DNA of 64,000 nucleotides from Gemmatimonadota bacterium (lineage in GTDB: Bacteria > Gemmatimonadota > Gemmatimonadetes > Gemmatimonadales > Gemmatimonadaceae): contig JAJPIS010000107.1 in assembly GCA_021324635.1 (NCBI GenBank), forward strand, positions 1 through 64,000, written 5' to 3'. Below the pieces are notes generated by a model. That model was not told the DNA's origin, searched no databases, and was given only the letters and a program-made list of their open reading frames with translations. Position numbers and translations under genes: made by a program. Each line of letters begins with the position of its first letter. Position 1 is the first letter of the stretch. Below are positions 1 through 64,000 of the stretch, piece by piece.

Positions 1-2
1 CG

Positions 3-2291
3 AAGCGGATGATCGAGGGGAACGACGGCGGCGCGACGATCAGTCTCGACGGGGGCGAGCAGTGGTCGACGCAGGAGAATCAGCCGACCGCCCAGTTCTA
101 TCACGTCAGCACCGATAGTGCCTTCCCCTATCGCATCTATGGCGCGCAGCAGGACAACTCGAGCGTCCGCATCGCGAGCCGATCCGACTTCGGCACGATC
201 GGACGGACCGACTGGCTGGCGCTCCCGTTCGGCGAGTCCGGGTACGTCATCGCCGACCCGCGGAACCCGCAGATCTCCTACGGGTCCGGGTATTTCGGTC
301 AGCTCGCGACGTACAACGACGACACCAAGCAGTTGCGCGACATCTCCGGCTGGCTCGCGAACTGGGACGGATACCCGATCCGCGCGGTCCCCGAGCGGTT
401 CCAGTGGACGTTCCCGATCGCGTTCTCACCCAACCGACCCGGCACCCTGTACGTCGCCGATCAGAAGCTCTGGCGCACGACCGACGGCGGAGCGCACTGG
501 CAGGTCCTGAGCCCGGATCTCACGCGGCACGATTCGGCGACCATGGGGTGGGTCGGCGGACCGATCACGCGCGATTTCGTCGGCACCGAGATGTACGGGA
601 CGATCTTCGCGTTCGCGGAGTCGCCGGTGACCCAGGGCGTGCTCTGGACAGGGTCCGATGACGGGCTCCTTCACCTGTCGCGGGACGACGGCGCGACGTG
701 GCAGGACGTCACCCCGCGACAGCTCGCGACGTACACGCGCATCAGCGTCATCGAGGCCTCGCACTTCGACGCGGGACGGGCCTACATCGCGGCCAACCGG
801 TATCAGCTCGACGACGCCGGGTCGTACGTCTATCGCACGACCGATTTCGGGCACAGCTGGACAGCCATCGGCGGCGGGTTGCCGAGGGGCGCCGTCGCCC
901 GCGTGATTCGCGAGGATCCGACGCGCCGTGGGCTCCTGTACCTGGGAACCGAGACCGGCATCTATGTCTCGCTGGACGACGGCGCGCACTGGCGCTCCCT
1001 CCAGCTCAACCTTCCGCGCACATCGGTGCGGGACATCGCGCTCCACGGCAGTGATCTGGTCGTCGCGACCCACGGGCGCGCCTTCTGGGTGCTGGACGAC
1101 ATCGCCCCCGTCCGCCAGCTCGCGGCCACGAGTGGCGCGGCCGTGCTGCCGGACAGTGTCCGTCTGCTTTTGCCGGAGCCCGCGCTCCGGATCCAGGGCG
1201 AGCGCGGTCGCGTCCAGGGGCCCGTGGCGGCGAATCCGCCGTCGGGAGCGGTGATCGACTACGTGTTGGGTAGCAAGCCCGCCGGCGAGGTCACACTCGC
1301 GTTTCTCGACTCCGCGGGGGCGGTCCTCCGCACGTTCTCGAGCACGCCGAAGCGCGACTCCGGGGCGGCCGACACGGCGAGTCGAGCGACCGCCGTCAGT
1401 GCGGCGGCCCGCGACTCCGCCGCGAAGGACAGCACCCGTCGTGACACGCTCACCCCGGCCTTTCCCTCCGCCCACCAGGGGCGCCGGTCCGGCATCGCGC
1501 GCCGAGGAGGGCAGACCGAGGCCGAGGGCCAACGGGCGATGATCGAAGCGGGCGACAGCGTCTCGTACGAGCCCGGCGACTCGCTCGTGCCCGCCCGCGC
1601 CGGGCACAACCGGTTCGTCTGGAACCTGCGGCCCGAGGATGTCCCCAAGTACTCGGACATCGTCGTCGACTTCGGCACGCGTGCCGGCCCGCTCGTCCCG
1701 CCGGGACACTACACCGTACGCCTGACTGTCGCCGGCCGGAGCTACACCCAACCGCTGATCGTCGAGCGCGACCCGCGAGTCACGACGCCAACGGCCGATC
1801 TCGAGGCGCAGCAAGCGCTCTGGAACGACGCGCGCGACCGCGTGCGGGCCATCGTCGAGCAGACGACGCGGATCGACGCCATGGAGCGGGAGCTCAAGGC
1901 CTGGCAGGCCAACACCCGTGGCCAGCCATATGCCCCGCGCATCGACGCCGCCGTACCGCCGCTGCTCGCGAAGCTCGAGGCAGTCCGCGACTCGATCATG
2001 GATGTGCACTACCATGCCGACGAGATCAGCGGCCATTTTCCCGTCGTGCTCTACAACCAGTGGCTGACCTTCGACATGGAGCTCGTCACCGGTGATGCGG
2101 CGCCCACGCCCGCGCAGCGGCAGATGTATGCCGATCTCGCGAAGCGCACCGACAGTCAGCTGGCCAAGCTCCGGGGGATCGAGACCGGTGACCTGGCCGC
2201 GTTCAACGCCCTCGTGAAGCAGTTGAACGTCCCCGCCATCGTCACCGCGCCGGTGCCCGCGGCCCCCGCGCAACCGGCGACCGTCCAATGA
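3..2291 (+). CDS. BNR/sortilin-like beta-propeller protein ('glycosyl hydrolase' family), 5' end missing
   Basis: The frame is open to the window edge, so the N-terminus is missing; the first internal Met codon is at 9. The protein repeats Asp-box (BNR) motifs such as SLDGGEQW, TTDGGAHW, SRDDGATW, TTDFGHSW and SLDDGAHW over the first 370 residues. This is the signature of a VPS10/sortilin-like beta-propeller. A C-terminal module follows from about residue 390, with a beta-sandwich-like stretch (FVWNLRPEDVP, PPGHYTVRL) and a helical tail. Proteins of this layout are usually about 1000 residues long, secreted and annotated as glycosyl hydrolase; no catalytic activity is proven for them, and I infer none here. 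It ends with a Pro/Ala-rich tail. Confidence is high for the architecture and low for enzymatic function. Confidence 0.85.
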   Translation, partial: KRMIEGNDGGATISLDGGEQWSTQENQPTAQFYHVSTDSAFPYRIYGAQQDNSSVRIASRSDFGTIGRTDWLALPFGESGYVIADPRNPQISYGSGYFGQLATYNDDTKQLRDISGWLANWDGYPIRAVPERFQWTFPIAFSPNRPGTLYVADQKLWRTTDGGAHWQVLSPDLTRHDSATMGWVGGPITRDFVGTEMYGTIFAFAESPVTQGVLWTGSDDGLLHLSRDDGATWQDVTPRQLATYTRISVIEASHFDAGRAYIAANRYQLDDAGSYVYRTTDFGHSWTAIGGGLPRGAVARVIREDPTRRGLLYLGTETGIYVSLDDGAHWRSLQLNLPRTSVRDIALHGSDLVVATHGRAFWVLDDIAPVRQLAATSGAAVLPDSVRLLLPEPALRIQGERGRVQGPVAANPPSGAVIDYVLGSKPAGEVTLAFLDSAGAVLRTFSSTPKRDSGAADTASRATAVSAAARDSAAKDSTRRDTLTPAFPSAHQGRRSGIARRGGQTEAEGQRAMIEAGDSVSYEPGDSLVPARAGHNRFVWNLRPEDVPKYSDIVVDFGTRAGPLVPPGHYTVRLTVAGRSYTQPLIVERDPRVTTPTADLEAQQALWNDARDRVRAIVEQTTRIDAMERELKAWQANTRGQPYAPRIDAAVPPLLAKLEAVRDSIMDVHYHADEISGHFPVVLYNQWLTFDMELVTGDAAPTPAQRQMYADLAKRTDSQLAKLRGIETGDLAAFNALVKQLNVPAIVTAPVPAAPAQPATVQ

Positions 2292-2328
2292 CCCGCTGCG
2301 GCGGCATGCACGCCGCTTGCCGTTCGGC

Positions 2329-3000
2329 ATGCGGGCCCCCAGCAATGGCGCTCGGGTACCGGTGACGGCACTCGATCTCGCGAGCTACGCCGGGCTGCTC
2401 GCGCTGACGCTGTTGACCGTCAATCTTTTGCTCGGGCTCCTGATGGCGGTGAAGTACAATCCGGTGCGCCAATGGCCACACCGGCGTATCAGCACGTTCC
2501 AGCTCCACAACTGGACAGCGTACGCCGCCCTGGCGGTCGGGGGCGCGCACCCCGTGATCCTGCTCTTTTCGGGACCGGTCCACTTTCGCGTCGTGGATCT
2601 TCTCTACCCGCTGAATGGACCGAGGCAGCCGCTGGTCAACAGCCTCGGCGCCCTGGCGCTCTACGCCTTGCTCTTCATTGGCATCACGTCGTACTTCCGG
2701 CGTGCGATCGGACGCACCTGGTGGAAGCGTCTCCATTTCACCGCCTACGGCATGGCGCCGATCTTCTACGTCCACGGTATCCTGACCGACCCCGAGCTCG
2801 GCGACACGCCCTTTCACCTCGATCCGCTCGACGGCGAGAAGCTCTATGTCGAGCTCTGTCTAGTGCTCGTGCTGGTTGCCGTGGCGATTCGAGTACGGAG
2901 GCAGTTGCGCCAACCGCCCCCCCGGGCGCACCGCCCCAAGGCGCCGCGCGCCATCGGCGTCGCGCGGCACCGGCGGGCGCCCGTTGGGAGCCGGTGGTGA
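2329..3000 (+). CDS. Ferric reductase-like transmembrane haem protein
   Basis: This is an integral membrane protein of about 223 residues with five or six hydrophobic segments. Paired histidines lie in the helices (FQLHNWTAYAALAVGGAHP and KRLHFTAYGMAPIFYVHGIL), the haem b ligand spacing of the ferric-reductase/MsrQ-like domain. It would carry electrons across the cytoplasmic membrane. No FAD/NAD domain and no MsrP-type molybdoprotein lies next to it, so the redox partner is unknown. The open frame begins at a TTG at 2317; I prefer ATG 2329, and GTG 2362 is possible. The C-terminal 30 residues are rich in Arg and Pro and probably cytoplasmic. It sits 37 bases after the propeller gene and 49 bases before the SDR. 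Confidence 0.72.
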   Translation: MRAPSNGARVPVTALDLASYAGLLALTLLTVNLLLGLLMAVKYNPVRQWPHRRISTFQLHNWTAYAALAVGGAHPVILLFSGPVHFRVVDLLYPLNGPRQPLVNSLGALALYALLFIGITSYFRRAIGRTWWKRLHFTAYGMAPIFYVHGILTDPELGDTPFHLDPLDGEKLYVELCLVLVLVAVAIRVRRQLRQPPPRAHRPKAPRAIGVARHRRAPVGSRW

Positions 3001-3049
3001 GTGATCGCCGCCCATCTCGACCGATGGTCACTCTCAGAGGAGGTCCGCA

Positions 3050-3811
3050 GTGAAGCTCGAGGGGCGGGTGGCGGTGATCACCGGCGCCACGTCCGGAATC
3101 GGACGGGCGACGGCGGCGCTCCTGGCGGCCGAAGGGGCGCGGATCGGCATCGTGGGACGGGACGAGGCGCGTGGACGGACGGTCGTCGGTGAGATCGAGC
3201 GACGGGGAGGCGCGGCGATCTTCGTTCGCGGTGACGTCCGACAGGCGTCGGACTGCCAGCGTGCGGTCGAGGAGAGCACGCGGGCGTTCGGTCGGCTCGA
3301 CATCCTCTTCAACAACGCCGGGGTGTACTACCCGCGTACCGTTCCCGAGATGTCCGAGACCGAATGGGACGAGACGATCGACGTCAGCCTCAAGGGGGCC
3401 TTTCTGATGTCGAAGTACGCCCTACCGGAGATGATCGCCCAGCGCTCCGGCTCGATCATCCACAACAGCTCGGGGTGGGGCATCCAGGGGGGCGATCGGG
3501 CCGCCGCGTACTGCGCGGCCAAAGGTGGGCTGATCGTCATGGCCAAGGCGATGGCGATCGATCACGGGCCCCAGGGGATCCGCGTCAACTGCGTCTGCCC
3601 GGGCGATGTCGACACCCCGATGCTCCCCAGGGAAGCAGCGATGCGCGGCCTGGAGTGGGAGACGTATCGGGCCGGTGCCGCGAACCGCCCGCTCGGCCGC
3701 ATCGGGACGGTCGAGGACATCGCCAGGGCCGTTCTCTTCCTCGCCTCCGACGACTCCGCCTTCATGACCGGGACCGCCCTCGTCGTCGACGGGGGAGGGG
3801 TGGCCGACTAG
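3050..3811 (+). CDS. SDR-family oxidoreductase
   Basis: This is a classical short-chain dehydrogenase/reductase of 253 residues. The nucleotide-binding motif TGATSGIG lies near residues 10-17, NNAG near residue 88, and the catalytic Ser in HNSSGW is followed by YCAAK, giving the usual Ser-Tyr-Lys set. The C-terminal PLGRIGTVEDIARAV and MTGTALVVDGG are typical of the 3-oxoacyl-ACP reductase/glucose dehydrogenase-like group. Substrate cannot be told from sequence. The start is GTG 3050, fixed by a strong AGAGGAGGT Shine-Dalgarno five bases upstream. It converges on the broken S9 peptidase gene. Confidence 0.88.
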   Translation: MKLEGRVAVITGATSGIGRATAALLAAEGARIGIVGRDEARGRTVVGEIERRGGAAIFVRGDVRQASDCQRAVEESTRAFGRLDILFNNAGVYYPRTVPEMSETEWDETIDVSLKGAFLMSKYALPEMIAQRSGSIIHNSSGWGIQGGDRAAAYCAAKGGLIVMAKAMAIDHGPQGIRVNCVCPGDVDTPMLPREAAMRGLEWETYRAGAANRPLGRIGTVEDIARAVLFLASDDSAFMTGTALVVDGGGVAD

Positions 3812-3841
3812 GCGCGCCCGGCGCGCGCGGCTATCGCGTGC

Positions 3842-5778
3842 CTACCGCGCGCTCACCTGTGTGCCGTTGTAACGCGCCAGCCAGTTGGCGATCTCCTCGA
3901 GGATGTCACGCCGCTGCTCGATGCGGTTGGGGAAATGTGGCGAGCCCGGGTAGGTGACCATGCGGACGGTCTTGCCGCGCTCCGAGAGCAGCACGAACAG
4001 CTCGCGCCCCTGGAACGTCGGCACGCGCAGATCGGCCTCGCCGTGGAGGATGAGCAGCGGCGTCGTGACCTGGTCCGCGTGCATCACCGCGGAGAATTGG
4101 AGGAACGGCTCGACCTGCTTCTCCTGCAAGCGCGCGTCGTAGTCGACCTGGGTGATGTCACTCGTCGGGATGAAGCTCAGCCAATCCGTGATGCCTGCGC
4201 CTTCGATCGCCGCCTTGTAACGGTGCGTCTGCGTCACCGTCCACGCCGTCATGAAGCCCCCGGCGCTCCACCCGAAGATCGCCGATCCGGGTCGGCCCAC
4301 CCCTGCGCGATCGCCTCGTCGGTCGCGCTGTTGACGTCGCTGTACGCGCGATCGCCGAAATGCTGGTAGATCGCATCGAGGAAGTCGGACCCGTATCCCG
4401 TCGAGCCGCGGTACTGTGGCTGCATCACCACGTACCCGAGTCCGGCCGCGAACCGGGACAGGAAGTCGAACTCCAGAGGGTCGTTGGCCTCGGGGCCACC
4501 GTGTGGAAGCTCGAGGAAGGGCGCCCTGGTCCCGGCGCGATATCCGGCCGGGAAGGTGACGATCCCTTCCAGATGCGTTCCATCCTTTGCCGTCCAGCTC
4601 ACGACCCGGACGTCCCCGAGCGCGAGGTGCGCTATCAGCGAGTCGCCCTCGTGCGTGATGCGCTCGAGCGCACTCCCCGCCGGCCTCGCCACGTTTTGCG
4701 TGTGCGTCGGATCGCCGACGGTGAAGGCCATCGCCGCGGGGGACGACGTGAATGCCGGAAACACCGGGAGCCGCGCGATGATCCCGCCGGGCCACCGGAT
4801 GGCATCCGTGAGCTGACCGCCCCGCAGGGCGTCGATCTCGACCGAGACTCCTTTGTGGACCTCGACCCACACGTCGCCGGCCGGGTCGCCGACCAATCCC
4901 ACCGCCGAACCGGTCAGGTGTGGAGTCCGATCGATGGGCGTGCCGCCATCTGCGGCGACCGTCCAGACGTGATCGGGCGTCAGCACGTCGGTGGTCGTGC
5001 TCGTGAACGCGAGGGTCTTCCCACCCTCGGTCCAGGCGATGCCGCTCACGGGCGCCCGGAGCTCGGCGATCCGCCGGGCCCCACTCCGGCTACAGACGTC
5101 GATCGCCGCGCGCACGTCGTGGTGCCCGATCTTGGGGGTCTGGGTGATGACCGCGACGCGCGAGCCGTCCGGCGACCAGGCGATCTCCGTGATCTGGTCG
5201 AGTGCGGGGCACCACCATCCGCCGTCGGCGCCCGTCGCGTCGACGACGTACAGCTCGGTCTGCGTGTTCTCGACGACCGTGCGCACCGCCGCGAGCGAAT
5301 CCCTGGGAGCCGGGTCGGCGAGGAGCGCGTAGTGGCGTCCGTCAGGGGCGATCGCCGCCCGCTGCACGCCCGATGGGAGCGACACAATACGGGTCGCTCC
5401 CCCGGACGGCTCGAGTGGAACGATCGCGAGCTGCGGATGCTCGGCGACCGGCAGTGTCCCGTACAGGGCCGTGCCGTCGCTCGTGAATCCGCTCGGCGTG
5501 AAGTGCTCCGGTAGCTCCAGCTTTCGGTCGGGGGCGCCGGAGTATGCGATGAGATGCCACTCGTGCTTTGCCGGGCCGGTGTGGTCGAAGTACATCACAT
5601 CGTAGAGGATCGAGGCCCCATCCGGCGCGACGGCGACGGCATGGGCTTCGCGCAGCTTCGACAGGTCGTCCGCGCCAAACGGGTGCGCACCGCTCGATTG
5701 TCCGGCGGCGGCCGGGATGCGCAGGCAGATGAGAGAGGCGACGAGCCAGGGTAGGGGATGGCGAATCACTACGGGCAT
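3842..5778 (-). pseudogene. S9 family peptidase (prolyl oligopeptidase type), frameshifted
   Basis: Two overlapping minus-strand frames together form one secreted S9 peptidase of about 640 residues. The upstream frame starts at ATG 5778 with a signal peptide (MPVVIRHPLPWLVASLICL...) and carries the seven-bladed propeller (APDGASILY, SPDGSRVAV, TSDGTALYG) and the start of the alpha/beta-hydrolase domain (PHGGPEANDP, QPQYRGSTGYG). The downstream frame supplies the nucleophile motif GWSAGGF, the Asp in LHGEADLRVP and the His in GSPHFPN. The switch lies near 4281-4290, just before the nucleophile motif, where GADPDR-type sequence should run straight into the IFGWSAGG strand. Either a small indel has inactivated the gene or the assembly has an error; nothing else in the gene looks decayed. 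Confidence 0.85.
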
Positions 5779-5870
5779 CAGATCCTCGGGCATTCGGGCG
5801 TGACCATCAAACTGTCCACCGGGCACACGAGCCGCCAGCCGGTTTGGGCGTCCCGGACGTCGAGGGGCGC

Positions 5871-6296
5871 ATGCGCGCAGACGTGAGCGGGGTGCTCGAG
5901 ACATGTCTCTACGCGGACGATCTCGCGGCGGCCGAGCGCTTCTATGCCGGGATCATTGGGCTCGAGGTGTACGCGCGTCAGGCCGGGCGTCACGTCTTCT
6001 TTCGCTGCGGTCGCGGGATGCTGCTCGTCTTCGACCCCGGCGCGACGCAGCGCGGACAGGAGATCGCCGGCGAGCGCGGACAGCTCCGACACGGGGCCGT
6101 CGGTGCCGGCCACGTGGCCTTTCGAGTCGAGGAGGCTGCCCTGGGCAGTTGGCGCGAGCGCCTCGGCGGCGCCGGTATCCAGCTCGAGGCCGAGGTGCGG
6201 TGGCCCAAGGGGGGTCGATCGCTCTACCTGCGCGACCCGGCCGGCAACAGCGTCGAGCTCGCGACACCGGCGGTGTGGGGGCTTCCGGCCGACTGA
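5871..6296 (+). CDS. VOC/glyoxalase-fold protein
   Basis: This is a single-module vicinal-oxygen-chelate protein of 141 residues. It has the typical start LETCLYADDLAAAERFYAGIIGLEV and the typical end HVAFRVEE...LRDPAGNSVELATP. Candidate metal ligands are His in HVAFRV and Glu in SVELA. Members bind divalent metals and act as lyases, dioxygenases or antibiotic-binding proteins; substrate is unknown here. An upstream TTG (5844) extends the frame, but ATG 5871 matches the family's start. It is divergent from the S9 peptidase gene with about 92 bases between them. Confidence 0.82.
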   Translation: MRADVSGVLETCLYADDLAAAERFYAGIIGLEVYARQAGRHVFFRCGRGMLLVFDPGATQRGQEIAGERGQLRHGAVGAGHVAFRVEEAALGSWRERLGGAGIQLEAEVRWPKGGRSLYLRDPAGNSVELATPAVWGLPAD

Positions 6297-6328
6297 GCCG
6301 TATGGGACCTGCCGCCTGGGCGGCCGAC

Positions 6329-7327
6329 TCAGTGTCGCGTCGGCTTCCGGCCGCGGGTCCGGGGAAGCGGCACGGGTGGGCCAAGCGGTGCCGCCGGGCG
6401 CGGCCCCACGCGCGGCGGGCGGCCGACGCGACCCGAGCGTGCGACCCGGCGGGGTCGCGTCGGATCTCGCGCATCGCCGGGCGCCGCCAGGAACGCCCCG
6501 AGCCGCGCGACGGTCACCTGCGGGATGGGCGCCGCGCAGGAGCGGCGGAGGCCGACGGAGTGCGCCAGCCGGGCGGTGAAGAGCTCCACGACACAGACGC
6601 TTCCGCCTCGCTCGCGCACGTCCGACGGGGACATGCCCGTGTAGCGCTTGAGCATGTTGCGGAACGCCGATCCCGAGGGAAACCCCAACTCGAGCGCCGC
6701 CCGCTCCGTCGTGCGCCCGGGATCCTCGAGGCGCTGCGCGCCGAGGATGAGGCGCGCCCAGCAGGCGAGCGCGCTCGGGCTCGGCAATCCGGCCCGTGCG
6801 CAGTGGAGCGCGAGTGTCTTCCGGTGGACGCCGAGTGCGCGTGCGGCCGCCGCCACCGTCGGCGTCTCGCGTGCGTGCCGGAACCAGTAGTCCAGGAGGA
6901 GGGTGACCGTGGGGGAGACGAGATCCGTGACCCTGGACACCATCCGCTGGCTCAGCGCCGACGAGTGGGCCAGCGCCAGTCGCTGCCCGATCGTGTGCCC
7001 CACATCGTCGAAGTCAGCGACCACGATGTCGGACGCGCCGGCGCGCGTCGCCGCCAGGATGTCGCGCGCGCCCTCGAGCGTGAGCGGCGCGTAGATGAGC
7101 ACCGGCACCGTCGGATAGTCGGCCCGAAGGGTTCGGACCGCGCCGTCGACCGTCTGCCCGCTCGCATCGCGCCATTCGGTGACCACCGCGGTGGCCGCGC
7201 CGTCGGCGACCGCCGAGAGCAACTGGTCGGCCGTGTCGCAGAACGCGAGCGTCCCCTCGCCGCGCAGGGCTCCCCGCAACCGCGCGCGCGCGGCGCGGTC
7301 GCACACCAGGATGGCAATGGTCACCAT
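6329..7327 (-). CDS. AraC-type regulator with an N-terminal pseudo-receiver domain
   Basis: Residues 1-120 look like a response-regulator receiver fold (VTIAILVCDRAARARLRGAL at the start, VPVLIYAPL and AGASDIVVADFDD later). The position that should hold the phospho-accepting Asp reads VVTEWRD, so it is probably not phosphorylated. Residues 150-245 form an AraC-like double helix-turn-helix (VAAAARALGVHRKTLALHC and LELGFPSGSAFRNMLKRYTG). The C-terminal 80 residues are rich in Arg and Pro, with no fold I recognise. ATG 7327 is preferred over GTG 7381. It is transcribed away from the sulfur genes and is a candidate regulator of them, by position only. Confidence 0.75.
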   Translation of the reverse strand: MVTIAILVCDRAARARLRGALRGEGTLAFCDTADQLLSAVADGAATAVVTEWRDASGQTVDGAVRTLRADYPTVPVLIYAPLTLEGARDILAATRAGASDIVVADFDDVGHTIGQRLALAHSSALSQRMVSRVTDLVSPTVTLLLDYWFRHARETPTVAAAARALGVHRKTLALHCARAGLPSPSALACWARLILGAQRLEDPGRTTERAALELGFPSGSAFRNMLKRYTGMSPSDVRERGGSVCVVELFTARLAHSVGLRRSCAAPIPQVTVARLGAFLAAPGDARDPTRPRRVARSGRVGRPPRVGPRPAAPLGPPVPLPRTRGRKPTRH

Positions 7328-7572
7328 GGCCGGCCCCGCGGTCGTGAGCGCTCGATGCAACCGGTGCCCGTCGGTGTTCACTGGACAGAGTGCCCAGCGC
7401 CGCCGGTTTCCACGTTAGAGGCTGGCGGCCGGCGGCGTCAATAGTTTCCGCCACCCGAGCCCGAGGAACCGGGGCCGCTGTCGCGTTCGAGCCCCGTGAC
7501 GTGCCAGAAGCGCCCAGTGCCGGCTGCCGCGGTCGGGGCCATGATCGCCTGCGGCTGGCGCCGGGCCCACCC

Positions 7573-7600
7573 TTGGCGGCCCAGCCGTTTGCGGTAGATT
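7573..7600 (+). promoter_or_regulatory. Possible sigma-70-type promoter of the Tat/DsrE-like gene
   Basis: TTGGCG (7573-7578) and TAGATT (7595-7600) are separated by 16 bases, and lie about 55 bases before ATG 7656. This is the best promoter-like pair in the 328-base gap between the divergent AraC-type gene and the sulfur genes. The rest of that gap holds no other gene that I can support. Confidence 0.3.
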
Positions 7601-7655
7601 GGGTGGCCCAACGACAGCGATCGCGACCGAACCTTACCCCGAGTGGGAGGCGATC

Positions 7656-8444
7656 ATGGACAGCGAACGGGTGCAGCAGCGCAGGGGTCGTGCGGAGACT
7701 CGCGAGCCCGCGTCGCGCGGGTCGAGCACCGATGATGCCATCGAGTCGCTCGCCACCGGACGCCGCGAGTTCCTCGGTCGGATGGGCATCGGCGCCGTCG
7801 CCGTCGCGGCGGCGCTCGCGCCCGGCGTCCCGGCAGTCGCGCGAGCGGAGGGCGGAGCGACGGAGATCAGCCCGGCCGGCTCGGCCGGTCGGTCGCTCAT
7901 CGGCCCGTGGAGCGACGCGTGGCTCGACAGGATCACGGGAAAGCACAAGCAGTTCTTCGACGCCGTCACGCCGAACGAAGGATTCGCGATGGCGTTCGCG
8001 ATGGGCTTTCTCAACCTCAACCATGAGGCGTATGGGTTGAGCGACAAGGACCTCACCGCCATCGTGGGGCTCCGCCACTTCGCGATGCCGATCGCCCTCG
8101 GCGATGAGCTCTGGGAGCGGTACCAGATCGGATCCGCGCTCAAGGTGAACGACCCCAAGACCAACGCACCCGCGACGCGGAACCCGTTCCTGCACAGCGA
8201 TGGCGCGGTGGCCCCGGGGGCCGACGTGCCCACCCTCGTCGGGCGCGGCGTCATCTTTACCGTATGCAATGTCGCGCTGACGGTGCTCTCGGGTCGGATG
8301 GCCAAGGCGGCTGGAGTCTCACCCGATGTCGCCAAGCGGGAGTGGACGGAGAAGCTGGTGCCCGGGACGACGCTCGTGCCCGTCGGCGTGCTGGCGGTCA
8401 ATCGAGCCCAGGAGCGGGGCTGTACCTACTGCTACGGCGGGTGA
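7656..8444 (+). CDS. Tat-exported DsrE-like protein with C-terminal CxxC
   Basis: Start ATG 7656 follows a GGGAGG ribosome site by five bases. Residues 34-60 form a twin-arginine signal (GRREFLGRMGIGAVAVAAALA), so the folded protein is probably exported. The mature part resembles the DsrE/DsrF fold in its second half: the strand GVIFTVCNVALTVLSGRMA, then a 'VPGTTLVPVGVLAVNRAQERG' segment that parallels the conserved LLPGV...LQEQG region of DsrE proteins. It ends in CTYCYGG, a CxxC pair near the C-terminus. The following persulfide dioxygenase/rhodanese and TsdA-like genes support a sulfur-transfer role. I recognise the fold only weakly, so the function is an inference. Confidence 0.6.
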   Translation: MDSERVQQRRGRAETREPASRGSSTDDAIESLATGRREFLGRMGIGAVAVAAALAPGVPAVARAEGGATEISPAGSAGRSLIGPWSDAWLDRITGKHKQFFDAVTPNEGFAMAFAMGFLNLNHEAYGLSDKDLTAIVGLRHFAMPIALGDELWERYQIGSALKVNDPKTNAPATRNPFLHSDGAVAPGADVPTLVGRGVIFTVCNVALTVLSGRMAKAAGVSPDVAKREWTEKLVPGTTLVPVGVLAVNRAQERGCTYCYGG

Positions 8445-8542
8445 CCGGGCGGGCCCGGCGGCGCTCGGGGGCGGCGCGGTCCGCCCCACGAGCGTCCCGC
8501 TCCGTACTTTCCTCGGGAGTGGCGGAGCAAGGCTGACGGGCG

Positions 8543-9982
8543 ATGTTGTTTCGTCGGATCTACCATCCTCGCCTTGCCCAGGCCAGTTACCTCGTCGCGT
8601 GCGCGCGCACCCGGGAGGCGATCGCCATCGATCCCACGCGCGACGTGGGGCAGTACCTGGCGGCCGCTCGGGCGGAGGGCGTGCGGATCGTCGCCGTGAC
8701 CGAGACGCACGTGCATGCCGACTTCATCTCGGGTGCGAGCGAGCTCGCCGCGGCCGCTGACGCCAGGCTCTACCTGTCCGGCGAAGGGCAGGGCCCCGGG
8801 TCGTACACGCCCGAGTATCTCGAGCGGAGCGGCGCTGTTCTCCTCCGCGACGGCGACACGATCGCGGTCGGCGCGGTGCGCATCCAGGTGCTCCACACAC
8901 CCGGGCACACGCCCGAGCACATCACCTTTCTCGTCACCGACACGGCCGCCGCCGACGAGCCGATGGGGGCCGTCACCGGCGACTTCGTGTTCGTGGGTGA
9001 CGTCGGGCGGCCCGATCTGCTGGAGCGCGCGCTCCAGATCGCCGGATCGTCGGACCGCGCCGCGCGCCAGTTGTTCGCATCTCTGGGTCGCCTCGCCGCG
9101 TATCCCGACTATCTCCAGCTCTGGCCCGGACACGGCGCCGGCTCGGCCTGCGGCAAAGGGTTGAGTGCCGTGCCGCAATCGACACTCGGCTACGAGCGTC
9201 GTCACAACTGGGCGTTCGGCGTTCGCGATGAAGACGCATTCGTCGCCCAGGTGCAGGCCGGCCAGCCGGAGCCGCCAGCGTACTTCGCCGCGACCAAGCG
9301 GATCAATCGGCAGGGAGGGGCAACGACGCCCGCCCCGCCACCACCCGCGTCGATGGACGCCGACGCCGTGCGTCGCGCGGCCGCCGCCGGCACACTGGTG
9401 ATCGATATCCGCCCCGCGTCCGATTTCGCGGCCGGACATCTGCCGGGGACGATCAGCATTCCGTACGAGCGATCGTTTCTCGCCTGGGCCGGATCGATCG
9501 TCCCGGACGGGAGCGACGCGATTCTCGTCGGTACCGCGCCCGCGCTGGACGATGCCGTCGCTGATCTCCGGCTCATTGGGATCGACCGGATCGTCGGCAC
9601 CGCATCGAGCGCCGCGCTCGAGGCCTGGCGACGGGCGGGCGGGCGGCTGCGCACGTTGACGAGCATCACCGCCGATGAGCTGGCCGCGCGCGTCCGCCAG
9701 GGCAGCGTGACGGTTGTCGACGTGCGCGAGCGCGCCGAGTGGGCGGCAGGACACATCGCGGGGGCGGTCCACGTCCCGCTGGGCCTCGTCCGCGACCGGG
9801 CCGGCGACCTGCCCCGGGACCGGCCGCTCGTCGTGCACTGCCAGTCGGGCGCGCGATCGACCATCGCCGGCAGCATTCTGCTCGCGGCCGGTGTCGACGC
9901 CGTCGAGAACCTTGCCGGCGGTCTCGCGGCCTGGCAGGGAGCGGGGCACGCGACCGATACCGGCACGAGCTCGGCGGCGTGA
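8543..9982 (+). CDS. Persulfide dioxygenase-like MBL hydrolase fused to two rhodanese domains
   Basis: Residues 1-250 are a metallo-beta-lactamase fold of the persulfide dioxygenase (ETHE1/BlhA) group. The iron-binding set is TETHVHAD (55-60), HTPGHTPEH (about 117-125), GDFVFVGDVGRPD and WPGHGAGS. Two rhodanese modules follow: the first (about 285-370) lacks an active-site Cys, and the second (375-470) has Cys433 in VHCQSGARS. Such fusions oxidise glutathione persulfide to sulfite and move sulfane sulfur. The length (479 residues) fits the MBL-rhodanese family. It lies 98 bases after the DsrE-like gene and 22 before the dihaem cytochrome, and probably shares their transcript. Confidence 0.87.
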   Translation: MLFRRIYHPRLAQASYLVACARTREAIAIDPTRDVGQYLAAARAEGVRIVAVTETHVHADFISGASELAAAADARLYLSGEGQGPGSYTPEYLERSGAVLLRDGDTIAVGAVRIQVLHTPGHTPEHITFLVTDTAAADEPMGAVTGDFVFVGDVGRPDLLERALQIAGSSDRAARQLFASLGRLAAYPDYLQLWPGHGAGSACGKGLSAVPQSTLGYERRHNWAFGVRDEDAFVAQVQAGQPEPPAYFAATKRINRQGGATTPAPPPPASMDADAVRRAAAAGTLVIDIRPASDFAAGHLPGTISIPYERSFLAWAGSIVPDGSDAILVGTAPALDDAVADLRLIGIDRIVGTASSAALEAWRRAGGRLRTLTSITADELAARVRQGSVTVVDVRERAEWAAGHIAGAVHVPLGLVRDRAGDLPRDRPLVVHCQSGARSTIAGSILLAAGVDAVENLAGGLAAWQGAGHATDTGTSSAA

Positions 9983-10004
9983 GTCCCTGGACATCCTGCC
10001 GGTG

Positions 10005-11099
10005 GTGAGCGACCGACGTCCGTCGCGCAGGGTGATCGCCGTCGCGATCGCATTCGCAGCCGCACTCGCGGGGACGGCGTGCAAGATCATCTCCCCCGTC
10101 CGGACCGTCGACATCCACGTTCCGTCGCGCGATGCAGACGCCGATACCGTCGACGGCTCGGTCGTGCCACCCGACTCCTCGATGCCGAGCGGACCGTTGG
10201 GCGCCGCACTGCGTCGCGGACGGGCCTTGCTCGAGCACACCCCCGAGAGCCTTCCCCGCTACGTCGGGTCCAACCTGCGCTGCGAGAGCTGCCATCTCGA
10301 CGGGGGCCGCCGCCCCGATGTCCTGCCGCTCCTGGGCGCGTTCGCCCGCTACCCGCGCTTCGCCGAGCGGACCGGTGCGGTCGTGACGATCGAGGATCGG
10401 GTCAATTACTGTCTGACCCGCAGTCTCACCGGGCGGCGGCTCCCGCCGTCCAGTCGCGAGATGGAAGACATCGTGAGCTATCTCGCGTACCTATCGACGG
10501 GCGTTCCGGCCGGCGCGCACGTGCGGGGCGAGGGCATCCCGCGGCTGCCCCGACTGACCGGGGACCCGGATCGAGGGAGTCCGCTCTTCGTCGCCAACTG
10601 CGCCCGGTGCCACGGCGCGGCGGGGCAGGGGGCGCAGGTCCCCAGAACCGGGTCGGCCACCCCTCCCCGGCTCGCCCCGGCGCTCTGGGGCGCGCGCTCC
10701 TTCAGCATCGGTGCCGGCCTGGCGCGCATCGAGCGGCTGGCGGCTTTCATCCGGTTGGCCATGCCCTACGACCGCCCAGGAACCCTGAGTGACCAGGACG
10801 CCTTCGACCTCGCGGCCTACATCCTGGCCCATCCCCGCCCGGACCTGCCGGGGAAGAGTCGAGACTGGCCGGGCGGCAACGCGCCCGCCGATGTGCCGTA
10901 CGCCACCCGCGGTCACGCGGGCCTCTCCCCGCCCCCGCTCATCCGCCGCGCCGGCGACACGGCGGCCATGATGGTACCGGCGCCCGAACCGGCCGAGCGC
11001 GCGGTCCCCCGCACCCCTCCCTACGGCTCGAGGGGCCGCACGTCCGGTTCTGTCCACGTGCGGCGGGCGGCCGGCGACATGAGGCGGTCGCGCGTGTAG
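10005..11099 (+). CDS. Dihaem c-type cytochrome, thiosulfate dehydrogenase (TsdA)-like
   Basis: This exported protein of 364 residues has two haem c sites, CESCH (about residue 93) and CARCH (about residue 199). The spacing and the conserved segment NYCLTRSLTGRRLPPSSREM, with its invariant Cys that serves as a haem ligand in TsdA, match thiosulfate dehydrogenase/tetrathionate reductase. The N-terminus is a hydrophobic signal ending GTACK, which could be a lipobox. GTG 10005 is the most likely start, with GTG 10002 as an alternative; no good ribosome site is seen, so coupling to the upstream gene is likely. Its 3' end overlaps the convergent gene below by 79 bases. The family assignment is good; thiosulfate as substrate is inferred. 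Confidence 0.78.
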   Translation: MSDRRPSRRVIAVAIAFAAALAGTACKIISPVRTVDIHVPSRDADADTVDGSVVPPDSSMPSGPLGAALRRGRALLEHTPESLPRYVGSNLRCESCHLDGGRRPDVLPLLGAFARYPRFAERTGAVVTIEDRVNYCLTRSLTGRRLPPSSREMEDIVSYLAYLSTGVPAGAHVRGEGIPRLPRLTGDPDRGSPLFVANCARCHGAAGQGAQVPRTGSATPPRLAPALWGARSFSIGAGLARIERLAAFIRLAMPYDRPGTLSDQDAFDLAAYILAHPRPDLPGKSRDWPGGNAPADVPYATRGHAGLSPPPLIRRAGDTAAMMVPAPEPAERAVPRTPPYGSRGRTSGSVHVRRAAGDMRRSRV

Positions 11100-11479
11100 T
11101 AGCGCAGCGGGAGCTGGCGGTCCGCGTGAGCCTCGACCACTCCGTTCACCAGCTCGGCCAGCGAGCGCTCGACCGGCATCTGCCGGAGCGCCCGGTCGAT
11201 CGCCCAGAGCCAGAACCCGGTCATGGTCTCGTGATAGCCGACCTTCATCGGCTCGTGGGCGTGCGCGGCGTTGTAGCGCTGGAGCGCGACACGCATCCGC
11301 GGCATCGCCTGGGCCCGTCCGTACCACAGCGTGTACCAGGTCCCGACCGCGAGGTGGGCCGCATGCGTCCACCGCCCATATGGGAGCGTCGTATCCTCGA
11401 ACGCCGCGACGAGGTCACGGATCTCGTCCGTCGTGCGAAACGCCGTGCGGTCGTCCGGGGCTGCGATGGGGGTGGTCAC
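11021..11479 (-). CDS. Conserved hypothetical protein, 152 residues
   Basis: I do not recognise a named domain. The protein is soluble and helical, with conserved-looking patches YGRWTHAAHLAVGTWYTL and YNAAHAHEPMKVGYHETMTGFW. Several His and aromatic residues in these resemble a family of small uncharacterised bacterial proteins with a WTH-AHL motif. It starts at GTG 11479, which overlaps the TGA of the upstream Lrp regulator (GTGA), so the two are translationally coupled. The 3' end runs 79 bases into the convergent cytochrome gene. Its tie to a metabolite-sensing Lrp regulator suggests a metabolic role; nothing more can be said. Confidence 0.7.
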   Translation of the reverse strand: MTTPIAAPDDRTAFRTTDEIRDLVAAFEDTTLPYGRWTHAAHLAVGTWYTLWYGRAQAMPRMRVALQRYNAAHAHEPMKVGYHETMTGFWLWAIDRALRQMPVERSLAELVNGVVEAHADRQLPLRYYTRDRLMSPAARRTWTEPDVRPLEP

Positions 11480-12000
11480 GTCTGACGGTGCCTCGGTCGG
11501 CCCCTGGCCGCCGGTGACCGGCCCGCGTCGGGCGGGCGGAGCGGCCGGTCACCGGAGACGGGGACAGCGGTCGTCTCCTTGAGGGTGCGCAGCACGACGG
11601 TCGTCCGTGTGCGCACGACACCGCCGATGGACTTGAGCTCGTCCGTGAGCAGCCGCTCCAGATCCGCGGTATCGCGGCACCGGATCTTCAACAAAAAGTC
11701 GTCCTCGCCCGCCACGTGATGGCACTCCTGCACCTCCGGCAGGGCCTTCACGCGCGTGAGGAGCGCCGCGCGGTCCCGGGGCCGATCGAGCGAGACGGCG
11801 ACGAAGGCGGCGAGGCCGACGCCCACCGCCTGCGGGTCGACGACCGCCGTGTAGCGGCGGATGATCCCACGCTCCTCGAGCCGCCGCACCCGCTCGGCCG
11901 CCGCCGGCCCGGTCATCCCGAGCATCTCGCCCAATCCCGCCCAGCTCTCCCGGCCCGACGACTGCAACGCCTCGAGTGCTTTGATATCGAGCGTATCCAT
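11476..12000 (-). CDS. Lrp/AsnC family transcriptional regulator
   Basis: An N-terminal AsnC helix-turn-helix (LDIKALEALQSSGRESWAGLGEMLGMTGPAAAERVRRLEERGII) is followed by a RAM ligand-binding domain (VAVSLDRPRDRAALLTRVKALPEVQECHHVAGEDDFLLKIR). These regulators sense amino acids as octamers. Two Met codons are possible, at 12006 and 12000; the promoter placed just upstream would put the transcript start at the second ATG, so I use 12000. The protein has a basic C-terminal extension (about 25 residues) beyond the usual 150. It is coupled to the following small gene, and a leucine dehydrogenase lies 1.1 kb away. Confidence 0.88.
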   Translation of the reverse strand: MDTLDIKALEALQSSGRESWAGLGEMLGMTGPAAAERVRRLEERGIIRRYTAVVDPQAVGVGLAAFVAVSLDRPRDRAALLTRVKALPEVQECHHVAGEDDFLLKIRCRDTADLERLLTDELKSIGGVVRTRTTVVLRTLKETTAVPVSGDRPLRPPDAGRSPAARGRPRHRQT

Positions 12001-12006
12001 GGGCAT

Positions 12007-12049
12007 ATACTAACGAAAGCATGGCGCTATGGCAATGTTACAATGCTTT
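12007..12049 (-). promoter_or_regulatory. Promoter and possible autoregulatory operator of the Lrp gene
   Basis: On the minus strand, TTGCCA (12035-12030) and TAGTAT (12012-12007) are separated by exactly 17 bases. This places the transcription start at about 12000, which is the A of the second ATG, so the message may be leaderless. An inverted repeat AAAGCAT (12016-12022) / ATGCTTT (12043-12049) brackets the -35 box, where an autorepressing Lrp protein would bind. The AT-rich makeup stands out from the surrounding sequence. Confidence 0.5.
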
Positions 12050-12084
12050 GAGTGGGATGCACCCGATCTCGGGGCGTGCGCGCC

Positions 12085-12975
12085 TCAGAGCGGGCGAGCG
12101 GACAGCGCTGTCGCGATGAAGTAGTCGAGCGGCTTGGACCGGCGGTGCGGGCGATAGAGGAGGACGATCTCGGCCGCCGCCTGAGCGCCTCGCAACGTGC
12201 GGTAGGCGACGCCGACGCGCTGGAGGTTCCGCACCGACGCGGGGACGAGTGCCACGCCCAGCCCGGCCGCGACGAGGCTCAGGATCGTCTCGTACTCGGC
12301 GCACTCGCACCGCACCGTGGGCTCGAACCCGGCGGTCCGGCACATGCCCGTGACCAGGTCGTGGAACGGCGGCGCGAGGTGCCGCGGAAAGAGAATCAGC
12401 GGCTCGCCATCGAGACTGGAGAGGGCGACCGTCTGGCGGCGGGCGAGCGCGTGATCCCCCGGAAGAGCGGCGACGAACGGCTCTCGCCGCACGATCTCCG
12501 CCGACCATGCGCCCGGCGACACCGGCCCGCGGACGAGCGCCACATCCAGCAGGTCGTGGTCCAGCGCCTGCAGCTGCGACTCGGTCGTCCCCTCGATCAG
12601 CTCCAGATGGATCCCGGGGTGCGCGGCCCGGTACGCGCGCACCAGCTCGGGCAGTCCGGCGAGCGCGGCGGAATCCGTGAACCCGACCCGCAGCCGGTCG
12701 ACCTCTCCCCGCCCCGCGCGCTGCGCCGCGGCGACCGAGCGGGCCGCCTCGGCGAGCGTCCGCCGGGCGCCGTCCAACAGCGCCGTCCCGGCCGGGGTCA
12801 GCTCGACGCGACGACTCGTGCGGACGAAGACGGAGGTGCCGAGGATCGATTCCAGCTGGCGAATCTGCTGGCTCAGCGGCGGCTGCGACACATTGAGGCG
12901 TCGCGCCGCCCGGCCAAAGTGGAGCTCCTCGGCCACGGCCACGAAGTACCGCAGGTGCCGCAGCTCAACGCCCAT
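12085..12975 (-). CDS. LysR family transcriptional regulator
   Basis: This is a full-length LysR protein of 296 residues. The DNA-binding domain is at the start (ELRHLRYFVAVAEELHFGRAARRLNVSQPPLSQQIRQLESILG), and a periplasmic-binding-protein-like effector domain runs from residue 90 (LRVGFTDSAALAGLPELVRAYRAAHPGIHLELIEG). The sequence is close to the group that regulates aromatic or amino-acid catabolism, but the effector cannot be named. It is divergently placed from leucine dehydrogenase with a 154-base shared upstream region, the usual LysR arrangement. Control of that gene is therefore the simplest guess. Confidence 0.88.
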   Translation of the reverse strand: MGVELRHLRYFVAVAEELHFGRAARRLNVSQPPLSQQIRQLESILGTSVFVRTSRRVELTPAGTALLDGARRTLAEAARSVAAAQRAGRGEVDRLRVGFTDSAALAGLPELVRAYRAAHPGIHLELIEGTTESQLQALDHDLLDVALVRGPVSPGAWSAEIVRREPFVAALPGDHALARRQTVALSSLDGEPLILFPRHLAPPFHDLVTGMCRTAGFEPTVRCECAEYETILSLVAAGLGVALVPASVRNLQRVGVAYRTLRGAQAAAEIVLLYRPHRRSKPLDYFIATALSARPL

Positions 12976-13005
12976 TCAGACCCTCGGCGTATCGATCAGG
13001 ACGAA

Positions 13006-13015
13006 CAATATATTG
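13006..13015. promoter_or_regulatory. AT-rich palindrome between LysR and leucine dehydrogenase genes
   Basis: CAATATATTG is a perfect 10-base palindrome in the divergent upstream region, 30 bases from the LysR start codon. It is a plausible regulator site. A near copy, CAATACATTG, lies upstream of the P450 gene at 16639-16648. Confidence 0.25.
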
Positions 13016-13129
13016 GCCGTCCTCCTGACGGGCGGCCATCCTCGATGTCGCGGCGGACGACCGGCGGCCCATGGGAGCGTCCGCCTCGGGCAGCCCCGCA
13101 CGGCAGACGTTCACCCTTGGAGGCACGAC

Positions 13130-14218
13130 ATGACAGCGGCGACCGCATCCCCGGCGGCAGCAGGCAGCGCACCCGGCGTCTTCGGGAGGATGGCCGCGCA
13201 GGGCCACGAGGACGTGCATTTTGTGTCCGATCCGGCAAGCGGCTACCGGGGCATCATCGCCATCCACGACACCCGCCTCGGTCCATCGCTCGGGGGCACT
13301 CGCCTCTGGGCGTACGAGAGCGAGGAGGCCGCCCTGACCGATGCGCTCCGGCTCGCGGCTGGCATGACGTACAAGTCGGCGGCCGCCGGGATGCCGTTTG
13401 GGGGAGGGAAGTCGGTCGTGATCGCCGACGCGTCCCGGATCGATCGGCCCGCCCTGTTCCGGGCGCACGGCCGGGCCGTGGAGCATCTCGGCGGTCGCTA
13501 CATCACGTCGGTCGACATCGGTACCGGCCCCGACGACATGGTCCATGTTCGGCGCGAGACGCGCCACGTCGCAGGGCTCCCGGAGCCCTTCGGCGACCCG
13601 TCACCGGCCACCGCCCGCGGCGTGCATCGGGCCATCCTCGGGGCCGTCAAGCACCTGAGGGGCTCCGACGACCTCGCCGGACGCACGGTGGCGATTCAGG
13701 GGTGCGGGCACGTCGGCTATCATCTCGCCCGGCTGCTCCGCGACTCCGGCGCCCGCATCGTGGCGAGCGACACCGTGGCGGAGCGCGCCCAGCGCGTGGC
13801 TCGCGAGTTCGGCGCCCAGTTGGTCGCCCCGACCGAGATCCTGTCGGCGGCGGTCGACGTCCTCGCGCCCTGTGCCTTCGGCGCCGTGCTATCGGCGACC
13901 ACGATTCCGCAGTTGCGGTGCAGCGTGGTCGCCGGGGCCGCCAACAACCAGCTCCAGCGAGACTCCGATGGCGCGCTCCTCGAGCAGCACGGGATCGCCT
14001 ACGCGCCCGACTTCATCGCCAACGCGGGCGGTGTCGTCTACCTGGGCCAGGAGGTGCTGGGCTGGAGCGCCGATCGCACCCTGGCAAACGTCGATCGGAT
14101 CTATGACACCGTCCAGGAGACCTTTGCCCTGGCCGCCGAGCAACGGATCCCGACCAGCCAGGCCGCCCTTCGGATCGCCGAGCGGCGGCTGGAGTCGGCT
14201 GGCGCGGCGCCGTCGTGA
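13130..14218 (+). CDS. Leucine dehydrogenase (Glu/Leu/Phe/Val dehydrogenase family)
   Basis: This NAD-dependent amino-acid dehydrogenase has 362 residues. The N-terminal catalytic domain carries the two active-site lysines in YKSAAAGMPFGGGKSVV (Lys82 and Lys94). The Rossmann domain begins with VAIQGCGHVGYHLA near residue 188. The length and the TRLWAY and DIGTG motifs fit Leu/Val/Phe dehydrogenases rather than the longer glutamate enzymes. It deaminates branched-chain amino acids to 2-oxoacids. ATG 13130 follows TTGGAGG by six bases. Neighbouring Lrp and LysR genes suggest regulation by amino acids. Its 3' end is only 12 bases from panB, convergent, which uses the oxoacid of valine. Confidence 0.9.
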   Translation: MTAATASPAAAGSAPGVFGRMAAQGHEDVHFVSDPASGYRGIIAIHDTRLGPSLGGTRLWAYESEEAALTDALRLAAGMTYKSAAAGMPFGGGKSVVIADASRIDRPALFRAHGRAVEHLGGRYITSVDIGTGPDDMVHVRRETRHVAGLPEPFGDPSPATARGVHRAILGAVKHLRGSDDLAGRTVAIQGCGHVGYHLARLLRDSGARIVASDTVAERAQRVAREFGAQLVAPTEILSAAVDVLAPCAFGAVLSATTIPQLRCSVVAGAANNQLQRDSDGALLEQHGIAYAPDFIANAGGVVYLGQEVLGWSADRTLANVDRIYDTVQETFALAAEQRIPTSQAALRIAERRLESAGAAPS

Positions 14219-14230
14219 GCCCGTCGCGTC

Positions 14231-15073
14231 TCAGCGATGCGAGTGGTCGCTGTCCGGGAAGCGGCCGTCGCGCACCTCGTCCGCGAAGCAGGCGACCGCA
14301 CCGCGCACGGCGTCCGCGAGCTGCGCGTAGCGCTTGACGAACTTTGCCTGGAAGCCGTCGTTGAGCCCGAGCATGTCGTGCAGCACGAGCACCTGGCCGT
14401 CGCAGTGCGGACCGGCTCCGATGCCGATCGTCGGGATGGTCAGGCGCTCGGTCACGCGCTGCGCGACCGCGGCACTCATGAATTCCAGCACGAGCGCGAA
14501 CGCGCCGGCCGCTTCGAGGGCGAGCGCGTCGTCCTCGAGACGGGCTGCCGCACCCTCCGCGCGGCCCTGCACACGAATGCCACCGAGCACGTGCAGGGCT
14601 TGCGGGGTGAAGCCGACATGCCCCATCACCGGAATCCCCGCGTCGATCAGCGCCCGAACCGTCGGAGCGTAGCGCCGTCCGCCCTCGAGCTTGACCGCTC
14701 CCGCGCCGGTGCGCTTGAGGATCCGGCCGGCGTTGCGGACCGCGTCCCGTGGGGAGATCTGGTAGGAGAGGAAGGGCAGGTCGACGACGACGAGTGCGCG
14801 GGTAGTGCCACGTTGGACGCTCCGGCCGTGGTAGATCATCTGCCCGAGCGTCGCCGGGAGCGTGGTCTCCTCTCCGGCCAGCACCGACGCCACGGAGTCC
14901 CCCACGAGGATCATGTCGACGCCGGCGCCGTCGACGAGCGCGGCGAACAGGGCGTCGTACGCGGTGAGCATCACGATCTTGCGACCGGTGCGCTTCATCG
15001 CGACGATGTCCGCCGTGCTCACCCGGCGGGGGTTGGTGGTGGGGCGTGTCCCAGAAGCGGGCTCGGAGCTCAT
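14231..15073 (-). CDS. panB: 3-methyl-2-oxobutanoate hydroxymethyltransferase (PanB)
   Basis: PanB makes ketopantoate from 2-oxoisovalerate and methylene-tetrahydrofolate, the first step of pantothenate synthesis. The protein has 280 residues, typical for the family. It shows MLTAYDALFAALVDGAGVDMILVGDSV (Mg and substrate ligands), YHGRSVQRGT, AGAVKLEGG, VMGHVGFTPQ, VLEFMSAAVAQRVTERLTIPTIGIGAGPHCDGQVLV and HDMLGL, which cover the family signatures. ATG 15073 is preferred over GTG 15100. It follows the P450 and ferredoxin genes on the same strand with about 30 bases between, so it may be co-transcribed with them, which is unusual for panB. Confidence 0.93.
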   Translation of the reverse strand: MSSEPASGTRPTTNPRRVSTADIVAMKRTGRKIVMLTAYDALFAALVDGAGVDMILVGDSVASVLAGEETTLPATLGQMIYHGRSVQRGTTRALVVVDLPFLSYQISPRDAVRNAGRILKRTGAGAVKLEGGRRYAPTVRALIDAGIPVMGHVGFTPQALHVLGGIRVQGRAEGAAARLEDDALALEAAGAFALVLEFMSAAVAQRVTERLTIPTIGIGAGPHCDGQVLVLHDMLGLNDGFQAKFVKRYAQLADAVRGAVACFADEVRDGRFPDSDHSHR

Positions 15074-15103
15074 CGACCGGAGGATGCCCGAGCGGGGCAC
15101 CGG

Positions 15104-15334
15104 CTAGGGGAGGAGTGACTCGACGGGGTCGTCGCTGTCGGCGACGTCGACGTGGATTGCGCCCACCGGACAGTGGCTCGCCGCTCGGAGGATGTCCGCC
15201 TCCGGAGCGCCGTTGGGATCGACGACCTCGGACTGGCGCGCGGCGTTGTGCCTGAAGACGGCGGGAGCGATCGCGAGACAGGAGCCGTGGCCCACGCACA
15301 GGTCCTGATCGACGGAGACACGGAGCCGGCCCAT
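15104..15334 (-). CDS. 3Fe-4S ferredoxin, P450 redox partner
   Basis: This small ferredoxin of 76 residues carries a Cys-Val-Gly-His-Gly-Ser-Cys pattern near the start and AASHCPVGAI near the end. Gly-His replaces the second Cys of a 4Fe-4S motif, the hallmark of the [3Fe-4S] ferredoxins that serve bacterial P450s. It lies only eight bases after the P450 gene, which strongly supports that role. It would pass electrons from an unseen ferredoxin reductase to the P450 in the cytoplasm. Confidence 0.9.
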   Translation of the reverse strand: MGRLRVSVDQDLCVGHGSCLAIAPAVFRHNAARQSEVVDPNGAPEADILRAASHCPVGAIHVDVADSDDPVESLLP

Positions 15335-15342
15335 ATCGCGAC

Positions 15343-16563
15343 CTACCGCCAGCGAACCGGCAGTGACTTGAGGGACCGAAACTGCACGCTCGGCTGATAC
15401 TCCAGCGCGTTCGCCTCGAGCTCGATCTCCGGCAATCGCTCGGCGAGCGCGCGGAAGACCTCCTGTCCCTCGATCCGCGCGAGTGCCGACCCCAAGCAGT
15501 AGTGGACGCCCGCGCCGAACGCGACGTGCGGATTCGGCTGGCGGGTGATGTCGAACACGTCCGGATGCGAAAACGCGGCCGGGTCACGATTCGCGGCCGC
15601 CATGATCCAGCGAATCCGGTCCCCGCGGCGGATTGTCTTGCCGCCGAGCGTCACGTCCGTGGTCGCAATCCGTTGCGTGGATTTCACCGGCGGGTCGAAG
15701 CGGAGACACTCCTCCGTGGCGAGCCGTGCCGCCCGTGCTGGATCGGCCCGAAGGCGCGCCCACTCTCCGGGGTGGCGGAGGAATGCCAGGGTCCCATTGC
15801 AGATCAGATTCATGGTCGTCTCGTGACCCGCAAAGAGCAGGAGGGCCGTGTTCACGAGCACCTGATGGCGATCGAATACCCCGGTGCGCTCACCGGCGGC
15901 GAGCACCGAGATGAAGTCGTCGCCGGGCTGCCCGATGCGGCGGTCGACCAGCGGCGAGACATACTCCATCATCCCACGAATGCCGTCCATCAAGGGACGC
16001 AACCGGTACGGCTCACCGCGGTTGATGTAGAGCAACTTGTCGGCGAGGTCCCGTAAGAGCTCCCGGTCCTCCTCGGGCACTCCCATCATCCGCGTGATCA
16101 CCCGGACGGGCAGGGGCGCCGCGAGCTCGGTCAGGACGTCCATGCGTCCCCGAGGCTCGGCCCCGTCCAGGAGCTCCGCCACCGCCGCGCGCACGAACGG
16201 ACGCCAGGACTCCATCGCCGCCGGCGTGAAGTACTCGTGGACGACGCCACGCATCGCGAGATGGGCCGGGCGGTCCTGCTCGACGAGCTGGTCGGCGCGG
16301 AACGCCCGAACGTCGTCGAACAGCGGCGCATCCTCCGGGTCGACCGGCGGGTGGGGCGGCCGGCGGTCGTTGCGGATCACGGCCGACGAAAACAGCTCGT
16401 GGTTCCGGATCATCCACACCACGTCGTCGTACCGGGTCACGACCCAGAGCTGAAACGGCTCGTTCCAGTGCACCGGGTCGCAGCTGCGGAGCCGGGCAAA
16501 GAACGGATACGGATCCTGGATCACGTCCGGTGCAAACAGCGCGTCGAGATCGATGTCGGCCAT
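15343..16563 (-). CDS. Cytochrome P450
   Basis: This is a soluble bacterial class I P450 of 406 residues. The I-helix motif is LLFAGHETTMNLI, the K-helix ExxR is in TEECLRFDPPV, and the haem loop is AFGAGVHYCLGSALAR with the thiolate ligand at about Cys356. The frame extends upstream to 16641, but ATG 16563 (MADIDLDALFAPDVIQDPYPF) matches the family start. The substrate is unknown; the sequence is of the general CYP107/CYP105-like soluble type. It heads a run with its ferredoxin and panB. Confidence 0.92.
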   Translation of the reverse strand: MADIDLDALFAPDVIQDPYPFFARLRSCDPVHWNEPFQLWVVTRYDDVVWMIRNHELFSSAVIRNDRRPPHPPVDPEDAPLFDDVRAFRADQLVEQDRPAHLAMRGVVHEYFTPAAMESWRPFVRAAVAELLDGAEPRGRMDVLTELAAPLPVRVITRMMGVPEEDRELLRDLADKLLYINRGEPYRLRPLMDGIRGMMEYVSPLVDRRIGQPGDDFISVLAAGERTGVFDRHQVLVNTALLLFAGHETTMNLICNGTLAFLRHPGEWARLRADPARAARLATEECLRFDPPVKSTQRIATTDVTLGGKTIRRGDRIRWIMAAANRDPAAFSHPDVFDITRQPNPHVAFGAGVHYCLGSALARIEGQEVFRALAERLPEIELEANALEYQPSVQFRSLKSLPVRWR

Positions 16564-16638
16564 ATCCAGTCCGTCCCTCGCGCGCCGGTCCCACCGCTCA
16601 GACCCGCCGCGAATGTTCGCGGAGGCGCTCGATACGTC

Positions 16639-16648
16639 CAATACATTG
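16639..16648. promoter_or_regulatory. Palindrome-like motif upstream of the P450 gene
   Basis: CAATACATTG, about 76 bases before the P450 start, differs by one base from the perfect palindrome CAATATATTG at 13006-13015. Both are preceded by ACG two bases upstream. It could be a shared operator; two occurrences are weak support. Confidence 0.2.
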
Positions 16649-16730
16649 ATCGGAACGCATCCAGACGGGAACGGTATGGGTGGCTCAGCGACCGCGCCTG
16701 GGGCGCCTCACGCCCCGCGCGCGTCCGGGT

Positions 16731-17162
16731 TCACTCGAAGACGGCCGACCACGTGCCGCTCACGGTGTACGGTTGACCCTTGACCGTGAGTCGGAGGGTC
16801 GCGGTCCCCGACATCGTATGCGGCGTGTTCAGCCGCCCCGAGTTCGTGAAGCTCGCGCTGTCGAACTGAAACTGGAGGGTCGATCCGGTCACGCTCCCGC
16901 CGGCCACCGCGCCGCTCATCAGGCTGTCGGCCGCGCCGGTCGGGGTAGCGCAGGAGAGGTACCCCGCTCCGTACGTGCCGGTGAAGGTCCCACCCCGCTC
17001 GCTCAGGGTCATCTTCGTCGCCATCTGGCAGGTCGCGCCCTCGCCCGCGAGGTTGCCGGCCGTGTAGTGCCAGACGCCGTTGAGCGCGCTGCCAGGGGCG
17101 GTCGAGCTCCCGCAACCCGCCAGCGCGGCGGCGGCCGCCGCCACTCCGATCCAAGCTCGCAT
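16731..17162 (-). CDS. Hypothetical lipoprotein
   Basis: ATG 17162 starts a signal peptide (MRAWIGVAAAAAALAGC) with a clear lipobox LAGC. The mature protein, about 125 residues, is rich in Gly, Ser and Thr with alternating beta-like stretches (GTFTGTYGAGYLSC, TATLRLTVKGQPYTVSGTWSAVFE). This fits a small beta-barrel-like surface lipoprotein of a kind common in Gemmatimonadota. Two Cys in the mature part could form a disulfide. No function is known. The frame extends to 17213, but the extension adds no signal features. Confidence 0.68.
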   Translation of the reverse strand: MRAWIGVAAAAAALAGCGSSTAPGSALNGVWHYTAGNLAGEGATCQMATKMTLSERGGTFTGTYGAGYLSCATPTGAADSLMSGAVAGGSVTGSTLQFQFDSASFTNSGRLNTPHTMSGTATLRLTVKGQPYTVSGTWSAVFE

Positions 17163-17312
17163 GCATCCTCTTTCGCGTAGCGGGCGTGCGCATCCGCGAC
17201 ACGCCCGGGTCACGCCGGTGGTTCAGTCTCAAAAGGATTCGGGTGGCGCGCAAAGCACAAGCGGTCCTCGCCCGCCCGGAGCCCACGATCGCGGCTCGCG
17301 CCACGCCCGACG

Positions 17313-19825
<2,513 letters not shown>

Positions 19826-19864
19826 CACCGGAGCACCGATGCGCCACACCGGAGGGGTCATTCC

Positions 19865-20077
19865 ATGGACGAAGAGATCTTCAACCAGACGCTGCGTCAG
19901 TTTCTGAAGAAGTTCGGCGTTACGGCGCAGCGGGAGATGGAACAGGCCGTCCGGGCGGCGGTGGAGAGTGGACGCCTGACCGGTACGGAGTCGCTACCGG
20001 TGCGCGCCCACCTCACGATGGAGGGCGCCGCCCTGGACGTGACTATCGACGGCACCGTCCGCCTGTCGAACCACTGA
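19865..20077 (+). CDS. DUF6494 family small protein
   Basis: This complete small protein has 70 residues: an N-terminal helix (MDEEIFNQTLRQFLKKFGVTAQREMEQAVRAAVESG) and a short beta section (ESLPVRAHLTMEGAALDVTIDGTVRLS). Length and pattern match DUF6494, a widespread family of unknown function. It lies 39 bases after the PLP-enzyme gene and ends just before a strong terminator hairpin, so it is probably the last gene of that transcript. Confidence 0.85.
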   Translation: MDEEIFNQTLRQFLKKFGVTAQREMEQAVRAAVESGRLTGTESLPVRAHLTMEGAALDVTIDGTVRLSNH

Positions 20078-20107
20078 ACGCGGAGCGCTTCCCTTTATTG
20101 GCTGGCG

Positions 20108-20140
20108 ACAGAGCCCACGTGTCATGCACGTGGGCTCTGT
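20108..20140. terminator. Strong hairpin between convergent genes
   Basis: ACAGAGCCCACGTG and CACGTGGGCTCTGT form a perfect 14-base stem around a five-base loop. The site sits between the DUF6494 gene (+) and the PRC-barrel gene (-). A short TGTTC follows on the plus strand, so the T-run is weak, but the position fits a two-way terminator. Confidence 0.7.
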
Positions 20141-20166
20141 TCATCGATCCGCGATCCATCCAGCGC

Positions 20167-20988
20167 TCAGCGCGCGCCCGGCTGTCCGCGATCGCTGTCC
20201 GATCGCGCCTCACCTGCACGCCGGCCCTGCCGCTCGACGTCGATCCGCTCCTTCCGGAGGTCCGCCTCGGCAGTCTTCGTGTCCTCGACCGCGCGCTTGC
20301 GCACGACCACCTCCTCCTTCACCACCGGCCGCTTCTCGACCACCAGCTCCTCCGCCATGAGCGGCACCCGGACCTCGTCCTCGGCGACCTCACCTTTGTC
20401 GGGCGTGCCCTCGCGCACCGGTCGCCGCTCGATCTCGACCTCCTCGTGCATCGTCGGCACTGCCTGGCGCACATGCTCGGTCTCGACCGTCTTGTGGACG
20501 TCCACCGCGCCCGCCTGGACCCGCCGCTTGCCCACCGCAAGCTCTTCCTCGACTCGCTGCACGTGGACCTCTCGACCGGTCTCGGCATCGGCCTGCATGT
20601 CTGACGTCCCCTCGGCGTCTGCGGTGCGCCCGCTTGCCGACGCGGCCATCGACTCCCGGAACTCCCGGTCGTAGCTGTCGCCGACCGCTCCCTGGTCGCT
20701 GTACTCGGGCAGCCGCTTGAGCTCGTCCTTGGTGACGCCGTCCATGATGAGCGCGCGCCGCTCGTCGTCGAGCTCCACCGCTCGCAACGGGATCAGCACG
20801 TGATGGGGATTCAGGAGCCACCCGACGTCGACCAGGGCGTAGCGCGCCTGACCGCCGTCGTCGATCAGCACGTCCTTTACAGTGCCGAGCTTGTCGTCGC
20901 CGCCGTTGCGCAACTCCCAATCGCGGAGATCCTTCAGGTCCCGCCCCGTCGACGGGTTCGGATTGCTCGAAAGCGTCGAGTACCTCAT
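20167..20988 (-). CDS. PRC-barrel and DUF2382 stress protein
   Basis: Residues 15-95 are a PRC-barrel (LRDWELRNGGDDKLGTVKDVLIDDGGQARYALVDVG). Residues 140-255 are a DUF2382 (YsnF/AvaK) domain, rich in charged residues with repeats such as EELAVGKRRVQAG, EEVEIERRPV, EELVVEKRPVVKEEVVVRKRAV. Such proteins are linked to general stress and envelope responses; a molecular role is not established. ATG 20988 is the start. No gene lies in the next 344 bases upstream, where only the 11-base tandem repeat is seen. Confidence 0.88.
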   Translation of the reverse strand: MRYSTLSSNPNPSTGRDLKDLRDWELRNGGDDKLGTVKDVLIDDGGQARYALVDVGWLLNPHHVLIPLRAVELDDERRALIMDGVTKDELKRLPEYSDQGAVGDSYDREFRESMAASASGRTADAEGTSDMQADAETGREVHVQRVEEELAVGKRRVQAGAVDVHKTVETEHVRQAVPTMHEEVEIERRPVREGTPDKGEVAEDEVRVPLMAEELVVEKRPVVKEEVVVRKRAVEDTKTAEADLRKERIDVERQGRRAGEARSDSDRGQPGAR

Positions 20989-21247
20989 ATGCTACACCTC
21001 CACCGCGGATGGCCCGCCAACTGATCGACCGTCCCCCTGCGTACCGCACGCCGCGCATCAGTCGGTCACTGGAAAAGGACGGGGCGAGCAGCGCGCGCAA
21101 GAGCCATTCCGCCCCAGCGGCCGCGATCGCCACACGCGACCGGACGGGGGCGTCACGGTGAGCGGGAGGCCGGCGCCGGCGCCGACTTGGTTGATGGTTC
21201 CAGCCTGCCGTATAGAGTAATGCGGGTGGCGCCGCGACAGCGCCGGG

Positions 21248-21291
21248 ATCGTGCCTGGATCGTGCCTGGATCGTGCCTGGATCGTGCCTGG
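21248..21291. repeat. Tandem repeat, 11 bases x 4
   Basis: Four perfect copies of ATCGTGCCTGG run head to tail. They lie in the only long gap in this stretch (20989-21332), between the PRC-barrel gene and the histidine kinase's 3' end. The rest of the gap shows nothing that I can call a gene. Confidence 0.9.
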
Positions 21292-21332
21292 GGCGACGGG
21301 AGTGTCGGATGGAGGGATCGTAACCGGTGTCC

Positions 21333-22841
21333 CTACCGGGGACCCGGGCGATCGCTCGCCGTCCCCCGCTCCGTCCGGCCGACATCCGCGGCCGCGGCCC
21401 GCTGCCAGGCCCGGATGCTCGTCGCCCGCGACCGGTCGATCAGGTGAAAGAGCACGGTGGCGCCGTCCACCGCGGCCGTCTGCGACCCGGGCTGGAGCTG
21501 GAGGGCCTCGACGATCACCTCGCGGAGGATCTCGACTTCCCGGACGACCCCCTCGAGGCGCCAACCCTGTGCATAGCGACGCGCGCCATGTTGCTCGGCG
21601 ATCGCGTGCTGGATCGCCGTGCCATCGCGGAGCAGTATGGCGGCATCGGGGCCCGCATCGCCGACGATGAGCAAGGATTGCGCGAAATCGCTCAACAGGG
21701 TCCCCGCATGATCCTCGAGCTGCGCTCTCCGAAGGCGCTTTGCTTCCGGCACGAGCGGATCGGCCCGCAGCCGGTCGGCGTACACCTCCAGGACCCGCAG
21801 GGTCTCCCCGAACAGCAGCTCACCCAGCTCCTGGAGTCCGGGCGCCGACAGCGCGGCGCCGGTTCGAGCCCCCGATGCCAGCAGGTCGGGGGCGACCCCG
21901 GCGACGGCGTCGGATTCCGCTCCCGGCTCGGCCGCCGGGAGCCATAGCGTGAACGTCGAGCCCGCACCGAGCGTGCTGACGAGCGTGATGTCGCCGCCCA
22001 TGAGGCGTCCCAGCCGCCGACTGATCGTCAATCCCAACCCTGTCCCCCCGTGTCGGCGGGTCGTACCGCGTTCCACCTGGTGAAACGCGTCGAAGACGTG
22101 CGCCTGCTCCCGCGGGGGGATGCCGATCCCGGTGTCGATCACGCGGACGAACGCCCACCGGCCCTCACCGCGCACGCGAGCCGCAGGAGCGGCCTCGTCG
22201 GCCACCCCGACCTGCAAGGTCACGGTTCCCCCGGCGTTCGTGAACTTGATCGCGTTGCTCACGAGGTTCACGAGAATCTGGCGGACACGATGCTCGTCAC
22301 CGATGTACGTGACCGCGGCGAGCTCCGCCGGATCGGGGTCCACCAGGTGCACCGTGCGCGCGGTGGCGAGCGGGCGCGTGAGGTCGAGCGTGGTCGTCAC
22401 GGCCCGCGCCATCGGCACCGGCTCGCGGGCGACGCGCATTTCTCCGGCGTCTGCCTTCGCCAGATCGAGCACATCGTCCACGAGTCCGAGCAGATGTTGG
22501 GTGCTGCTCGCCAGTCGCTGGAGGTAAACGCGCTGCTGCTCGGTCACCGGCCCCGCGAGCCCCAGGTCCAGCAGCTGAGTGTAGCCCTGGATGGCGTTGA
22601 TGGGCGTTCGCATCTCGTGGCTCATGGCCGCGAGGAACTCACTCTTGGCCGCGTTCGCGGCCTCGGCCCTCGCGATCTCACTCCGGGTGAGGTCGTCGTC
22701 GGCGTCGGCCGTGACCGCCTCCCGCGTCGCCTCGGCCCGCCGAACCCGCGGGGTCTCGCCCGACCGTGGCGCGTCGTCCGGCCGGCGATGCGAGCCCCCC
22801 GGCTCGGCCGCCGGGTCGCTCTCCTCGCCTTGTGACCTCAT
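21333..22841 (-). CDS. Sensor histidine kinase with C-terminal RsbRD-like domain
   Basis: A charged N-terminal linker leads into a HisKA domain with the phospho-accepting His in SHEMRTPINAIQGYTQ. The ATPase domain follows, with N box NLVSNAIKFTN, G1 DTGIGIP, F box VFDAFHQVERG and G2 GGTGLGLTISRRLGRLMGG. No membrane segment or PAS domain is seen, so it is cytoplasmic. After the kinase core (from about residue 330), a helical domain (ETLRVLEVYADRLRADPLVP...LEDHAGTLLSDFAQSLL) resembles the RsbR N-terminal/RsbRD sensor domain. No response regulator is adjacent, so it is an orphan kinase. ATG 22841 is preceded by GGAGG at five bases. Confidence 0.88.
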   Translation of the reverse strand: MRSQGEESDPAAEPGGSHRRPDDAPRSGETPRVRRAEATREAVTADADDDLTRSEIARAEAANAAKSEFLAAMSHEMRTPINAIQGYTQLLDLGLAGPVTEQQRVYLQRLASSTQHLLGLVDDVLDLAKADAGEMRVAREPVPMARAVTTTLDLTRPLATARTVHLVDPDPAELAAVTYIGDEHRVRQILVNLVSNAIKFTNAGGTVTLQVGVADEAAPAARVRGEGRWAFVRVIDTGIGIPPREQAHVFDAFHQVERGTTRRHGGTGLGLTISRRLGRLMGGDITLVSTLGAGSTFTLWLPAAEPGAESDAVAGVAPDLLASGARTGAALSAPGLQELGELLFGETLRVLEVYADRLRADPLVPEAKRLRRAQLEDHAGTLLSDFAQSLLIVGDAGPDAAILLRDGTAIQHAIAEQHGARRYAQGWRLEGVVREVEILREVIVEALQLQPGSQTAAVDGATVLFHLIDRSRATSIRAWQRAAAADVGRTERGTASDRPGPR

Positions 22842-23055
22842 GCGCGCCTCCGCTCTCTGGGTGGTTCCGGTCGGAACCTCGCCCCGCGCGCCGACCGCAC
22901 TGGGTCGAGCGCCGGGGGGTCAGAGGGGGCATCGCACGTGCCGGACCGTCGCTCCCGCGGGTCTCGGCTATCCGGCGTCGCTCGGGCGGCGCAGCCGGCG
23001 CATCCTGTGCGCCGCTGTGCCATGACCCGGGGTCCGCTCCGTTTGAACCGGCTCC

Positions 23056-23328
23056 TTACCGGACGGCGGTCACCGACACTGCGATCGCCACGGCGCTGAT
23101 CGCGAGCATGGCGAGCGCGGCCCAGAATACCGCATCTTCGAGTTGCTCGCGGCGGCTCTTGTGTGGTCGATGCGCTCGCCACGTCGCGCGCGCCTGTGCC
23201 GGAGCCTGGTCTGCGCCCCTGGGCTCCCCAATGAGCAGTCGGAGACGGTCACGCCAGTGAGAGACGTGAGGGCCGGCCGCGAGCACCGCGTCGGCCAGTA
23301 ACTGTCGCATGCTCTGCAACTCTAGCAT
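23056..23328 (-). CDS. Small single-pass membrane protein, hypothetical
   Basis: The protein has about 90 residues: a basic, helical N-terminal part (DRLRLLIGEPRGADQ, HRPHKSRREQLEDAV) and one C-terminal membrane helix (FWAALAMLAISAVAIAVSVTAV). I do not recognise a family. ATG 23328 is used; GTG 23340 and ATG 23310 are possible. It lies between the histidine kinase and another small gene on the same strand. Confidence 0.45.
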   Translation of the reverse strand: MLELQSMRQLLADAVLAAGPHVSHWRDRLRLLIGEPRGADQAPAQARATWRAHRPHKSRREQLEDAVFWAALAMLAISAVAIAVSVTAVR

Positions 23329-23368
23329 ACCCCTTGCCACCGCGTCGAGCTCGCCTGACCGCGTCCGG

Positions 23369-23779
23369 TCAGTCTGCCCGGTGATAGGCTTCCACCGACC
23401 ACCGGACGACGTGCCGGAGGATCTCGCTCACCCGCCCGCCGTCGGCGGGGCAACCGGCGGCCGTCAGCTCGTCGATCGCGGCGTTTGCCTCACGCTTGAG
23501 GATCAGCAGGGCCCGCTCGGGCCGGACTCCGTCGCCCCGCAGCGTCGTCACCCGCGCCGCCACGGCCGAATACAGCGCACCGAGGCGGGCCCGTTCGGCG
23601 GCGGCCTCGCGTTCCGGGTCGGCGTCCGCCGCGCCCGAGAGCGCCGCGCGTACGGCTGCGCGGACCCGCGCGCTCGTCGGATCGTCCGTACCGCTCGCCT
23701 CCTGTCCGAGTACCGGGCCGGAACGCGCGGGCTCCGTGCCATAGGCCGGGTGCGGCGCCTCCGGTGTGTCGATATACAT
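23369..23779 (-). CDS. Hypothetical helical protein, 136 residues
   Basis: The N-terminal 40 residues are flexible (rich in Pro, Glu and Gly). The remainder is predicted to be helical by eye (ERARLGALYSAVAARVTTLRGDGVRPERALLILKREANAAIDEL, ...SEILRHVVRWSVEAYH), with a single Cys. No known domain is visible. ATG 23779 is a clear start; the open frame continues upstream without support. It heads a same-strand run toward the histidine kinase and could be functionally linked to it, by position only. Confidence 0.6.
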   Translation of the reverse strand: MYIDTPEAPHPAYGTEPARSGPVLGQEASGTDDPTSARVRAAVRAALSGAADADPEREAAAERARLGALYSAVAARVTTLRGDGVRPERALLILKREANAAIDELTAAGCPADGGRVSEILRHVVRWSVEAYHRAD

Positions 23780-23905
23780 CGCTTCAACAGATAACGGTCG
23801 GACCGCTCGGCCGGCGTGAGATGCGTCACACCCCGTCTCGACGGCGCGGCGCGCGTCCGGGCGGAGGCCTCTATCCGTTCTCCAGGCCCGGCGGCAAATT
23901 CTCGC

Positions 23906-25648
23906 ATGCTGCAACCACCAGGCACCCTCGCCCGCCGGCGGGCGATGCTCAGGATCCTGGCCCTTTCCCTGGTCACACTCGTGAACGCATCGGGGGTCGG
24001 CGCACAGGCGCAAACGGAGTCGGCGTCTCTCGAGGGGCCGATCACCCTGGCCGTCGTGAACGGGCACGTCTGGACCGGCGTCGCGAGCCGCCCCTGGGCT
24101 GACGCCCTCGCCGTCCGCGGCGACCGGCTCGCTGCCGTCGGATCGAGCGCCGAGGTCCAGAAGCTCGTCGACCGCGACACACGTGTCGTCGACGCGCACG
24201 GCGGCATGGTGACCCCGGGCTTCATCGACTCTCACGTGCATTTCGTCAGTGGGGGCTTCGGCCTGACCTCGGTCGACCTGCGCGACGCCGCGACCCCCGC
24301 CGAGTTCATCGCCCGCATCAAGGCATACGCCGCGCGGCAGCCTGCGGGCACCTGGATCCTGGAAGGGCAGTGGGATCACACCCGTTGGGGAGGTGAGCTC
24401 CCGACGCGGGCCTGGATCGACTCGGTGACCCCCCGGACACCCGTGTGGGTGAGTCGCCTCGACGGCCACATGTCCCTGGCCAACAGCGCCGCGCTCGCGC
24501 TCGCCGGTGTCTCACGGAGCACGCCCGACATTCCCGGCGGAACGATCGTCCGGGATGCGCGCGGAGAACCAACAGGCATCCTCAAGGACAACGCCACGCG
24601 TCTGGTCGACCGGGCCGTGCCCGAGCCGTCGCCCGAGGCGAAGGACCGGGCACTGGATGCCGCCATGACCTACGCGACCGCACAGGGAGTGACGTCGGTC
24701 GTGAACATGGGGTACTCCTGGGACGACGTCGCGACCTTCGAGCGCGCGCGGGCGGCGCACCGCCTGCGGATTCGCATCTATGCCGCAGTGCCCCTCGCCT
24801 CCTGGGCACAGCTGCGGGATACCATTGCTGCGCGCGGCCGCGGGGACGACTGGCTGCGGATCGGTGGGCTCAAGGCGTTCGTGGATGGATCCCTCGGCTC
24901 GCATACCGCCGCGATGCTGGCGCCCTTTTCCGACGCGCCCGGCGACACGGGGCTGCTGGTGACGCCACCGGAGAGCCTCTACGCCTGGACTGCTGCGGCT
25001 GATCGCGCCGGGCTGCACGTCATGGTGCATGCGATCGGCGACCGCGCCAACAGGCTCCAACTCGACATCTTCGAGCGGGTCGCCCGCGAGAACGGTCCGC
25101 GTGACCGCCGATTTCGCATCGAGCACGCTCAACATCTGGCGCCCGCCGACATCCCACGGTTCGGCGCACTGGGCGTGATCGCCAGCGTGCAACCCTACCA
25201 CGCGATCGACGATGGCCGCTGGGCGGAGCGCATCATCGGGCCCACCCGCGCACAGACGACGTACGCCTTCCACTCGCTGCTCGCCAAGCATGCGAGGCTC
25301 GCGTTCGGCAGCGACTGGCCGGTCGCACCCGCGACGCCGCTCGAGGGGATCTACGCCGCCGTGACCCGGCGAACACTCGACGGTGCGCACCCCGACGGAT
25401 GGATCCCCGGTGAGCGGATCGGCGTCGAGGATGCCTTGCGGGCCTACACGAGCGGGGGCGCGTACGCGGAGTTCCAGGAGGGGCGGAAGGGGACGCTCGC
25501 CGTCGGGAAGCTCGCGGACTTCGTCCTCATCGACCGGGACCTGACCCGGACGCCCCCGGCCGAGCTGCGCGACGCCCGCGTGGTGATGACGGTCGTCGGC
25601 GGGACGGTCGCCTACGAGCGTGCGCGCGCGGCCGCCCAGGCGCAGTGA
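23906..25648 (+). CDS. Secreted YtcJ-like amidohydrolase
   Basis: This is an amidohydrolase_3 family metal hydrolase of about 580 residues. A signal peptide (RRRAMLRILALSLVTLVNASGVGAQA) leads to the first metal pair HVHF, then KAFVDGSLGSHTAAML, HVMVHAIGDRANR, IEHAQHL and the final GSDWPVAP, covering the metal and substrate positions of the family. Members hydrolyse N-acyl or cyclic amides; the substrate is unknown. ATG 23906 is used; ATG 23945 also gives a good signal peptide. It is divergent from the small helical gene. Confidence 0.9.
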   Translation: MLQPPGTLARRRAMLRILALSLVTLVNASGVGAQAQTESASLEGPITLAVVNGHVWTGVASRPWADALAVRGDRLAAVGSSAEVQKLVDRDTRVVDAHGGMVTPGFIDSHVHFVSGGFGLTSVDLRDAATPAEFIARIKAYAARQPAGTWILEGQWDHTRWGGELPTRAWIDSVTPRTPVWVSRLDGHMSLANSAALALAGVSRSTPDIPGGTIVRDARGEPTGILKDNATRLVDRAVPEPSPEAKDRALDAAMTYATAQGVTSVVNMGYSWDDVATFERARAAHRLRIRIYAAVPLASWAQLRDTIAARGRGDDWLRIGGLKAFVDGSLGSHTAAMLAPFSDAPGDTGLLVTPPESLYAWTAAADRAGLHVMVHAIGDRANRLQLDIFERVARENGPRDRRFRIEHAQHLAPADIPRFGALGVIASVQPYHAIDDGRWAERIIGPTRAQTTYAFHSLLAKHARLAFGSDWPVAPATPLEGIYAAVTRRTLDGAHPDGWIPGERIGVEDALRAYTSGGAYAEFQEGRKGTLAVGKLADFVLIDRDLTRTPPAELRDARVVMTVVGGTVAYERARAAAQAQ

Positions 25649-25692
25649 GCGTCAGAGCGCGCGTTGACATTCCGGATCGGAGAGAACCGGGT

Positions 25693-26436
25693 ATGAGAGG
25701 AGCATGGATTCGCGCTGTCCGGGTCGTCCTGGCTGGGGCCGTGGGTGCGGCATTCGCCTGCGGCGGGAGCGGCTCGACGACGACGCGCAGCCAGCCGGAT
25801 TCGTCTGCCACCGGCGCACCTGCCACCGGCGCACCTGCCACCGGCGCACCGCGCGGTGCGCCGAGTGCGGACACGGCGCGGGCCGCGGCACGGGCCGGCG
25901 GTGTCACCGCGTCGGGTCTGCCGTTCGCGCCACCGGCCAAACCGCTGCTCGCGACGCCGATCGCCGTCACGAGCAGCACGTTCACCGCGGGCGGGACCCT
26001 GCCTGCGAGCACGGAGTTCAACGGCTGCGGTGGTGGCAACACATCGCCTGAGCTGTCGTGGAGTGGCGTCCCTCCGAACACGAAGAGCTTCGTGCTCACG
26101 CTCTTCGACCCCGACGCGCCGACCGGGACGGGGTTCTGGCACTGGGTCGTGTTCAACATCCCGTCGACGGTGACCCGCCTGCCGGCGGGCGCCGGCTCCA
26201 AGGCCAGCCCCGTGCCGCACGCGCGGTCCGGATATACGGATTTCGGGTTCAGCCACTACGGCGGCCCCTGTCCGCCACCGGGCGACCCGCCGCATCACTA
26301 CATCTTCACCCTGTACGCGTTGGATCTTCCGGCAATCGAGGGTGTCGGCCCGTCGTCGACCGCCGCCGACATCATGTTCGCTCTCCGGGGCCACTTGCTC
26401 GCGCAAGGCTCGCTCGAAGGACGGTTTGGACGCTGA
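25693..26436 (+). CDS. PEBP family lipoprotein (YbhB/YbcL-like)
   Basis: The signal peptide ends in AAFACGG, a lipoprotein cleavage site. A low-complexity linker containing three ATGAP repeats follows. The PEBP domain runs from about residue 85: GNTSPELSWSGVPPNTKSFVLTLFDPDAPTG, FWHWVVFNIP, and GYTDFGFSHYGGPCPPPGDPPHHYIFTLYALD, the ligand pocket motifs of Raf-kinase-inhibitor-like proteins. Bacterial members bind small anions or lipids; the role is not defined. ATG 25693 is the start. Its stop codon lies inside the foldable element at 26432-26501. Confidence 0.87.
   Translation: MRGAWIRAVRVVLAGAVGAAFACGGSGSTTTRSQPDSSATGAPATGAPATGAPRGAPSADTARAAARAGGVTASGLPFAPPAKPLLATPIAVTSSTFTAGGTLPASTEFNGCGGGNTSPELSWSGVPPNTKSFVLTLFDPDAPTGTGFWHWVVFNIPSTVTRLPAGAGSKASPVPHARSGYTDFGFSHYGGPCPPPGDPPHHYIFTLYALDLPAIEGVGPSSTAADIMFALRGHLLAQGSLEGRFGR
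25806..25850 (+). repeat. In-frame tandem repeat, 15 bases x 3
   Basis: Three perfect copies of TGCCACCGGCGCACC code for repeated Ala-Thr-Gly-Ala-Pro in the linker between lipid anchor and PEBP domain. Copy number could vary by slippage, changing linker length without a frameshift. Confidence 0.9.
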
Positions 26437-26501
26437 CCACAGCGCTGTTCCTGGACCGGCTCGCGGGCCGCCGTGAGGCGCCGACGCGGCCCGCGGTCAG
26501 C
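26432..26501 (+). terminator. Nested foldable element after the PEBP gene
   Basis: An outer stem GCTGACC (26432-26438) / GGTCAGC (26495-26501) encloses an inner stem GCGGGCCGC (26463-26471) / GCGGCCCGC (26486-26494). The two right-hand arms are directly adjacent. The left arm contains the PEBP stop codon. It may end transcription or protect the 3' end; no T-run follows. Confidence 0.4.
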
Positions 26502-26561
26502 ACCGGAGGCTGAGGTCGAAGGCCGCACTCCGCGGCGGCACGGGTCGTACACCTGGTCGCA

Positions 26562-27269
26562 ATGTTGCGGTTGGTGAGTGTCATGGAGCGAGCCGAACAG
26601 GGTCCCGTCGATCTGCCGGCGGCACGTCACAGGGCCGATAACGAGCCTGTCTGGCCCGGGGACGCCAGGCAGGGAGAAATCGAGGTGCTGGACACCCGCG
26701 TGGTCTGGGCGTCCGAACAGGCCAGACTCCTCGACGACCGCGTACGATACCCGACCATCAGGGGCGGCCTGCACGCCGAAGGGCGACAATTCCGGCTCGC
26801 GCCAGGCGAGGGCCGGGCGGACGGGGTCGTCGTCGTTCCGGTCACGCGCGATGATCGGATCCTCCTCGTGCGTCAGTTCCGCCATGCGGTCCGCCGGTGG
26901 GTGCGGGAGCTGCCGCGCGGGATCACGGGTAAGGACGAGCGGCCGGCCGACGCGGCCCGGCGGGAGCTCTGGGACGAGTTGGGATGCCGCGTCGAGAGCG
27001 TTCACCCGCTCGGGACCATCGCCGCCGATACCGGCCAGCTGGCAAGCGTCCCGGTCATGGTCGTCGCCCGCGTCGCGGACACCGACCCGAGTCGGCCCGG
27101 CGCCGCCGATGTGGTCGATGTCGTGATCGGGTACCGCTATGACGAGCTGAAGTGGGCGTGGCAGCGCGGCGACATCATCGACGCGTTCACGCTATGCGCC
27201 GTCGTGCGGCTCGAGCCGCACTTCGTCACCGGCCGGTTCGTGTACTTGCCCGAGGAGGCGCCCGGGTAA
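26562..27269 (+). CDS. Nudix hydrolase, ADP-ribose pyrophosphatase-like
   Basis: The Nudix box lies in GITGKDERPADAARRELWDELG (GX5EX7REUXEEXGU; the first E of the EE pair is Asp here). It is preceded by DGVVVVPVTRDDRILLVRQFRHAV, a strand pattern typical of ADP-sugar pyrophosphatases. It cleaves nucleoside diphosphates linked to another group. About 45 N-terminal residues are not conserved, so ATG 26583 is an alternative start. It is followed 16 bases later by the DNA glycosylase gene. Confidence 0.85.
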   Translation: MLRLVSVMERAEQGPVDLPAARHRADNEPVWPGDARQGEIEVLDTRVVWASEQARLLDDRVRYPTIRGGLHAEGRQFRLAPGEGRADGVVVVPVTRDDRILLVRQFRHAVRRWVRELPRGITGKDERPADAARRELWDELGCRVESVHPLGTIAADTGQLASVPVMVVARVADTDPSRPGAADVVDVVIGYRYDELKWAWQRGDIIDAFTLCAVVRLEPHFVTGRFVYLPEEAPG

Positions 27270-27285
27270 TAGTCTCCGCTGCGGT

Positions 27286-28020
27286 ATGACTCACGCCGCG
27301 CATCGGGACGCACTCGCGCATCTCCGACGGGCCGACCCGGTGATCGCGCGGTTGATCGATCGCATCGAGCTCGTGCCGCCGGGCCCCCGCACGGACGGGA
27401 CGCACCTGGGCGCGATCGTCCGTGCGATTGTCTTCCAGCAACTGTCCGGCAAGGCCGCCGGGGCGATCCATCGGCGGTTCGAGGCACTGTACGGCGGACG
27501 CGCGCCGACGGCCGACGAGCTCCTCGCGACCGCCGACGAGACGCTCCGAGCTGTCGGGCTGTCCCGCGCCAAGACGGTCTACCTCAAGGACCTCGCTGCT
27601 CGCGCCGTCGCCGGCTCCCTGCCGGTCGAACAGCTGCACGAGCTGGACGACCACGCCGTTCTCGAAACCCTCACGAGCGTGAAAGGGGTCGGCCGGTGGA
27701 CGGCCCAGATGTTCCTGCTCTTCCGCCTTGGACGGCCGGATGTCCTTCCGGATCTCGATCTCGGGGTCCGCAAGGCGATTCAACTCGCCTACGGCTTGCG
27801 GCGATTGCCGACCCCCAAGGAAGTGCTGGCGCGCGGCGCGGCCTGGTCGCCCTTTGCATCGGTCGCCACCTGGTACCTCTGGCGGAGCCTCGAGCTGGAT
27901 CCGCCCGTGCCCACCCGCAACCCCCGAGGGCGCCCACGTCCCGCGCGTCGCAAGCGCGCGGGGACGCCCGCCAGGACGAACGCTGCGTCGCGACGGACTC
28001 CTTCCAGGAAGGTCAGATGA
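27286..28020 (+). CDS. DNA-3-methyladenine glycosylase (AlkA-like, HhH-GPD)
   Basis: This base-excision glycosylase has an HhH-GPD core: LGAIVRAIVFQQLSGKAAGAI, then the helix-hairpin-helix LTSVKGVGRWTAQMFLLFRLGR and the catalytic Asp in VLPDLDLGVRKA. Positively charged methylated bases are the usual substrates. It lacks a 4Fe-4S cluster. The last 40 residues are an Arg/Lys/Pro-rich tail that probably binds DNA. Its stop overlaps the start of the next gene (ATGA). Confidence 0.9.
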   Translation: MTHAAHRDALAHLRRADPVIARLIDRIELVPPGPRTDGTHLGAIVRAIVFQQLSGKAAGAIHRRFEALYGGRAPTADELLATADETLRAVGLSRAKTVYLKDLAARAVAGSLPVEQLHELDDHAVLETLTSVKGVGRWTAQMFLLFRLGRPDVLPDLDLGVRKAIQLAYGLRRLPTPKEVLARGAAWSPFASVATWYLWRSLELDPPVPTRNPRGRPRPARRKRAGTPARTNAASRRTPSRKVR

Positions 28021-29597
28021 GCGGAGAGGCTGGACCGCCCGCCGGCCCGGACCTTCGGGTCGATGGCTACCCGCTGGGCGACCTCCCCGACGGCGGGATG
28101 GTCGTGGGCCACGCCGACGGCGAGCCGGTGTTGCTCGCGCGCAAGGGCGAGGAGTATTTCGCCGTGGGTGCCCTTTGCTCCCACTACAGCGGACCGCTCG
28201 GCGAGGGACTCCTCGTCGGCGATACCGTGCGATGCCCCTGGCATCACGCCTGCTTCAGCCTCCGGACGGGAGAAGCGCTGCGGGCTCCGGCCCTCAGCCC
28301 CATCCCGTGCTGGGATGTGGAGCGGCGCGGGTCCTACGCCTACGTGAGCCGCAAGCGCCCCGATCGCGACCCGCTGGCGCCCGCCGGCCCGACGAGCGGG
28401 GCGGGGCGAGCGCCCGCGAGCGTGGTCATCGTCGGCGCCGGCGCCGCGGGGAGCGCCGCGGCCGAGATGGTGCGGCGCCAAGGCTACTCGGGTCCGGTCA
28501 CCGTCATCGATTCCGAGCCGGACGCGCCGTACGATCGTCCCAATCTGTCCAAGGACTTCCTCGCCGGTACGGCGCAGGAGGAGTGGATCCCCCTCCGCCC
28601 GGCGGGCTTCTACTCCGAGCATGGCATCGAGCTCGTGCACACGCGAGCGGCGGCGGTCGACGTGGCACACTCCACGGTCACGCTCGGCGATGGTCGCACC
28701 ACACCATTTGGTGCGCTGCTGCTCGCGACCGGGGCGGACCCCGTCATGCTCGACATCCCCGGGCACGATCGGCCCTTCGTGCACGTGCTGCGATCGCTCG
28801 CCGACAGCAAGGCGATCATCGAGGCGGCGGCCACCGCCCGGCGCGCGGTCGTGATCGGCGCCAGCTTCATCGGTCTCGAGGTTGCGGCCTCGCTGCGCCA
28901 TCGTGGGCTCGAGATCGACGTCGTCGCCCCCGAGACCACGCCGCTGGAGCGAGTGGTCGGACACGCCGTCGGCGAGTTCGTGCGACGCCTGCACGAGGAC
29001 CACGGTGTGCGCTTCCACCTGACGACGCGCCCGACGCGGATCGACGACGATCGGGTCGTGCTCGCCAACGGCCGGAGCCTGGAGGCGGATCTGGTGGTAC
29101 TCGGCGTCGGCGTTCGCCCCCGCGTCGAGCTTGCCGCGCGCGCCGGCCTGGCGATCGACCGCGGCGTCCTCGTGAACGAGTATCTGGAGACGAGCGTGCC
29201 GCGCATCTACGCCGCGGGCGACATCGCCCGCTGGCCAGACCGTCGGACCGGATCTCGGGTGCGAGTGGAACACTGGGTGGTCGCGCAGCGCCAGGGCCAG
29301 ACGGCTGCGCGCAACATGCTGGGCGCCCGGGAACCGTTCGATGCGGTCCCGTTCTTCTGGAGCCAGCACTACGACCTCGCCATCCGCTACACAGGGCACG
29401 CCGAGCGCTGGGAGCGCGCCGACGTCGCCGGAGCGCTCACCAGCGCGTCCGCATCGGTTGCCTATCGTGATGCGACGCACACCCTCGCGGTCGCCAGTGT
29501 CGGGCAGGACCGCGTGAACCTGGAGGCGGAAGTCGCTCTGGAAGACAGCGAGGAGCAGGTGCTTGGCCGTCTCGTGCCGCGGCGGTCCGCACTGTAA
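28017..29597 (+). CDS. Rieske/FAD-dependent oxidoreductase (AIF-like ferredoxin reductase)
   Basis: Residues 1-105 are a Rieske domain with the 2Fe-2S ligands in LCSHYSG and CPWHHACF. Then comes an AIF/BphA4-type flavoprotein: FAD motif VVIVGAGAAGSAAAEMVRR, PYDRPNLSKDFLAG, the NAD motif VVIGASFIGLEVAASLR, and YAAGDIARWPD. These fusions move electrons from NADH to ferredoxins or oxygenases. It is translationally coupled to the DNA glycosylase (ATGA, 28017-28020). It could serve as the reductase for the P450-ferredoxin pair 12 kb away, but that is speculation. Confidence 0.92.
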   Translation: MSGEAGPPAGPDLRVDGYPLGDLPDGGMVVGHADGEPVLLARKGEEYFAVGALCSHYSGPLGEGLLVGDTVRCPWHHACFSLRTGEALRAPALSPIPCWDVERRGSYAYVSRKRPDRDPLAPAGPTSGAGRAPASVVIVGAGAAGSAAAEMVRRQGYSGPVTVIDSEPDAPYDRPNLSKDFLAGTAQEEWIPLRPAGFYSEHGIELVHTRAAAVDVAHSTVTLGDGRTTPFGALLLATGADPVMLDIPGHDRPFVHVLRSLADSKAIIEAAATARRAVVIGASFIGLEVAASLRHRGLEIDVVAPETTPLERVVGHAVGEFVRRLHEDHGVRFHLTTRPTRIDDDRVVLANGRSLEADLVVLGVGVRPRVELAARAGLAIDRGVLVNEYLETSVPRIYAAGDIARWPDRRTGSRVRVEHWVVAQRQGQTAARNMLGAREPFDAVPFFWSQHYDLAIRYTGHAERWERADVAGALTSASASVAYRDATHTLAVASVGQDRVNLEAEVALEDSEEQVLGRLVPRRSAL

Positions 29598-29631
29598 GTT
29601 CGAGCACTTCCACCTTCATCGTAGGACGCCA

Positions 29632-31932
29632 ATGGTCAGTGGTCGATCCCTCTGGGTGATCGCCGCATTGTGCGGCGCGCCTCTACTCGTCGCAGCGCAC
29701 CCCACCTCCGGGCCGGTGCCCGCACCGGACGACAACGCGCCGCTCGCCGGCTACTCGGCCGATGCCGCGCGCGTCGAGCGGCAATGGGAAGCCCAGTTCC
29801 AGGCCATTCCCGAGCCACAACGCATGCGGCAGGCCCTTCAGCGGCTCAGTGCCCGCCCGCACAACGTGGGGACCCCATACGATCGCGATAACGCGGAATG
29901 GATCCTCGCGCAATTCAAGTCGTACGGCCTCGACGCCCACATCGAGAACTTCGACGTGCTCTATCCGACCCCGCGCGAGCGGGTCGTGGAGCTGGTTGCA
30001 CCGACCCGGTTCGTCGCCAAGCTGCGGGAGCCGCCCGTCCCCGGCGATCCGACGTCGTCGATCCTCCAGGATCAACTCCCGCCCTACAACGCGTACTCCA
30101 TCGATGGCGACGTCACGGCGCCGCTCGTGTACGTCAACTACGGCGTCCCGGCCGACTACGCGAAGCTGGCCCGCCACGGCGTGAGTGTCAAAGGGGCGAT
30201 CGTCATCGCCCGCTACGGCGGGTCGTGGCGCGGGATCAAGCCCAAGGTCGCGGCCCAGCATGGCGCCGTCGGGTGCCTGATCTACTCCGACCCGAAGGAC
30301 GACGGGTACGCGGTGGATGAGGTGTTTCCCAAGGGGCCGATGCGTCCCCGGGATGGCGCACAGCGTGGGAGTGTGATGGAGATGGAGGTCTACCCCGGTG
30401 ACCCGCTGACACCCGGTGTCGGGGCGACCAAGGATGCGAAGCGGCTGGCGCTGAGCGAGGTGAAGACGCTGACCAAGATCCCGGTCCTGCCGATCTCCTA
30501 CGGAGACGCCGAGCCGCTCCTCGCCGCGATGGGCGGCCCGGTCGCGCCGGCCGCATGGCGCGGCGCCCTGCCGATCACCTATCACCTCGGGGCCGGGCCG
30601 GCGCGCGTGCATCTGCGCGTCCAGTCCAACTGGGGGATGAAGACGCTCTACGATGTAATCGCGCGGATCCCGGGCGCCGAGCAGCCGGACGAGTGGATCG
30701 TCCGGGGCAATCACCACGACGCGTGGGTCGAGGGCGCCGAGGATCCGCTGTCGGGGCAGATCGCCCTCTTGGAGGAGGCGCGCGCGTTCGGGGCCCTCCT
30801 GGCCAAGGGGTGGAAGCCGCGCCGGACGATCATCTACTGCGCCTGGGATGGCGAGGAGCCGGCGCTGCTGGGGTCCACGGAGTGGGCGGAGACGCACGAG
30901 CAGGAATTGAAGGACCACGCGGTCGCGTACATCAACACCGACGGCAACAGCCGGGGCTATCTCCGCGCGGAGGGCTCGCACACGCTGGAGGCATTTCTCA
31001 ACGGTGTCGCGCGCGACATCACCGATCCCGAGACGCAGCAGTCGGTGTGGAAGCGCTGGCAGGCGCGTCAGATCGCGACCGGCAGCACGGGAGAGCGCAC
31101 CGAGGTCCGGACGCGCGCCAATCTCCGCATCGGCGCCCTGGGGTCCGGCTCGGACTATTCGCCATTCTTGCAGCATGTCGGCGTCGCCTCGGCCAACCTG
31201 GGATATGGCGGCGAGGACGAGAGTGGCATCTACCACTCGGTGTACGACGACTTCTACTGGTACACGCACTTCGCAGACACGAGCTTCGTGTACGGCCGGG
31301 CACTCGCCCAGACCGTCGGCACGGCCGTGATGCGACTGGCCGACGCACAGCTCCTCCCGTACGACTACGTGGGCCTCGCCGAGACGGTGAGCCGGTACGC
31401 GGCGCAGCTCGACACGCTGGCCAAGCACGAGGCGGACTCGATTGCCGAGCTCAATCGCGAGGTCCGCGACGGCGTCTTTGCCGAAACGAGCGACCCGCGC
31501 CGGCCCACGTACGCGCCGGACACGATCGCTCTGCCTCCACATCTCAACTTCGCGCCGCTCCAGAACGGCGTCGACGCGCTCACCCGCGCCGCCGCAGCCT
31601 ATACGCAAGCCGTGACGGCCGTCAGCGCCGGGACAGGGGCCGCGCTGGCCAAACCCGAAATCGCGTCGATCAACGGCCGGCTCCTGCACAGCGAGCAGGC
31701 GCTCCTGTCGCCGGCGGGGCTCCCGAACCGCCCCTGGTACCGGCATCTGATCTATGCCCCAGGCTTCTACACCGGCTACGGTGTGAAGACGATCCCGGGC
31801 GTGCGAGAGGCGATCGAGCAGCACGAATGGGCGCAGGCCGACTCGCAGATCGTCCGGGTGGGCGCCGTGCTTCAGACCGAGGCTGGGCTCGTCGCCGAGG
31901 CGGCGAAAAATCTGAATGCAGCCGCCAGGTGA
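29632..31932 (+). CDS. Secreted M28B peptidase (glutamate carboxypeptidase II-like)
   Basis: The protein has 766 residues with a signal peptide (SLWVIAALCGAPLLVAAHP). A PA-like inserted domain (residues 130-280, VSVKGAIVIARYGG...GAVGCLIYSDP) is followed by the two-zinc site: GNHHDAWVEGAEDP, WDGEEPALLGSTEW, NTDGN and HSVYDDFYWY. A transferrin-receptor-like dimerisation domain forms the C-terminus. The order is the same as in PSMA/GCPII. It would release C-terminal Glu or other residues from exported peptides. TAGGA lies six bases before ATG 29632. Confidence 0.93.
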   Translation: MVSGRSLWVIAALCGAPLLVAAHPTSGPVPAPDDNAPLAGYSADAARVERQWEAQFQAIPEPQRMRQALQRLSARPHNVGTPYDRDNAEWILAQFKSYGLDAHIENFDVLYPTPRERVVELVAPTRFVAKLREPPVPGDPTSSILQDQLPPYNAYSIDGDVTAPLVYVNYGVPADYAKLARHGVSVKGAIVIARYGGSWRGIKPKVAAQHGAVGCLIYSDPKDDGYAVDEVFPKGPMRPRDGAQRGSVMEMEVYPGDPLTPGVGATKDAKRLALSEVKTLTKIPVLPISYGDAEPLLAAMGGPVAPAAWRGALPITYHLGAGPARVHLRVQSNWGMKTLYDVIARIPGAEQPDEWIVRGNHHDAWVEGAEDPLSGQIALLEEARAFGALLAKGWKPRRTIIYCAWDGEEPALLGSTEWAETHEQELKDHAVAYINTDGNSRGYLRAEGSHTLEAFLNGVARDITDPETQQSVWKRWQARQIATGSTGERTEVRTRANLRIGALGSGSDYSPFLQHVGVASANLGYGGEDESGIYHSVYDDFYWYTHFADTSFVYGRALAQTVGTAVMRLADAQLLPYDYVGLAETVSRYAAQLDTLAKHEADSIAELNREVRDGVFAETSDPRRPTYAPDTIALPPHLNFAPLQNGVDALTRAAAAYTQAVTAVSAGTGAALAKPEIASINGRLLHSEQALLSPAGLPNRPWYRHLIYAPGFYTGYGVKTIPGVREAIEQHEWAQADSQIVRVGAVLQTEAGLVAEAAKNLNAAAR

Positions 31933-32025
31933 GCAGTCGCCGCGGTCCGCCGCTCCGTGACCGGACCCGCCCGCCGGCGTCCTCTAAGCGGACTAGCGGA
32001 ACCCTTCTTCGGTGAGAATGCCTTC

Positions 32026-32925
32026 ATGATTCCCAGCTCCAACCGGTCGACGGATACCCGGCGCCTCGCCATCGGCGCTTCGGTTGCCGCCCTGTCGCTT
32101 GCGCTCGGTCTGCTCGGCACGCTCGGGTGCGGAGCGGCAGGTGGCGGTAAGAGCGCCTCCGCGGACAGTACGCTGGCCCGGGACCTCGCCCTCGCCAACG
32201 CGGACTCCGCCGCCCGGCCCCGCCTGGCCGACACGACCGGAAGCGGGGCAGCGGCCGACATGCCCAAGCGTGAGGCGCCCACCCCGGAGCGGCGGGCCTC
32301 GCAGCACCATGCGACGGCCCATGCCACGCCGCACGCGCCGCCGGCGCAGGCCCAAGCTCCGGCAGCTACGCCTGCCGCCGCCCCAGCACCGCCGCCCCCT
32401 CCGCCCCTCGTGGTGCCCACCGGCACGTCGCTCTCTGTCGTCCTCTCGGACACCGTGACCACGGCAACCGCGCACGCCGGGGACCCGATCACCGCGACCG
32501 TGGCGTCCGACGTCACGGACGCGGCCGGCGCGGTCGTCATCCCGGCGGGCTCGCGCGTGCACGGCTCCGTCACGGCCTCGAGTGGACCGGCGCATACCCC
32601 GCACCTGGGGGTCGCGTTCAACTCGGTCGACGTGCGCGGGCAGAGCTACCCCGTTCAGTCGAACATCACGGTCCTCCCGATCGTGCAGTCGCGGCGGACG
32701 GCTCGGGCCGCGCAGGTCGGTGAGGTGGCCGGCGGCGCGGCGGTCGGCGGCCTGCTCGGCCGCGCGATCGGCGGCAAAAAGTCCGGCGGAACCCTCATCG
32801 GCGCGCTGGCGGGCGCCGCTGCCGGCGTCGCCGTGGCCGACAAGACGGAGAGCCATGACGCGGTGCTGCCGCGCGGGGCCCGGGTCACTCTCCAGTTGAC
32901 GTCGCCCATCAGCGTCCCGCAGTAG
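32026..32925 (+). CDS. Glycine-zipper lipoprotein
   Basis: ATG 32026 starts a lipoprotein signal ending LGTLGCGAAG. A long linker rich in Ala, Pro and Thr (residues 40-125) leads to a beta domain (GTSLSVVLSDTVTTATAHAGDPITATVASDV) that recalls the LPS/TrbI-like beta-barrel found in Gemmatimonadota lipoproteins. A glycine-zipper segment follows (VAGGAAVGGLLGRAIGGKKSGGTLIGALAGAAAGVAVAD), probably membrane-inserted. The function is unknown, possibly an outer-membrane stress or channel-like role. Confidence 0.75.
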   Translation: MIPSSNRSTDTRRLAIGASVAALSLALGLLGTLGCGAAGGGKSASADSTLARDLALANADSAARPRLADTTGSGAAADMPKREAPTPERRASQHHATAHATPHAPPAQAQAPAATPAAAPAPPPPPPLVVPTGTSLSVVLSDTVTTATAHAGDPITATVASDVTDAAGAVVIPAGSRVHGSVTASSGPAHTPHLGVAFNSVDVRGQSYPVQSNITVLPIVQSRRTARAAQVGEVAGGAAVGGLLGRAIGGKKSGGTLIGALAGAAAGVAVADKTESHDAVLPRGARVTLQLTSPISVPQ

Positions 32926-32967
32926 GGCGGCGTCGGCCGGGCCGCCGGACGGATCGGCACCCCGCCG

Positions 32968-33005
32968 CGACACCCCCCGCCCGGCGTGCCGGGCGAGGGG
33001 TGTCG
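32968..33005. terminator. Long GC-rich hairpin between convergent genes
   Basis: CGACACCCC-C-CGCCCGGC pairs with GCCGGGCG-A-GGGGTGTCG across a two-base centre, a stem of 17 paired bases with one mismatch. It sits 42 bases after the glycine-zipper gene and five before the convergent M16 gene's stop codon, so it can end both transcripts. A GTTT follows on the plus strand. Confidence 0.7.
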
Positions 33006-33010
33006 TGCGT

Positions 33011-34366
33011 TTACATCCCGGTGAGACGCACGCCGCGCAATCGCGTCGAGTCGCCGACGTACGCGAACTGCACGTCGTGCATGTACTTCTGCGATACGCG
33101 CAGGACGTCGCCCGGCGTCACTCGACGCAGCGCGGCCACGGCGTCGCTCGCGAGCCGATAGTCACCGAGGTAGATCTGCGCCCGCGCCAGCGATCGCGCT
33201 TGCGCCTCGTTGGTCTCGTTGTCGATCAGGTAGGACGTGATGTACCACTGCACGAACTGGTCGAGAACGCGCGCCGTGAACCAGTGCTGGCGGCACGTAT
33301 CCATCTGCTCCCGGATGAGCGGAATGACGACCGCGGGTGAATCGGTGCTCACGTACACGCCGCCGGTGGCCAGCGCGCTCTTGATGTCCTCGGCGTAGGC
33401 GGCGTACGACAGGCTCCGCTCGCGACGGATCGACTGATCGAGCAACGAGGCGAGGAGGCCCGTGGCAATCTCGAACGCCGGATAGTCGGCGCTGGTCACG
33501 GAGGGTCCGTGAAAGTAGCCCAGCAGATAATTCGTGGACAGCGGGCGGGCGACGGCGGTGAGCGCGGGGCGGTGTGCGGCGATCGTCGGCGGCGCGCTCC
33601 AGAGATACGCACCGCGCGGGAGTTGCCCCAGTGTGGCGCGCACCAGGCGCTCGACTCGCTCGCGCGGGACATTGCCGACGACGACGAGCAGCAGTCGCGA
33701 CGTCACGAACTGGGTGGCCGCGTAGCGGCGGACGTCCTCGGCCGTGAGGGCGCTCAGCGTTTGCTCGGTCCCGGCCGGCGCCAGGCCGTACGGATGCCCC
33801 CGGAATGCCACGCTGTCGGCGAGCTTCCGCACGGCCCCATCCGGCGAGTCGTCACGCTCACGCACCTCGCGGATCATCCGGGCGCGGACGAGTGCGACCG
33901 CTCGATCGTCGAGCGTCGGGTGGACGATCCGGTCGGCGAAGACGTTCCAGGTGGAGTCGAATTGCTGAATGACGCCGCGGAACCCGAACCGGGTCCAATC
34001 GTCCTCCGGCTCGACGACGATGCGACTCCCCGTCCGGGCGAGCGCGAACCGCGATGCCGTGTCGGGGTAGCTGGCGGTCCCGTATTCGGCTGCGCGGAGG
34101 GCGAGCGTCTCGACCCCGGCGTCGGCCGGTGTGAGCTGGCGGACGCCGCCCAGCAAGTAGAGATCGACCGCGACCACGTCGTTCGCGTACGTGGATCGCT
34201 GAATGACGGGCACCCCGCCCGCGTCGTACGCCGTGGTGAGACTGTCGATCGGGACGATCTGGCCGCTACCGGTGGGCGCATAGATGCGCTCGCTGGAGCG
34301 GACCGAGGCGCACGCGGCGCAGAGCAGGGTCCCGACAACGGCGGACCACGAGGCGAGTCGTCTCAC
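33011..34366 (-). CDS. M16 peptidase-like lipoprotein, probably non-catalytic partner
   Basis: This M16-fold protein has 451 residues with a lipoprotein signal (SWSAVVGTLLCAACAS). The HxxEH zinc motif is absent, while the second-half fold features remain (RMIREVRERDDSPDGAVRKLADSVAFRGHPYG, RLLLVVVGNVPRERVERLVRATL). In two-subunit M16 enzymes the inactive subunit helps bind substrate. It starts at GTG 34366, overlapping the TGA of the active M16 gene (GTGA). Both products probably form a heterodimer at the outer membrane or in the periplasm. Confidence 0.88.
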   Translation of the reverse strand: MRRLASWSAVVGTLLCAACASVRSSERIYAPTGSGQIVPIDSLTTAYDAGGVPVIQRSTYANDVVAVDLYLLGGVRQLTPADAGVETLALRAAEYGTASYPDTASRFALARTGSRIVVEPEDDWTRFGFRGVIQQFDSTWNVFADRIVHPTLDDRAVALVRARMIREVRERDDSPDGAVRKLADSVAFRGHPYGLAPAGTEQTLSALTAEDVRRYAATQFVTSRLLLVVVGNVPRERVERLVRATLGQLPRGAYLWSAPPTIAAHRPALTAVARPLSTNYLLGYFHGPSVTSADYPAFEIATGLLASLLDQSIRRERSLSYAAYAEDIKSALATGGVYVSTDSPAVVIPLIREQMDTCRQHWFTARVLDQFVQWYITSYLIDNETNEAQARSLARAQIYLGDYRLASDAVAALRRVTPGDVLRVSQKYMHDVQFAYVGDSTRLRGVRLTGM

Positions 34367-35865
34367 GGACCGCCGGCGGCCGCCGAGACCGGCAGCGGGA
34401 GAGTGTTGGCAAAGGCGTCGATCGGTGCGCGCAGGTCCGCCGCGCTGGCCTTCGGAACGAGAAAGCCCAGCGCGGCCGGCGCCTCGAGCAGGTAGCGGTC
34501 CACGTACCGCTGAAGATCGGCGCGCGTCACGGCCGCCATCCGCGACGTATAGTCCATGTAGTAGTCCAGCCCCGCCACGCTCCACCAGAAGCCCACCGTG
34601 TGGGCCACGCCCGTCGGGTGGTCGAGCTCCAGCGCGGCGTCGACGGCGCGGGCCTGCTTGCTGTTCGCCAGCTCGGCGGCCGTGAACGCGTCGGGCGCGC
34701 CGAGGGCCGTGAGCTCCTGTCGCAAGGCGTCGAGCGCCCGCGGCAGGCTGTCCGTGGTCGTCGTAGCCAACAGTGTCACCGGTCCGCGGTGGTCGAGTGT
34801 CAGATACGCCAGATTGACGGCCGTGAACAGGCCGCTATCGACCAGATGCCGCTGAAACCGCGAGCCCGGGTCGTCGACAATGGACGCGAGCACGTCGGCC
34901 GCGTATGTGTCGGCACGATCGTGCGAGGCGCTCGGCCCCTGCCATTCCAGACGGACCACGACGTTCTTCACGTCGTCGGGCACGACCACGACCGAGCTGT
35001 GAGTCAGCGGCGGGATCGGCGGCACCGGGTGCGTCGCGAATGGATCCTCGCCCCGGTGCCAGTCGCCGAACGCATGGCGAGCCATGGCGAACACGACGGC
35101 CGGTCGCACATCCCCGCTCACGATCAGCGCGGCGTTGTTGGGCACGTAATAGCGCCGGAAGATGTCGCGCAGACGCTTGGGCGTTGCCTGCGCGATCGCC
35201 GCCCGGTCGCCCAGCGGGTTCTTCCGGCCCCATGCGGTCGTCCACAAGCGTTGCTCGACCGCCTGACGGAGCCGATACTCGGGGTCGGATTGGTCGCGGT
35301 TGAACTCGTCGAGGACGACCCGGCGCTCCTCATCCAGGTTGTCCTGCGTGAAGACGGGATCTTCCAGCAGATGCGCGAGCAGTGCCATCCCGCGATCGAC
35401 GAATACCGAGGGGAGAGTCAGGAAGTACGTCACCTCCTCTTCGGCCGTGGTGCCGTTGTGGATCGCATCGAGCTCACTGGCTTCCTGACCGAAGGTGCGC
35501 TCTCCGGCGCCGAGATATCCGACGTAACTCTTGAACAGCATGTGCTCGAAGAGATGCGGCACGCCCTCGGTCCCCGAGTCCTGGGTGAAGGCACCGGTCC
35601 GCACCGCGATCTCGACCGTGGCGAGCGGCACCGTGTGATTCTCGATCACGATCACGGCGAGTCCGTTGCCGAGGGACGTGTCCCGAATGAAGCGCGCGAG
35701 ATCGGGCGCGGGGGTGTGGCCGAGCTGGGCCGCTGGCGCGGCACGGAGCGACGCCGCGCTGTCGGGGGGCCCGCCGCGACGGGCCGGCGTCGTGCCCGGC
35801 GCCTGGGCGGCCATGCCCGTCAGCGGTACGAGGAGCGCGAGCAGTACCGGGGCGCGAATCCCCAT
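34363..35865 (-). CDS. M16 zinc peptidase, catalytic subunit
   Basis: The exported protein has 500 residues with a signal peptide (RAPVLLALLVPLTGMAAQAP). The inverted zinc motif HxxEH is in PHLFEHMLFKS (His104, Glu107, His108), and the distant third ligand is probably Glu187 in VVLDEFNRD. EGVPHLFEHMLF and SGDVRPAVVFAMARHAFGDW are typical of PqqL/processing-peptidase-like proteins. It is 33 bases downstream of the CHAD gene on the same strand and is coupled to the inactive subunit. Confidence 0.92.
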   Translation of the reverse strand: MGIRAPVLLALLVPLTGMAAQAPGTTPARRGGPPDSAASLRAAPAAQLGHTPAPDLARFIRDTSLGNGLAVIVIENHTVPLATVEIAVRTGAFTQDSGTEGVPHLFEHMLFKSYVGYLGAGERTFGQEASELDAIHNGTTAEEEVTYFLTLPSVFVDRGMALLAHLLEDPVFTQDNLDEERRVVLDEFNRDQSDPEYRLRQAVEQRLWTTAWGRKNPLGDRAAIAQATPKRLRDIFRRYYVPNNAALIVSGDVRPAVVFAMARHAFGDWHRGEDPFATHPVPPIPPLTHSSVVVVPDDVKNVVVRLEWQGPSASHDRADTYAADVLASIVDDPGSRFQRHLVDSGLFTAVNLAYLTLDHRGPVTLLATTTTDSLPRALDALRQELTALGAPDAFTAAELANSKQARAVDAALELDHPTGVAHTVGFWWSVAGLDYYMDYTSRMAAVTRADLQRYVDRYLLEAPAALGFLVPKASAADLRAPIDAFANTLPLPVSAAAGGP

Positions 35866-35898
35866 GGGCGCAAGGTTAGATCGACTCGCGCGCGCCCG

Positions 35899-36990
35899 TC
35901 AAGCGGGAGCGACCGATGCCGCCCGCTCGCTCGGCGCGCCATCGTCCAGCTGCGGGGCCCCGGTCGACGAATCGTCGATCGTGCCGGCGAGCGTCGCCGC
36001 GACGGCCCGAGCATCCCGGGTGAGGTCGAGCGCGTGCGGGCCGAGCCACCGCTGTTGCAGCTCGAGATACGCGGAATCGCCTCGGCTGCGGAGCAACGCG
36101 GCGGTCGCGAGAAGCCCGGGGCGAAGGTCCGGCGTGTGTTCCCGGTGGCCGCCGGAATCGACGCCAGCCCCTTCGAGCAGCGCCGCCGCCGTCCGACGCG
36201 CCTGTTCCGCGCCGGCTTCCTCCGCTGCGGCGATGACCGTCTCTGCCATCACGTGGACGTCGTGCATCTCGCCGATCGTGTCCTGGAGATGGCGTAGTCG
36301 CTTCACCAGCTGCGGGCCGTCGCGCACCGAATCCGCGATCGGCTCCAGGGTGTACCGGAGCCGCTTGCCTGCGATGCGCGCGGCGTGCGCGAGCGCCTGG
36401 TCCTGCACCGACCGGATCGCGGAGAGCCGGTCGCCGAGCGCCGCCGCGTGCTCCTGGATCAGGGGTGCAATCGCGAGCGCAAGGGTGGGTACCGGCCTCG
36501 GGTCGCGGAGATCGACTCGGATCGTGTAGACGGCGAGCGCCTTGCCGAGTCGCGTGACGGTCCGGGAAAAGCCGTCGGCCAGCAGGGCCCGAAACGCGGC
36601 GTCGGCCGCGCGATGTTGGTCCACGAGTCGCCGGAGCAGCCACTCGCCCCCGGGCCGCTCCCGCGGGCGCCACGAATGCTCGGCATCGCGGAGCCAGGCC
36701 ACGTGGACCTCGGCGTCGCGGGCCGAGCCGGCCGCCCTGGACAGGGTCGTGAGCGCGCGGCGATCGCGCTTGCGGACGCTCGACAGGCGCTCGCGACCGA
36801 GCGCTCGCATCCAACTCCGGAGCCGCCGGAGAGCGACCCGAAAGTCGTGCAGCGCCTCGACATCGTCGCTCCGGTCGAGCCGCTCCCGTGCCGCGATGGT
36901 TGCCCTGAGAAGCGCGAGCGCGATGCGCCGCGTACCTTCCTCCGCCGACATCGCGAGAAGAGCCGGTGCCGAAGGGAGATCGTCGCCCAT
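35899..36990 (-). CDS. CHAD domain protein
   Basis: CHAD domains are helical, His- and Arg-rich modules that bind polyphosphate. Here the two halves are clear: EALHDFRVALRRLRSWMRAL near residue 45 and AGKRLRYTLEPI...LRHLQDTIGEMHDVHVM near residue 215, with many basic residues between them (HxxRVxxRRLR motif). The protein is soluble, with no CYTH domain. It starts four bases after the metallophosphoesterase gene ends. Co-transcription with an HD and a phosphoesterase gene suggests a polyphosphate- or nucleotide-related role, which is an inference. Confidence 0.9.
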   Translation of the reverse strand: MGDDLPSAPALLAMSAEEGTRRIALALLRATIAARERLDRSDDVEALHDFRVALRRLRSWMRALGRERLSSVRKRDRRALTTLSRAAGSARDAEVHVAWLRDAEHSWRPRERPGGEWLLRRLVDQHRAADAAFRALLADGFSRTVTRLGKALAVYTIRVDLRDPRPVPTLALAIAPLIQEHAAALGDRLSAIRSVQDQALAHAARIAGKRLRYTLEPIADSVRDGPQLVKRLRHLQDTIGEMHDVHVMAETVIAAAEEAGAEQARRTAAALLEGAGVDSGGHREHTPDLRPGLLATAALLRSRGDSAYLELQQRWLGPHALDLTRDARAVAATLAGTIDDSSTGAPQLDDGAPSERAASVAPA

Positions 36991-36994
36991 CGGA

Positions 36995-38275
36995 CTAGGC
37001 CGCGGCCGCGGTGGCCCGACCGGCTCGGATAGCCGCCCGGCGCCCGCAGCGGAGCGTCACCACCGTGATCTCCGGATTCGCGCCGATCCGAAACGGCAGC
37101 CCCCAGTACCCTGTGCCGGGATTGATGTAGAGGAGCGCATCGCCCTCGACGTGTGCGCCCATGGCCCGGGCCAGGAACGGGCTGGCTAGACTCCATCCCA
37201 ATCCGGGGAGCGCAAACTGCCCCCAGTGTGTGTGTCCGCTCAGCGTCAGCCCGACCCCTCGTTCCGCGAGCGCCGGCCAGAGAGATGGATTGTGTGCCAG
37301 CGCGACCGTCGCCGTCCCCGCGGGTACTCGCTCGAGCGTGCGGTCGAGGTCGGGCGCCACGCCCTCGCTGCTCCGTCGTCCCGCCGGATCACCCGTGCCG
37401 GCGATGGCGAGCCGGGAGCCGTCGCGCGTCAGGATCCGCGCGTCATTCACGAGCAGCGTCGCCTCCGGCAACGACGCCTGGAGGCGATGGGCGACGTCGG
37501 CCCACCCGGCGTACACGTCATGGTTCCCGGGGATCAGATACACACCGAGCGGTGCGTCGAGCCGACTGATCGCGGCCGCGAAGTGCGCCACGTCCTCGGC
37601 GCGATCATCCACGAGGTCGCCCGTGATCGCGATCACGTCCGGTCGAATCGCGGCGATGGTGTCGGTCACACGCCCCAGGAAGCGCCTGGACGTGTGCGGG
37701 CCGACATGGAGGTCGGAGATCTGCGCGATGCGAACGCCGTCCCAGGCGCTCGGCAGCTCCGGAAGCGTCGCGACGACCTGCCGCACCACGAGCCATCCCG
37801 AGCCGATATACCCGACGCTGAAGAGCAGGCCCATGGCAATGATCGTCGCCGCGGCGGTCAGTCGGCCGACGGGCAGCGCGGCCCCAAACGGGGCGCCGGC
37901 AACGACACCGACCAACCCCGCGCCTGCAACCAGAGGCAGGAGCAGTTGCGTGTACAGCACCGGGCGCACCACGAAGAGGCGAAAGGCCGCCGTCGGGTAG
38001 GCGCGCCAGCCACCGCGCACGACGAACACCACCAATGGCACCGTGCTCGCCACCGCCACCAGCAGCACCGCGGCCCAGGTCACGGTATTTCGCGGCGCCA
38101 CGACGGCGATCACTGTCCAACAGGCCAGGTAGTACAGGGCCGCGCGCACCGCGGTGCTCCATCCGCCAAGCCGTCGCCGGCGGCGTGGCGTCACGCCGGA
38201 TGTGGCGCCTGCCGGCTCCCGGGCCACGAGATCCTGCTGTGGCTCCGCCGTTCGCGAGGACGGGTTGGCGCGCAT
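36995..38275 (-). CDS. Membrane-anchored metallophosphoesterase (YkuE-like)
   Basis: The N-terminal 150 residues hold four or five membrane helices. The calcineurin-like phosphoesterase domain follows, with the complete metal set: AQISDLHVG, ITGDLVDD, IPGNHDVY, LAHNP and LSGHTHWGQ. The membrane-plus-MPE layout resembles YkuE/YaeI-like phosphodiesterases that act on lipids such as UDP-diacylglucosamine or on cyclic-nucleotide-like substrates. ATG 38275 is used, 12 bases after the HD gene's stop. Confidence 0.9.
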   Translation of the reverse strand: MRANPSSRTAEPQQDLVAREPAGATSGVTPRRRRRLGGWSTAVRAALYYLACWTVIAVVAPRNTVTWAAVLLVAVASTVPLVVFVVRGGWRAYPTAAFRLFVVRPVLYTQLLLPLVAGAGLVGVVAGAPFGAALPVGRLTAAATIIAMGLLFSVGYIGSGWLVVRQVVATLPELPSAWDGVRIAQISDLHVGPHTSRRFLGRVTDTIAAIRPDVIAITGDLVDDRAEDVAHFAAAISRLDAPLGVYLIPGNHDVYAGWADVAHRLQASLPEATLLVNDARILTRDGSRLAIAGTGDPAGRRSSEGVAPDLDRTLERVPAGTATVALAHNPSLWPALAERGVGLTLSGHTHWGQFALPGLGWSLASPFLARAMGAHVEGDALLYINPGTGYWGLPFRIGANPEITVVTLRCGRRAAIRAGRATAAAA

Positions 38276-38287
38276 CCTACCCGACGA

Positions 38288-38899
38288 TCAGCCGAGTCCC
38301 AGCGCCGGTGCGACCTCGCGCATCGCGTCGATCACGAACTGAATGTGGGCATCGAGGTCCACGCCGAGCTCGGCGGCGCCCGAGATGACATCGTCGCGGC
38401 TCACACCGCGGGCGAAGGCCTTGTCTTTCATCTTCTTCCGCACGGACCGGGCGTCGACCTCGCGCACCGCCTTGCTGGGTCGGACGAGCGCGGTCGCCGT
38501 GATGAGCCCGGTCAGCTCGTCGACCGCGAACAGCGCCTTGGCCATTTGCGTCTCGCGAGGGACGCCGGTGTACGTGGCGTGTCCGAGGATCGCCTGGAGG
38601 ACATCGGCAGGGTACCCTCGCTCGTGGAGGATTCGAACGCCTTCGGCCGGATGCTCGGCGGTCGCGGAGTGCGATGCGTTCGGGTAGCGCTCATAGTCGA
38701 AATCATGGAGCAAGCCGGCGAGACCCCAGCGCTCCGGGTCCTCGCCGAAGCGGATGGCGTACGCACGCATCGCCGCCTCGACCGCCAGCATGTGCTTCCT
38801 GAGGGAGTCGCTCTGCGTGTATTCGTGGACGAGCGCCAGGGCGTCGGCCCGGCTCGGGAGGCCGCTCGGCGGGCGCGCGGTCACGCTGCTGGATTCCAT
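38288..38899 (-). CDS. HD-domain phosphohydrolase
   Basis: This is a small HD-superfamily protein of 203 residues. The metal-binding pattern is HMLAVE, LLHDFDYERYP (the HD pair) and GHATYTG, and the segment FAVDELTGLITATALVRPSKAV is typical of a wide uncharacterised group of HD hydrolases. Substrate is unknown (nucleotides are common for this fold). It leads the HD-MPE-CHAD-M16-M16 run on the minus strand and is divergent from the HPr-kinase-like gene. Confidence 0.88.
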   Translation of the reverse strand: MESSSVTARPPSGLPSRADALALVHEYTQSDSLRKHMLAVEAAMRAYAIRFGEDPERWGLAGLLHDFDYERYPNASHSATAEHPAEGVRILHERGYPADVLQAILGHATYTGVPRETQMAKALFAVDELTGLITATALVRPSKAVREVDARSVRKKMKDKAFARGVSRDDVISGAAELGVDLDAHIQFVIDAMREVAPALGLG

Positions 38900-38919
38900 G
38901 GTCGAATCTTAATTCCATG

Positions 38920-38950
38920 TTGACTCCAGGGCCGTGCGTCGTCCTTATCT
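38920..38950 (+). promoter_or_regulatory. Candidate promoter of the HPr-kinase-related cassette
   Basis: TTGACT (38920-38925) and TTATCT (38945-38950) are 19 bases apart (18 if CTTATC is taken as the -10). Transcription would begin near 38956, which excludes ATG 38917 as start codon and favours ATG 38965. Confidence 0.35.
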
Positions 38951-38964
38951 CACACGCTCACGCC

Positions 38965-39816
38965 ATGACCGAGCCCACGTCGCGAGGAATGCCCGGGAGG
39001 GTGACACTCGACATTGCTCCCGCATCCGCGGTCGGGACGGGCGGCGCGGGGCTCATCCCGGAGTGGCAGTTCAACGGCGTGCTGGGCTCCCCGGCCGCCG
39101 GCGGCACACGTCTCACCCACATCGAGTGCGGAGCCGAGCTCTGGGTACGCGAGGACCGGCTCGTGGCTGGGCGCGGCTACCGCGCGGCGTCACCCCGATC
39201 GCGTCGGGAGCTGGCCCGAGTCGGCGCGATCCTCCGACTTCGCGCTCGCCGGCGCTATCACCTGCACGCGGCGGGGGCAGTGGATGCGGCCGGCCGTGCG
39301 TGGCTGCTCGCCGGACCCACCGGGAGCGGGAAGTCGACCCTGGCCTATGCGCTCGCTCGGGCCGGATGGCGGATCCTCGGCGACGACGGGGTCATCGTCG
39401 AGCTCCCGACTGGCGGCGGCGCCCTGGCCCACCCGTGGCGAGAGCCGCTGCGCGTGTGCGCCACGCTGGCGCCGGCGTTTGCGGAGCTGAGGGCCATCGC
39501 CTGGGACCGGGTGGCGATCCCCGGTGACGCGCGGCGACGCGCGGAAGTACCCGCACCCGCGGCCTCGGTCGCGCCGATCGCCGGCATCGTCTGGCTCACT
39601 CAGGGCCCGCACGATCGCCTCTCCCCGATGCGCGGGGCCGACGCGTTGATCGAGCTCGTCCGCGGGTCAGCGTGGGTGTTGATCACGGACGACGCAAGCC
39701 GCCAGCACCTCGAGGCACTGAGGCGTCTCGCCACCGACGTTCCGAGCTTTCGCCTGGTTCATTCGCCCGCGCAACTGCACGCGATCGCCAGCACGATCGC
39801 GTCCATCCGACTGTGA
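38965..39816 (+). CDS. HPr kinase-related protein (HPr-rel-A system kinase)
   Basis: This P-loop kinase has 283 residues and is related to HPr kinase/phosphorylase. The HLHAAGAV strand precedes the Walker A motif GPTGSGKS (117-124), and LGDDGVIV (140-146) matches the kinase's acidic metal site. The first 90 residues form a separate domain (PEWQFNGVLGSPAAGGTRL). No HPr or PTS gene is near. The downstream nucleotidyltransferase and PqqD-like genes identify the cassette as the in-silico 'HPr-rel-A' type. Related kinases in lasso-peptide clusters phosphorylate a peptide, so a peptide substrate is possible here but not shown. Confidence 0.85.
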   Translation: MTEPTSRGMPGRVTLDIAPASAVGTGGAGLIPEWQFNGVLGSPAAGGTRLTHIECGAELWVREDRLVAGRGYRAASPRSRRELARVGAILRLRARRRYHLHAAGAVDAAGRAWLLAGPTGSGKSTLAYALARAGWRILGDDGVIVELPTGGGALAHPWREPLRVCATLAPAFAELRAIAWDRVAIPGDARRRAEVPAPAASVAPIAGIVWLTQGPHDRLSPMRGADALIELVRGSAWVLITDDASRQHLEALRRLATDVPSFRLVHSPAQLHAIASTIASIRL

Positions 39817-41015
39817 GGGCCGGCGTCTCGTCTCGCCCCTCGAGCGGCGGCGGTGCCAGCTTCACTCGATGGGCGAGGGAGGTCGGTGCGGCATGGGCCG
39901 TGTACGACACGGTCGCGAGCATCGTAGCGGGGGGTCCGATCGACGATCGCACCGCTCACGCCGCGATGAACGCCGTCCCGGCGACCTGGAGTCACGTGTT
40001 GGCGCTCGAAGGATGCGCAGCGTGGCTGGACCGCGAGCGACGCCGGCGACCCGAGCTCGAGGCCGTGACCGCTCCGGCAGCCGCACTCCTCCGCGAGGCG
40101 GCCGTCCGATCGCTGCGCAATGGGGTGGCGGCCGCCCAACAGCTCGGGGAGATACTGGCGATCGCGGCGGAGCTCGGCGTCCGCGTGCTCGCACTGAAGG
40201 GAATCGCCCGCCTGATCGCGGGGGAGCCTGCGGGCCTGAGAACGATGGCGGACATTGACCTGCTGGTCGACGGTCCGGCCGCCTCGGGACTGCACGAGCG
40301 GCTCCAGCTCGGCTTGGGGTACGAGGCCGATCCACGCGGAACGCCGGCGCGCCATCTGCCCTCCCTGGCGCGCGCCGGAAGCCTCCCGGTCGAGATCCAC
40401 CTGCGTGTCGGCGACCGTGCGCGCCCCCACGGTCTCGAGATGTGGGACGATGCTCGGCGCGCGAACATCGGGGGGTACGAGATCCACGTTCCGAGTCCGA
40501 CCATGCGGCTACTGCATACCATCGAGCACGCGATCCTCGTCCACCGCGCGGCACGATACAAGCTGCGGGACCTGCTCGACGTGGCGACCGCCGCCCCCGG
40601 GTCGGACGTGAACGCGGTGGCGCGGTACATCGAGAGCCACCGCAGCCATGCAGATCGGCGCGCGATTCGTACGCTTCTCGCGGCGGCGTCCGACCTGCCC
40701 TCGACGGATGGGTGTCCGACGCCTGCCCTCGCCCGACCGGACGGCGCGGTGCAGCGGCGTGCCTGGCGGCGCGTGCGGCGCGTGGCTCGGACTCGGCTCC
40801 TCGCGCCGGCCCGAGCGGACGTCATTCCAGAGTCCGATCCGCGCGTGCTGGTGCTGAGCCAGATTGCGCAGGGGTCCCCCGTGGTCGTCGGCGGGCTCAT
40901 CGCCCGTGCCGTCACCGCACCCATCCGCGCCGCGCGCCTCGTGACCGGGTCCTGGCTCCCGGCCGAAGCGAGGACTCCCGCGCGACCACCTGCCGATGGT
41001 GGGCTCGGCGAGTGA
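39813..41015 (+). CDS. Nucleotidyltransferase family protein (NTP_transf_5-like)
   Basis: The protein has 400 residues. The central nucleotidyltransferase motif is ALKGIARLIAGEPAGLRTMADIDLLV, with metal-binding Asp147 and Asp149. A long helical C-terminal half includes LLHTIEHAILVHRAARYKLRDLLDV, a pattern shared with PF14907-type proteins found in peptide-modification clusters. It starts at GTG 39813, overlapping the kinase stop (GTGA), so the two are translated together. It would transfer a nucleotide to an unknown protein, peptide or small molecule. Confidence 0.87.
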   Translation: MRAGVSSRPSSGGGASFTRWAREVGAAWAVYDTVASIVAGGPIDDRTAHAAMNAVPATWSHVLALEGCAAWLDRERRRRPELEAVTAPAAALLREAAVRSLRNGVAAAQQLGEILAIAAELGVRVLALKGIARLIAGEPAGLRTMADIDLLVDGPAASGLHERLQLGLGYEADPRGTPARHLPSLARAGSLPVEIHLRVGDRARPHGLEMWDDARRANIGGYEIHVPSPTMRLLHTIEHAILVHRAARYKLRDLLDVATAAPGSDVNAVARYIESHRSHADRRAIRTLLAAASDLPSTDGCPTPALARPDGAVQRRAWRRVRRVARTRLLAPARADVIPESDPRVLVLSQIAQGSPVVVGGLIARAVTAPIRAARLVTGSWLPAEARTPARPPADGGLGE

Positions 41016-41317
41016 CGCGGGTGACTGTGCGGCCGGACGCACTTTTTGCCGGCGTCGCGGACGGTGGCGTGGTCGTGCACACGACGACGAAACGCTACTA
41101 CTCCTTGAACGAGACCGGTGCACGCATCTGGTCACTTCTGGAAAGCGGTGCCGAGCTCGACGCCGCCGCCGCCGCCGTCGCATCCGAGTACGGGATCACG
41201 GCGGCCGAGGCCGCGGAGGCGGTGGGTCGTCTCGTCTCGGATCTGCTGGAGGCCGGGCTGGTCCAGCTCGCGGAGGTCCGGGACGAGGTGCGGGATGACG
41301 GCCCCGCGGCGCCGTGA
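41012..41317 (+). CDS. PqqD-like peptide chaperone (HPr-rel-A system)
   Basis: This small protein has 101 residues with a PqqD/RRE fold: VRPDALFAGVADGGVVVHTTTKRYYSLNETGARIWSLLESGAELDAAAAAVASEYGI..., followed by a winged-helix-like end (AVGRLVSDLLEAGLVQL). PqqD-type proteins bind the leader of a precursor peptide and present it to modifying enzymes. It starts at GTG 41012, overlapping the upstream stop (GTGA). No precursor peptide is seen in the 93-base gap downstream, nor any radical SAM, asparagine synthetase or transglutaminase-like protease nearby. Confidence 0.87.
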   Translation: MTRVTVRPDALFAGVADGGVVVHTTTKRYYSLNETGARIWSLLESGAELDAAAAAVASEYGITAAEAAEAVGRLVSDLLEAGLVQLAEVRDEVRDDGPAAP

Positions 41318-41409
41318 GGACACGGTCCCGCGCCCACCGTCTTGGGTAACTCAGCGCCAGTCGCGATCCCGTCTGGCTGGCCACTCGTCATCGCGCCATA
41401 CTCTACCGG

Positions 41410-41907
41410 GTGAGTACAGAGTGCGATCGGATCGCTGACCAGTTGTACCGGGCCATCGAGGGGGACGCATGGCATGGCCACCCGGTGAGCTCGCTTCTGG
41501 CTGACGTGACCTCGGTGATGGCGGATGCCCGTCCGATCCCCGGCGCGCATACGATCTGGGAGCTGGTCCTGCACCTTACTGTCTGGGCGGACGTGGCACG
41601 ACGGCGGCTGGTGGGCGAGGTGCTCGAGCCGACGGACGCGGAGGATTGGCCGAGTCCGGCCGACGTGACGCCCGACGCATGGGCGGACGCGCGGGCGTCG
41701 CTGGAGCGAGCCCATGCCGACCTCCGGCGGGCGGCGCTTTCACTTGGCGACGGCCACCTCGAGGACCGCACGCCGGGAAAGCCGGACACCCTCTACGTGA
41801 TGCTCTGCGGGATCGTGCAGCACGCCGCCTACCACGGCGGTCAGATCGCCGTGCTCAAGCGCGCGCTGCCGATCCTCGCGAATCGGCCCGAGGTAGGTAG
41901 CCGGTAG
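41410..41907 (+). CDS. DinB-family protein
   Basis: This four-helix-bundle protein has 165 residues with the three-His metal pattern of DinB/YfiT proteins: one His near the start (HGHPVSSLL or AHTIWELVLHLTVWADV) and the pair in QHAAYHGGQIAVLKR. Members bind Ni or Zn and many act as thiol transferases (bacillithiol or mycothiol dependent). GTG 41410 is the start. It follows the HPr-rel-A trio with a 92-base gap, so it may not belong to it. Confidence 0.87.
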   Translation: MSTECDRIADQLYRAIEGDAWHGHPVSSLLADVTSVMADARPIPGAHTIWELVLHLTVWADVARRRLVGEVLEPTDAEDWPSPADVTPDAWADARASLERAHADLRRAALSLGDGHLEDRTPGKPDTLYVMLCGIVQHAAYHGGQIAVLKRALPILANRPEVGSR

Positions 41908-41933
41908 AAAAAATCCTTGCAAATTGCGAGGAT
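41907..41933 (-). terminator. Possible leftward terminator between DinB and sigma genes
   Basis: Read on the minus strand, ATCCTCGC-AATTT-GCAAGGAT forms a hairpin with one mismatch, followed directly by a run of six T. No minus-strand gene is known to end here; it may stop antisense transcription from the right. Confidence 0.35.
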
Positions 41934-42083
41934 CGCCTTGCATTCTCGTCTTTGTGGGCGTACCCTGAGCGGCGGTGCCAACCGGCGCGTGCCGGATTGG
42001 CTTGCGTCCCTTCTCCTCGGCGGGGATCGGGGTCGATGCCGTGCCGGCGACACCTCGGCCCGCCTCACCATAGTGGGTGCGGC

Positions 42084-43571
42084 ATGGAGCGTCGGCTCCT
42101 CCGTCACGACAGGCTCCGGGCCGACCGACCAGCGGCGCTGGGTTCGGTAGACGCATTGTCGCGCAGCGGATCCGGGCTCGCGCTCGTAACCGACGACCGT
42201 GATTGGATCGAGCGGATCCGCGGTGGCAATCCGCGCGCGCTCGAGCTGCTGTTCCGGACGCACTTGCGGCCGCTGACGGCCTTTGCGTACCGGTACGTCC
42301 AGTCGCGCGAGGCCTCGATCGCCGTCGTGCAGGAGGTGTTTGCCCGGCTGTGGCGTGGTCGGCACAGTTGGGCCTTCCACGGGAGCGTTCGCGGCAATCT
42401 CTTCGCGTCGGCGCATCGAGCCGCGCTCGAGTCGCTCCATCGCATGCGGAACGAGGCCCGATGGCACGCCGGGCTGCCGATGCCCGAGCGCACGGACGCA
42501 GCGAGTTCAGGCAGCGGCTCCGATGCCGGCGCACGGACCCGTCGCGACTGGGAGGCGGCCGTCGGCGCGGCGATCGCACGGCTCCCGGCGCGCGCGCGGA
42601 CCGCCGGCTACATGCGCTGGGGTGACCGGCTGACCCGGGCCGAGGTCGCGACGGTGCTCGGGCTCAACGTTCGCACCGTGCACACGCAGATCACGCCCGC
42701 CTCCCGCGCCATGCGGAAGCGGCTCGCACCTCTCACCGAGTCGCTCGACCTCCGCCCCGCGCATTCGACGCTGCGCGACGCCGGGGAGAACGCGGACGCC
42801 TTTCCGAGCATCGATCCGGACCGCCTGGAGTATTATCTCGCCGGTGAATGCCTCCCGGCCGAGGAGGCTGCGCTCCGTCGCGAGATCGTGATGGCCGGGG
42901 GAGACGCCATCGCGTTGGATATCATCTGTAGCGTCTGGACCGCCACGCGGCGCGACGTCGAGGAATGGGTCGACGAGGATCGGGCGTGGCGCGCGCTTGC
43001 CCGGCGAATGTCTCTGCCGCATGCGGTCGCCGACCCCGCTGTGGCGGGCCGGTCGACCCGGGGGATACCGCTGCCGCCGCTCCGCGAGGTCGGCGCGTCG
43101 CTCGCACGCTGGGCGCGCGGTGGTCGTGATGCAGCGGCGCGTGGCGCGCGGTCGGGCGCCGATCACGCGCGCGAATGGACGACTGTGCTCGCGCCGCGGA
43201 TCGCGCGTGCCGTCGTGGGCGCGCGCGCCACCGTCGGGCCCGCGGGCGCGTCGGTGGGGCGAGCCACGCGAGCGATGGCAAGCCGGGTCGCGTTGCGTCT
43301 TGGGCCGGCGCTCGAGGGGCGAACCAGAGCCCGCGTCGGCGCCCTCGCCCTCGCGGGACTCGTCGCGGTGGGTGGCGTCTGGGCATTCGCTGCGCATCGT
43401 GCGGTGCACCGCGCGGTCAGAGCGGTGGTTCGGGTCCCCGTGCCAGCGCCGCGGGGCGCGATCATGACTCGCGCGCGGCAGCCCACACGGGCGGTTGCGC
43501 CCAGCCCGAGCAAGCATCGTCGTCGGCGTCGCGGCCACGCTGTGCCCGCGCCGGCGCACCCGGGGCGCTAG
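42084..43571 (+). CDS. ECF sigma factor fused to an anti-sigma/FecR-like membrane tail
   Basis: One uninterrupted frame joins a sigma-70 ECF factor to a membrane protein. Region 2 (DWIERIRGGNPRALELLFRTHLRPLTAFAYRYV...VVQEVFARLW) lies at about residues 35-95, and region 4 (LPARARTAGYMRWGDRLTRAEVATVLGLNVRTVHTQI) at about 170-210. A FecR-like N-terminal segment (DRLEYYLAGECLPAEEAALRREI, then SVWTATRRDVEEWVDEDRAWRALARRMSLP) follows. An Arg/Ala-rich linker, one membrane helix (VGALALAGLVAVGGVWAFAA) and a 55-residue basic, Pro-rich tail complete it. It would be a sigma factor permanently anchored by its own regulator. ATG 42084 is used; TTG 42157 is an alternative. Confidence 0.8.
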   Translation: MERRLLRHDRLRADRPAALGSVDALSRSGSGLALVTDDRDWIERIRGGNPRALELLFRTHLRPLTAFAYRYVQSREASIAVVQEVFARLWRGRHSWAFHGSVRGNLFASAHRAALESLHRMRNEARWHAGLPMPERTDAASSGSGSDAGARTRRDWEAAVGAAIARLPARARTAGYMRWGDRLTRAEVATVLGLNVRTVHTQITPASRAMRKRLAPLTESLDLRPAHSTLRDAGENADAFPSIDPDRLEYYLAGECLPAEEAALRREIVMAGGDAIALDIICSVWTATRRDVEEWVDEDRAWRALARRMSLPHAVADPAVAGRSTRGIPLPPLREVGASLARWARGGRDAAARGARSGADHAREWTTVLAPRIARAVVGARATVGPAGASVGRATRAMASRVALRLGPALEGRTRARVGALALAGLVAVGGVWAFAAHRAVHRAVRAVVRVPVPAPRGAIMTRARQPTRAVAPSPSKHRRRRRGHAVPAPAHPGR

Positions 43572-44410
43572 GTCGGCGGCGGGCTGGCGCCGGCTGTGAC
43601 GTGCAGCCGGTGGCGGAGCCAATGCGCCGTGATGCGGCTGGCGGCCGTGCCGACGATCGCCCCGCCGATGACATCACTGGCCCAATGCTGGTCTCGATAG
43701 ATGCGCTGCCACCCGGTCAGCACGACAGCTCCCGCGCTCAGTACGGTCGCCCACGGGCGATGCACTTCCTCGGCGAGCGCCGCGGCGATCGCTGTGATGT
43801 GCGTGACGTGTCCCGACGGAAACGAATGCCACTCGTCGGCGAGTGAGAGCGGCCGCATGCGCCAGGGATCGCCACTGTAGTGGGGTCGCTGGCGACCGAC
43901 CGCACCTTTGACCGCCGCCTCCGTGACATCACCGACGATGTAGCTCAGCGTGATGTGCCGGGTGGCGTCCTCCCAGTCTGCGTTCCGGCTGATCTGAGCC
44001 GCGATGAGCGCCGAGGTCACCGTCGGCACCGTGTACTTGGCCGTGCCGAACACATCGCCGATCGGGGCGATGCGGTCGAGGAACGGCGTCCGCTCCCCTC
44101 GGATCACGGGCCGCGCCGTACGATCGAGCAGGACGCCCGACACCAGCGCTCCCCCCGCGGCCAGCCAGTAGCTGCGGTCCGACGGGCCGAGGTGGACGGG
44201 ATACCGGTACGCATGTAAGGGGCGGGGCGAGGTGCCATCCTGGGACGGCGCGCTCCACGCGGGCGCAGCCCTCCGGGCCGCATCCGTGGACGGCCCCTGC
44301 GCCCCTGCGCCCCCGGCTCCCGAACACACCGCCCACAGCGTCGCGGCAACGCCGACCGACAGCGCCGGGCGGTGTGCGGATGCGAGACCCCATCGCTTGC
44401 CGCTGGATGT
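43568..44410 (-). CDS. PAP2 family phosphatase (start uncertain)
   Basis: This membrane-associated PAP2 acid phosphatase carries all three signature motifs: KGAVGRQRP, FPSGHVTHI and RIYRDQHWASDVIGG. A hydrophobic export segment precedes them (ALSVGVAATLWAVCSGAGGAGAQ). Such enzymes remove phosphate from undecaprenyl diphosphate or phosphatidic acid. No ATG, GTG or TTG lies in frame just before the signal segment, so the true start is not resolved; 44410 marks where the recognisable signal region begins. The stop overlaps the sigma fusion's 3' end by four bases. Confidence 0.75.
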   Translation of the reverse strand, partial: TSSGKRWGLASAHRPALSVGVAATLWAVCSGAGGAGAQGPSTDAARRAAPAWSAPSQDGTSPRPLHAYRYPVHLGPSDRSYWLAAGGALVSGVLLDRTARPVIRGERTPFLDRIAPIGDVFGTAKYTVPTVTSALIAAQISRNADWEDATRHITLSYIVGDVTEAAVKGAVGRQRPHYSGDPWRMRPLSLADEWHSFPSGHVTHITAIAAALAEEVHRPWATVLSAGAVVLTGWQRIYRDQHWASDVIGGAIVGTAASRITAHWLRHRLHVTAGASPPPT

Positions 44411-44624
44411 GTCATCGATTTGTGAAACGGGGGCCCCGAGGGCCGCCCTCCTGGCCCGCGCCCGGCCCCGGATCGGCCCCGGGGCGGTTCGAGCGCAAGA
44501 AACCCCGAGCGGGATCGCCCCGTACTGTGTACATTCGAGGCTCCCGGGGAGGACGTGGCATGGCACCCAGGGCCCGGGGGCGGGTGAGCGGGTGGCGGCG
44601 GGTGGCCGCACGGAGGAGGTGTCG

Positions 44625-45290
44625 GTGATCTGGCGACGCGGTGAGCGCATCAGGGTCGGGCGACCATCCCGCAGACTGCTCGGACGAACGGCGGGTCTCG
44701 TCCTCGCAGCGTCGGTCCTGTTTGCCGGCGTCGCGCGCGCACGTGGCGTTGGACCGGAGGGGGACGAGGACGCGAGCGGTCCACGCGCTGGGGCATGGAC
44801 GGCCACGGCGGCGGCGAGTGCCAGCTCGGGCGCAGCCCTGACGGCTCGGGTGCGCGACCCGGCTCCGGAGCCATATCTCGGACCCGACGATGTGGTCGAG
44901 ATCATGCTTCGCGCGCTCCAGCACAACGACGACCCGGTGGTCGACCACGGCATCGCGGTGACGTTCGCCTTCACGTCACCGGAGAACCACGATGTGACCG
45001 GTCCGCTGCGCCGGTTCCGCACGATCGTGAAGAGCTCTGCGTACCGCCCGATGATCGACCATGCGCGTGCCGATCGTGGCCCGGTGCTGCTCGTGGCCGA
45101 GCATGCGAGGCAGCGCGTCGCCATCACGGGGGCTCACGGCGAGCACGCCGTCTACGTCTTTCTGCTGTCCCGCCAGGAGTCCGGCGCATACAAGGGGTGC
45201 TGGATGGCCGACGGTGTGCTCCGGGAGACTGATCCGCTGCTCGAGCGGCGCGATCCCGCCCTGACCCGGGCCGTTGTGGAGCAGGATTGA
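44625..45290 (+). CDS. DUF4864 family exported protein
   Basis: The protein has 221 residues with a signal peptide (RRLLGRTAGLVLAASVLFAGVARA). The C-terminal 130 residues match DUF4864: PDDVVEIMLRALQHNDDPVVDHGIAVTFAFTSPENHDVTGPLRRFRTIVKSSAYRPMIDHARA, then a beta-sheet part ending YKGCWMADGVLRETDP. Function is unknown; the fold is NTF2-like. GTG 44625 is chosen because GGAGGAG lies six bases upstream; GTG 44619 is also in frame. It is divergent from PAP2. Confidence 0.83.
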   Translation: MIWRRGERIRVGRPSRRLLGRTAGLVLAASVLFAGVARARGVGPEGDEDASGPRAGAWTATAAASASSGAALTARVRDPAPEPYLGPDDVVEIMLRALQHNDDPVVDHGIAVTFAFTSPENHDVTGPLRRFRTIVKSSAYRPMIDHARADRGPVLLVAEHARQRVAITGAHGEHAVYVFLLSRQESGAYKGCWMADGVLRETDPLLERRDPALTRAVVEQD

Positions 45291-45298
45291 CGCGGTAC

Positions 45299-45318
45299 GG
45301 GCGGCATTCATGCCGCCC
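45299..45318 (+). terminator. Palindromic hairpin after the DUF4864 gene
   Basis: GGGCGGCAT-TC-ATGCCGCCC is a perfect nine-base inverted repeat beginning eight bases after the DUF4864 stop codon. It may end that transcript. An imperfect copy of its right half recurs near 45511, at the other end of the repeat island. Confidence 0.45.
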
Positions 45319-45363
45319 GCTGCGCGCATCCTGCGCGGATGTCTCGCCCGGCATTTCGCGCAA

Positions 45364-45400
45364 GTTCCGCGTCCCGCGGCCCCCAAAGGAACGTTTTTTT
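45364..45400 (+). terminator. Hairpin followed by seven T
   Basis: GTTCC (45364-45368) pairs with GGAAC (45388-45392), with CCGCG-TCC-CGCGG nested at its left side, and seven T follow at 45394-45400. This T-run is the longest in the region, so it is a likely rightward terminator. Confidence 0.45.
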
Positions 45401-45404
45401 GGAC

Positions 45405-45443
45405 GGTGCAGGGGCAATTCGCGTCGCGAATTGCCCCTGCACC
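45405..45443. repeat. 39-base perfect palindrome
   Basis: GGTGCAGGGGCAATTCGCG is followed by a single T and then its exact reverse complement. The centre resembles the GGGGCAATTC...GAATTGCCCC intergenic palindromes that I recall from many environmental genomes. It lies in the 314-base gap (45291-45604) between the DUF4864 and AI-2E genes, where I see no gene. Confidence 0.85.
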
Positions 45444-45604
45444 GGGAACAGTAACGACGGGGATGATGCCACCTCCGTCGTACCCCGCGGACACGGGCGC
45501 ACCGGTGGGCCTGGCATCATGCCGCCCGCGACCCGCATCGCGCACGGACGCCTGATCCGCTGAGGACGCGCCCCCGCGTCCCGGCCGCACGACGGACGGC
45601 GCCG

Positions 45605-46810
45605 CTAACCGCCCGGCGGCCGAGCGGCTGGGGGCGCGGGCGGCGTGGGGTTCGGGACGGAGGGTGCCAAGGCTTCCCGGGCTTCCGGTGTCGGATCGAT
45701 CGTCGACCCGGTGAGGCGGCGCACGGCCGGCGCGACGACCTGCTTGACGAACACGTGCAAGGCAGCGGCTGCCGGGATCGCGACAATGATGCCCAGTATG
45801 CCGCCGAGCGTCGCCCCGACGACGATCGCGAGGATCACGAGCGTCTGCGGGATGTTGGTCTGACGCTCCATCACGTTGGGCGTGAGCACGTGGCCCTCGA
45901 ACTCTTGCAGGAAGCAATAGAGTCCCAGCGCGATGAGCGCCTTCGTCGGTGACTGGAGGAGTGCGACGAGGACGACCGGGACGGCCGCCGCGATCGGTCC
46001 GACATACGGGAACGGCTCGCCGAGGCCGGTGAGGACTCCCAGCGCGACCGGGTAGTTGACGCCGACGAGCAAGAGAGCGACGAACGCCAGCACGCCCATG
46101 ATCGCGGCATTGATGGCGGCGCCGCGAACGTACCCGCCCATGGCCTGTCCCATGTCGTGAGCCACCTGCCGGACCTTGGCCGCCCGATGTTCGGGGACCA
46201 GCGAGAGCACGAATCGCAGCATGCCCGGGGCACCCGCAAGCCAGTAGATCGACAGGAACAGGATCACGAGCAGATCGGTCACGGTCGACAGGAGCTGGAG
46301 CGGGATCGCGACCACCACCGACGCCACCTGGCGTTGTGCCGCCGAGAGCAGTTGCGTGACCGAGCCATTCGTGACCGCATCGGCACGGACGAGCCAGTGC
46401 TCGAGGACCTGCATAATGGCCGGCCCTCTGGCAATGAGCGCCCCACCCTGTGCGATCAACGTCGGCACCACGAGCCAGCCCAGGAGGCCGAAGCCCGCGA
46501 GCACCAGGAGGTACGCCACGCCGATGGCAAAGCCGCGCCGCATGCGCCGCTCGAACCGCCCGACGAGCGGCTCGAGCGCCTCGGCAAGGGTGATCGAGAT
46601 GATCAGCAACCCGAGCGGACGAGCGATGAGGCGGATGATCGAGAGCGAGCCGATCCCCAGCGCGAGCCCGGCCGCCAGCGGAAGCGTGATGCTCCAGGGC
46701 AGTTGCACTCGCCGGCGAACGAGGGCGAACCGACCCGTCCGCCCCGCGTCCGGCGCCGCCGGCGATGCTTGCGTCTCGGATGCGGCCGGTGCCCATGAGC
46801 TCTGCGCCAT
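45605..46810 (-). CDS. AI-2E family transporter
   Basis: This polytopic membrane protein has 401 residues and about eight membrane helices (SITLPLAAGLALGIGSLSIIRLI, PLGLLIISITLAEAL, LLVLAGFGLLGWLVVPTLI, LLSTVTDLLVILFLSIYWLAG, MGVLAFVALLLVGVNYPVALGVLTGLGEPFPYVGPIAAAVPVVLVALL, ILAIVVGATLGGILGIIVAIPAAAALHVFV). The GVLTGLGEPFPYVGPIAA segment is the family's best conserved loop. Relatives export autoinducer-2 or act as Na+/H+ antiporters. Pro-rich tails occur at both ends. Confidence 0.9.
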   Translation of the reverse strand: MAQSSWAPAASETQASPAAPDAGRTGRFALVRRRVQLPWSITLPLAAGLALGIGSLSIIRLIARPLGLLIISITLAEALEPLVGRFERRMRRGFAIGVAYLLVLAGFGLLGWLVVPTLIAQGGALIARGPAIMQVLEHWLVRADAVTNGSVTQLLSAAQRQVASVVVAIPLQLLSTVTDLLVILFLSIYWLAGAPGMLRFVLSLVPEHRAAKVRQVAHDMGQAMGGYVRGAAINAAIMGVLAFVALLLVGVNYPVALGVLTGLGEPFPYVGPIAAAVPVVLVALLQSPTKALIALGLYCFLQEFEGHVLTPNVMERQTNIPQTLVILAIVVGATLGGILGIIVAIPAAAALHVFVKQVVAPAVRRLTGSTIDPTPEAREALAPSVPNPTPPAPPAARPPGG

Positions 46811-46962
46811 GCGCGTACCTCCTGATCACACCGGATTCACCGGATCACACCGGAGCGGAGGATGACGGTGCCCGCGGTGGGGCCGGCGGGGCCGGTGGGG
46901 CCGGTGGGCGGTGCCCGGCGCCGACGCCGTGCGCGACCCGCCGACCGCACGTCCCGCGGGTT

Positions 46963-47574
46963 CTACCGACGCCCGATGGCGCTCGGCACCTCGAGGATCG
47001 CGCCCGTCTCTCGACCCTCGACACTCGCGACGTAGCTCCTGGCGACGACATCGGCGGGCGCGCCCGCTGTAGGATCCCGCCCCATCTGCGCCAAGGTCTC
47101 TGAAACCCATGGTGGACTGACACAGTTGATGCGTTGGCCACGGGGCAAGTCGAGCGCCGCGGCGCGGGCGAACCCCTCGAGCCCGGCGTTGACGAGGCTG
47201 ATCGCGGCGCTTCCTGGCATGGGGTGTTGCGCCAGAACGCCGCTGGTGAGGGTGAAGGACCCTCCATCGGCCACGCTGTCGACGCCATAGCGCACGAGGT
47301 TGACCTGGCCCATGAGCTTGCTGCGGATCGAGAGTGCGAAATCCTCGTCGCCCAGCTGAAGCATGGGGCCGAAGCGCGCCTCGCCCGCAGCGCTCACCAC
47401 CGCGTCCACCCGGCCAACGGTGCGATACATCGCCCGGACCGAGTCGGGATCGCCGATATCGACGTGGACTGCGGCACGGGATCGGCTCGCCCCGATCACT
47501 TCATGTCGATCGCCGAGGGCGCGGGCGACCGCCCGGCCGATGAGTCCCGTGGCGCCGATCACCAGGATGCGCAC
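46963..47574 (-). CDS. Short SDR-family protein
   Basis: The protein has 203 residues, shorter than classical SDRs. It has a Rossmann start (MRILVIGATGLIGRAVARAL), VVSAAGEARFGPMLQL in place of NNAG, TSGVLAQHPMPGSAAISLVNAGLEGFARAAAL where the YxxxK should be (no Tyr is seen there), and INCVSPPWV. The missing catalytic Tyr raises doubt about normal activity; relatives of this short form occur widely in bacteria. It follows the AYP-repeat protein gene by 11 bases on the same strand. Confidence 0.8.
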   Translation of the reverse strand: MRILVIGATGLIGRAVARALGDRHEVIGASRSRAAVHVDIGDPDSVRAMYRTVGRVDAVVSAAGEARFGPMLQLGDEDFALSIRSKLMGQVNLVRYGVDSVADGGSFTLTSGVLAQHPMPGSAAISLVNAGLEGFARAAALDLPRGQRINCVSPPWVSETLAQMGRDPTAGAPADVVARSYVASVEGRETGAILEVPSAIGRR

Positions 47575-47585
47575 GACCGCTCCCG

Positions 47586-48359
47586 TTACGGGTACGCCGG
47601 GTACGCCGGGTACGCCGGGCCGGCGGAGGTCCCCCCGGGTCCGCCGGGCGATCGCGCCGGCGAGAGCACTCGGGAGCTCGACGGGAACGAGGTGGTGGGA
47701 ACCACCCCGAAGGGAAGCGAATCGCGGAGCGGCGGCGCGCCCGGACCGGCCGGCACTGTCCCGAAGGGGAGCGACCGCACCTCGGCATAACTCGAGGGCA
47801 CACGCAGCGGCGCGGGATTGACGGCCGCCGTGATCGTCGCGGCGGGAGGTGCAAAGAGAGCAGGTGCCTCGACCTCACCCGTGCTGACCGACGCGAGCAG
47901 GTCGGGATGCTCCTCCAGCACGAGCGCGACCGCGATCTCCCCGGAGCGGATCGCGTTCCGTGCGCTGGGGGTGGCCGCGGCGTAGAGGCCTGCGCTGTAG
48001 CTCGCCAGCGCGGTCGCATATGCGGCCGCCGCATCCGCGGCCGCCACTGCGGCCCGCCGCGCAGCCGCGCTGTTCGGGGCCGCCGCGGCCGCCGACTGCG
48101 CCATCGTCACCAGCGCCATCGCCCGATGCATCACCCGTGAGACCATCGGGGCGACGCTCCCGGTGTCACTCGCCGTATCGGCGGCGCCCTGCATGGCCAG
48201 TGGCGGAGCGACCTGGGCGCCAAGCGGCGACCTCCCGCCCGCGGCCGTGAGGGCCGCCGCGACGGCGACTACACGGAGCGATCCGATGCCCGGTGCGCCC
48301 GAGGCTCGAGGAACACCTCGGCCGCGGGGTGGCATCAGCGGTTGCAGTGAAAGGCGCAT
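47586..48359 (-). CDS. Ala-rich exported protein with C-terminal AYP repeats, hypothetical
   Basis: I do not recognise a family. A signal-like segment (IGSLRVVAVAAALTAAGGRSPLGAQ) is followed by a long Ala-rich helical stretch (ALVTMAQSAAAAAPNSAAARRAAVAAADAAAAYATALASY), then a Pro-rich part and a tail ending AYPAYPAYP, encoded by three copies of GGGTACGCC (on the plus strand, 47588-47615). ATG 48359 is used; the frame opens to 48404. It is probably exported, perhaps a cell-surface or low-complexity spacer protein. Confidence 0.55.
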   Translation of the reverse strand: MRLSLQPLMPPRGRGVPRASGAPGIGSLRVVAVAAALTAAGGRSPLGAQVAPPLAMQGAADTASDTGSVAPMVSRVMHRAMALVTMAQSAAAAAPNSAAARRAAVAAADAAAAYATALASYSAGLYAAATPSARNAIRSGEIAVALVLEEHPDLLASVSTGEVEAPALFAPPAATITAAVNPAPLRVPSSYAEVRSLPFGTVPAGPGAPPLRDSLPFGVVPTTSFPSSSRVLSPARSPGGPGGTSAGPAYPAYPAYP

Positions 48360-48438
48360 GTCGAGACTCCGGTCATCGGGCGGAAGTGGTGGACCGCGGA
48401 GCACAAACCGCGCCCCTACCCCTCGTCGGCCGGACCCG

Positions 48439-49071
48439 TCAGCTCTCGCCCGCGATGAATCTCGTGGCCGGCCCGTCGATGAACGCGTCGACGGCCTCGA
48501 TCAGGGGTCGAGGATCGGGCTCCAACCCCGGCGCGGCCGGGGTCTCCCAGACGAACTGCGTCTCCAGGAACAACTGCCGCGCATCGGAGAGGAAGGACTC
48601 GATCTTGACCTCCACCCCGGCATCGTCCGGCACCGCGGGACGGGGCGGCATCACGAGTCGCAGCCCGCCGCCAAGCACGGGGCGTCCGAGCGCGCTCAAT
48701 GCCTCTTCCGTCTGGTGGAGTCGGCGCTCCCAGAGGAACTGCATGGCGTGCCCTTCGCGCACTGCGTAGAGATAGCGCAGCGTGCAGTCGCGGCGGACAA
48801 TCTGGAGTGGTCCGGCCCACACCCGTCGGTATGCGGCGACGACCATCTCCGCATCCTCGATGAAGCTGACGAGCGGGCGTCCGGGCTGCGGCGCTGCGAT
48901 CAGCAGCTGGCCGATCCCAGGACCCACGGACCCGATCGTGATGTGCAGTGGCGGCCCCTGTCGCACGAGGACGATCCCCGTCGGCGTGCGCTGCGTCTGA
49001 TCGAAGACGAGCGCTCCGCTCGTCTCCGCGAGCGCCTGCTGGAACCGGAGGAGGGCGGCGGGCTCATACAT
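48439..49071 (-). CDS. Conserved hypothetical protein, 210 residues
   Basis: I cannot name the function. It is soluble with no signal peptide. It appears to have two parts: an alpha/beta N-terminal region (ALVFDQTQRTPTGIVLVRQGPPLHITIG) and a C-terminal region with RLVMPPRPAVPDDAGVEVKIESFLSDARQLFLETQFVWETP, which looks like a family of conserved proteins of unknown role. It is divergent from the trb operon, with 154 bases between starts, which makes a shared regulatory region possible. Confidence 0.65.
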   Translation of the reverse strand: MYEPAALLRFQQALAETSGALVFDQTQRTPTGIVLVRQGPPLHITIGSVGPGIGQLLIAAPQPGRPLVSFIEDAEMVVAAYRRVWAGPLQIVRRDCTLRYLYAVREGHAMQFLWERRLHQTEEALSALGRPVLGGGLRLVMPPRPAVPDDAGVEVKIESFLSDARQLFLETQFVWETPAAPGLEPDPRPLIEAVDAFIDGPATRFIAGES

Positions 49072-49225
49072 CGGGGCCGGCGCGAACAGGAAGTTCGCGC
49101 CGAAGTGGAACCCTTGCTTGGTGTCTGGGCGCAGCGGTCGTCCTCACGAAGTCAGCGGGCGATGGCCCAAGTGTAATACGTCGCCCCGTTCGAACGTACT
49201 GGGGGTCCCACCGCGCGAGAGACCC

Positions 49226-50218
49226 ATGTACGTCCACCCGTCGCTCGACCGCAGGCCTGAGACCTACGCCGACATGATGGCCCGCTATCTCGGCGACGAC
49301 GTCATGCGGGCGTTCGCGGACGACGATGTCAGCGAGATATACGTCAATCCGCAGGATGCCAGGGTCCGATTCGACACCAGGAGCCGCGGTCGGGTCGACT
49401 CCGGCCACCTGCTCGATCCGGCCCGCCTGGAGATGTTCCTCAACACGGCTGCGGCGAGCCTGGATCTCACGCTTGGGCCGACCGCTCCGCGACTCGAGGC
49501 CGAGCTGCCGGCGCGGCATTTCCGGGGCAGCCGCCTCCAGGGGTTCGTCCCCCCGGCGACGACGGCGCCGGCGTGTACGATGCGCAAGCCGCTGGCCGTT
49601 GTCCGATCGCTCGACGACTACGTGTCGGCGGGTGTGTTGACGCCGGTGCAGCGCGCCGCGCTCTGCGACGCGGTCGTCGCGCACCAGAACATTCTGATCG
49701 CCGGCGGCACGAACAGCGGCAAGACGACCCTGGCGAACGCGATCCTGCGCGAGATCACCTCACGGTTCCCCGAGGAGCGCATCGTCGTGCTCGAGGATAC
49801 GGTCGAGCTGCGCTGCGCGGCGCGCGACCATCTCGCCCTTCGGACCGGGCCGGGACTGACGTTGGCCGAGCTCGTTCGGTCGACGCTGCGGGCGAGTCCC
49901 AACCGCATTGTGGTCGGGGAGGTGCGTGGGCCTGAGGCGCTCGATCTGCTCGACGTCTGGGCGACCGGGCATCCCGGGGGGTGTGGGACCTGTCACGCGA
50001 CGACCGCCGAGGGCGCGCTGCTGCGGCTCGATCGGTTGGCGCAACGCAACAACGTGCCATCGCAGCGGGCGTTGATCGCCGAGGCGATTCACATCGTCGC
50101 GGTCATCGAGGGCGGACACCGCGGGCGGCGGTTGGCCGATCTGGCGCGGGTCGCCGGGCTGGACGCGCACGGGCGCATCGTCGTTCACCATCTCACATCC
50201 GAGGGGGTCTGGCAATGA
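49226..50218 (+). CDS. trbB: TrbB, VirB11-type secretion ATPase
   Basis: This hexameric traffic ATPase powers pilus assembly and substrate transfer in trb-type T4SS. The N-terminal domain (DDVSEIYVNPQDARVRFDTRSRGRV) leads to a RecA-like domain with Walker A GGTNSGKT (160-167), the Asp box VVLEDTVELRC, Walker B-like RIVVGEVRGPEALDLLDVW and the His box GHPGGCGTCHATTA. Length (330 residues) matches P-type TrbB. ATG 49226 is the first good start; the Shine-Dalgarno is weak. It is the first gene of the operon and overlaps trbC (ATGA). Confidence 0.95.
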   Translation: MYVHPSLDRRPETYADMMARYLGDDVMRAFADDDVSEIYVNPQDARVRFDTRSRGRVDSGHLLDPARLEMFLNTAAASLDLTLGPTAPRLEAELPARHFRGSRLQGFVPPATTAPACTMRKPLAVVRSLDDYVSAGVLTPVQRAALCDAVVAHQNILIAGGTNSGKTTLANAILREITSRFPEERIVVLEDTVELRCAARDHLALRTGPGLTLAELVRSTLRASPNRIVVGEVRGPEALDLLDVWATGHPGGCGTCHATTAEGALLRLDRLAQRNNVPSQRALIAEAIHIVAVIEGGHRGRRLADLARVAGLDAHGRIVVHHLTSEGVWQ

Positions 50219-50619
50219 CTCGACGTCGTCACCGTCGGGGAGGGCATCTCGCCGGCGACCGTTCATGCTCGCGACCCGGTGCCCGGGTGACCGTGACCCG
50301 TGCGCGACCCGGTCTTCGGCTGGCGGCGCTGCTGGCCGTGGGCGGCGTCCTCGCCTGTCCCGTGCTCGCGCACGCGAGTGCCGGTGCGGCCGCGACGATG
50401 CCATGGACGGGGCCGTTGCAGACGCTGCTCGACAACCTCTCGGGGCCCACGGCGCGGATCGTCGCCGGACTGGGGTTCGTGATCGGGGGCGGCATCTGGG
50501 CGTTCAGTCGGTCCGAGGAGGGCGCCAAGCGATTCGGCCAGATCGTGATCGGCGCTGCGATCGCCATCGGCGCGGCCAACATCGTGACCTCGCTGGCGTT
50601 CGTCGGCGCCGTGGTGTGA
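50215..50619 (+). CDS. trbC: TrbC, VirB2-like pilin
   Basis: TrbC is the major pilin. The protein has 134 residues: a basic, unusually long leader (TRRRHRRGGHLAGDRS...), a signal helix (LRLAALLAVGGVLACPVLAHASAGA) and, after cleavage, a mature part with two hydrophobic helices (PTARIVAGLGFVIGGGIWAF and GQIVIGAAIAIGAANIVTSLAFVGAVV) separated by SRSEEGAKRF, the cytoplasmic loop. The start overlaps the trbB stop (ATGA). In the classical system the pilin is cyclised with the help of the TraF peptidase, encoded at the end of this operon. Confidence 0.9.
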   Translation: MTRRRHRRGGHLAGDRSCSRPGARVTVTRARPGLRLAALLAVGGVLACPVLAHASAGAAATMPWTGPLQTLLDNLSGPTARIVAGLGFVIGGGIWAFSRSEEGAKRFGQIVIGAAIAIGAANIVTSLAFVGAVV

Positions 50620-50620
50620 C

Positions 50621-50938
50621 GTGCTCGAGCCGCATCCGATCCATCTCTCACTCTGCCGCCCGGTGCTCGTCGGCGGGGCGGAGCCCGCGGCCGTGGCGCT
50701 CGAGGTGCTCACCGCTGGTGGGCTGCTGTTCGGGGTGGGCTTCCACATCGCGACGATCGCGCTCTGGGCCTTCTACGTCACCGCGGTCCACGCGGTCATG
50801 GTCTGGGTGGCGACGCAGGATCCGCTCATGTCGCAGCTCTACCTGCGGAGCCGCGCGGCGCGCGACTACTACCCGGCCCACGGGGCGATCCTGGCCCCGC
50901 TTCTCCCCGTCCGGCCATCCATTCCGCGGCGCGGGTGA
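50621..50938 (+). CDS. trbD: TrbD, VirB3-like inner-membrane protein
   Basis: This short protein has 105 residues with two closely spaced membrane helices (VALEVLTAGGLLFGVGFHIATIALWAFYVTAVHAVMVWVATQDPL). A polar start HPIHLSLCRPVLVGGAEP has the conserved 'sLnRp' pattern of VirB3/TrbD, and the C-terminal YLRS.AARDYYPA also fits. It works with TrbE at the inner-membrane base. GTG 50621 is used; it lies one base after the trbC stop. Confidence 0.9.
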   Translation: MLEPHPIHLSLCRPVLVGGAEPAAVALEVLTAGGLLFGVGFHIATIALWAFYVTAVHAVMVWVATQDPLMSQLYLRSRAARDYYPAHGAILAPLLPVRPSIPRRG

Positions 50939-50941
50939 GCG

Positions 50942-53629
50942 ATGAGCACGGCGTATCTCGCCGGGGTGGTCGGGGCGGCTGGCGGTGCGGCGATTGCGGG
51001 CGCCGTGGGCCGGTGGAGGGAGCACCGCACCGAGCCGGCCGGGCTCGCGGATCTGCTGGCGTGGGGGTTCCTGGTCGGGCCGGGCGTGGTCCTGCAAAAG
51101 GACGGCAGTCTGCTCGCCGGGTTCCGGTATGCCGGGCCGGACGTCAGCTCGGCCATGCCGACGGAACTCGACGCACTGTCGCGCCACGTGAACGATGCCC
51201 TGTTGCCGTTCGCCGACGAGTGGATGTTTCACGTCGACGCCGTGCGGCGCCCGGCCGCGGCGTACGCGGCGGGCCGGTTCCCGGATCCGGTAACGCAACT
51301 GATCGATGAGGAGCGGCGCGCCGCGTACCGGGAAAGCGCTGGCCGGCAGTTCGAGACCGAGTACGTGCTCGCGGTGACGCACTTGCCGCCGCCCGAGGCT
51401 TTCTCCCGGCTGGCCGGGTGGTTCGTGCAGGGGGCCCAGCGGGCGAGCGTCGCCTGGGAGCCGGTGCTCGACACCTTCGAGACGGCGCTGCACGACCTCG
51501 AGCGTCGACTGGCGGGACGCCTTCGCCTGGAGCGCCTGGACAGCGACGGGCTCGTCACGCATCTGCACGAGTGCCTGACCGGCGTTGCACATCCGGTCCG
51601 GGCCCCTGCCGACGGGTCGTATCTCAATGTCGTGCTCGCCGACCAGGACCTCGTGGGCGGCTTCGAGCCACGGATTGGCGGGCGGCACATCCGCACCGTC
51701 GCGGTTCACGGCTATCCACACGCGTCGCACGCCGGCGCGCTCGATGTGCTCAATACCGTGCCGCACGCGTTCCGGTGGAGCAGTCGTGTGCTCCCGCTGG
51801 GCTTCCAGACCGCTGCCCGGCTGATCAGGCGGCAGCAGCTCACCTGGTACAAGAAGCGAAAGGGCATCGCGGCGTGGGTCCAGGAGCTCGGACGGGGCGG
51901 AGGGGGAGGGGGAGGGGGAGGGGGGGCGCGCGGGGGAGCTGACGGGGCGGACGCCGAGCTCTTTCTCGATCAGGATGCGCGACGGATGGCGAAGGACGCG
52001 GGCGATGCGGCAGCCGAGAATGCGTCGGGCGCCGTTCGCTTCTGCTTCTTCAATCAGGTGCTGGTCGTCACCGATCCCGATGCCGTGCGGGCGGGCGCCG
52101 TGGCCGGTGAGCTCCTCAAGGCGCTCCACGACGCCGGCTACACCGGTCGCATCGAGGGCGTGAACGCACTCGAGGCGTACCTGGGGAGCCTGCCCGGTCA
52201 CGGCTACCCCAATCTGCGCCGACCCCTCCTCAGCACGCGCAACGTCGCCGATCTGCTGCCCGTGACGAGCGTCTGGCCCGGCCTCGCTCGCAACCCGTCG
52301 CCGCTCTTTCCTCCCGGCAGCCCACCGCTCCTCTGGGCGGCGACCGCGGGGGCGACGCCCTTTCGAGTCAATCTTCACGACTCGGACGTCGGGCACGCGC
52401 TGATCCTCGGGAAGACGGGCGCGGGGAAGAGTACGCTGCTCGGGCTGCTTGCGGCCCAGTTCACCCGGTACCCCGGCGCGCAGGTCTTCGCCTTCGACGT
52501 TGGCTACTCGATGTGGATGCTCGCCCAGGCGGTCGGTGGCGCGCACTACGACCTGGCGGCGGGCCGCGCCGACGCGCTGCGCTTTCAACCGCTTGCCCGT
52601 GTGGACGACGCCGCCGAGCGCGCCTGGGCGGCCGACTGGCTCGAGTCGCTCGCTGCCCTCCAGGGCGTGTCCGTCACTCCGGCGCACCGGGCTCGTATCG
52701 ACCGCGCGCTCACGCTCCTCGCCGGGAACGCGCGGCCCCACCGGACGCTGACGGAGCTCATGGCGCAGTTACAGCAGCCGGAGCTCCTGAGTGCGGTGCG
52801 ACCGTACACGCTCGCCGGCCACTACGGGCAGCTCCTGGACGCCGCGACCGACGACCTCGGCGAGAGTCGGTTCACCGTCTTCGAGATGAAGCACCTGCTG
52901 GCCCTCGACGATCGGGTCGCGCTGCCCGTCCTGCTCTACCTGTTCCGCCGAGTCGAGCAGCGACTCGATGGGCGCCCGACACTCATCGAGATCGACGAGG
53001 CGTGGATGGCGCTCCTGCACGCGCGGTTCGGGGCGCGGATCACGCAGTGGCTGCTGACGCTCCGCAAGCACAACGCGGCTGTCGTGCTCGCGACACAGAG
53101 CCCCGCCCAGCTCGCGCAGCTCCCCACCCGCCACGCGGTCATCGACTCCTGCCCGACGCGGTTCTATCTGCCGAACGCCGACGCGGCCGCTCCGGCCGCC
53201 GCGGAGCTGTATCGCGATCTCGGACTCAACGCGCGGGAGATCGCGACCGTGGCCGGCGCGACGCCCAAGAGGCACTACTACATGAGCACGCCACGTGGGA
53301 GTCGCCTGTTCGAGCTCGGGCTCGGACCTCTGGCCCTCGCGGTTCTCACGCCCCCGCCCGGTCAGACCATCGAGGAGGCGAAACGCCAGGCCGAGGGGTT
53401 GATGGCGGCCCACGGCCCGGCGTGGTTGCCCGTGTGGCTCGAGCAGCGCGGGCTCGCCCAGTCGGCGGCCGTACTCCGGCGCAGCGCGTCGCGGCCGAAC
53501 CCGCGCGACCTGCCCGCCGACCTGTCGGCCGCATCCCCGTCCTTCCCCTCTGGAGACACATCCGATGCCAGCGCTCCCACTCCGACGTTCGACATCGTCC
53601 AGCAGCAGGCAGCCGGTGTCACCGGCTGA
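50942..53629 (+). CDS. trbE: TrbE, VirB4-type ATPase
   Basis: This large T4SS ATPase has 895 residues, a little longer than the usual 815-850. The N-terminal CagE/TrbE domain includes FRYAGPDVSS. The RecA-like domain has Walker A GKTGAGKS (490-497), then FAFDVGYSMWMLAQAVGG, Walker B LIEIDEAWMAL (near residue 680), and VVLATQSPAQLAQ. An uninterrupted run of 10 or 11 Gly (from GGRGGGG... at 51895-51937) sits between the two halves and is not a family feature. The gene begins four bases after the trbD stop. Confidence 0.95.
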   Translation: MSTAYLAGVVGAAGGAAIAGAVGRWREHRTEPAGLADLLAWGFLVGPGVVLQKDGSLLAGFRYAGPDVSSAMPTELDALSRHVNDALLPFADEWMFHVDAVRRPAAAYAAGRFPDPVTQLIDEERRAAYRESAGRQFETEYVLAVTHLPPPEAFSRLAGWFVQGAQRASVAWEPVLDTFETALHDLERRLAGRLRLERLDSDGLVTHLHECLTGVAHPVRAPADGSYLNVVLADQDLVGGFEPRIGGRHIRTVAVHGYPHASHAGALDVLNTVPHAFRWSSRVLPLGFQTAARLIRRQQLTWYKKRKGIAAWVQELGRGGGGGGGGGGARGGADGADAELFLDQDARRMAKDAGDAAAENASGAVRFCFFNQVLVVTDPDAVRAGAVAGELLKALHDAGYTGRIEGVNALEAYLGSLPGHGYPNLRRPLLSTRNVADLLPVTSVWPGLARNPSPLFPPGSPPLLWAATAGATPFRVNLHDSDVGHALILGKTGAGKSTLLGLLAAQFTRYPGAQVFAFDVGYSMWMLAQAVGGAHYDLAAGRADALRFQPLARVDDAAERAWAADWLESLAALQGVSVTPAHRARIDRALTLLAGNARPHRTLTELMAQLQQPELLSAVRPYTLAGHYGQLLDAATDDLGESRFTVFEMKHLLALDDRVALPVLLYLFRRVEQRLDGRPTLIEIDEAWMALLHARFGARITQWLLTLRKHNAAVVLATQSPAQLAQLPTRHAVIDSCPTRFYLPNADAAAPAAAELYRDLGLNAREIATVAGATPKRHYYMSTPRGSRLFELGLGPLALAVLTPPPGQTIEEAKRQAEGLMAAHGPAWLPVWLEQRGLAQSAAVLRRSASRPNPRDLPADLSAASPSFPSGDTSDASAPTPTFDIVQQQAAGVTG
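51895..51937 (+). repeat. GGA/GGG-rich low-complexity tract inside trbE
   Basis: Repeated GGGGGA units code for a poly-Gly linker in TrbE. The coding strand is almost pure G over 35 bases, which favours slippage and G-quadruplex formation. Confidence 0.9.
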
Positions 53630-54383
53630 GGGGAGTGCAGGGCGGTCGGTGGGGCGACACGGCGCGTTCCGCGCCGGGCGCGCCCGCGCGGACCTCCTCG
53701 CCGTCGCCGCCGCAGTGCTGGCGCTGCCCACATCCGCACGCGGCCAGTGGACCGTCTACGACCCGGCGAATTACGCCGAGAATGTCCTGCAATACAGCCA
53801 TCAGCTGATGCAGATCGACAACCAGGTACGGCAGCTCGCGTATCAGCTCCAGGCCCTCCGCAAGTTGCGGATCGTGCCCGGCCGGGACGTCCGGCCGGCG
53901 CTCGCCGGCATCGCCGGCGCGATGGCCGGCGCCAATTCCCTGGGTTACGCGTCGCCCGGTGCCGATCACGTCTTCCAGAACGTGTTCCCGGTGACCCGGC
54001 CGGTCGCGGACTGGCGCGCGGAGCAGCGTGCACGGGCGGTGGCCGCGGTTGGGGTGCTGCGCGCCGCGATGCTGGCGACGGCCCGGCAGCAGGCGTCGGT
54101 CGCCCCCGGCGCCCAGGCGATCGAGCAGATGAAGGCGATGAATAGGGCCGTGCAGGGCCACGAGCAGGCGCTCGAGCTTCAGAACACGGCGGCCGTGTAC
54201 GCGGCGGAAGAACTGATGCTGCTGCGCCAGGCCGCGATGGCGCAGACCAACGTCCAGGCCGTGTACTTCGCCCACCGGGTCAACGACGACGCTCAGCGCG
54301 ATGAGACCGTTCGGGCGCGGCTCGAGCAGTTGGCGATCCCGGCTGTCGCGCCGGCGGATGTGAGCCTCCGTGTCGGCCCGTGA
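53565..54383 (+). CDS. trbJ: TrbJ, secreted T4SS component
   Basis: TrbJ is a VirB5-like periplasmic or minor-pilus protein. The 272 residues comprise a leader with a signal helix (DLLAVAAAVLALPTSARGQ), then TVYDPANYAENVLQYSHQLMQIDNQVRQLAYQLQALRKL (the family's start), and long coiled-coil-like helices (AQAIEQMKAMNRAVQGHEQALELQNTAAVYAAEELMLLRQAAM). Start 53565 lies inside the trbE 3' end (65-base overlap); TGGAGA is about 10 bases upstream. Confidence 0.9.
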   Translation: MPALPLRRSTSSSSRQPVSPAEGSAGRSVGRHGAFRAGRARADLLAVAAAVLALPTSARGQWTVYDPANYAENVLQYSHQLMQIDNQVRQLAYQLQALRKLRIVPGRDVRPALAGIAGAMAGANSLGYASPGADHVFQNVFPVTRPVADWRAEQRARAVAAVGVLRAAMLATARQQASVAPGAQAIEQMKAMNRAVQGHEQALELQNTAAVYAAEELMLLRQAAMAQTNVQAVYFAHRVNDDAQRDETVRARLEQLAIPAVAPADVSLRVGP

Positions 54384-55327
54384 TCGAGCAGCGACATCGA
54401 CGCGTGGCCAGCGGCCTGGTGCTGGGGCTGGGAGTCGGGGCCGGGGCGTGCCTCGCCATCGTCCTCACGGCGCGCGTCGCTGGGGCGCAGGGGAGTGGTG
54501 GCGCGGCCGGCCCGTACCTGGATGGCATCCGCGAGGCGTATCGACTCGCCGCCGGCGGGTGGCGTGCCCGTCTCATCCCGATCGCGCAGCGCACCTTCAT
54601 GCTCCTGGCCGCCCTCGAGTTCTGTGTCTCCGGGCTCGTGTGGATGCTCAAGCGGGACTCACTGGACGATCTCGCAGCGAAGTTTCTGCTCAAGTTCACG
54701 CTCATCTCGTTCCTGCTGACACTCATCACGTCCGCCGACGTCTGGTTTCCGGCCATCCTCAACGGCTTCGCGTCGGCGGGGGAGCAGGTCATCGGGCGTG
54801 GGACGATGAGCCCCGACGCGATCATCGCGGTTGGTGGCAGCCTGGCGTACGGCATTCTGCGGAGCATCTCGCTGACGGTCCTCGCGCACGACGTGCTGAT
54901 GGGCGTCTTCGGGCTCCTGTGCGCGGTCAGTGTCGCCGGTGCCTACATCGCGATCGCCGTGCAGGTGTTGATGGTCATGATCGAGAGCTACGTGGTCGTT
55001 CTCGGTGGGGGCGTGCTCTTCCTCGGGTTCGCGGCCTCGCGGTGGACCGCGGCGATGGCCGAGCGCGTGATCACCTACGCTCTCTTCCTTGGCGCTCGCA
55101 TCTTCCTGCTCTACCTCCTGGTCGGCGTCGGCATGGACGTGACGCAGACTTTCATCCAGGTGATCGCGGGCAGCGACGTCTTCGCCGAGCCGAGTCCGTT
55201 GCTGCAAGTGACCGGGGGCGCCATCGCATTCGCGTTCCTCGTGTCGCGGGTACCGTACGACGTCGCCTGGAAGCTGACAGGGCACCAGAGTCTGGGCCTC
55301 GCCCAGGCCCTGCGGTCGCTGAGCTGA
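54380..55327 (+). CDS. trbL: TrbL, VirB6-like channel protein
   Basis: TrbL is a polytopic inner-membrane protein. The 315 residues include a signal-like first helix and at least six further membrane helices (FMLLAALEFCVSGLVWML, FLLKFTLISFLLTLITSADVW, LMGVFGLLCAVSVAGAYIAIAVQVLMVMIESYVVVLGGGVLFLGF, LFLGARIFLLYLLVGVGMDV), and the SRWTAAMAERVI and PYDVAWKLTG segments that mark P-type TrbL. GTG 54380 overlaps the trbJ stop (GTGA). TrbL is shorter than many homologues because the variable C-terminal tail is small. Confidence 0.93.
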   Translation: MIEQRHRRVASGLVLGLGVGAGACLAIVLTARVAGAQGSGGAAGPYLDGIREAYRLAAGGWRARLIPIAQRTFMLLAALEFCVSGLVWMLKRDSLDDLAAKFLLKFTLISFLLTLITSADVWFPAILNGFASAGEQVIGRGTMSPDAIIAVGGSLAYGILRSISLTVLAHDVLMGVFGLLCAVSVAGAYIAIAVQVLMVMIESYVVVLGGGVLFLGFAASRWTAAMAERVITYALFLGARIFLLYLLVGVGMDVTQTFIQVIAGSDVFAEPSPLLQVTGGAIAFAFLVSRVPYDVAWKLTGHQSLGLAQALRSLS

Positions 55328-55334
55328 CGCGCCG

Positions 55335-56027
55335 ATGACCGCCCCGACCGATCCTCGGTTCATCCGCGCCAGGCACGAGTTCGCGAACGCCTTCGGCGAC
55401 CTCGCCCGCGGGAAGCGCAACTGGCAACTCGCGACCTTCTGGACGCTGGGCGTCCTGAGCGTCGTCGTGCTGGCGTATGTGCGGCTCGCCGGCTCGGCCC
55501 GCATCGTCCCCTATATCGTCGAAGTGGACCGCCTGGGGCAGGTGATCCCGGCCGGCGTGGCCGACGTGATGAAGCCGCCTGACGCGCGCCTCGTCGCCTC
55601 CCAGCTCGCCGCGTTCGTGCGGGCGGTCAGGACCGTGCTCCCCGCGTCGCCCCCCGCGCTCGAGGCCGACGTGATGCGGCGGGCGTACGCCTTCGTCGAT
55701 CAGGGGTCGACGGCAGCCACGACCCTCAACACCTACTTCGCCGACCCGGCACACGATCCGCGCGTGCTGGGGCGGGTGCTGACCCGCCAGGTCGACGTCA
55801 CGAGCGTCCTGCCCGTGCCGGGTGCGTCGACCTGGAAGCTGCGGTGGGCCGAGACGGAGCTACCGATACAACCGGGGATGCCGACCCGGATGACGGCGTG
55901 GGAGGGGTACGTCACCGTGCGCACGCGAGCGCCGGCGACGGCCGACGCCGTCCAGGACAACCCGCTGGGCGTCTTCATCACATCGATCGATTGGGCCGAA
56001 ATCACGGTCACCGGGGGAAGACCATGA
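55335..56027 (+). CDS. trbF: TrbF, VirB8-like protein
   Basis: TrbF has an N-terminal cytoplasmic stretch, one membrane helix (WQLATFWTLGVLSVVVLAYVRLAG) and a periplasmic NTF2-like domain (RIVPYIVEVDRLGQVIPAG...WKLRWAETELPIQPGMPTRMTAWEGYVTVRTR). It nucleates the inner-membrane assembly of the channel. ATG start seven bases after trbL; its stop overlaps trbG (ATGA). Confidence 0.93.
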   Translation: MTAPTDPRFIRARHEFANAFGDLARGKRNWQLATFWTLGVLSVVVLAYVRLAGSARIVPYIVEVDRLGQVIPAGVADVMKPPDARLVASQLAAFVRAVRTVLPASPPALEADVMRRAYAFVDQGSTAATTLNTYFADPAHDPRVLGRVLTRQVDVTSVLPVPGASTWKLRWAETELPIQPGMPTRMTAWEGYVTVRTRAPATADAVQDNPLGVFITSIDWAEITVTGGRP

Positions 56028-57139
56028 GCACGTGGAGAGGGGCGGCGGGCGGCCGTCGGGCCGGCGTGGCGTCACGTCGTCGGTCCGTGATGTTCTGCAC
56101 AGGGGCGCTGACGGCGTGCATCGTCGGCGGACTGAGTCGTCCCGCCGGGGCGCAGGCGCCGGACAGCGCGGGGCTACCCGGCGCGACCGGCGCGTCGGGC
56201 GCGGGCAGACCGGCGGCCGATACCGCGCGCGTCGAGAGTGGTCGCGTCGACACCGGCCGGATGGATCCCGTGACGGCCGCCACGCACGAGTACCGGCGCA
56301 CCGGCGTCGCCCGCGTGGTCGAGGAGGGCACCGCCGTCACCTACCCGTTCGGGCATTCGCAACCGACCGTCACCTGCGCGCCGCTGCGGGCGTGCGTGGT
56401 CGAGCTTCAGGCGGGCGAGTCGGTCGTGAGCGAGATAGCCGGCGATACTCAGCGCTGGGAGATCCAGCTCGCATCGGCAGGCGTCGACGGACGCACGTCG
56501 CTCGTCGTCGTCAAGCCGCACGACTGCGCGCTCACCACCAACCTCGTGCTGGCGACCACCAGCGGCCGGATCTACGACCTGACGCTCGACAGCCCGCCGT
56601 GCGAGCGAGGCACCCTCAACCCGCGGGGGATCTACACCCGTCGGGTGCGCTTCTACTATCCCGACGCGATGGTCCAGGCGTGGGCGCCGCCGCCCGCGGC
56701 CGCCCATCCCGACACGATGAGAGGCAACGGCCAGGCGCCAGGCCGTGGCACCGGACCGGTCTCCGGGATCGACGCTCTCAACTTCGCCTACCGGCTCCGC
56801 GCCGACCACCGGTTCCCGTGGCGACCCGTCGCTGTGTTCGATGACGGGGCGCACTGCTACATCAAGCTGCCGCCGCACGCCAGGCATCGGGACGTGCCCG
56901 TGCTGTTCGCCGTGGGAGAGGACGGGACGCGGACTCTCCTCAATTACAGCATCGTCCACGACACCTACGTCACCGATCGCGTGGTGCGGGGCGCGCAGTT
57001 GGTGCTCACCGACGGCGACGAGGAGCGAGTGCTCCGGATCGAGAACCTCGACTACGACGCACCGCCGGACGATGGGTCGCGCGCGTCGCACGCCGACATC
57101 GCGGGACCGGCGGCGGTCCGCGGCGGAGCTCGGCCGTGA
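56024..57139 (+). CDS. trbG: TrbG, VirB9-like outer-membrane core protein
   Basis: TrbG joins TrbI and a lipoprotein (TrbH) in the outer-membrane core. The 371 residues include a signal region (VMFCTGALTACIVGGLSRPAGAQA), a disordered Ala/Gly/Ser-rich stretch, then the VirB9 domain: AVTYPFGHSQPTVTCAPLRACVVELQAGESV and the late DALNFAYRLRADHRFPWRPVAVFDDGAHCYIKLP and DTYVTDRVVRGAQLVLTDGDEERVLRIENLDYD. ATG 56024 overlaps the trbF stop. No TrbH lipoprotein gene is seen. Confidence 0.93.
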   Translation: MSTWRGAAGGRRAGVASRRRSVMFCTGALTACIVGGLSRPAGAQAPDSAGLPGATGASGAGRPAADTARVESGRVDTGRMDPVTAATHEYRRTGVARVVEEGTAVTYPFGHSQPTVTCAPLRACVVELQAGESVVSEIAGDTQRWEIQLASAGVDGRTSLVVVKPHDCALTTNLVLATTSGRIYDLTLDSPPCERGTLNPRGIYTRRVRFYYPDAMVQAWAPPPAAAHPDTMRGNGQAPGRGTGPVSGIDALNFAYRLRADHRFPWRPVAVFDDGAHCYIKLPPHARHRDVPVLFAVGEDGTRTLLNYSIVHDTYVTDRVVRGAQLVLTDGDEERVLRIENLDYDAPPDDGSRASHADIAGPAAVRGGARP

Positions 57140-58461
57140 GCGACGACGGCCAGCGCTCGGCGCGGGAGCCGGCGGATCCCCTCCCGCTCCCGCCGACCGC
57201 GCCCCTGCGGCCGCCTCCGCCGCTCGCCAAGCGACTCAACCGCAACGCCCTCACCGTCGCGGCCGCGCTCGCGGCAGTCACCGTCCTCACGGTTCTCATC
57301 GTCACGCGGCCATCGCGCGACCCCGGGATGCAGCGTCAATCGCCGGGGGCGGCGGCGACCGCGCCCATGCCGGCACGACCCGCATTCCTCGACCAGCCGC
57401 CGCGCGCCGAGAGCACCGCCGTACTGTCGGGCGCGAGAGCGGCGGTCCGCGAGTCGGTGCCGGCGCCCGATACGAGCGGATTGCCGATCCCGTCGCCCAT
57501 CGGTGCGAGCGATCCACCGGTTCCTGTCGGACCTCCGGGCGGACGCGAGGACGGCACAGAGACCTCGGGCGGCGGAGGGTCGGGGAGCGGCCGGCTGTCC
57601 CGCTCGGAAGCCTATCAGGCTGCGCTGACGAGCGCCGTGCTCGTCACCGGGGGGGCGGGCGGTTCGACCCGTGCTGCGCCTGTGGCCGTACGCCCCCGCT
57701 CGGTTGTGCGGGACGCGGCCGTCGATACCGTGGGCTGGTCGCCGCGGGTGCAGGAGAGCGGAGCGGAGACCGGTGCGCCGAGTGCACCGGTGGCTCCCGC
57801 CGTCACCGGGGCGGCGCCGTCCAGTGCGCGGATCGAGCCTGCCGGCTCACCGTATACCGTGCGGGCCGGGACGGTGATTCCCGGCACACTGATCACCGGC
57901 GTCAACTCCGACCTGCCGGGGGAAGTGCTCGCCCAGACGAGCCGCGATGTATTCGACTCCCGGACCCAGCAAGTGCTCCTCATCCCGAGAGCGTCGCGGC
58001 TCATCGGACAGTACGACAGTCGCTCGGTCGGCACGGGCCGCCTCATCGTGACGTGGACACGCCTCGTGCTCCCGGACGGCCGCGGGCTGGCGCTCCCGCG
58101 GCTGGCCGGCACCGACGAGACGGGGGAGGCGGGGCTTCACGATCGCGTCGATCACCACTTTGGGCGCGTGTATGGCGCGGCGTTGCTCACGTCGGCCATC
58201 ACGGCAGGCGTCCAGCTCGCACAGCCGCAGCAATCGGGCCTGTACGCGGCGCCGTCGTCCCGCCAGGTGGCGGCGGGGGCGCTCGGTCAGACCGTCGGAG
58301 ACCTGTCGCTGGAGAGCGCGCGACGCGGGCTCGATGTCCCGCCGACGGTCATCATTCGGCCGGGGTATCCGTTCGACGTGTTCCTGACGGGCGATCTCGC
58401 GTTCGACGGCCCGTATGTCGAGACGTCGCCCACACCGGCCGGGTCGGTCACTCGTCCATGA
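57136..58461 (+). CDS. trbI: TrbI, VirB10-like core protein
   Basis: TrbI spans the envelope. A Pro-rich cytoplasmic start (PADPLPLPPTAPLRPPPPLAKRLNRNA), one membrane helix (ALTVAAALAAVTVLTVLIV, about residues 35-53) and a long disordered periplasmic part (Ala, Pro, Ser, Gly to about 225) lead to the TrbI domain from residue 235 (SPYTVRAGTVIPGTLITGVNSDLPGEVLAQTSRDVFDSRTQQVLLIPRASRLIGQYDS...GLALPRLAGTDETGEAGLHDRVDHHFGRVYGAALL). GTG 57136 overlaps the trbG stop (GTGA). The GLHDRVDHH signature is well conserved. Confidence 0.95.
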   Translation: MSDDGQRSAREPADPLPLPPTAPLRPPPPLAKRLNRNALTVAAALAAVTVLTVLIVTRPSRDPGMQRQSPGAAATAPMPARPAFLDQPPRAESTAVLSGARAAVRESVPAPDTSGLPIPSPIGASDPPVPVGPPGGREDGTETSGGGGSGSGRLSRSEAYQAALTSAVLVTGGAGGSTRAAPVAVRPRSVVRDAAVDTVGWSPRVQESGAETGAPSAPVAPAVTGAAPSSARIEPAGSPYTVRAGTVIPGTLITGVNSDLPGEVLAQTSRDVFDSRTQQVLLIPRASRLIGQYDSRSVGTGRLIVTWTRLVLPDGRGLALPRLAGTDETGEAGLHDRVDHHFGRVYGAALLTSAITAGVQLAQPQQSGLYAAPSSRQVAAGALGQTVGDLSLESARRGLDVPPTVIIRPGYPFDVFLTGDLAFDGPYVETSPTPAGSVTRP

Positions 58462-58997
58462 TCGCCGCGTCTCGTGCCCGCACGCGGACGCCGGGACTGG
58501 GGCTCGCTCCAGTGTGCGCCGCGACCGCACTGTCGACCACCTGGGGTCTCGGGCTCGCGACGCAGTACGTCGCGATCCGCCTCGCCTTCCACCCGCACCT
58601 CGGGCCGCCAGCGTATCGCGTCGCTCCGGCCGTCGTGCACCTCCTGCCCGCGGTGGCGGCGTGCGGGATCGCGGGCGCACTCGCGCTGTCGCTCCTGCCC
58701 GACCGGCGATGGACGGCGGCGCCGATGCTGGCGGCCGCGGCGAGCGCGCTCGCGCTCCGGCACGGCGCGCTCTACTCGCCGATCCGGGTCGTCGCCTGGT
58801 ATGCCGCCTACCGCGGGGTCCCGGCCTACTCCTCGCTCTTCGCGATCGCGTGGGTGATAACCGGCACCGTCGCCGCGGGCACCGCGCCCACGTTCATCCG
58901 GCTCGCCGCGCGGATGTCCCGCCCCGCGCGCCCATTCAGTTCTTCTGCCGCGCTGGAGCCGGACCCGGTCCGACGTCGGACTCGCCCCGTCGTATGA
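58458..58997 (+). CDS. Stand-alone TraG N-terminal-like membrane protein
   Basis: This protein has 179 residues with four or five membrane helices. The start (TALSTTWGLGLATQYVAIRLAFHPHLGPPAY) is like the first helix and TQYVA-LGF-LG-P loop of TraG/VirD4-type coupling proteins from P-type systems, and SLFAIAWVITGTVAAGTAP is like their second membrane part. It stops where the ATPase domain with its Walker motifs should start; no such domain follows in any frame. It is coupled at both ends (ATGA with trbI, ATGA with traF), so it is an expressed unit rather than plain debris. Identity is inferred from a short pattern. Confidence 0.6.
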   Translation: MIAASRARTRTPGLGLAPVCAATALSTTWGLGLATQYVAIRLAFHPHLGPPAYRVAPAVVHLLPAVAACGIAGALALSLLPDRRWTAAPMLAAAASALALRHGALYSPIRVVAWYAAYRGVPAYSSLFAIAWVITGTVAAGTAPTFIRLAARMSRPARPFSSSAALEPDPVRRRTRPVV

Positions 58998-59659
58998 CCG
59001 CCAGTGACTCGGAGCAGCCACGGCCCGGCGCTGACGGCCCGGCGGTGGCGGGGGCGACGATCGGGCAGGGAGGAGTACCGCGCCGCGACCCACGGCGCTG
59101 TCGGCGCGCGGGTGCGCGGCGCGCCGCCGGGCTCGCGCTCGCCGCCGGGGCAGGGCTCCTCGGCGCGCAGCTCGCGGGCGATGCGGGATGGCGGATCAAC
59201 CTGAGCCCGAGTGCGGCCATCGGGCTGTATCGCGCCGAATCGCCGGCCGGCCGGGCCGGCACGCTCCTTCGGCGCGGCTCCCTGGTCGCCGCCTGCCTGC
59301 CGCCCACCCTCGCGTCGTGGGGGCGCCGCCGGCGCTACCTTGGCCGCGGCAGTTGTGGCGATGGCTCGGCCCCCGTGGGGAAGACCATCTTCGCCCTCCC
59401 GGGCGACACCGTGTCGGTCGGGCCGGCCGGCCTCGCGTGCAACGGTGCCCTCGCGCCCAACACGCGCGCGTTGGCGCGCGATCGGCACGGGCGGCAGCTC
59501 CCGCGCATCAGGGCCGGGCGCTATGTCGTCCCGACCGGCCAGGTGTGGCTCGTGTCGACACGCCACCCGGGGAGCTGGGACTCCCGCTACTACGGTCCCG
59601 TGCCGATCGCCGCCATCGTGGGCGCACTGCACCGCGTCTGGGCGTCAGCCCCGCCGTGA
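58994..59659 (+). CDS. traF: TraF-type S26 signal peptidase of the T4SS operon
   Basis: TraF is a serine peptidase that matures the TrbC pilin. The 221-residue protein has one membrane helix (GLALAAGAGLLGAQLAG), the catalytic Ser73 in NLSPSAAIGLYR, the general-base Lys130 in VGKTIFALPGDTV, and the late DSRYYGPVP motif, all as in the TraF group of S26 peptidases. ATG 58994 overlaps the upstream stop (ATGA). It is the last gene of the operon; its 3' end overlaps the convergent propeller gene by 15 bases. Confidence 0.9.
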   Translation: MTASDSEQPRPGADGPAVAGATIGQGGVPRRDPRRCRRAGARRAAGLALAAGAGLLGAQLAGDAGWRINLSPSAAIGLYRAESPAGRAGTLLRRGSLVAACLPPTLASWGRRRRYLGRGSCGDGSAPVGKTIFALPGDTVSVGPAGLACNGALAPNTRALARDRHGRQLPRIRAGRYVVPTGQVWLVSTRHPGSWDSRYYGPVPIAAIVGALHRVWASAPP

Positions 59660-60784
59660 TCGCTCCGCGTTGCCGTGCTGGGCGACCCGATCGCCCGCGT
59701 AGTCGATCCGCCCCAGGCGCCCCGTCCCGCTCAAGGCGAGCCACAGCCGGCCGTGCTGGTGGTCGACCGACATGTTGCGGATCACCGCGCCCTTGGTCGG
59801 CAAATCGTACGTCTGCGTGCGCGACGTACGCGGGTCGAACGCGACGACCCGACTGTCGCCGGCCTCGTCGTACCAGATGCGCCCGTCGGGAGTGATCGCC
59901 ATGCCGTACGGGGCGGCCGATCCGCCGTCGACACAGGGATACTCCTGCGTCTTGCCGCTCACCGGGTCGTACATCCCGAGCTTTCCGCGAGCGTAGTCCG
60001 AGTACCAGACATGCCCAGCCGCGTCTGTCACGAGCCGACGCGGCCGCGCTCCGGACCCGGGGAGTCGGATCTCCCGCAGCGCACCCGTCGACGGATCCAC
60101 CCGTCCGAGCGCGTTGGTGCCGAAGAGCGCGATCCAGATGGTGCCGTCCGGGGCGCTCACGATGCCGTACGGCAACGCGTGCGGTGCCGGGACGCGGTAG
60201 ATGCGCACGGCGCCCGTCGCCGTGTCCAGCACGCCATAGAGGTCGGCCTGTTGCGCCGTGAACCACAGCTTCCCGCCGACCAGGAGTGGTGTGTGCGGGT
60301 CGCCCGCCGCCCTCGGCAGCACGTACTCGCGGATCCGTCCGGTCGCCGGATCGAGGCGCCCGATGCGGCCGGCCGCGTTCGCGGTGTACCACACGCTCCC
60401 GTCGGGCGCGACGACGATCCCGTGCGGGCCCGACTTGGGCGTCGGCGTCGGGTAGTCGGTCACCTTGCCGGACGTGGGGTCGAGACGGCCGATGTAGCTG
60501 TTCGCCTGATCGGTATACCAGACCGTGCCGTCCGGCGCGACGGCCGGATCGTGCGGGAACACATTGGGGCGCGGCAGCGGATACTCGATCACCCGTCCGG
60601 ACACGGGCGGGGTTCGCGGTGCCGCCCACGCCGCCGGCACACCTCGTGCGCCCACCACCACGAGCGCGACCGCCACCCCGAGCGCGGAGCCAGCCACGAT
60701 CGAGAGCCTTCCACGCCGGGGTCGCGGTGACGCGGCCGCACGTGGTCCCGGCCGGGCTCGGTAGCGCGATGTAGACGTCGACAT
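59645..60784 (-). CDS. Vgb-like (streptogramin lyase-type) beta-propeller protein
   Basis: The protein has 379 residues: an export segment (RLSIVAGSALGVAVALVVVGARGVPAAWA), then seven or so repeats of the type VAPDGTVWYTDQANSYIGRLDPTSGK, VAPDGSVWYTANAAGRIGRLDPATGR, TDAAGHVWYSDYARGKLGMYDPVSGK, ITPDGRIWYDEAGDSRVVAFDPRT. This is the SMP-30/virginiamycin B lyase-like propeller. True Vgb lyases open streptogramin B; many exported relatives have other or unknown roles, and here the active-site residues cannot be confirmed. ATG 60784 is used. It is divergent from xoxF with 210 bases between starts. Confidence 0.85.
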   Translation of the reverse strand: MSTSTSRYRARPGPRAAASPRPRRGRLSIVAGSALGVAVALVVVGARGVPAAWAAPRTPPVSGRVIEYPLPRPNVFPHDPAVAPDGTVWYTDQANSYIGRLDPTSGKVTDYPTPTPKSGPHGIVVAPDGSVWYTANAAGRIGRLDPATGRIREYVLPRAAGDPHTPLLVGGKLWFTAQQADLYGVLDTATGAVRIYRVPAPHALPYGIVSAPDGTIWIALFGTNALGRVDPSTGALREIRLPGSGARPRRLVTDAAGHVWYSDYARGKLGMYDPVSGKTQEYPCVDGGSAAPYGMAITPDGRIWYDEAGDSRVVAFDPRTSRTQTYDLPTKGAVIRNMSVDHQHGRLWLALSGTGRLGRIDYAGDRVAQHGNAERSRRG

Positions 60785-60994
60785 GGCGACCTCCGGACGT
60801 TGAATGGCTCCCCATAAGTCCGCCACGCAGCGGCAGCGGCGGCTCACAGACGATGCTCCATCATACGTCGCGCAGCAGCCGCCAGCCACCGTGCGATCGA
60901 GGGGGCGTGCGGAACGAGGTATGCAGCGGCGAGGCCGGTGCGAGCAGAGCGGGGCGGCGGCCCCACCGCCGACAATCATTCAGACTTCGCACCT

Positions 60995-62920
60995 GTGACT
61001 GAGTGGAGACCAGCAGCGCACTGCTACGCGCGTGCGCATCGAGATCACTCCGCGCGCCGGCGCGCGCCGGCCGCGCCGGCGGTCCTCGGCATGGCGGCGG
61101 TGATCGGCGCGGTCGCGATCACGACCGGCGTCGCCGCCTGCAACGGCAACCAGACGCCGATGCTTCATGCGGCCTCCGGCGAGGCGCCGCCGAGCACGTC
61201 GAGCGGTGGCACGACCAGCCCGGCGGAGACCGCCGACGGCGATTGGACGCTGCCGGGGCGCGATCCACAGGGCACGCGCTACAGTCCGCTCACGCAGATC
61301 ACCGCCGACAACGTCAAGAATCTCAAGACGGCGTGGACGTTCTCGACGGGATACGCCAGGGGCTTCGAGGGGCAGCCGCTGGTCGTGAACAAGACGATGT
61401 ACATCGTGTCGCCCTACCCCAACACGGTGTTCGCGCTCGATCTCACCCGGGAGGGTGGGCCGGTCAAGTGGGTGTACAAGCCGCCGACCGCGCCCGCCTC
61501 ACAGGGCGAGGCGTGCTGCGATGTCGTGAACCGGGGTGCGTCGTACGCCGACGGGGAGGTCGTGTTCAACCGCCTCGACAACCACACGGTCGCGATCGAC
61601 GCGAACACGGGCAAGACGCTCTGGGACACGCAGCTCGACTCGATCCAGAACGGCTCGACCATGACGGGCGCGCCGCTGATCGTCGGGAACGTGGTACTCG
61701 TGGGCAACAGCGGCGCCGAGCTCGGGGTGCATGGGTGGATCGCCGGGCTCGATCTCAAGACCGGGAAGGTCCGGTGGCGCGCCTACAATACGGGCCCCGA
61801 CTCGATGGTTCGGATCGGCGCGGACTTCAAGCCGTTCTACAGTCAGTACAAGGGGAAGGACCTGGGAGTCTCCACCTGGCCCGCCGATCAGTGGAAGCTC
61901 GGAGGCGGCACGGTGTGGGGGTGGATCACGTACGATCCCGAGCTCAAGCAGCTCTTCTACGGCAGCGCCAACCCGGGCGTCTGGAACCCGGACATGCGAC
62001 CCGGCGACAACCTCTGGGGCGCGACGATCTTCGCCCGCGATCCGCAGTCCGGCAACGCACGCTGGGCGTACCAGGTGACGCCTCACGACTCGTGGGACTA
62101 CGACGCCGTCAATGAAGCGATCCCGGTCGACATCACGATCAACGGCCAGCCGCGCAAAGTCGTGGTGCACTTCGATCGCAACGGCTTTGCCTACACGATC
62201 GATCGGCAAACCGGCGAGGTGCTCGTCGCGCAGCCGTTCCAGGATGTGAACTGGGCGACCGGGGTCGACCTCAAGACCGGCCGCCCGCAGCGCGTGCCGG
62301 CCAAGGAGACGCACCAGGGGGTCAACACGACGGACATCTGCCCCTCCTCCACCGGTGCGCGCGACCAGCAGCCTGCCGGCTTCTCGCCCCGGACGCATCT
62401 CTTCTACACGCCCTCGACCAAGCTGTGCATGGACTACGCGGGGCTGAAGGCGAACTACATCGCGGGGACGCCGTACCTCGGCGCCGATGTGCGCATGTAC
62501 GCCGAGCCGAACAGTTGGAACCACCGCGGGGACTTCATCGCCTGGGATCCGGCGACCGGCAAGAAGGTGTGGGACATCCCCGAGCGCTTCCCCGTCTGGA
62601 GCGGCCCGGTCGTCACCGCCAGCGACATCCTGTTCTACGGCACGATGGACGGATGGTTCAAGGCGGTCGACGCGAAGAGTGGGAAGGTGCTCTGGCAGTT
62701 CAAGTGTGGGTCCGGGATCGTCGGGAATCCCATCACGTACATGGGGCCGGACGGGAAACAGTACGTGGCCGTGTACTCCGGGATCGGCGGCTGGTTGGGC
62801 GCGATCGCGCTCGGTCTCTCGGCCAACGACCCCACGGCCGCGCTCGGGGCGACCGGCGCCATGCCCGATCTGCCGCAGTACACCGCCCCGGGCGGTGTGG
62901 TCTACGTCTTCTCGCTCTGA
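60995..62920 (+). CDS. xoxF: PQQ-dependent methanol dehydrogenase, lanthanide XoxF type
   Basis: This periplasmic quinoprotein has eight beta-propeller blades (GDWTLPGRDPQGTRYSPLTQI, AIDANTGKTLWDTQL, DLKTGKVRWRAYN and more). The vicinal disulfide Cys174-Cys175 is in GEACCDV. In PHDSWDYDAVNE the catalytic Asp368 is followed two places later by Asp370, the extra acid that binds a lanthanide in XoxF enzymes. It oxidises methanol to formaldehyde or formate. GTG 60995 gives a basic leader and a hydrophobic stretch ending GVAACNG, a possible lipobox; ATG 61091 is the alternative. It is followed by xoxJ seven bases later. Confidence 0.92.
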   Translation: MTEWRPAAHCYARAHRDHSARRRAPAAPAVLGMAAVIGAVAITTGVAACNGNQTPMLHAASGEAPPSTSSGGTTSPAETADGDWTLPGRDPQGTRYSPLTQITADNVKNLKTAWTFSTGYARGFEGQPLVVNKTMYIVSPYPNTVFALDLTREGGPVKWVYKPPTAPASQGEACCDVVNRGASYADGEVVFNRLDNHTVAIDANTGKTLWDTQLDSIQNGSTMTGAPLIVGNVVLVGNSGAELGVHGWIAGLDLKTGKVRWRAYNTGPDSMVRIGADFKPFYSQYKGKDLGVSTWPADQWKLGGGTVWGWITYDPELKQLFYGSANPGVWNPDMRPGDNLWGATIFARDPQSGNARWAYQVTPHDSWDYDAVNEAIPVDITINGQPRKVVVHFDRNGFAYTIDRQTGEVLVAQPFQDVNWATGVDLKTGRPQRVPAKETHQGVNTTDICPSSTGARDQQPAGFSPRTHLFYTPSTKLCMDYAGLKANYIAGTPYLGADVRMYAEPNSWNHRGDFIAWDPATGKKVWDIPERFPVWSGPVVTASDILFYGTMDGWFKAVDAKSGKVLWQFKCGSGIVGNPITYMGPDGKQYVAVYSGIGGWLGAIALGLSANDPTAALGATGAMPDLPQYTAPGGVVYVFSL

Positions 62921-62927
62921 CGCCCCA

Positions 62928-63956
62928 GTGATCGGCAGCACGACGCGCGGGACCCGACCAGTCGACGTGCTCCGCGGCGCGGCGCTCGCGACGACGCTGG
63001 CCCTGGCCATCGTGCTCCTCGCATCACCGGCTGGGGCACAGGGCGGCGCCCACGGCGACGGGCTCGGCGACGCGATGGGAGGCGGCTCGCGCGGCGCTCC
63101 TGCGGCCGCACCGCCCGGCGTGCTGCGCATCTGCGCCGATCCGAACAACATGCCCTTCTCGGACCGGGCCGGCGAGGGCTTCGAGAATCGGATCGGCGCG
63201 ATCCTCGCTGCCGAGCTGCACGAGCGGCCGGTCTACACGTGGTGGGCGCAGCGGCGCGGATTCATCCGGAATACGCTCGGTGCGCATCGGTGCGATGTCG
63301 TCCTCGGCATCATCGCCGGCGACGAGCAGGTGAGCACGACCCGCCCCTACTATCGCTCGACATACGTCTTCGTCGCGCCGCGGCGTAGCCGGACGGCACG
63401 GGCCGCCGGGCCCCGCATCGCCTCCTTCGACGACCCGCGCCTTCGTGGACTGCGCATCGGGGTGCACGTGATCGGCGCCGACTACAACAGCCTGCCGCCT
63501 GCCGTGGCGCTCGCCCAGCGCGACCTTGTACACAACGTCGTCGGCTACAGCATCTACGGGAACTACGCGGAGGCGAGCCCGCCCTCCAAGCTGATCGACG
63601 CGGTCGGCCGCGGCGCGGTGGACATCGCGGTCGCGTGGGGGCCGCTCGCGGGCTACTTCGCCCAGCATTCGCCCGTCCCCCTGACGATCACCCCGGTCGA
63701 GACCCCGTTCGCCGGCCGTGGGATCCCGTTCACGTACGACATCGCGGTGGGGGTCAGGCACGGGGATGCCGCGCTGCGCGCTCGCCTGGATCGTGCCCTG
63801 GTCCGGCGCCACGATGCGATCGAACGGATCCTGCGCCGCTACGGCGTCCCTCTCGTGCGGGAGTCGCCAGGGCGGACGCCTCCGACGGCGGCGGAGGGCC
63901 GACGGCCGTGCACCGCCAACCAAGAGGACCGCACATGCGCCTGGAACGGCAGGTGA
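62928..63956 (+). CDS. xoxJ: XoxJ-like periplasmic solute-binding protein
   Basis: This is the quinoprotein dehydrogenase-associated substrate-binding protein family. The 342 residues contain a signal peptide (LRGAALATTLALAIVLLASPAGAQG), the typical start VLRICADPNNMPFSDRAGEGFENRIGAILAAELHERPVYTWWAQRRGFIRNTLGAHRCDVVLGI, and KLIDAVGRGAVDIAVAWGPLAGYFA. XoxJ is thought to help mature or activate XoxF. GTG 62928 is seven bases after xoxF. The C-terminal 30 residues are low complexity, and the stop lies 22 bases inside the following gene. Confidence 0.9.
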   Translation: MIGSTTRGTRPVDVLRGAALATTLALAIVLLASPAGAQGGAHGDGLGDAMGGGSRGAPAAAPPGVLRICADPNNMPFSDRAGEGFENRIGAILAAELHERPVYTWWAQRRGFIRNTLGAHRCDVVLGIIAGDEQVSTTRPYYRSTYVFVAPRRSRTARAAGPRIASFDDPRLRGLRIGVHVIGADYNSLPPAVALAQRDLVHNVVGYSIYGNYAEASPPSKLIDAVGRGAVDIAVAWGPLAGYFAQHSPVPLTITPVETPFAGRGIPFTYDIAVGVRHGDAALRARLDRALVRRHDAIERILRRYGVPLVRESPGRTPPTAAEGRRPCTANQEDRTCAWNGR

Positions 63957-64000
63957 CGCAGCAGCCGACCGCCGGCGCCCCCGCGCCCCTGGACGCGAGG
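63935..64000 (+). CDS. Start of a further xox-operon gene, cut by the window end
   Basis: ATG 63935 follows AGAGGA by six bases, and the frame stays open to the window end (MRLERQVTQQPTAGAPAPL...). It overlaps the xoxJ 3' end by 22 bases, so it is probably in the same operon. In other xox operons a cytochrome c (xoxG) follows; 22 residues are too few to tell. Confidence 0.5.
   Translation, partial: MRLERQVTQQPTAGAPAPLDAR

Follow-up and report, generated by a model that had tools for sequence, protein, structure and literature searches.

The window analyzed here, a stretch of 64,000 nucleotides from a Gemmatimonadota contig, carries a cassette of three genes on the forward strand. The first gene (38965..39816, +) encodes a putative HprK-like peptide kinase of 283 aa, the second (39813..41015, +) an NTP_transf_5 nucleotidyltransferase (NTase) of 400 aa with a GTG start, and the third (41012..41317, +) a discrete RRE, a PqqD-like protein of 101 aa that also has a GTG start. 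The open reading frames confirm this arrangement at 38965-41317, which an earlier note on this DNA had described together with the GTGA overlap at both junctions. The NTase/RRE overlap is kept in 3/3 genomes of the genus; the kinase/NTase overlap is not. Among these three genomes the dN/dS is 0.14-0.36 for the three genes, and we therefore consider the cassette genes to be real and under purifying selection. The downstream DinB-like gene (41410..41907, +; dN/dS 0.11-0.15) adjoins the cassette in loci L044 and L045; it is conserved in the genus and is not considered part of the pathway. Draft assemblies and an in-house gene caller underlie the gene calls across all loci.

The NTase (Pfam PF14907, 79.6 bits) and the RRE (Pfam PqqD, 62.7 bits) both pass the Pfam cut-offs; the kinase alone scores 16.7 bits against Hpr_kinase_C, under the cut-off of 33.3. 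A profile of 22 kinase relatives finds the HprK/P structures 1jb1 (E 8e-8) and 1ko7 (E 3e-7) as its best PDB matches, and the alignment runs through the Walker A motif, verified at 117-124 (G117-S124), and the Asp pair. Residues H101, K123 and D141 are present in 22/22 relatives and D140 in 20/22. The same His-Lys-Asp-Asp set is catalytic in lasso-tailoring kinases (PMC9266682), and the window kinase carries it as H101-K123-D140-D141, the mark of a peptide-tailoring HprK-like kinase. In the NTase, the D147/D149 pair noted earlier is confirmed, and K129, D147, D149, E194 and H196 are invariant (12/12 sequences). The core of its AlphaFold model, at a pLDDT of 51, matches 5uvd (E 3e-4), ANT(2'')-Ia (E 0.004) and, at only E 0.35, FKRP, which hints at a resemblance to nucleotidyltransferases. 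The kinase model (pLDDT 31.9, three aligned sequences) was unusable and was set aside. No plasmid relatives of the kinase were found.

The surroundings of the cassette agree with the earlier description: we found no asparagine synthetase or leader protease in the window around it, and no exporter was identified beside it in the gene calls. No radical SAM gene was seen adjoining the cassette in the genus, and no lasso cyclase homologue occurs in the 24 cassette loci including the window. An HPr or PTS partner, named earlier as the companion that would speak against a peptide-directed system, was not found by an HPr motif scan of the window and cassette relatives (0/24 loci). Elsewhere in the window, an inverted repeat at positions 45404-45444 has two perfectly matching arms of 20 nt, 1 nt apart. 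A row of trb-type conjugation genes occupies 49226-58461 and represents an integrated conjugative element, either whole or as a remnant; its TrbE-like protein shares about 42% identity with plasmid TrbE.

Kinase relatives were gathered from 395 genomes of the phylum and their surroundings were read with the in-house gene caller. In the same family, the usual gene order is lipoprotein, short ORF, kinase, RRE and TolB-like propeller; a radical SAM gene is sometimes present, and some loci also encode a B2-type peptidase and the NTase. The more distant loci have the order precursor, kinase, RRE, B2 peptidase and NTase, and Phe replaces Trp in the leader; the B2 assignment passes the NCBIfam threshold (66.6 vs 33). 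This enzyme set, lacking a cyclase, also occurs on Nitrospiraceae and Verrucomicrobia contigs, with leader-bearing ORFs in Nitrospiraceae only. The short ORFs share the leader consensus W1-x-x-P4-x-L6-x-x-H9-x-x-[L/M]12-x-x-L15-T16-Q17, where W and P are each conserved in 20/20 peptides, L6 and H9 in 19/20 and T16 in 17/20; this count includes the L098 peptide, taken from a readable frame whose start is not defined. Most cores contain a hydrophobic stretch and two Cys, and [IVT][ST]C is present in 11/20.

Four tandem precursor-like ORFs of 29-30 aa (MRKTF[TV]AP[RK]L..EATL..LTL...) lie upstream of a distant kinase in L041 (497-1040, G012:C8). The tail of a precursor-like ORF in L059 (1858-2058) is rich in His and Gly (GHGHGHELGHGHGH), which points to a metal-binding core. 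In L132 (9576-9854), two near-identical 28-aa ORFs, MKRTPWITPTLVSKPVSETLFVQD..., lie beside a kinase/RRE/cyclase/NTase cluster. The NTase frame of L048 (6919-8778) continues into the TolB-like propeller, which is a separate locus protein elsewhere; this is either a fusion or an assembly error. A second split system was observed in G048, with the RRE, B2 and NTase on L137 (G048:C165) and the kinase, precursor, radical SAM and propeller genes on L049 (G048:C136).

A search of the window around the cassette revealed no precursor gene, and short ORFs of the window with a lasso-like leader were not convincing as precursors. A profile search of the window's own genome, with a profile built without this genome's peptide, yielded a sole match at E<=10 (C44:163677-163805, minus strand, E 0.0015). 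It falls within an ORF of 59 aa at C44:163659-163838 (-), MSARAAVIVPALPRPWLPPTLTEHGPLTAMVRVSNGAVPMVAALLQIGVSCQINPQACG, which we propose as the candidate precursor; the ORF is outside the window on the same contig, about 122 kb from the cassette. A second profile identified its orthologues in both genus-mates (E 1e-13 and 5e-12). The peptide loci are syntenic in the three genus genomes, and the peptide dN/dS of 0.14-0.29 among them indicates purifying selection. The peptide is carried by 12/12 genomes with a close kinase and was detected at E<1e-6 in 18/179 family genomes. Six of these 18 are held-out genomes, whose matches played no part in building the profile and which were found by the peptide alone: the kinase is adjacent in 4/6, and in the other 2/6 the match lies next to a lipoprotein or radical SAM gene of the system, with a contig end nearby. 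The expectation that a short ORF is conserved within 5 kb of the cassette holds for the relatives and fails for the window's genus. The broader idea of peptide-directed modification is supported, in that the relatives have a precursor beside the kinase and RRE and the window's genome has a cognate precursor in trans. The window has also lost the upstream lipoprotein beside the kinase, which the genus-mates keep there. This lipoprotein and the TolB-like propeller were considered as parts of the mechanism and not retained; weak homologues are present in the window's genome at C44:123674-126494.

The cassette RRE has the lasso RRE TbiB1 as its best PDB match (E 9e-7), and by this match and Pfam PqqD it is a discrete RRE of the lasso type, although it scores below the lasso-specific NCBIfam cut-offs (54.3/70). 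For the linear polyphosphorylated peptides (LPP) of Bacillota, a family of 2026, crystal and mutational work identified D70 of LppB as the residue that binds the leader Tyr, and the choice of RRE was shown to depend on Trp or Tyr in the leader (PMC13381572); in Bacillota the LPP leader has Tyr and the paeninodin leader Trp. In an alignment to LppB/PbaB1, the D70 position is occupied by Asp in 6/6 RREs with a Tyr leader and in 0/13 RREs with a Trp leader, which have Ala or Glu. In the window's genome, the cassette RRE has Ala and the lasso RRE has Asp at this position. The lasso leader of this genome has YETP, and those of the genus-mates YTTP and YATP. The key is thus swapped relative to Bacillota: here the lasso leader has Tyr and the linear one Trp. 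The cassette RRE is predicted to read a W-x-x-P-x-L leader. The Trp-leader RREs belong mostly to one clade, and the number of independent events behind the partition is therefore small; the L132 lasso RRE, which has a Trp leader, likewise has no Asp at this site. An RRE tree places the cassette RREs apart from the lasso RREs of the same genomes (82/87 support); the tree is poorly resolved, with long branches for the LppB/PbaB1 fragments, and was used for that grouping alone.

Other RRE pathways are present in these genomes. The complete canonical lasso cluster on contig C4 (L009, 7863-11091) comprises a precursor starting with MKRPYETPAV..., a cyclase, B2 and an RRE, and a weak PqqD-like protein is encoded nearby. 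A third RRE pathway of the genome is PQQ biosynthesis, whose genes on contig C29 (L008, 11657-14820) include a PqqD of their own and are truncated where the contig ends. Paeninodin-like lasso clusters with kinase, NTase and ABC exporter genes and the leader MYQKP[KR]VERFG[TS]FRELTQ were observed in the same family (L130, L134 and L136).

The B2 peptidases divide in a tree into cyclase-linked proteins and a cyclase-free clade that contains the B2s of the LPP-like loci. Of the 15 family genomes with T16 in the peptide, 11 have a cyclase-free B2; one of these B2s was assigned by best match only, its sequence being too short for the tree. Completeness is 68-88% in the remaining four genomes. In 3/3 members of the window's genus no cyclase-free B2 is present, only the lasso B2 being found, and exactly these three have Val or Ala at leader position 16. 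Since T16 and B2 were lost jointly in one lineage, we count this as one event. No match to the SipW-like peptidase (TIGR02228) was detected in the window's genome, and no MsbA-like exporter was seen in the gene calls beside the cassette. The loss of the cleavage site together with its enzyme suggests that in this genus the leader is either retained or removed by another enzyme. We tentatively raise the possibility, at well under even odds, of a RiPP system without leader removal, whose full-length phosphopeptide may act intracellularly or at the membrane and not be secreted, with the Trp/Tyr key reversed relative to Bacillota. The basis for a leader-retaining product is the precursor at a second conserved locus, Val/Ala in place of Thr and the missing dedicated leader peptidase.

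The reading that we favor, with a probability of roughly three in four, is a cyclase-free RiPP pathway split between two loci, in which the cassette supplies the modifying half and the 59-aa peptide is the substrate. It draws on features read from sequence, namely the parts, their catalytic residues, the precursor family, co-occurrence, synteny, selection and the leader/RRE key match. The binding, phosphorylation, its site and the NTase chemistry, as well as export and biological role, are what we infer beyond them. The RRE (41012-41317) would bind the leader W16-L-P-P19-T-L21-T-E-H24 of the peptide and the bound core would be presented to the HprK-like kinase. The kinase would then phosphorylate a core Ser/Thr, with S50, before the conserved Cys, as the best candidate and S34 as the second. 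The NTP_transf_5 enzyme could subsequently attach a nucleotidyl moiety or a sugar, the phosphate being the probable site. This order is proposed because of the His-Lys-Asp-Asp set and two precedents: LppK adds 1-4 phosphates to core Ser (PMC13381572), and the NTase of the pseudomycoidin lasso pathway is required for one or two hexoses on phospho-Ser (PMC9266682). By analogy, the kinase probably phosphorylates the peptide. The statement of the earlier note that no experimental function was known is outdated for a close analogue, because experiments on LppK demonstrated phosphorylation of a core serine (PMC13381572). Counting against our reading, the precursor is not adjacent in the genus, no dedicated leader peptidase or exporter was identified there, leader Thr16 is Val/Ala, the Trp/D70 partition lies largely within one clade and not every peptide has a Ser at the candidate phosphosite ([IVT][ST]C, 11/20).

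The cassette could instead be a decaying remnant of an LPP-like or lasso-like cluster, which lost its peptidase, exporter and adjacent precursor and whose remaining genes are functionless. The absence of a peptidase and exporter, the scattered parts, the loss of leader Thr16 and the loss of the lipoprotein kept beside the kinase by genus-mates would all fit, but the dN/dS of 0.14-0.36 for the three genes and the peptide, the intact catalytic residues and a peptide locus syntenic across three species make decay quite unlikely. Tailoring of the C4 lasso product in trans, as in paeninodin-like clusters, would give work to known lasso-tailoring enzymes (PMC9266682) in a genome whose one complete lasso cluster has no kinase or NTase of its own. 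However, the lasso pathway uses a YETP leader and an RRE with the Tyr-binding Asp, whereas the cassette has its own RRE without this Asp; the lasso cores of the genus end in GSVGFAL, GSVGFQL or GNVGFQL with no conserved C-terminal Ser; and the kinase of the relatives adjoins its own W-leader peptide and not lasso genes. We regard this alternative as very unlikely.

Slightly less probable still is regulation unrelated to RiPPs, in which the kinase and NTase modify a protein or small molecule and PqqD is merely an adaptor or scaffold. HprK folds do phosphorylate proteins, and the low-confidence NTase model resembles aminoglycoside nucleotidyltransferases. The tight co-occurrence of the cassette with a leader-bearing peptide family, the lack of HPr in 24 loci and the B2 leader peptidase in distant cassettes argue against it.

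With the 59-aa peptide, an orphan kinase/NTase/RRE cassette gains a concrete, testable candidate substrate, and the chemistry of NTP_transf_5 proteins becomes testable on a defined peptide. Because the peptide gene is about 122 kb away, genome mining for adjacent precursors would miss it. The co-variation of the leader aromatic and RRE residue 70 offers an apparently separate test of how RRE cross-talk is avoided in one cell.

Among known systems, HPr-rel-A (TIGR04352/TIGR04353) likewise has an adjacent kinase and PqqD-like protein, but the membership proposed in the earlier note does not stand, both proteins falling under the curated cut-offs (kinase 43.4 bits vs 200; PqqD 29.5 vs 35). The name was absent from the literature searched; the RRE-Finder paper and the 2025 RRE definition paper make no mention of kinases, HPr or Gemmatimonadota. 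The SynChlorMet cassette also pairs a kinase-like protein with a PqqD-like partner, but the scores are low (ScmC 29.2 bits vs 125; ScmD 13.7 vs 100). Paeninodin-like and pseudomycoidin lasso pathways (PadeK/PsmK, PsmN) share the His-Lys-Asp-Asp kinase, an NTP_transf-type protein, a discrete RRE and a WxxP leader. In contrast to them, the cassette is not accompanied by an asparagine-synthetase-type cyclase, that of the genome lying in the separate C4 cluster, and its precursor has no C-terminal Ser.

The nearest characterized relative is the LPP family, described by its defining paper as restricted to Bacillota (PMC13381572). The lpp cluster of P. alginolyticus (PMC13381572) and the cassette share an HprK-like kinase, a discrete RRE and an NTP transferase at a locus without a macrolactam (lasso) cyclase, and in both cases a lasso cluster coexists in the same genome. 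The leaders match in register at aromatic-1, P4, hydrophobic-6, H9, hydrophobic-12 and T16, the last in the relatives; compared with the LPP leader YxxPxVLxHQxIxFET, the cassette peptide keeps the register and His9, with Trp for Tyr and Val/Ala for T16 in the genus. LPP clusters have a SipW-like (SpI) peptidase and an MsbA-like exporter, neither of which was found with the cassette, and a B2-type peptidase replaces the former in cassette relatives only. The cassette further differs in its precursor in trans, its occurrence outside Bacillota, a conserved core containing Cys and an RRE without LppB D70. Because no SpI peptidase was found and the leader differs, we do not assign the cassette to LPP. 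Judged by its genes and peptide sequences, it is a variant of cyclase-free, RRE-guided phosphopeptide RiPPs, LPP-like and outside Bacillota, and would extend LPP-like linear phosphopeptides beyond that phylum.
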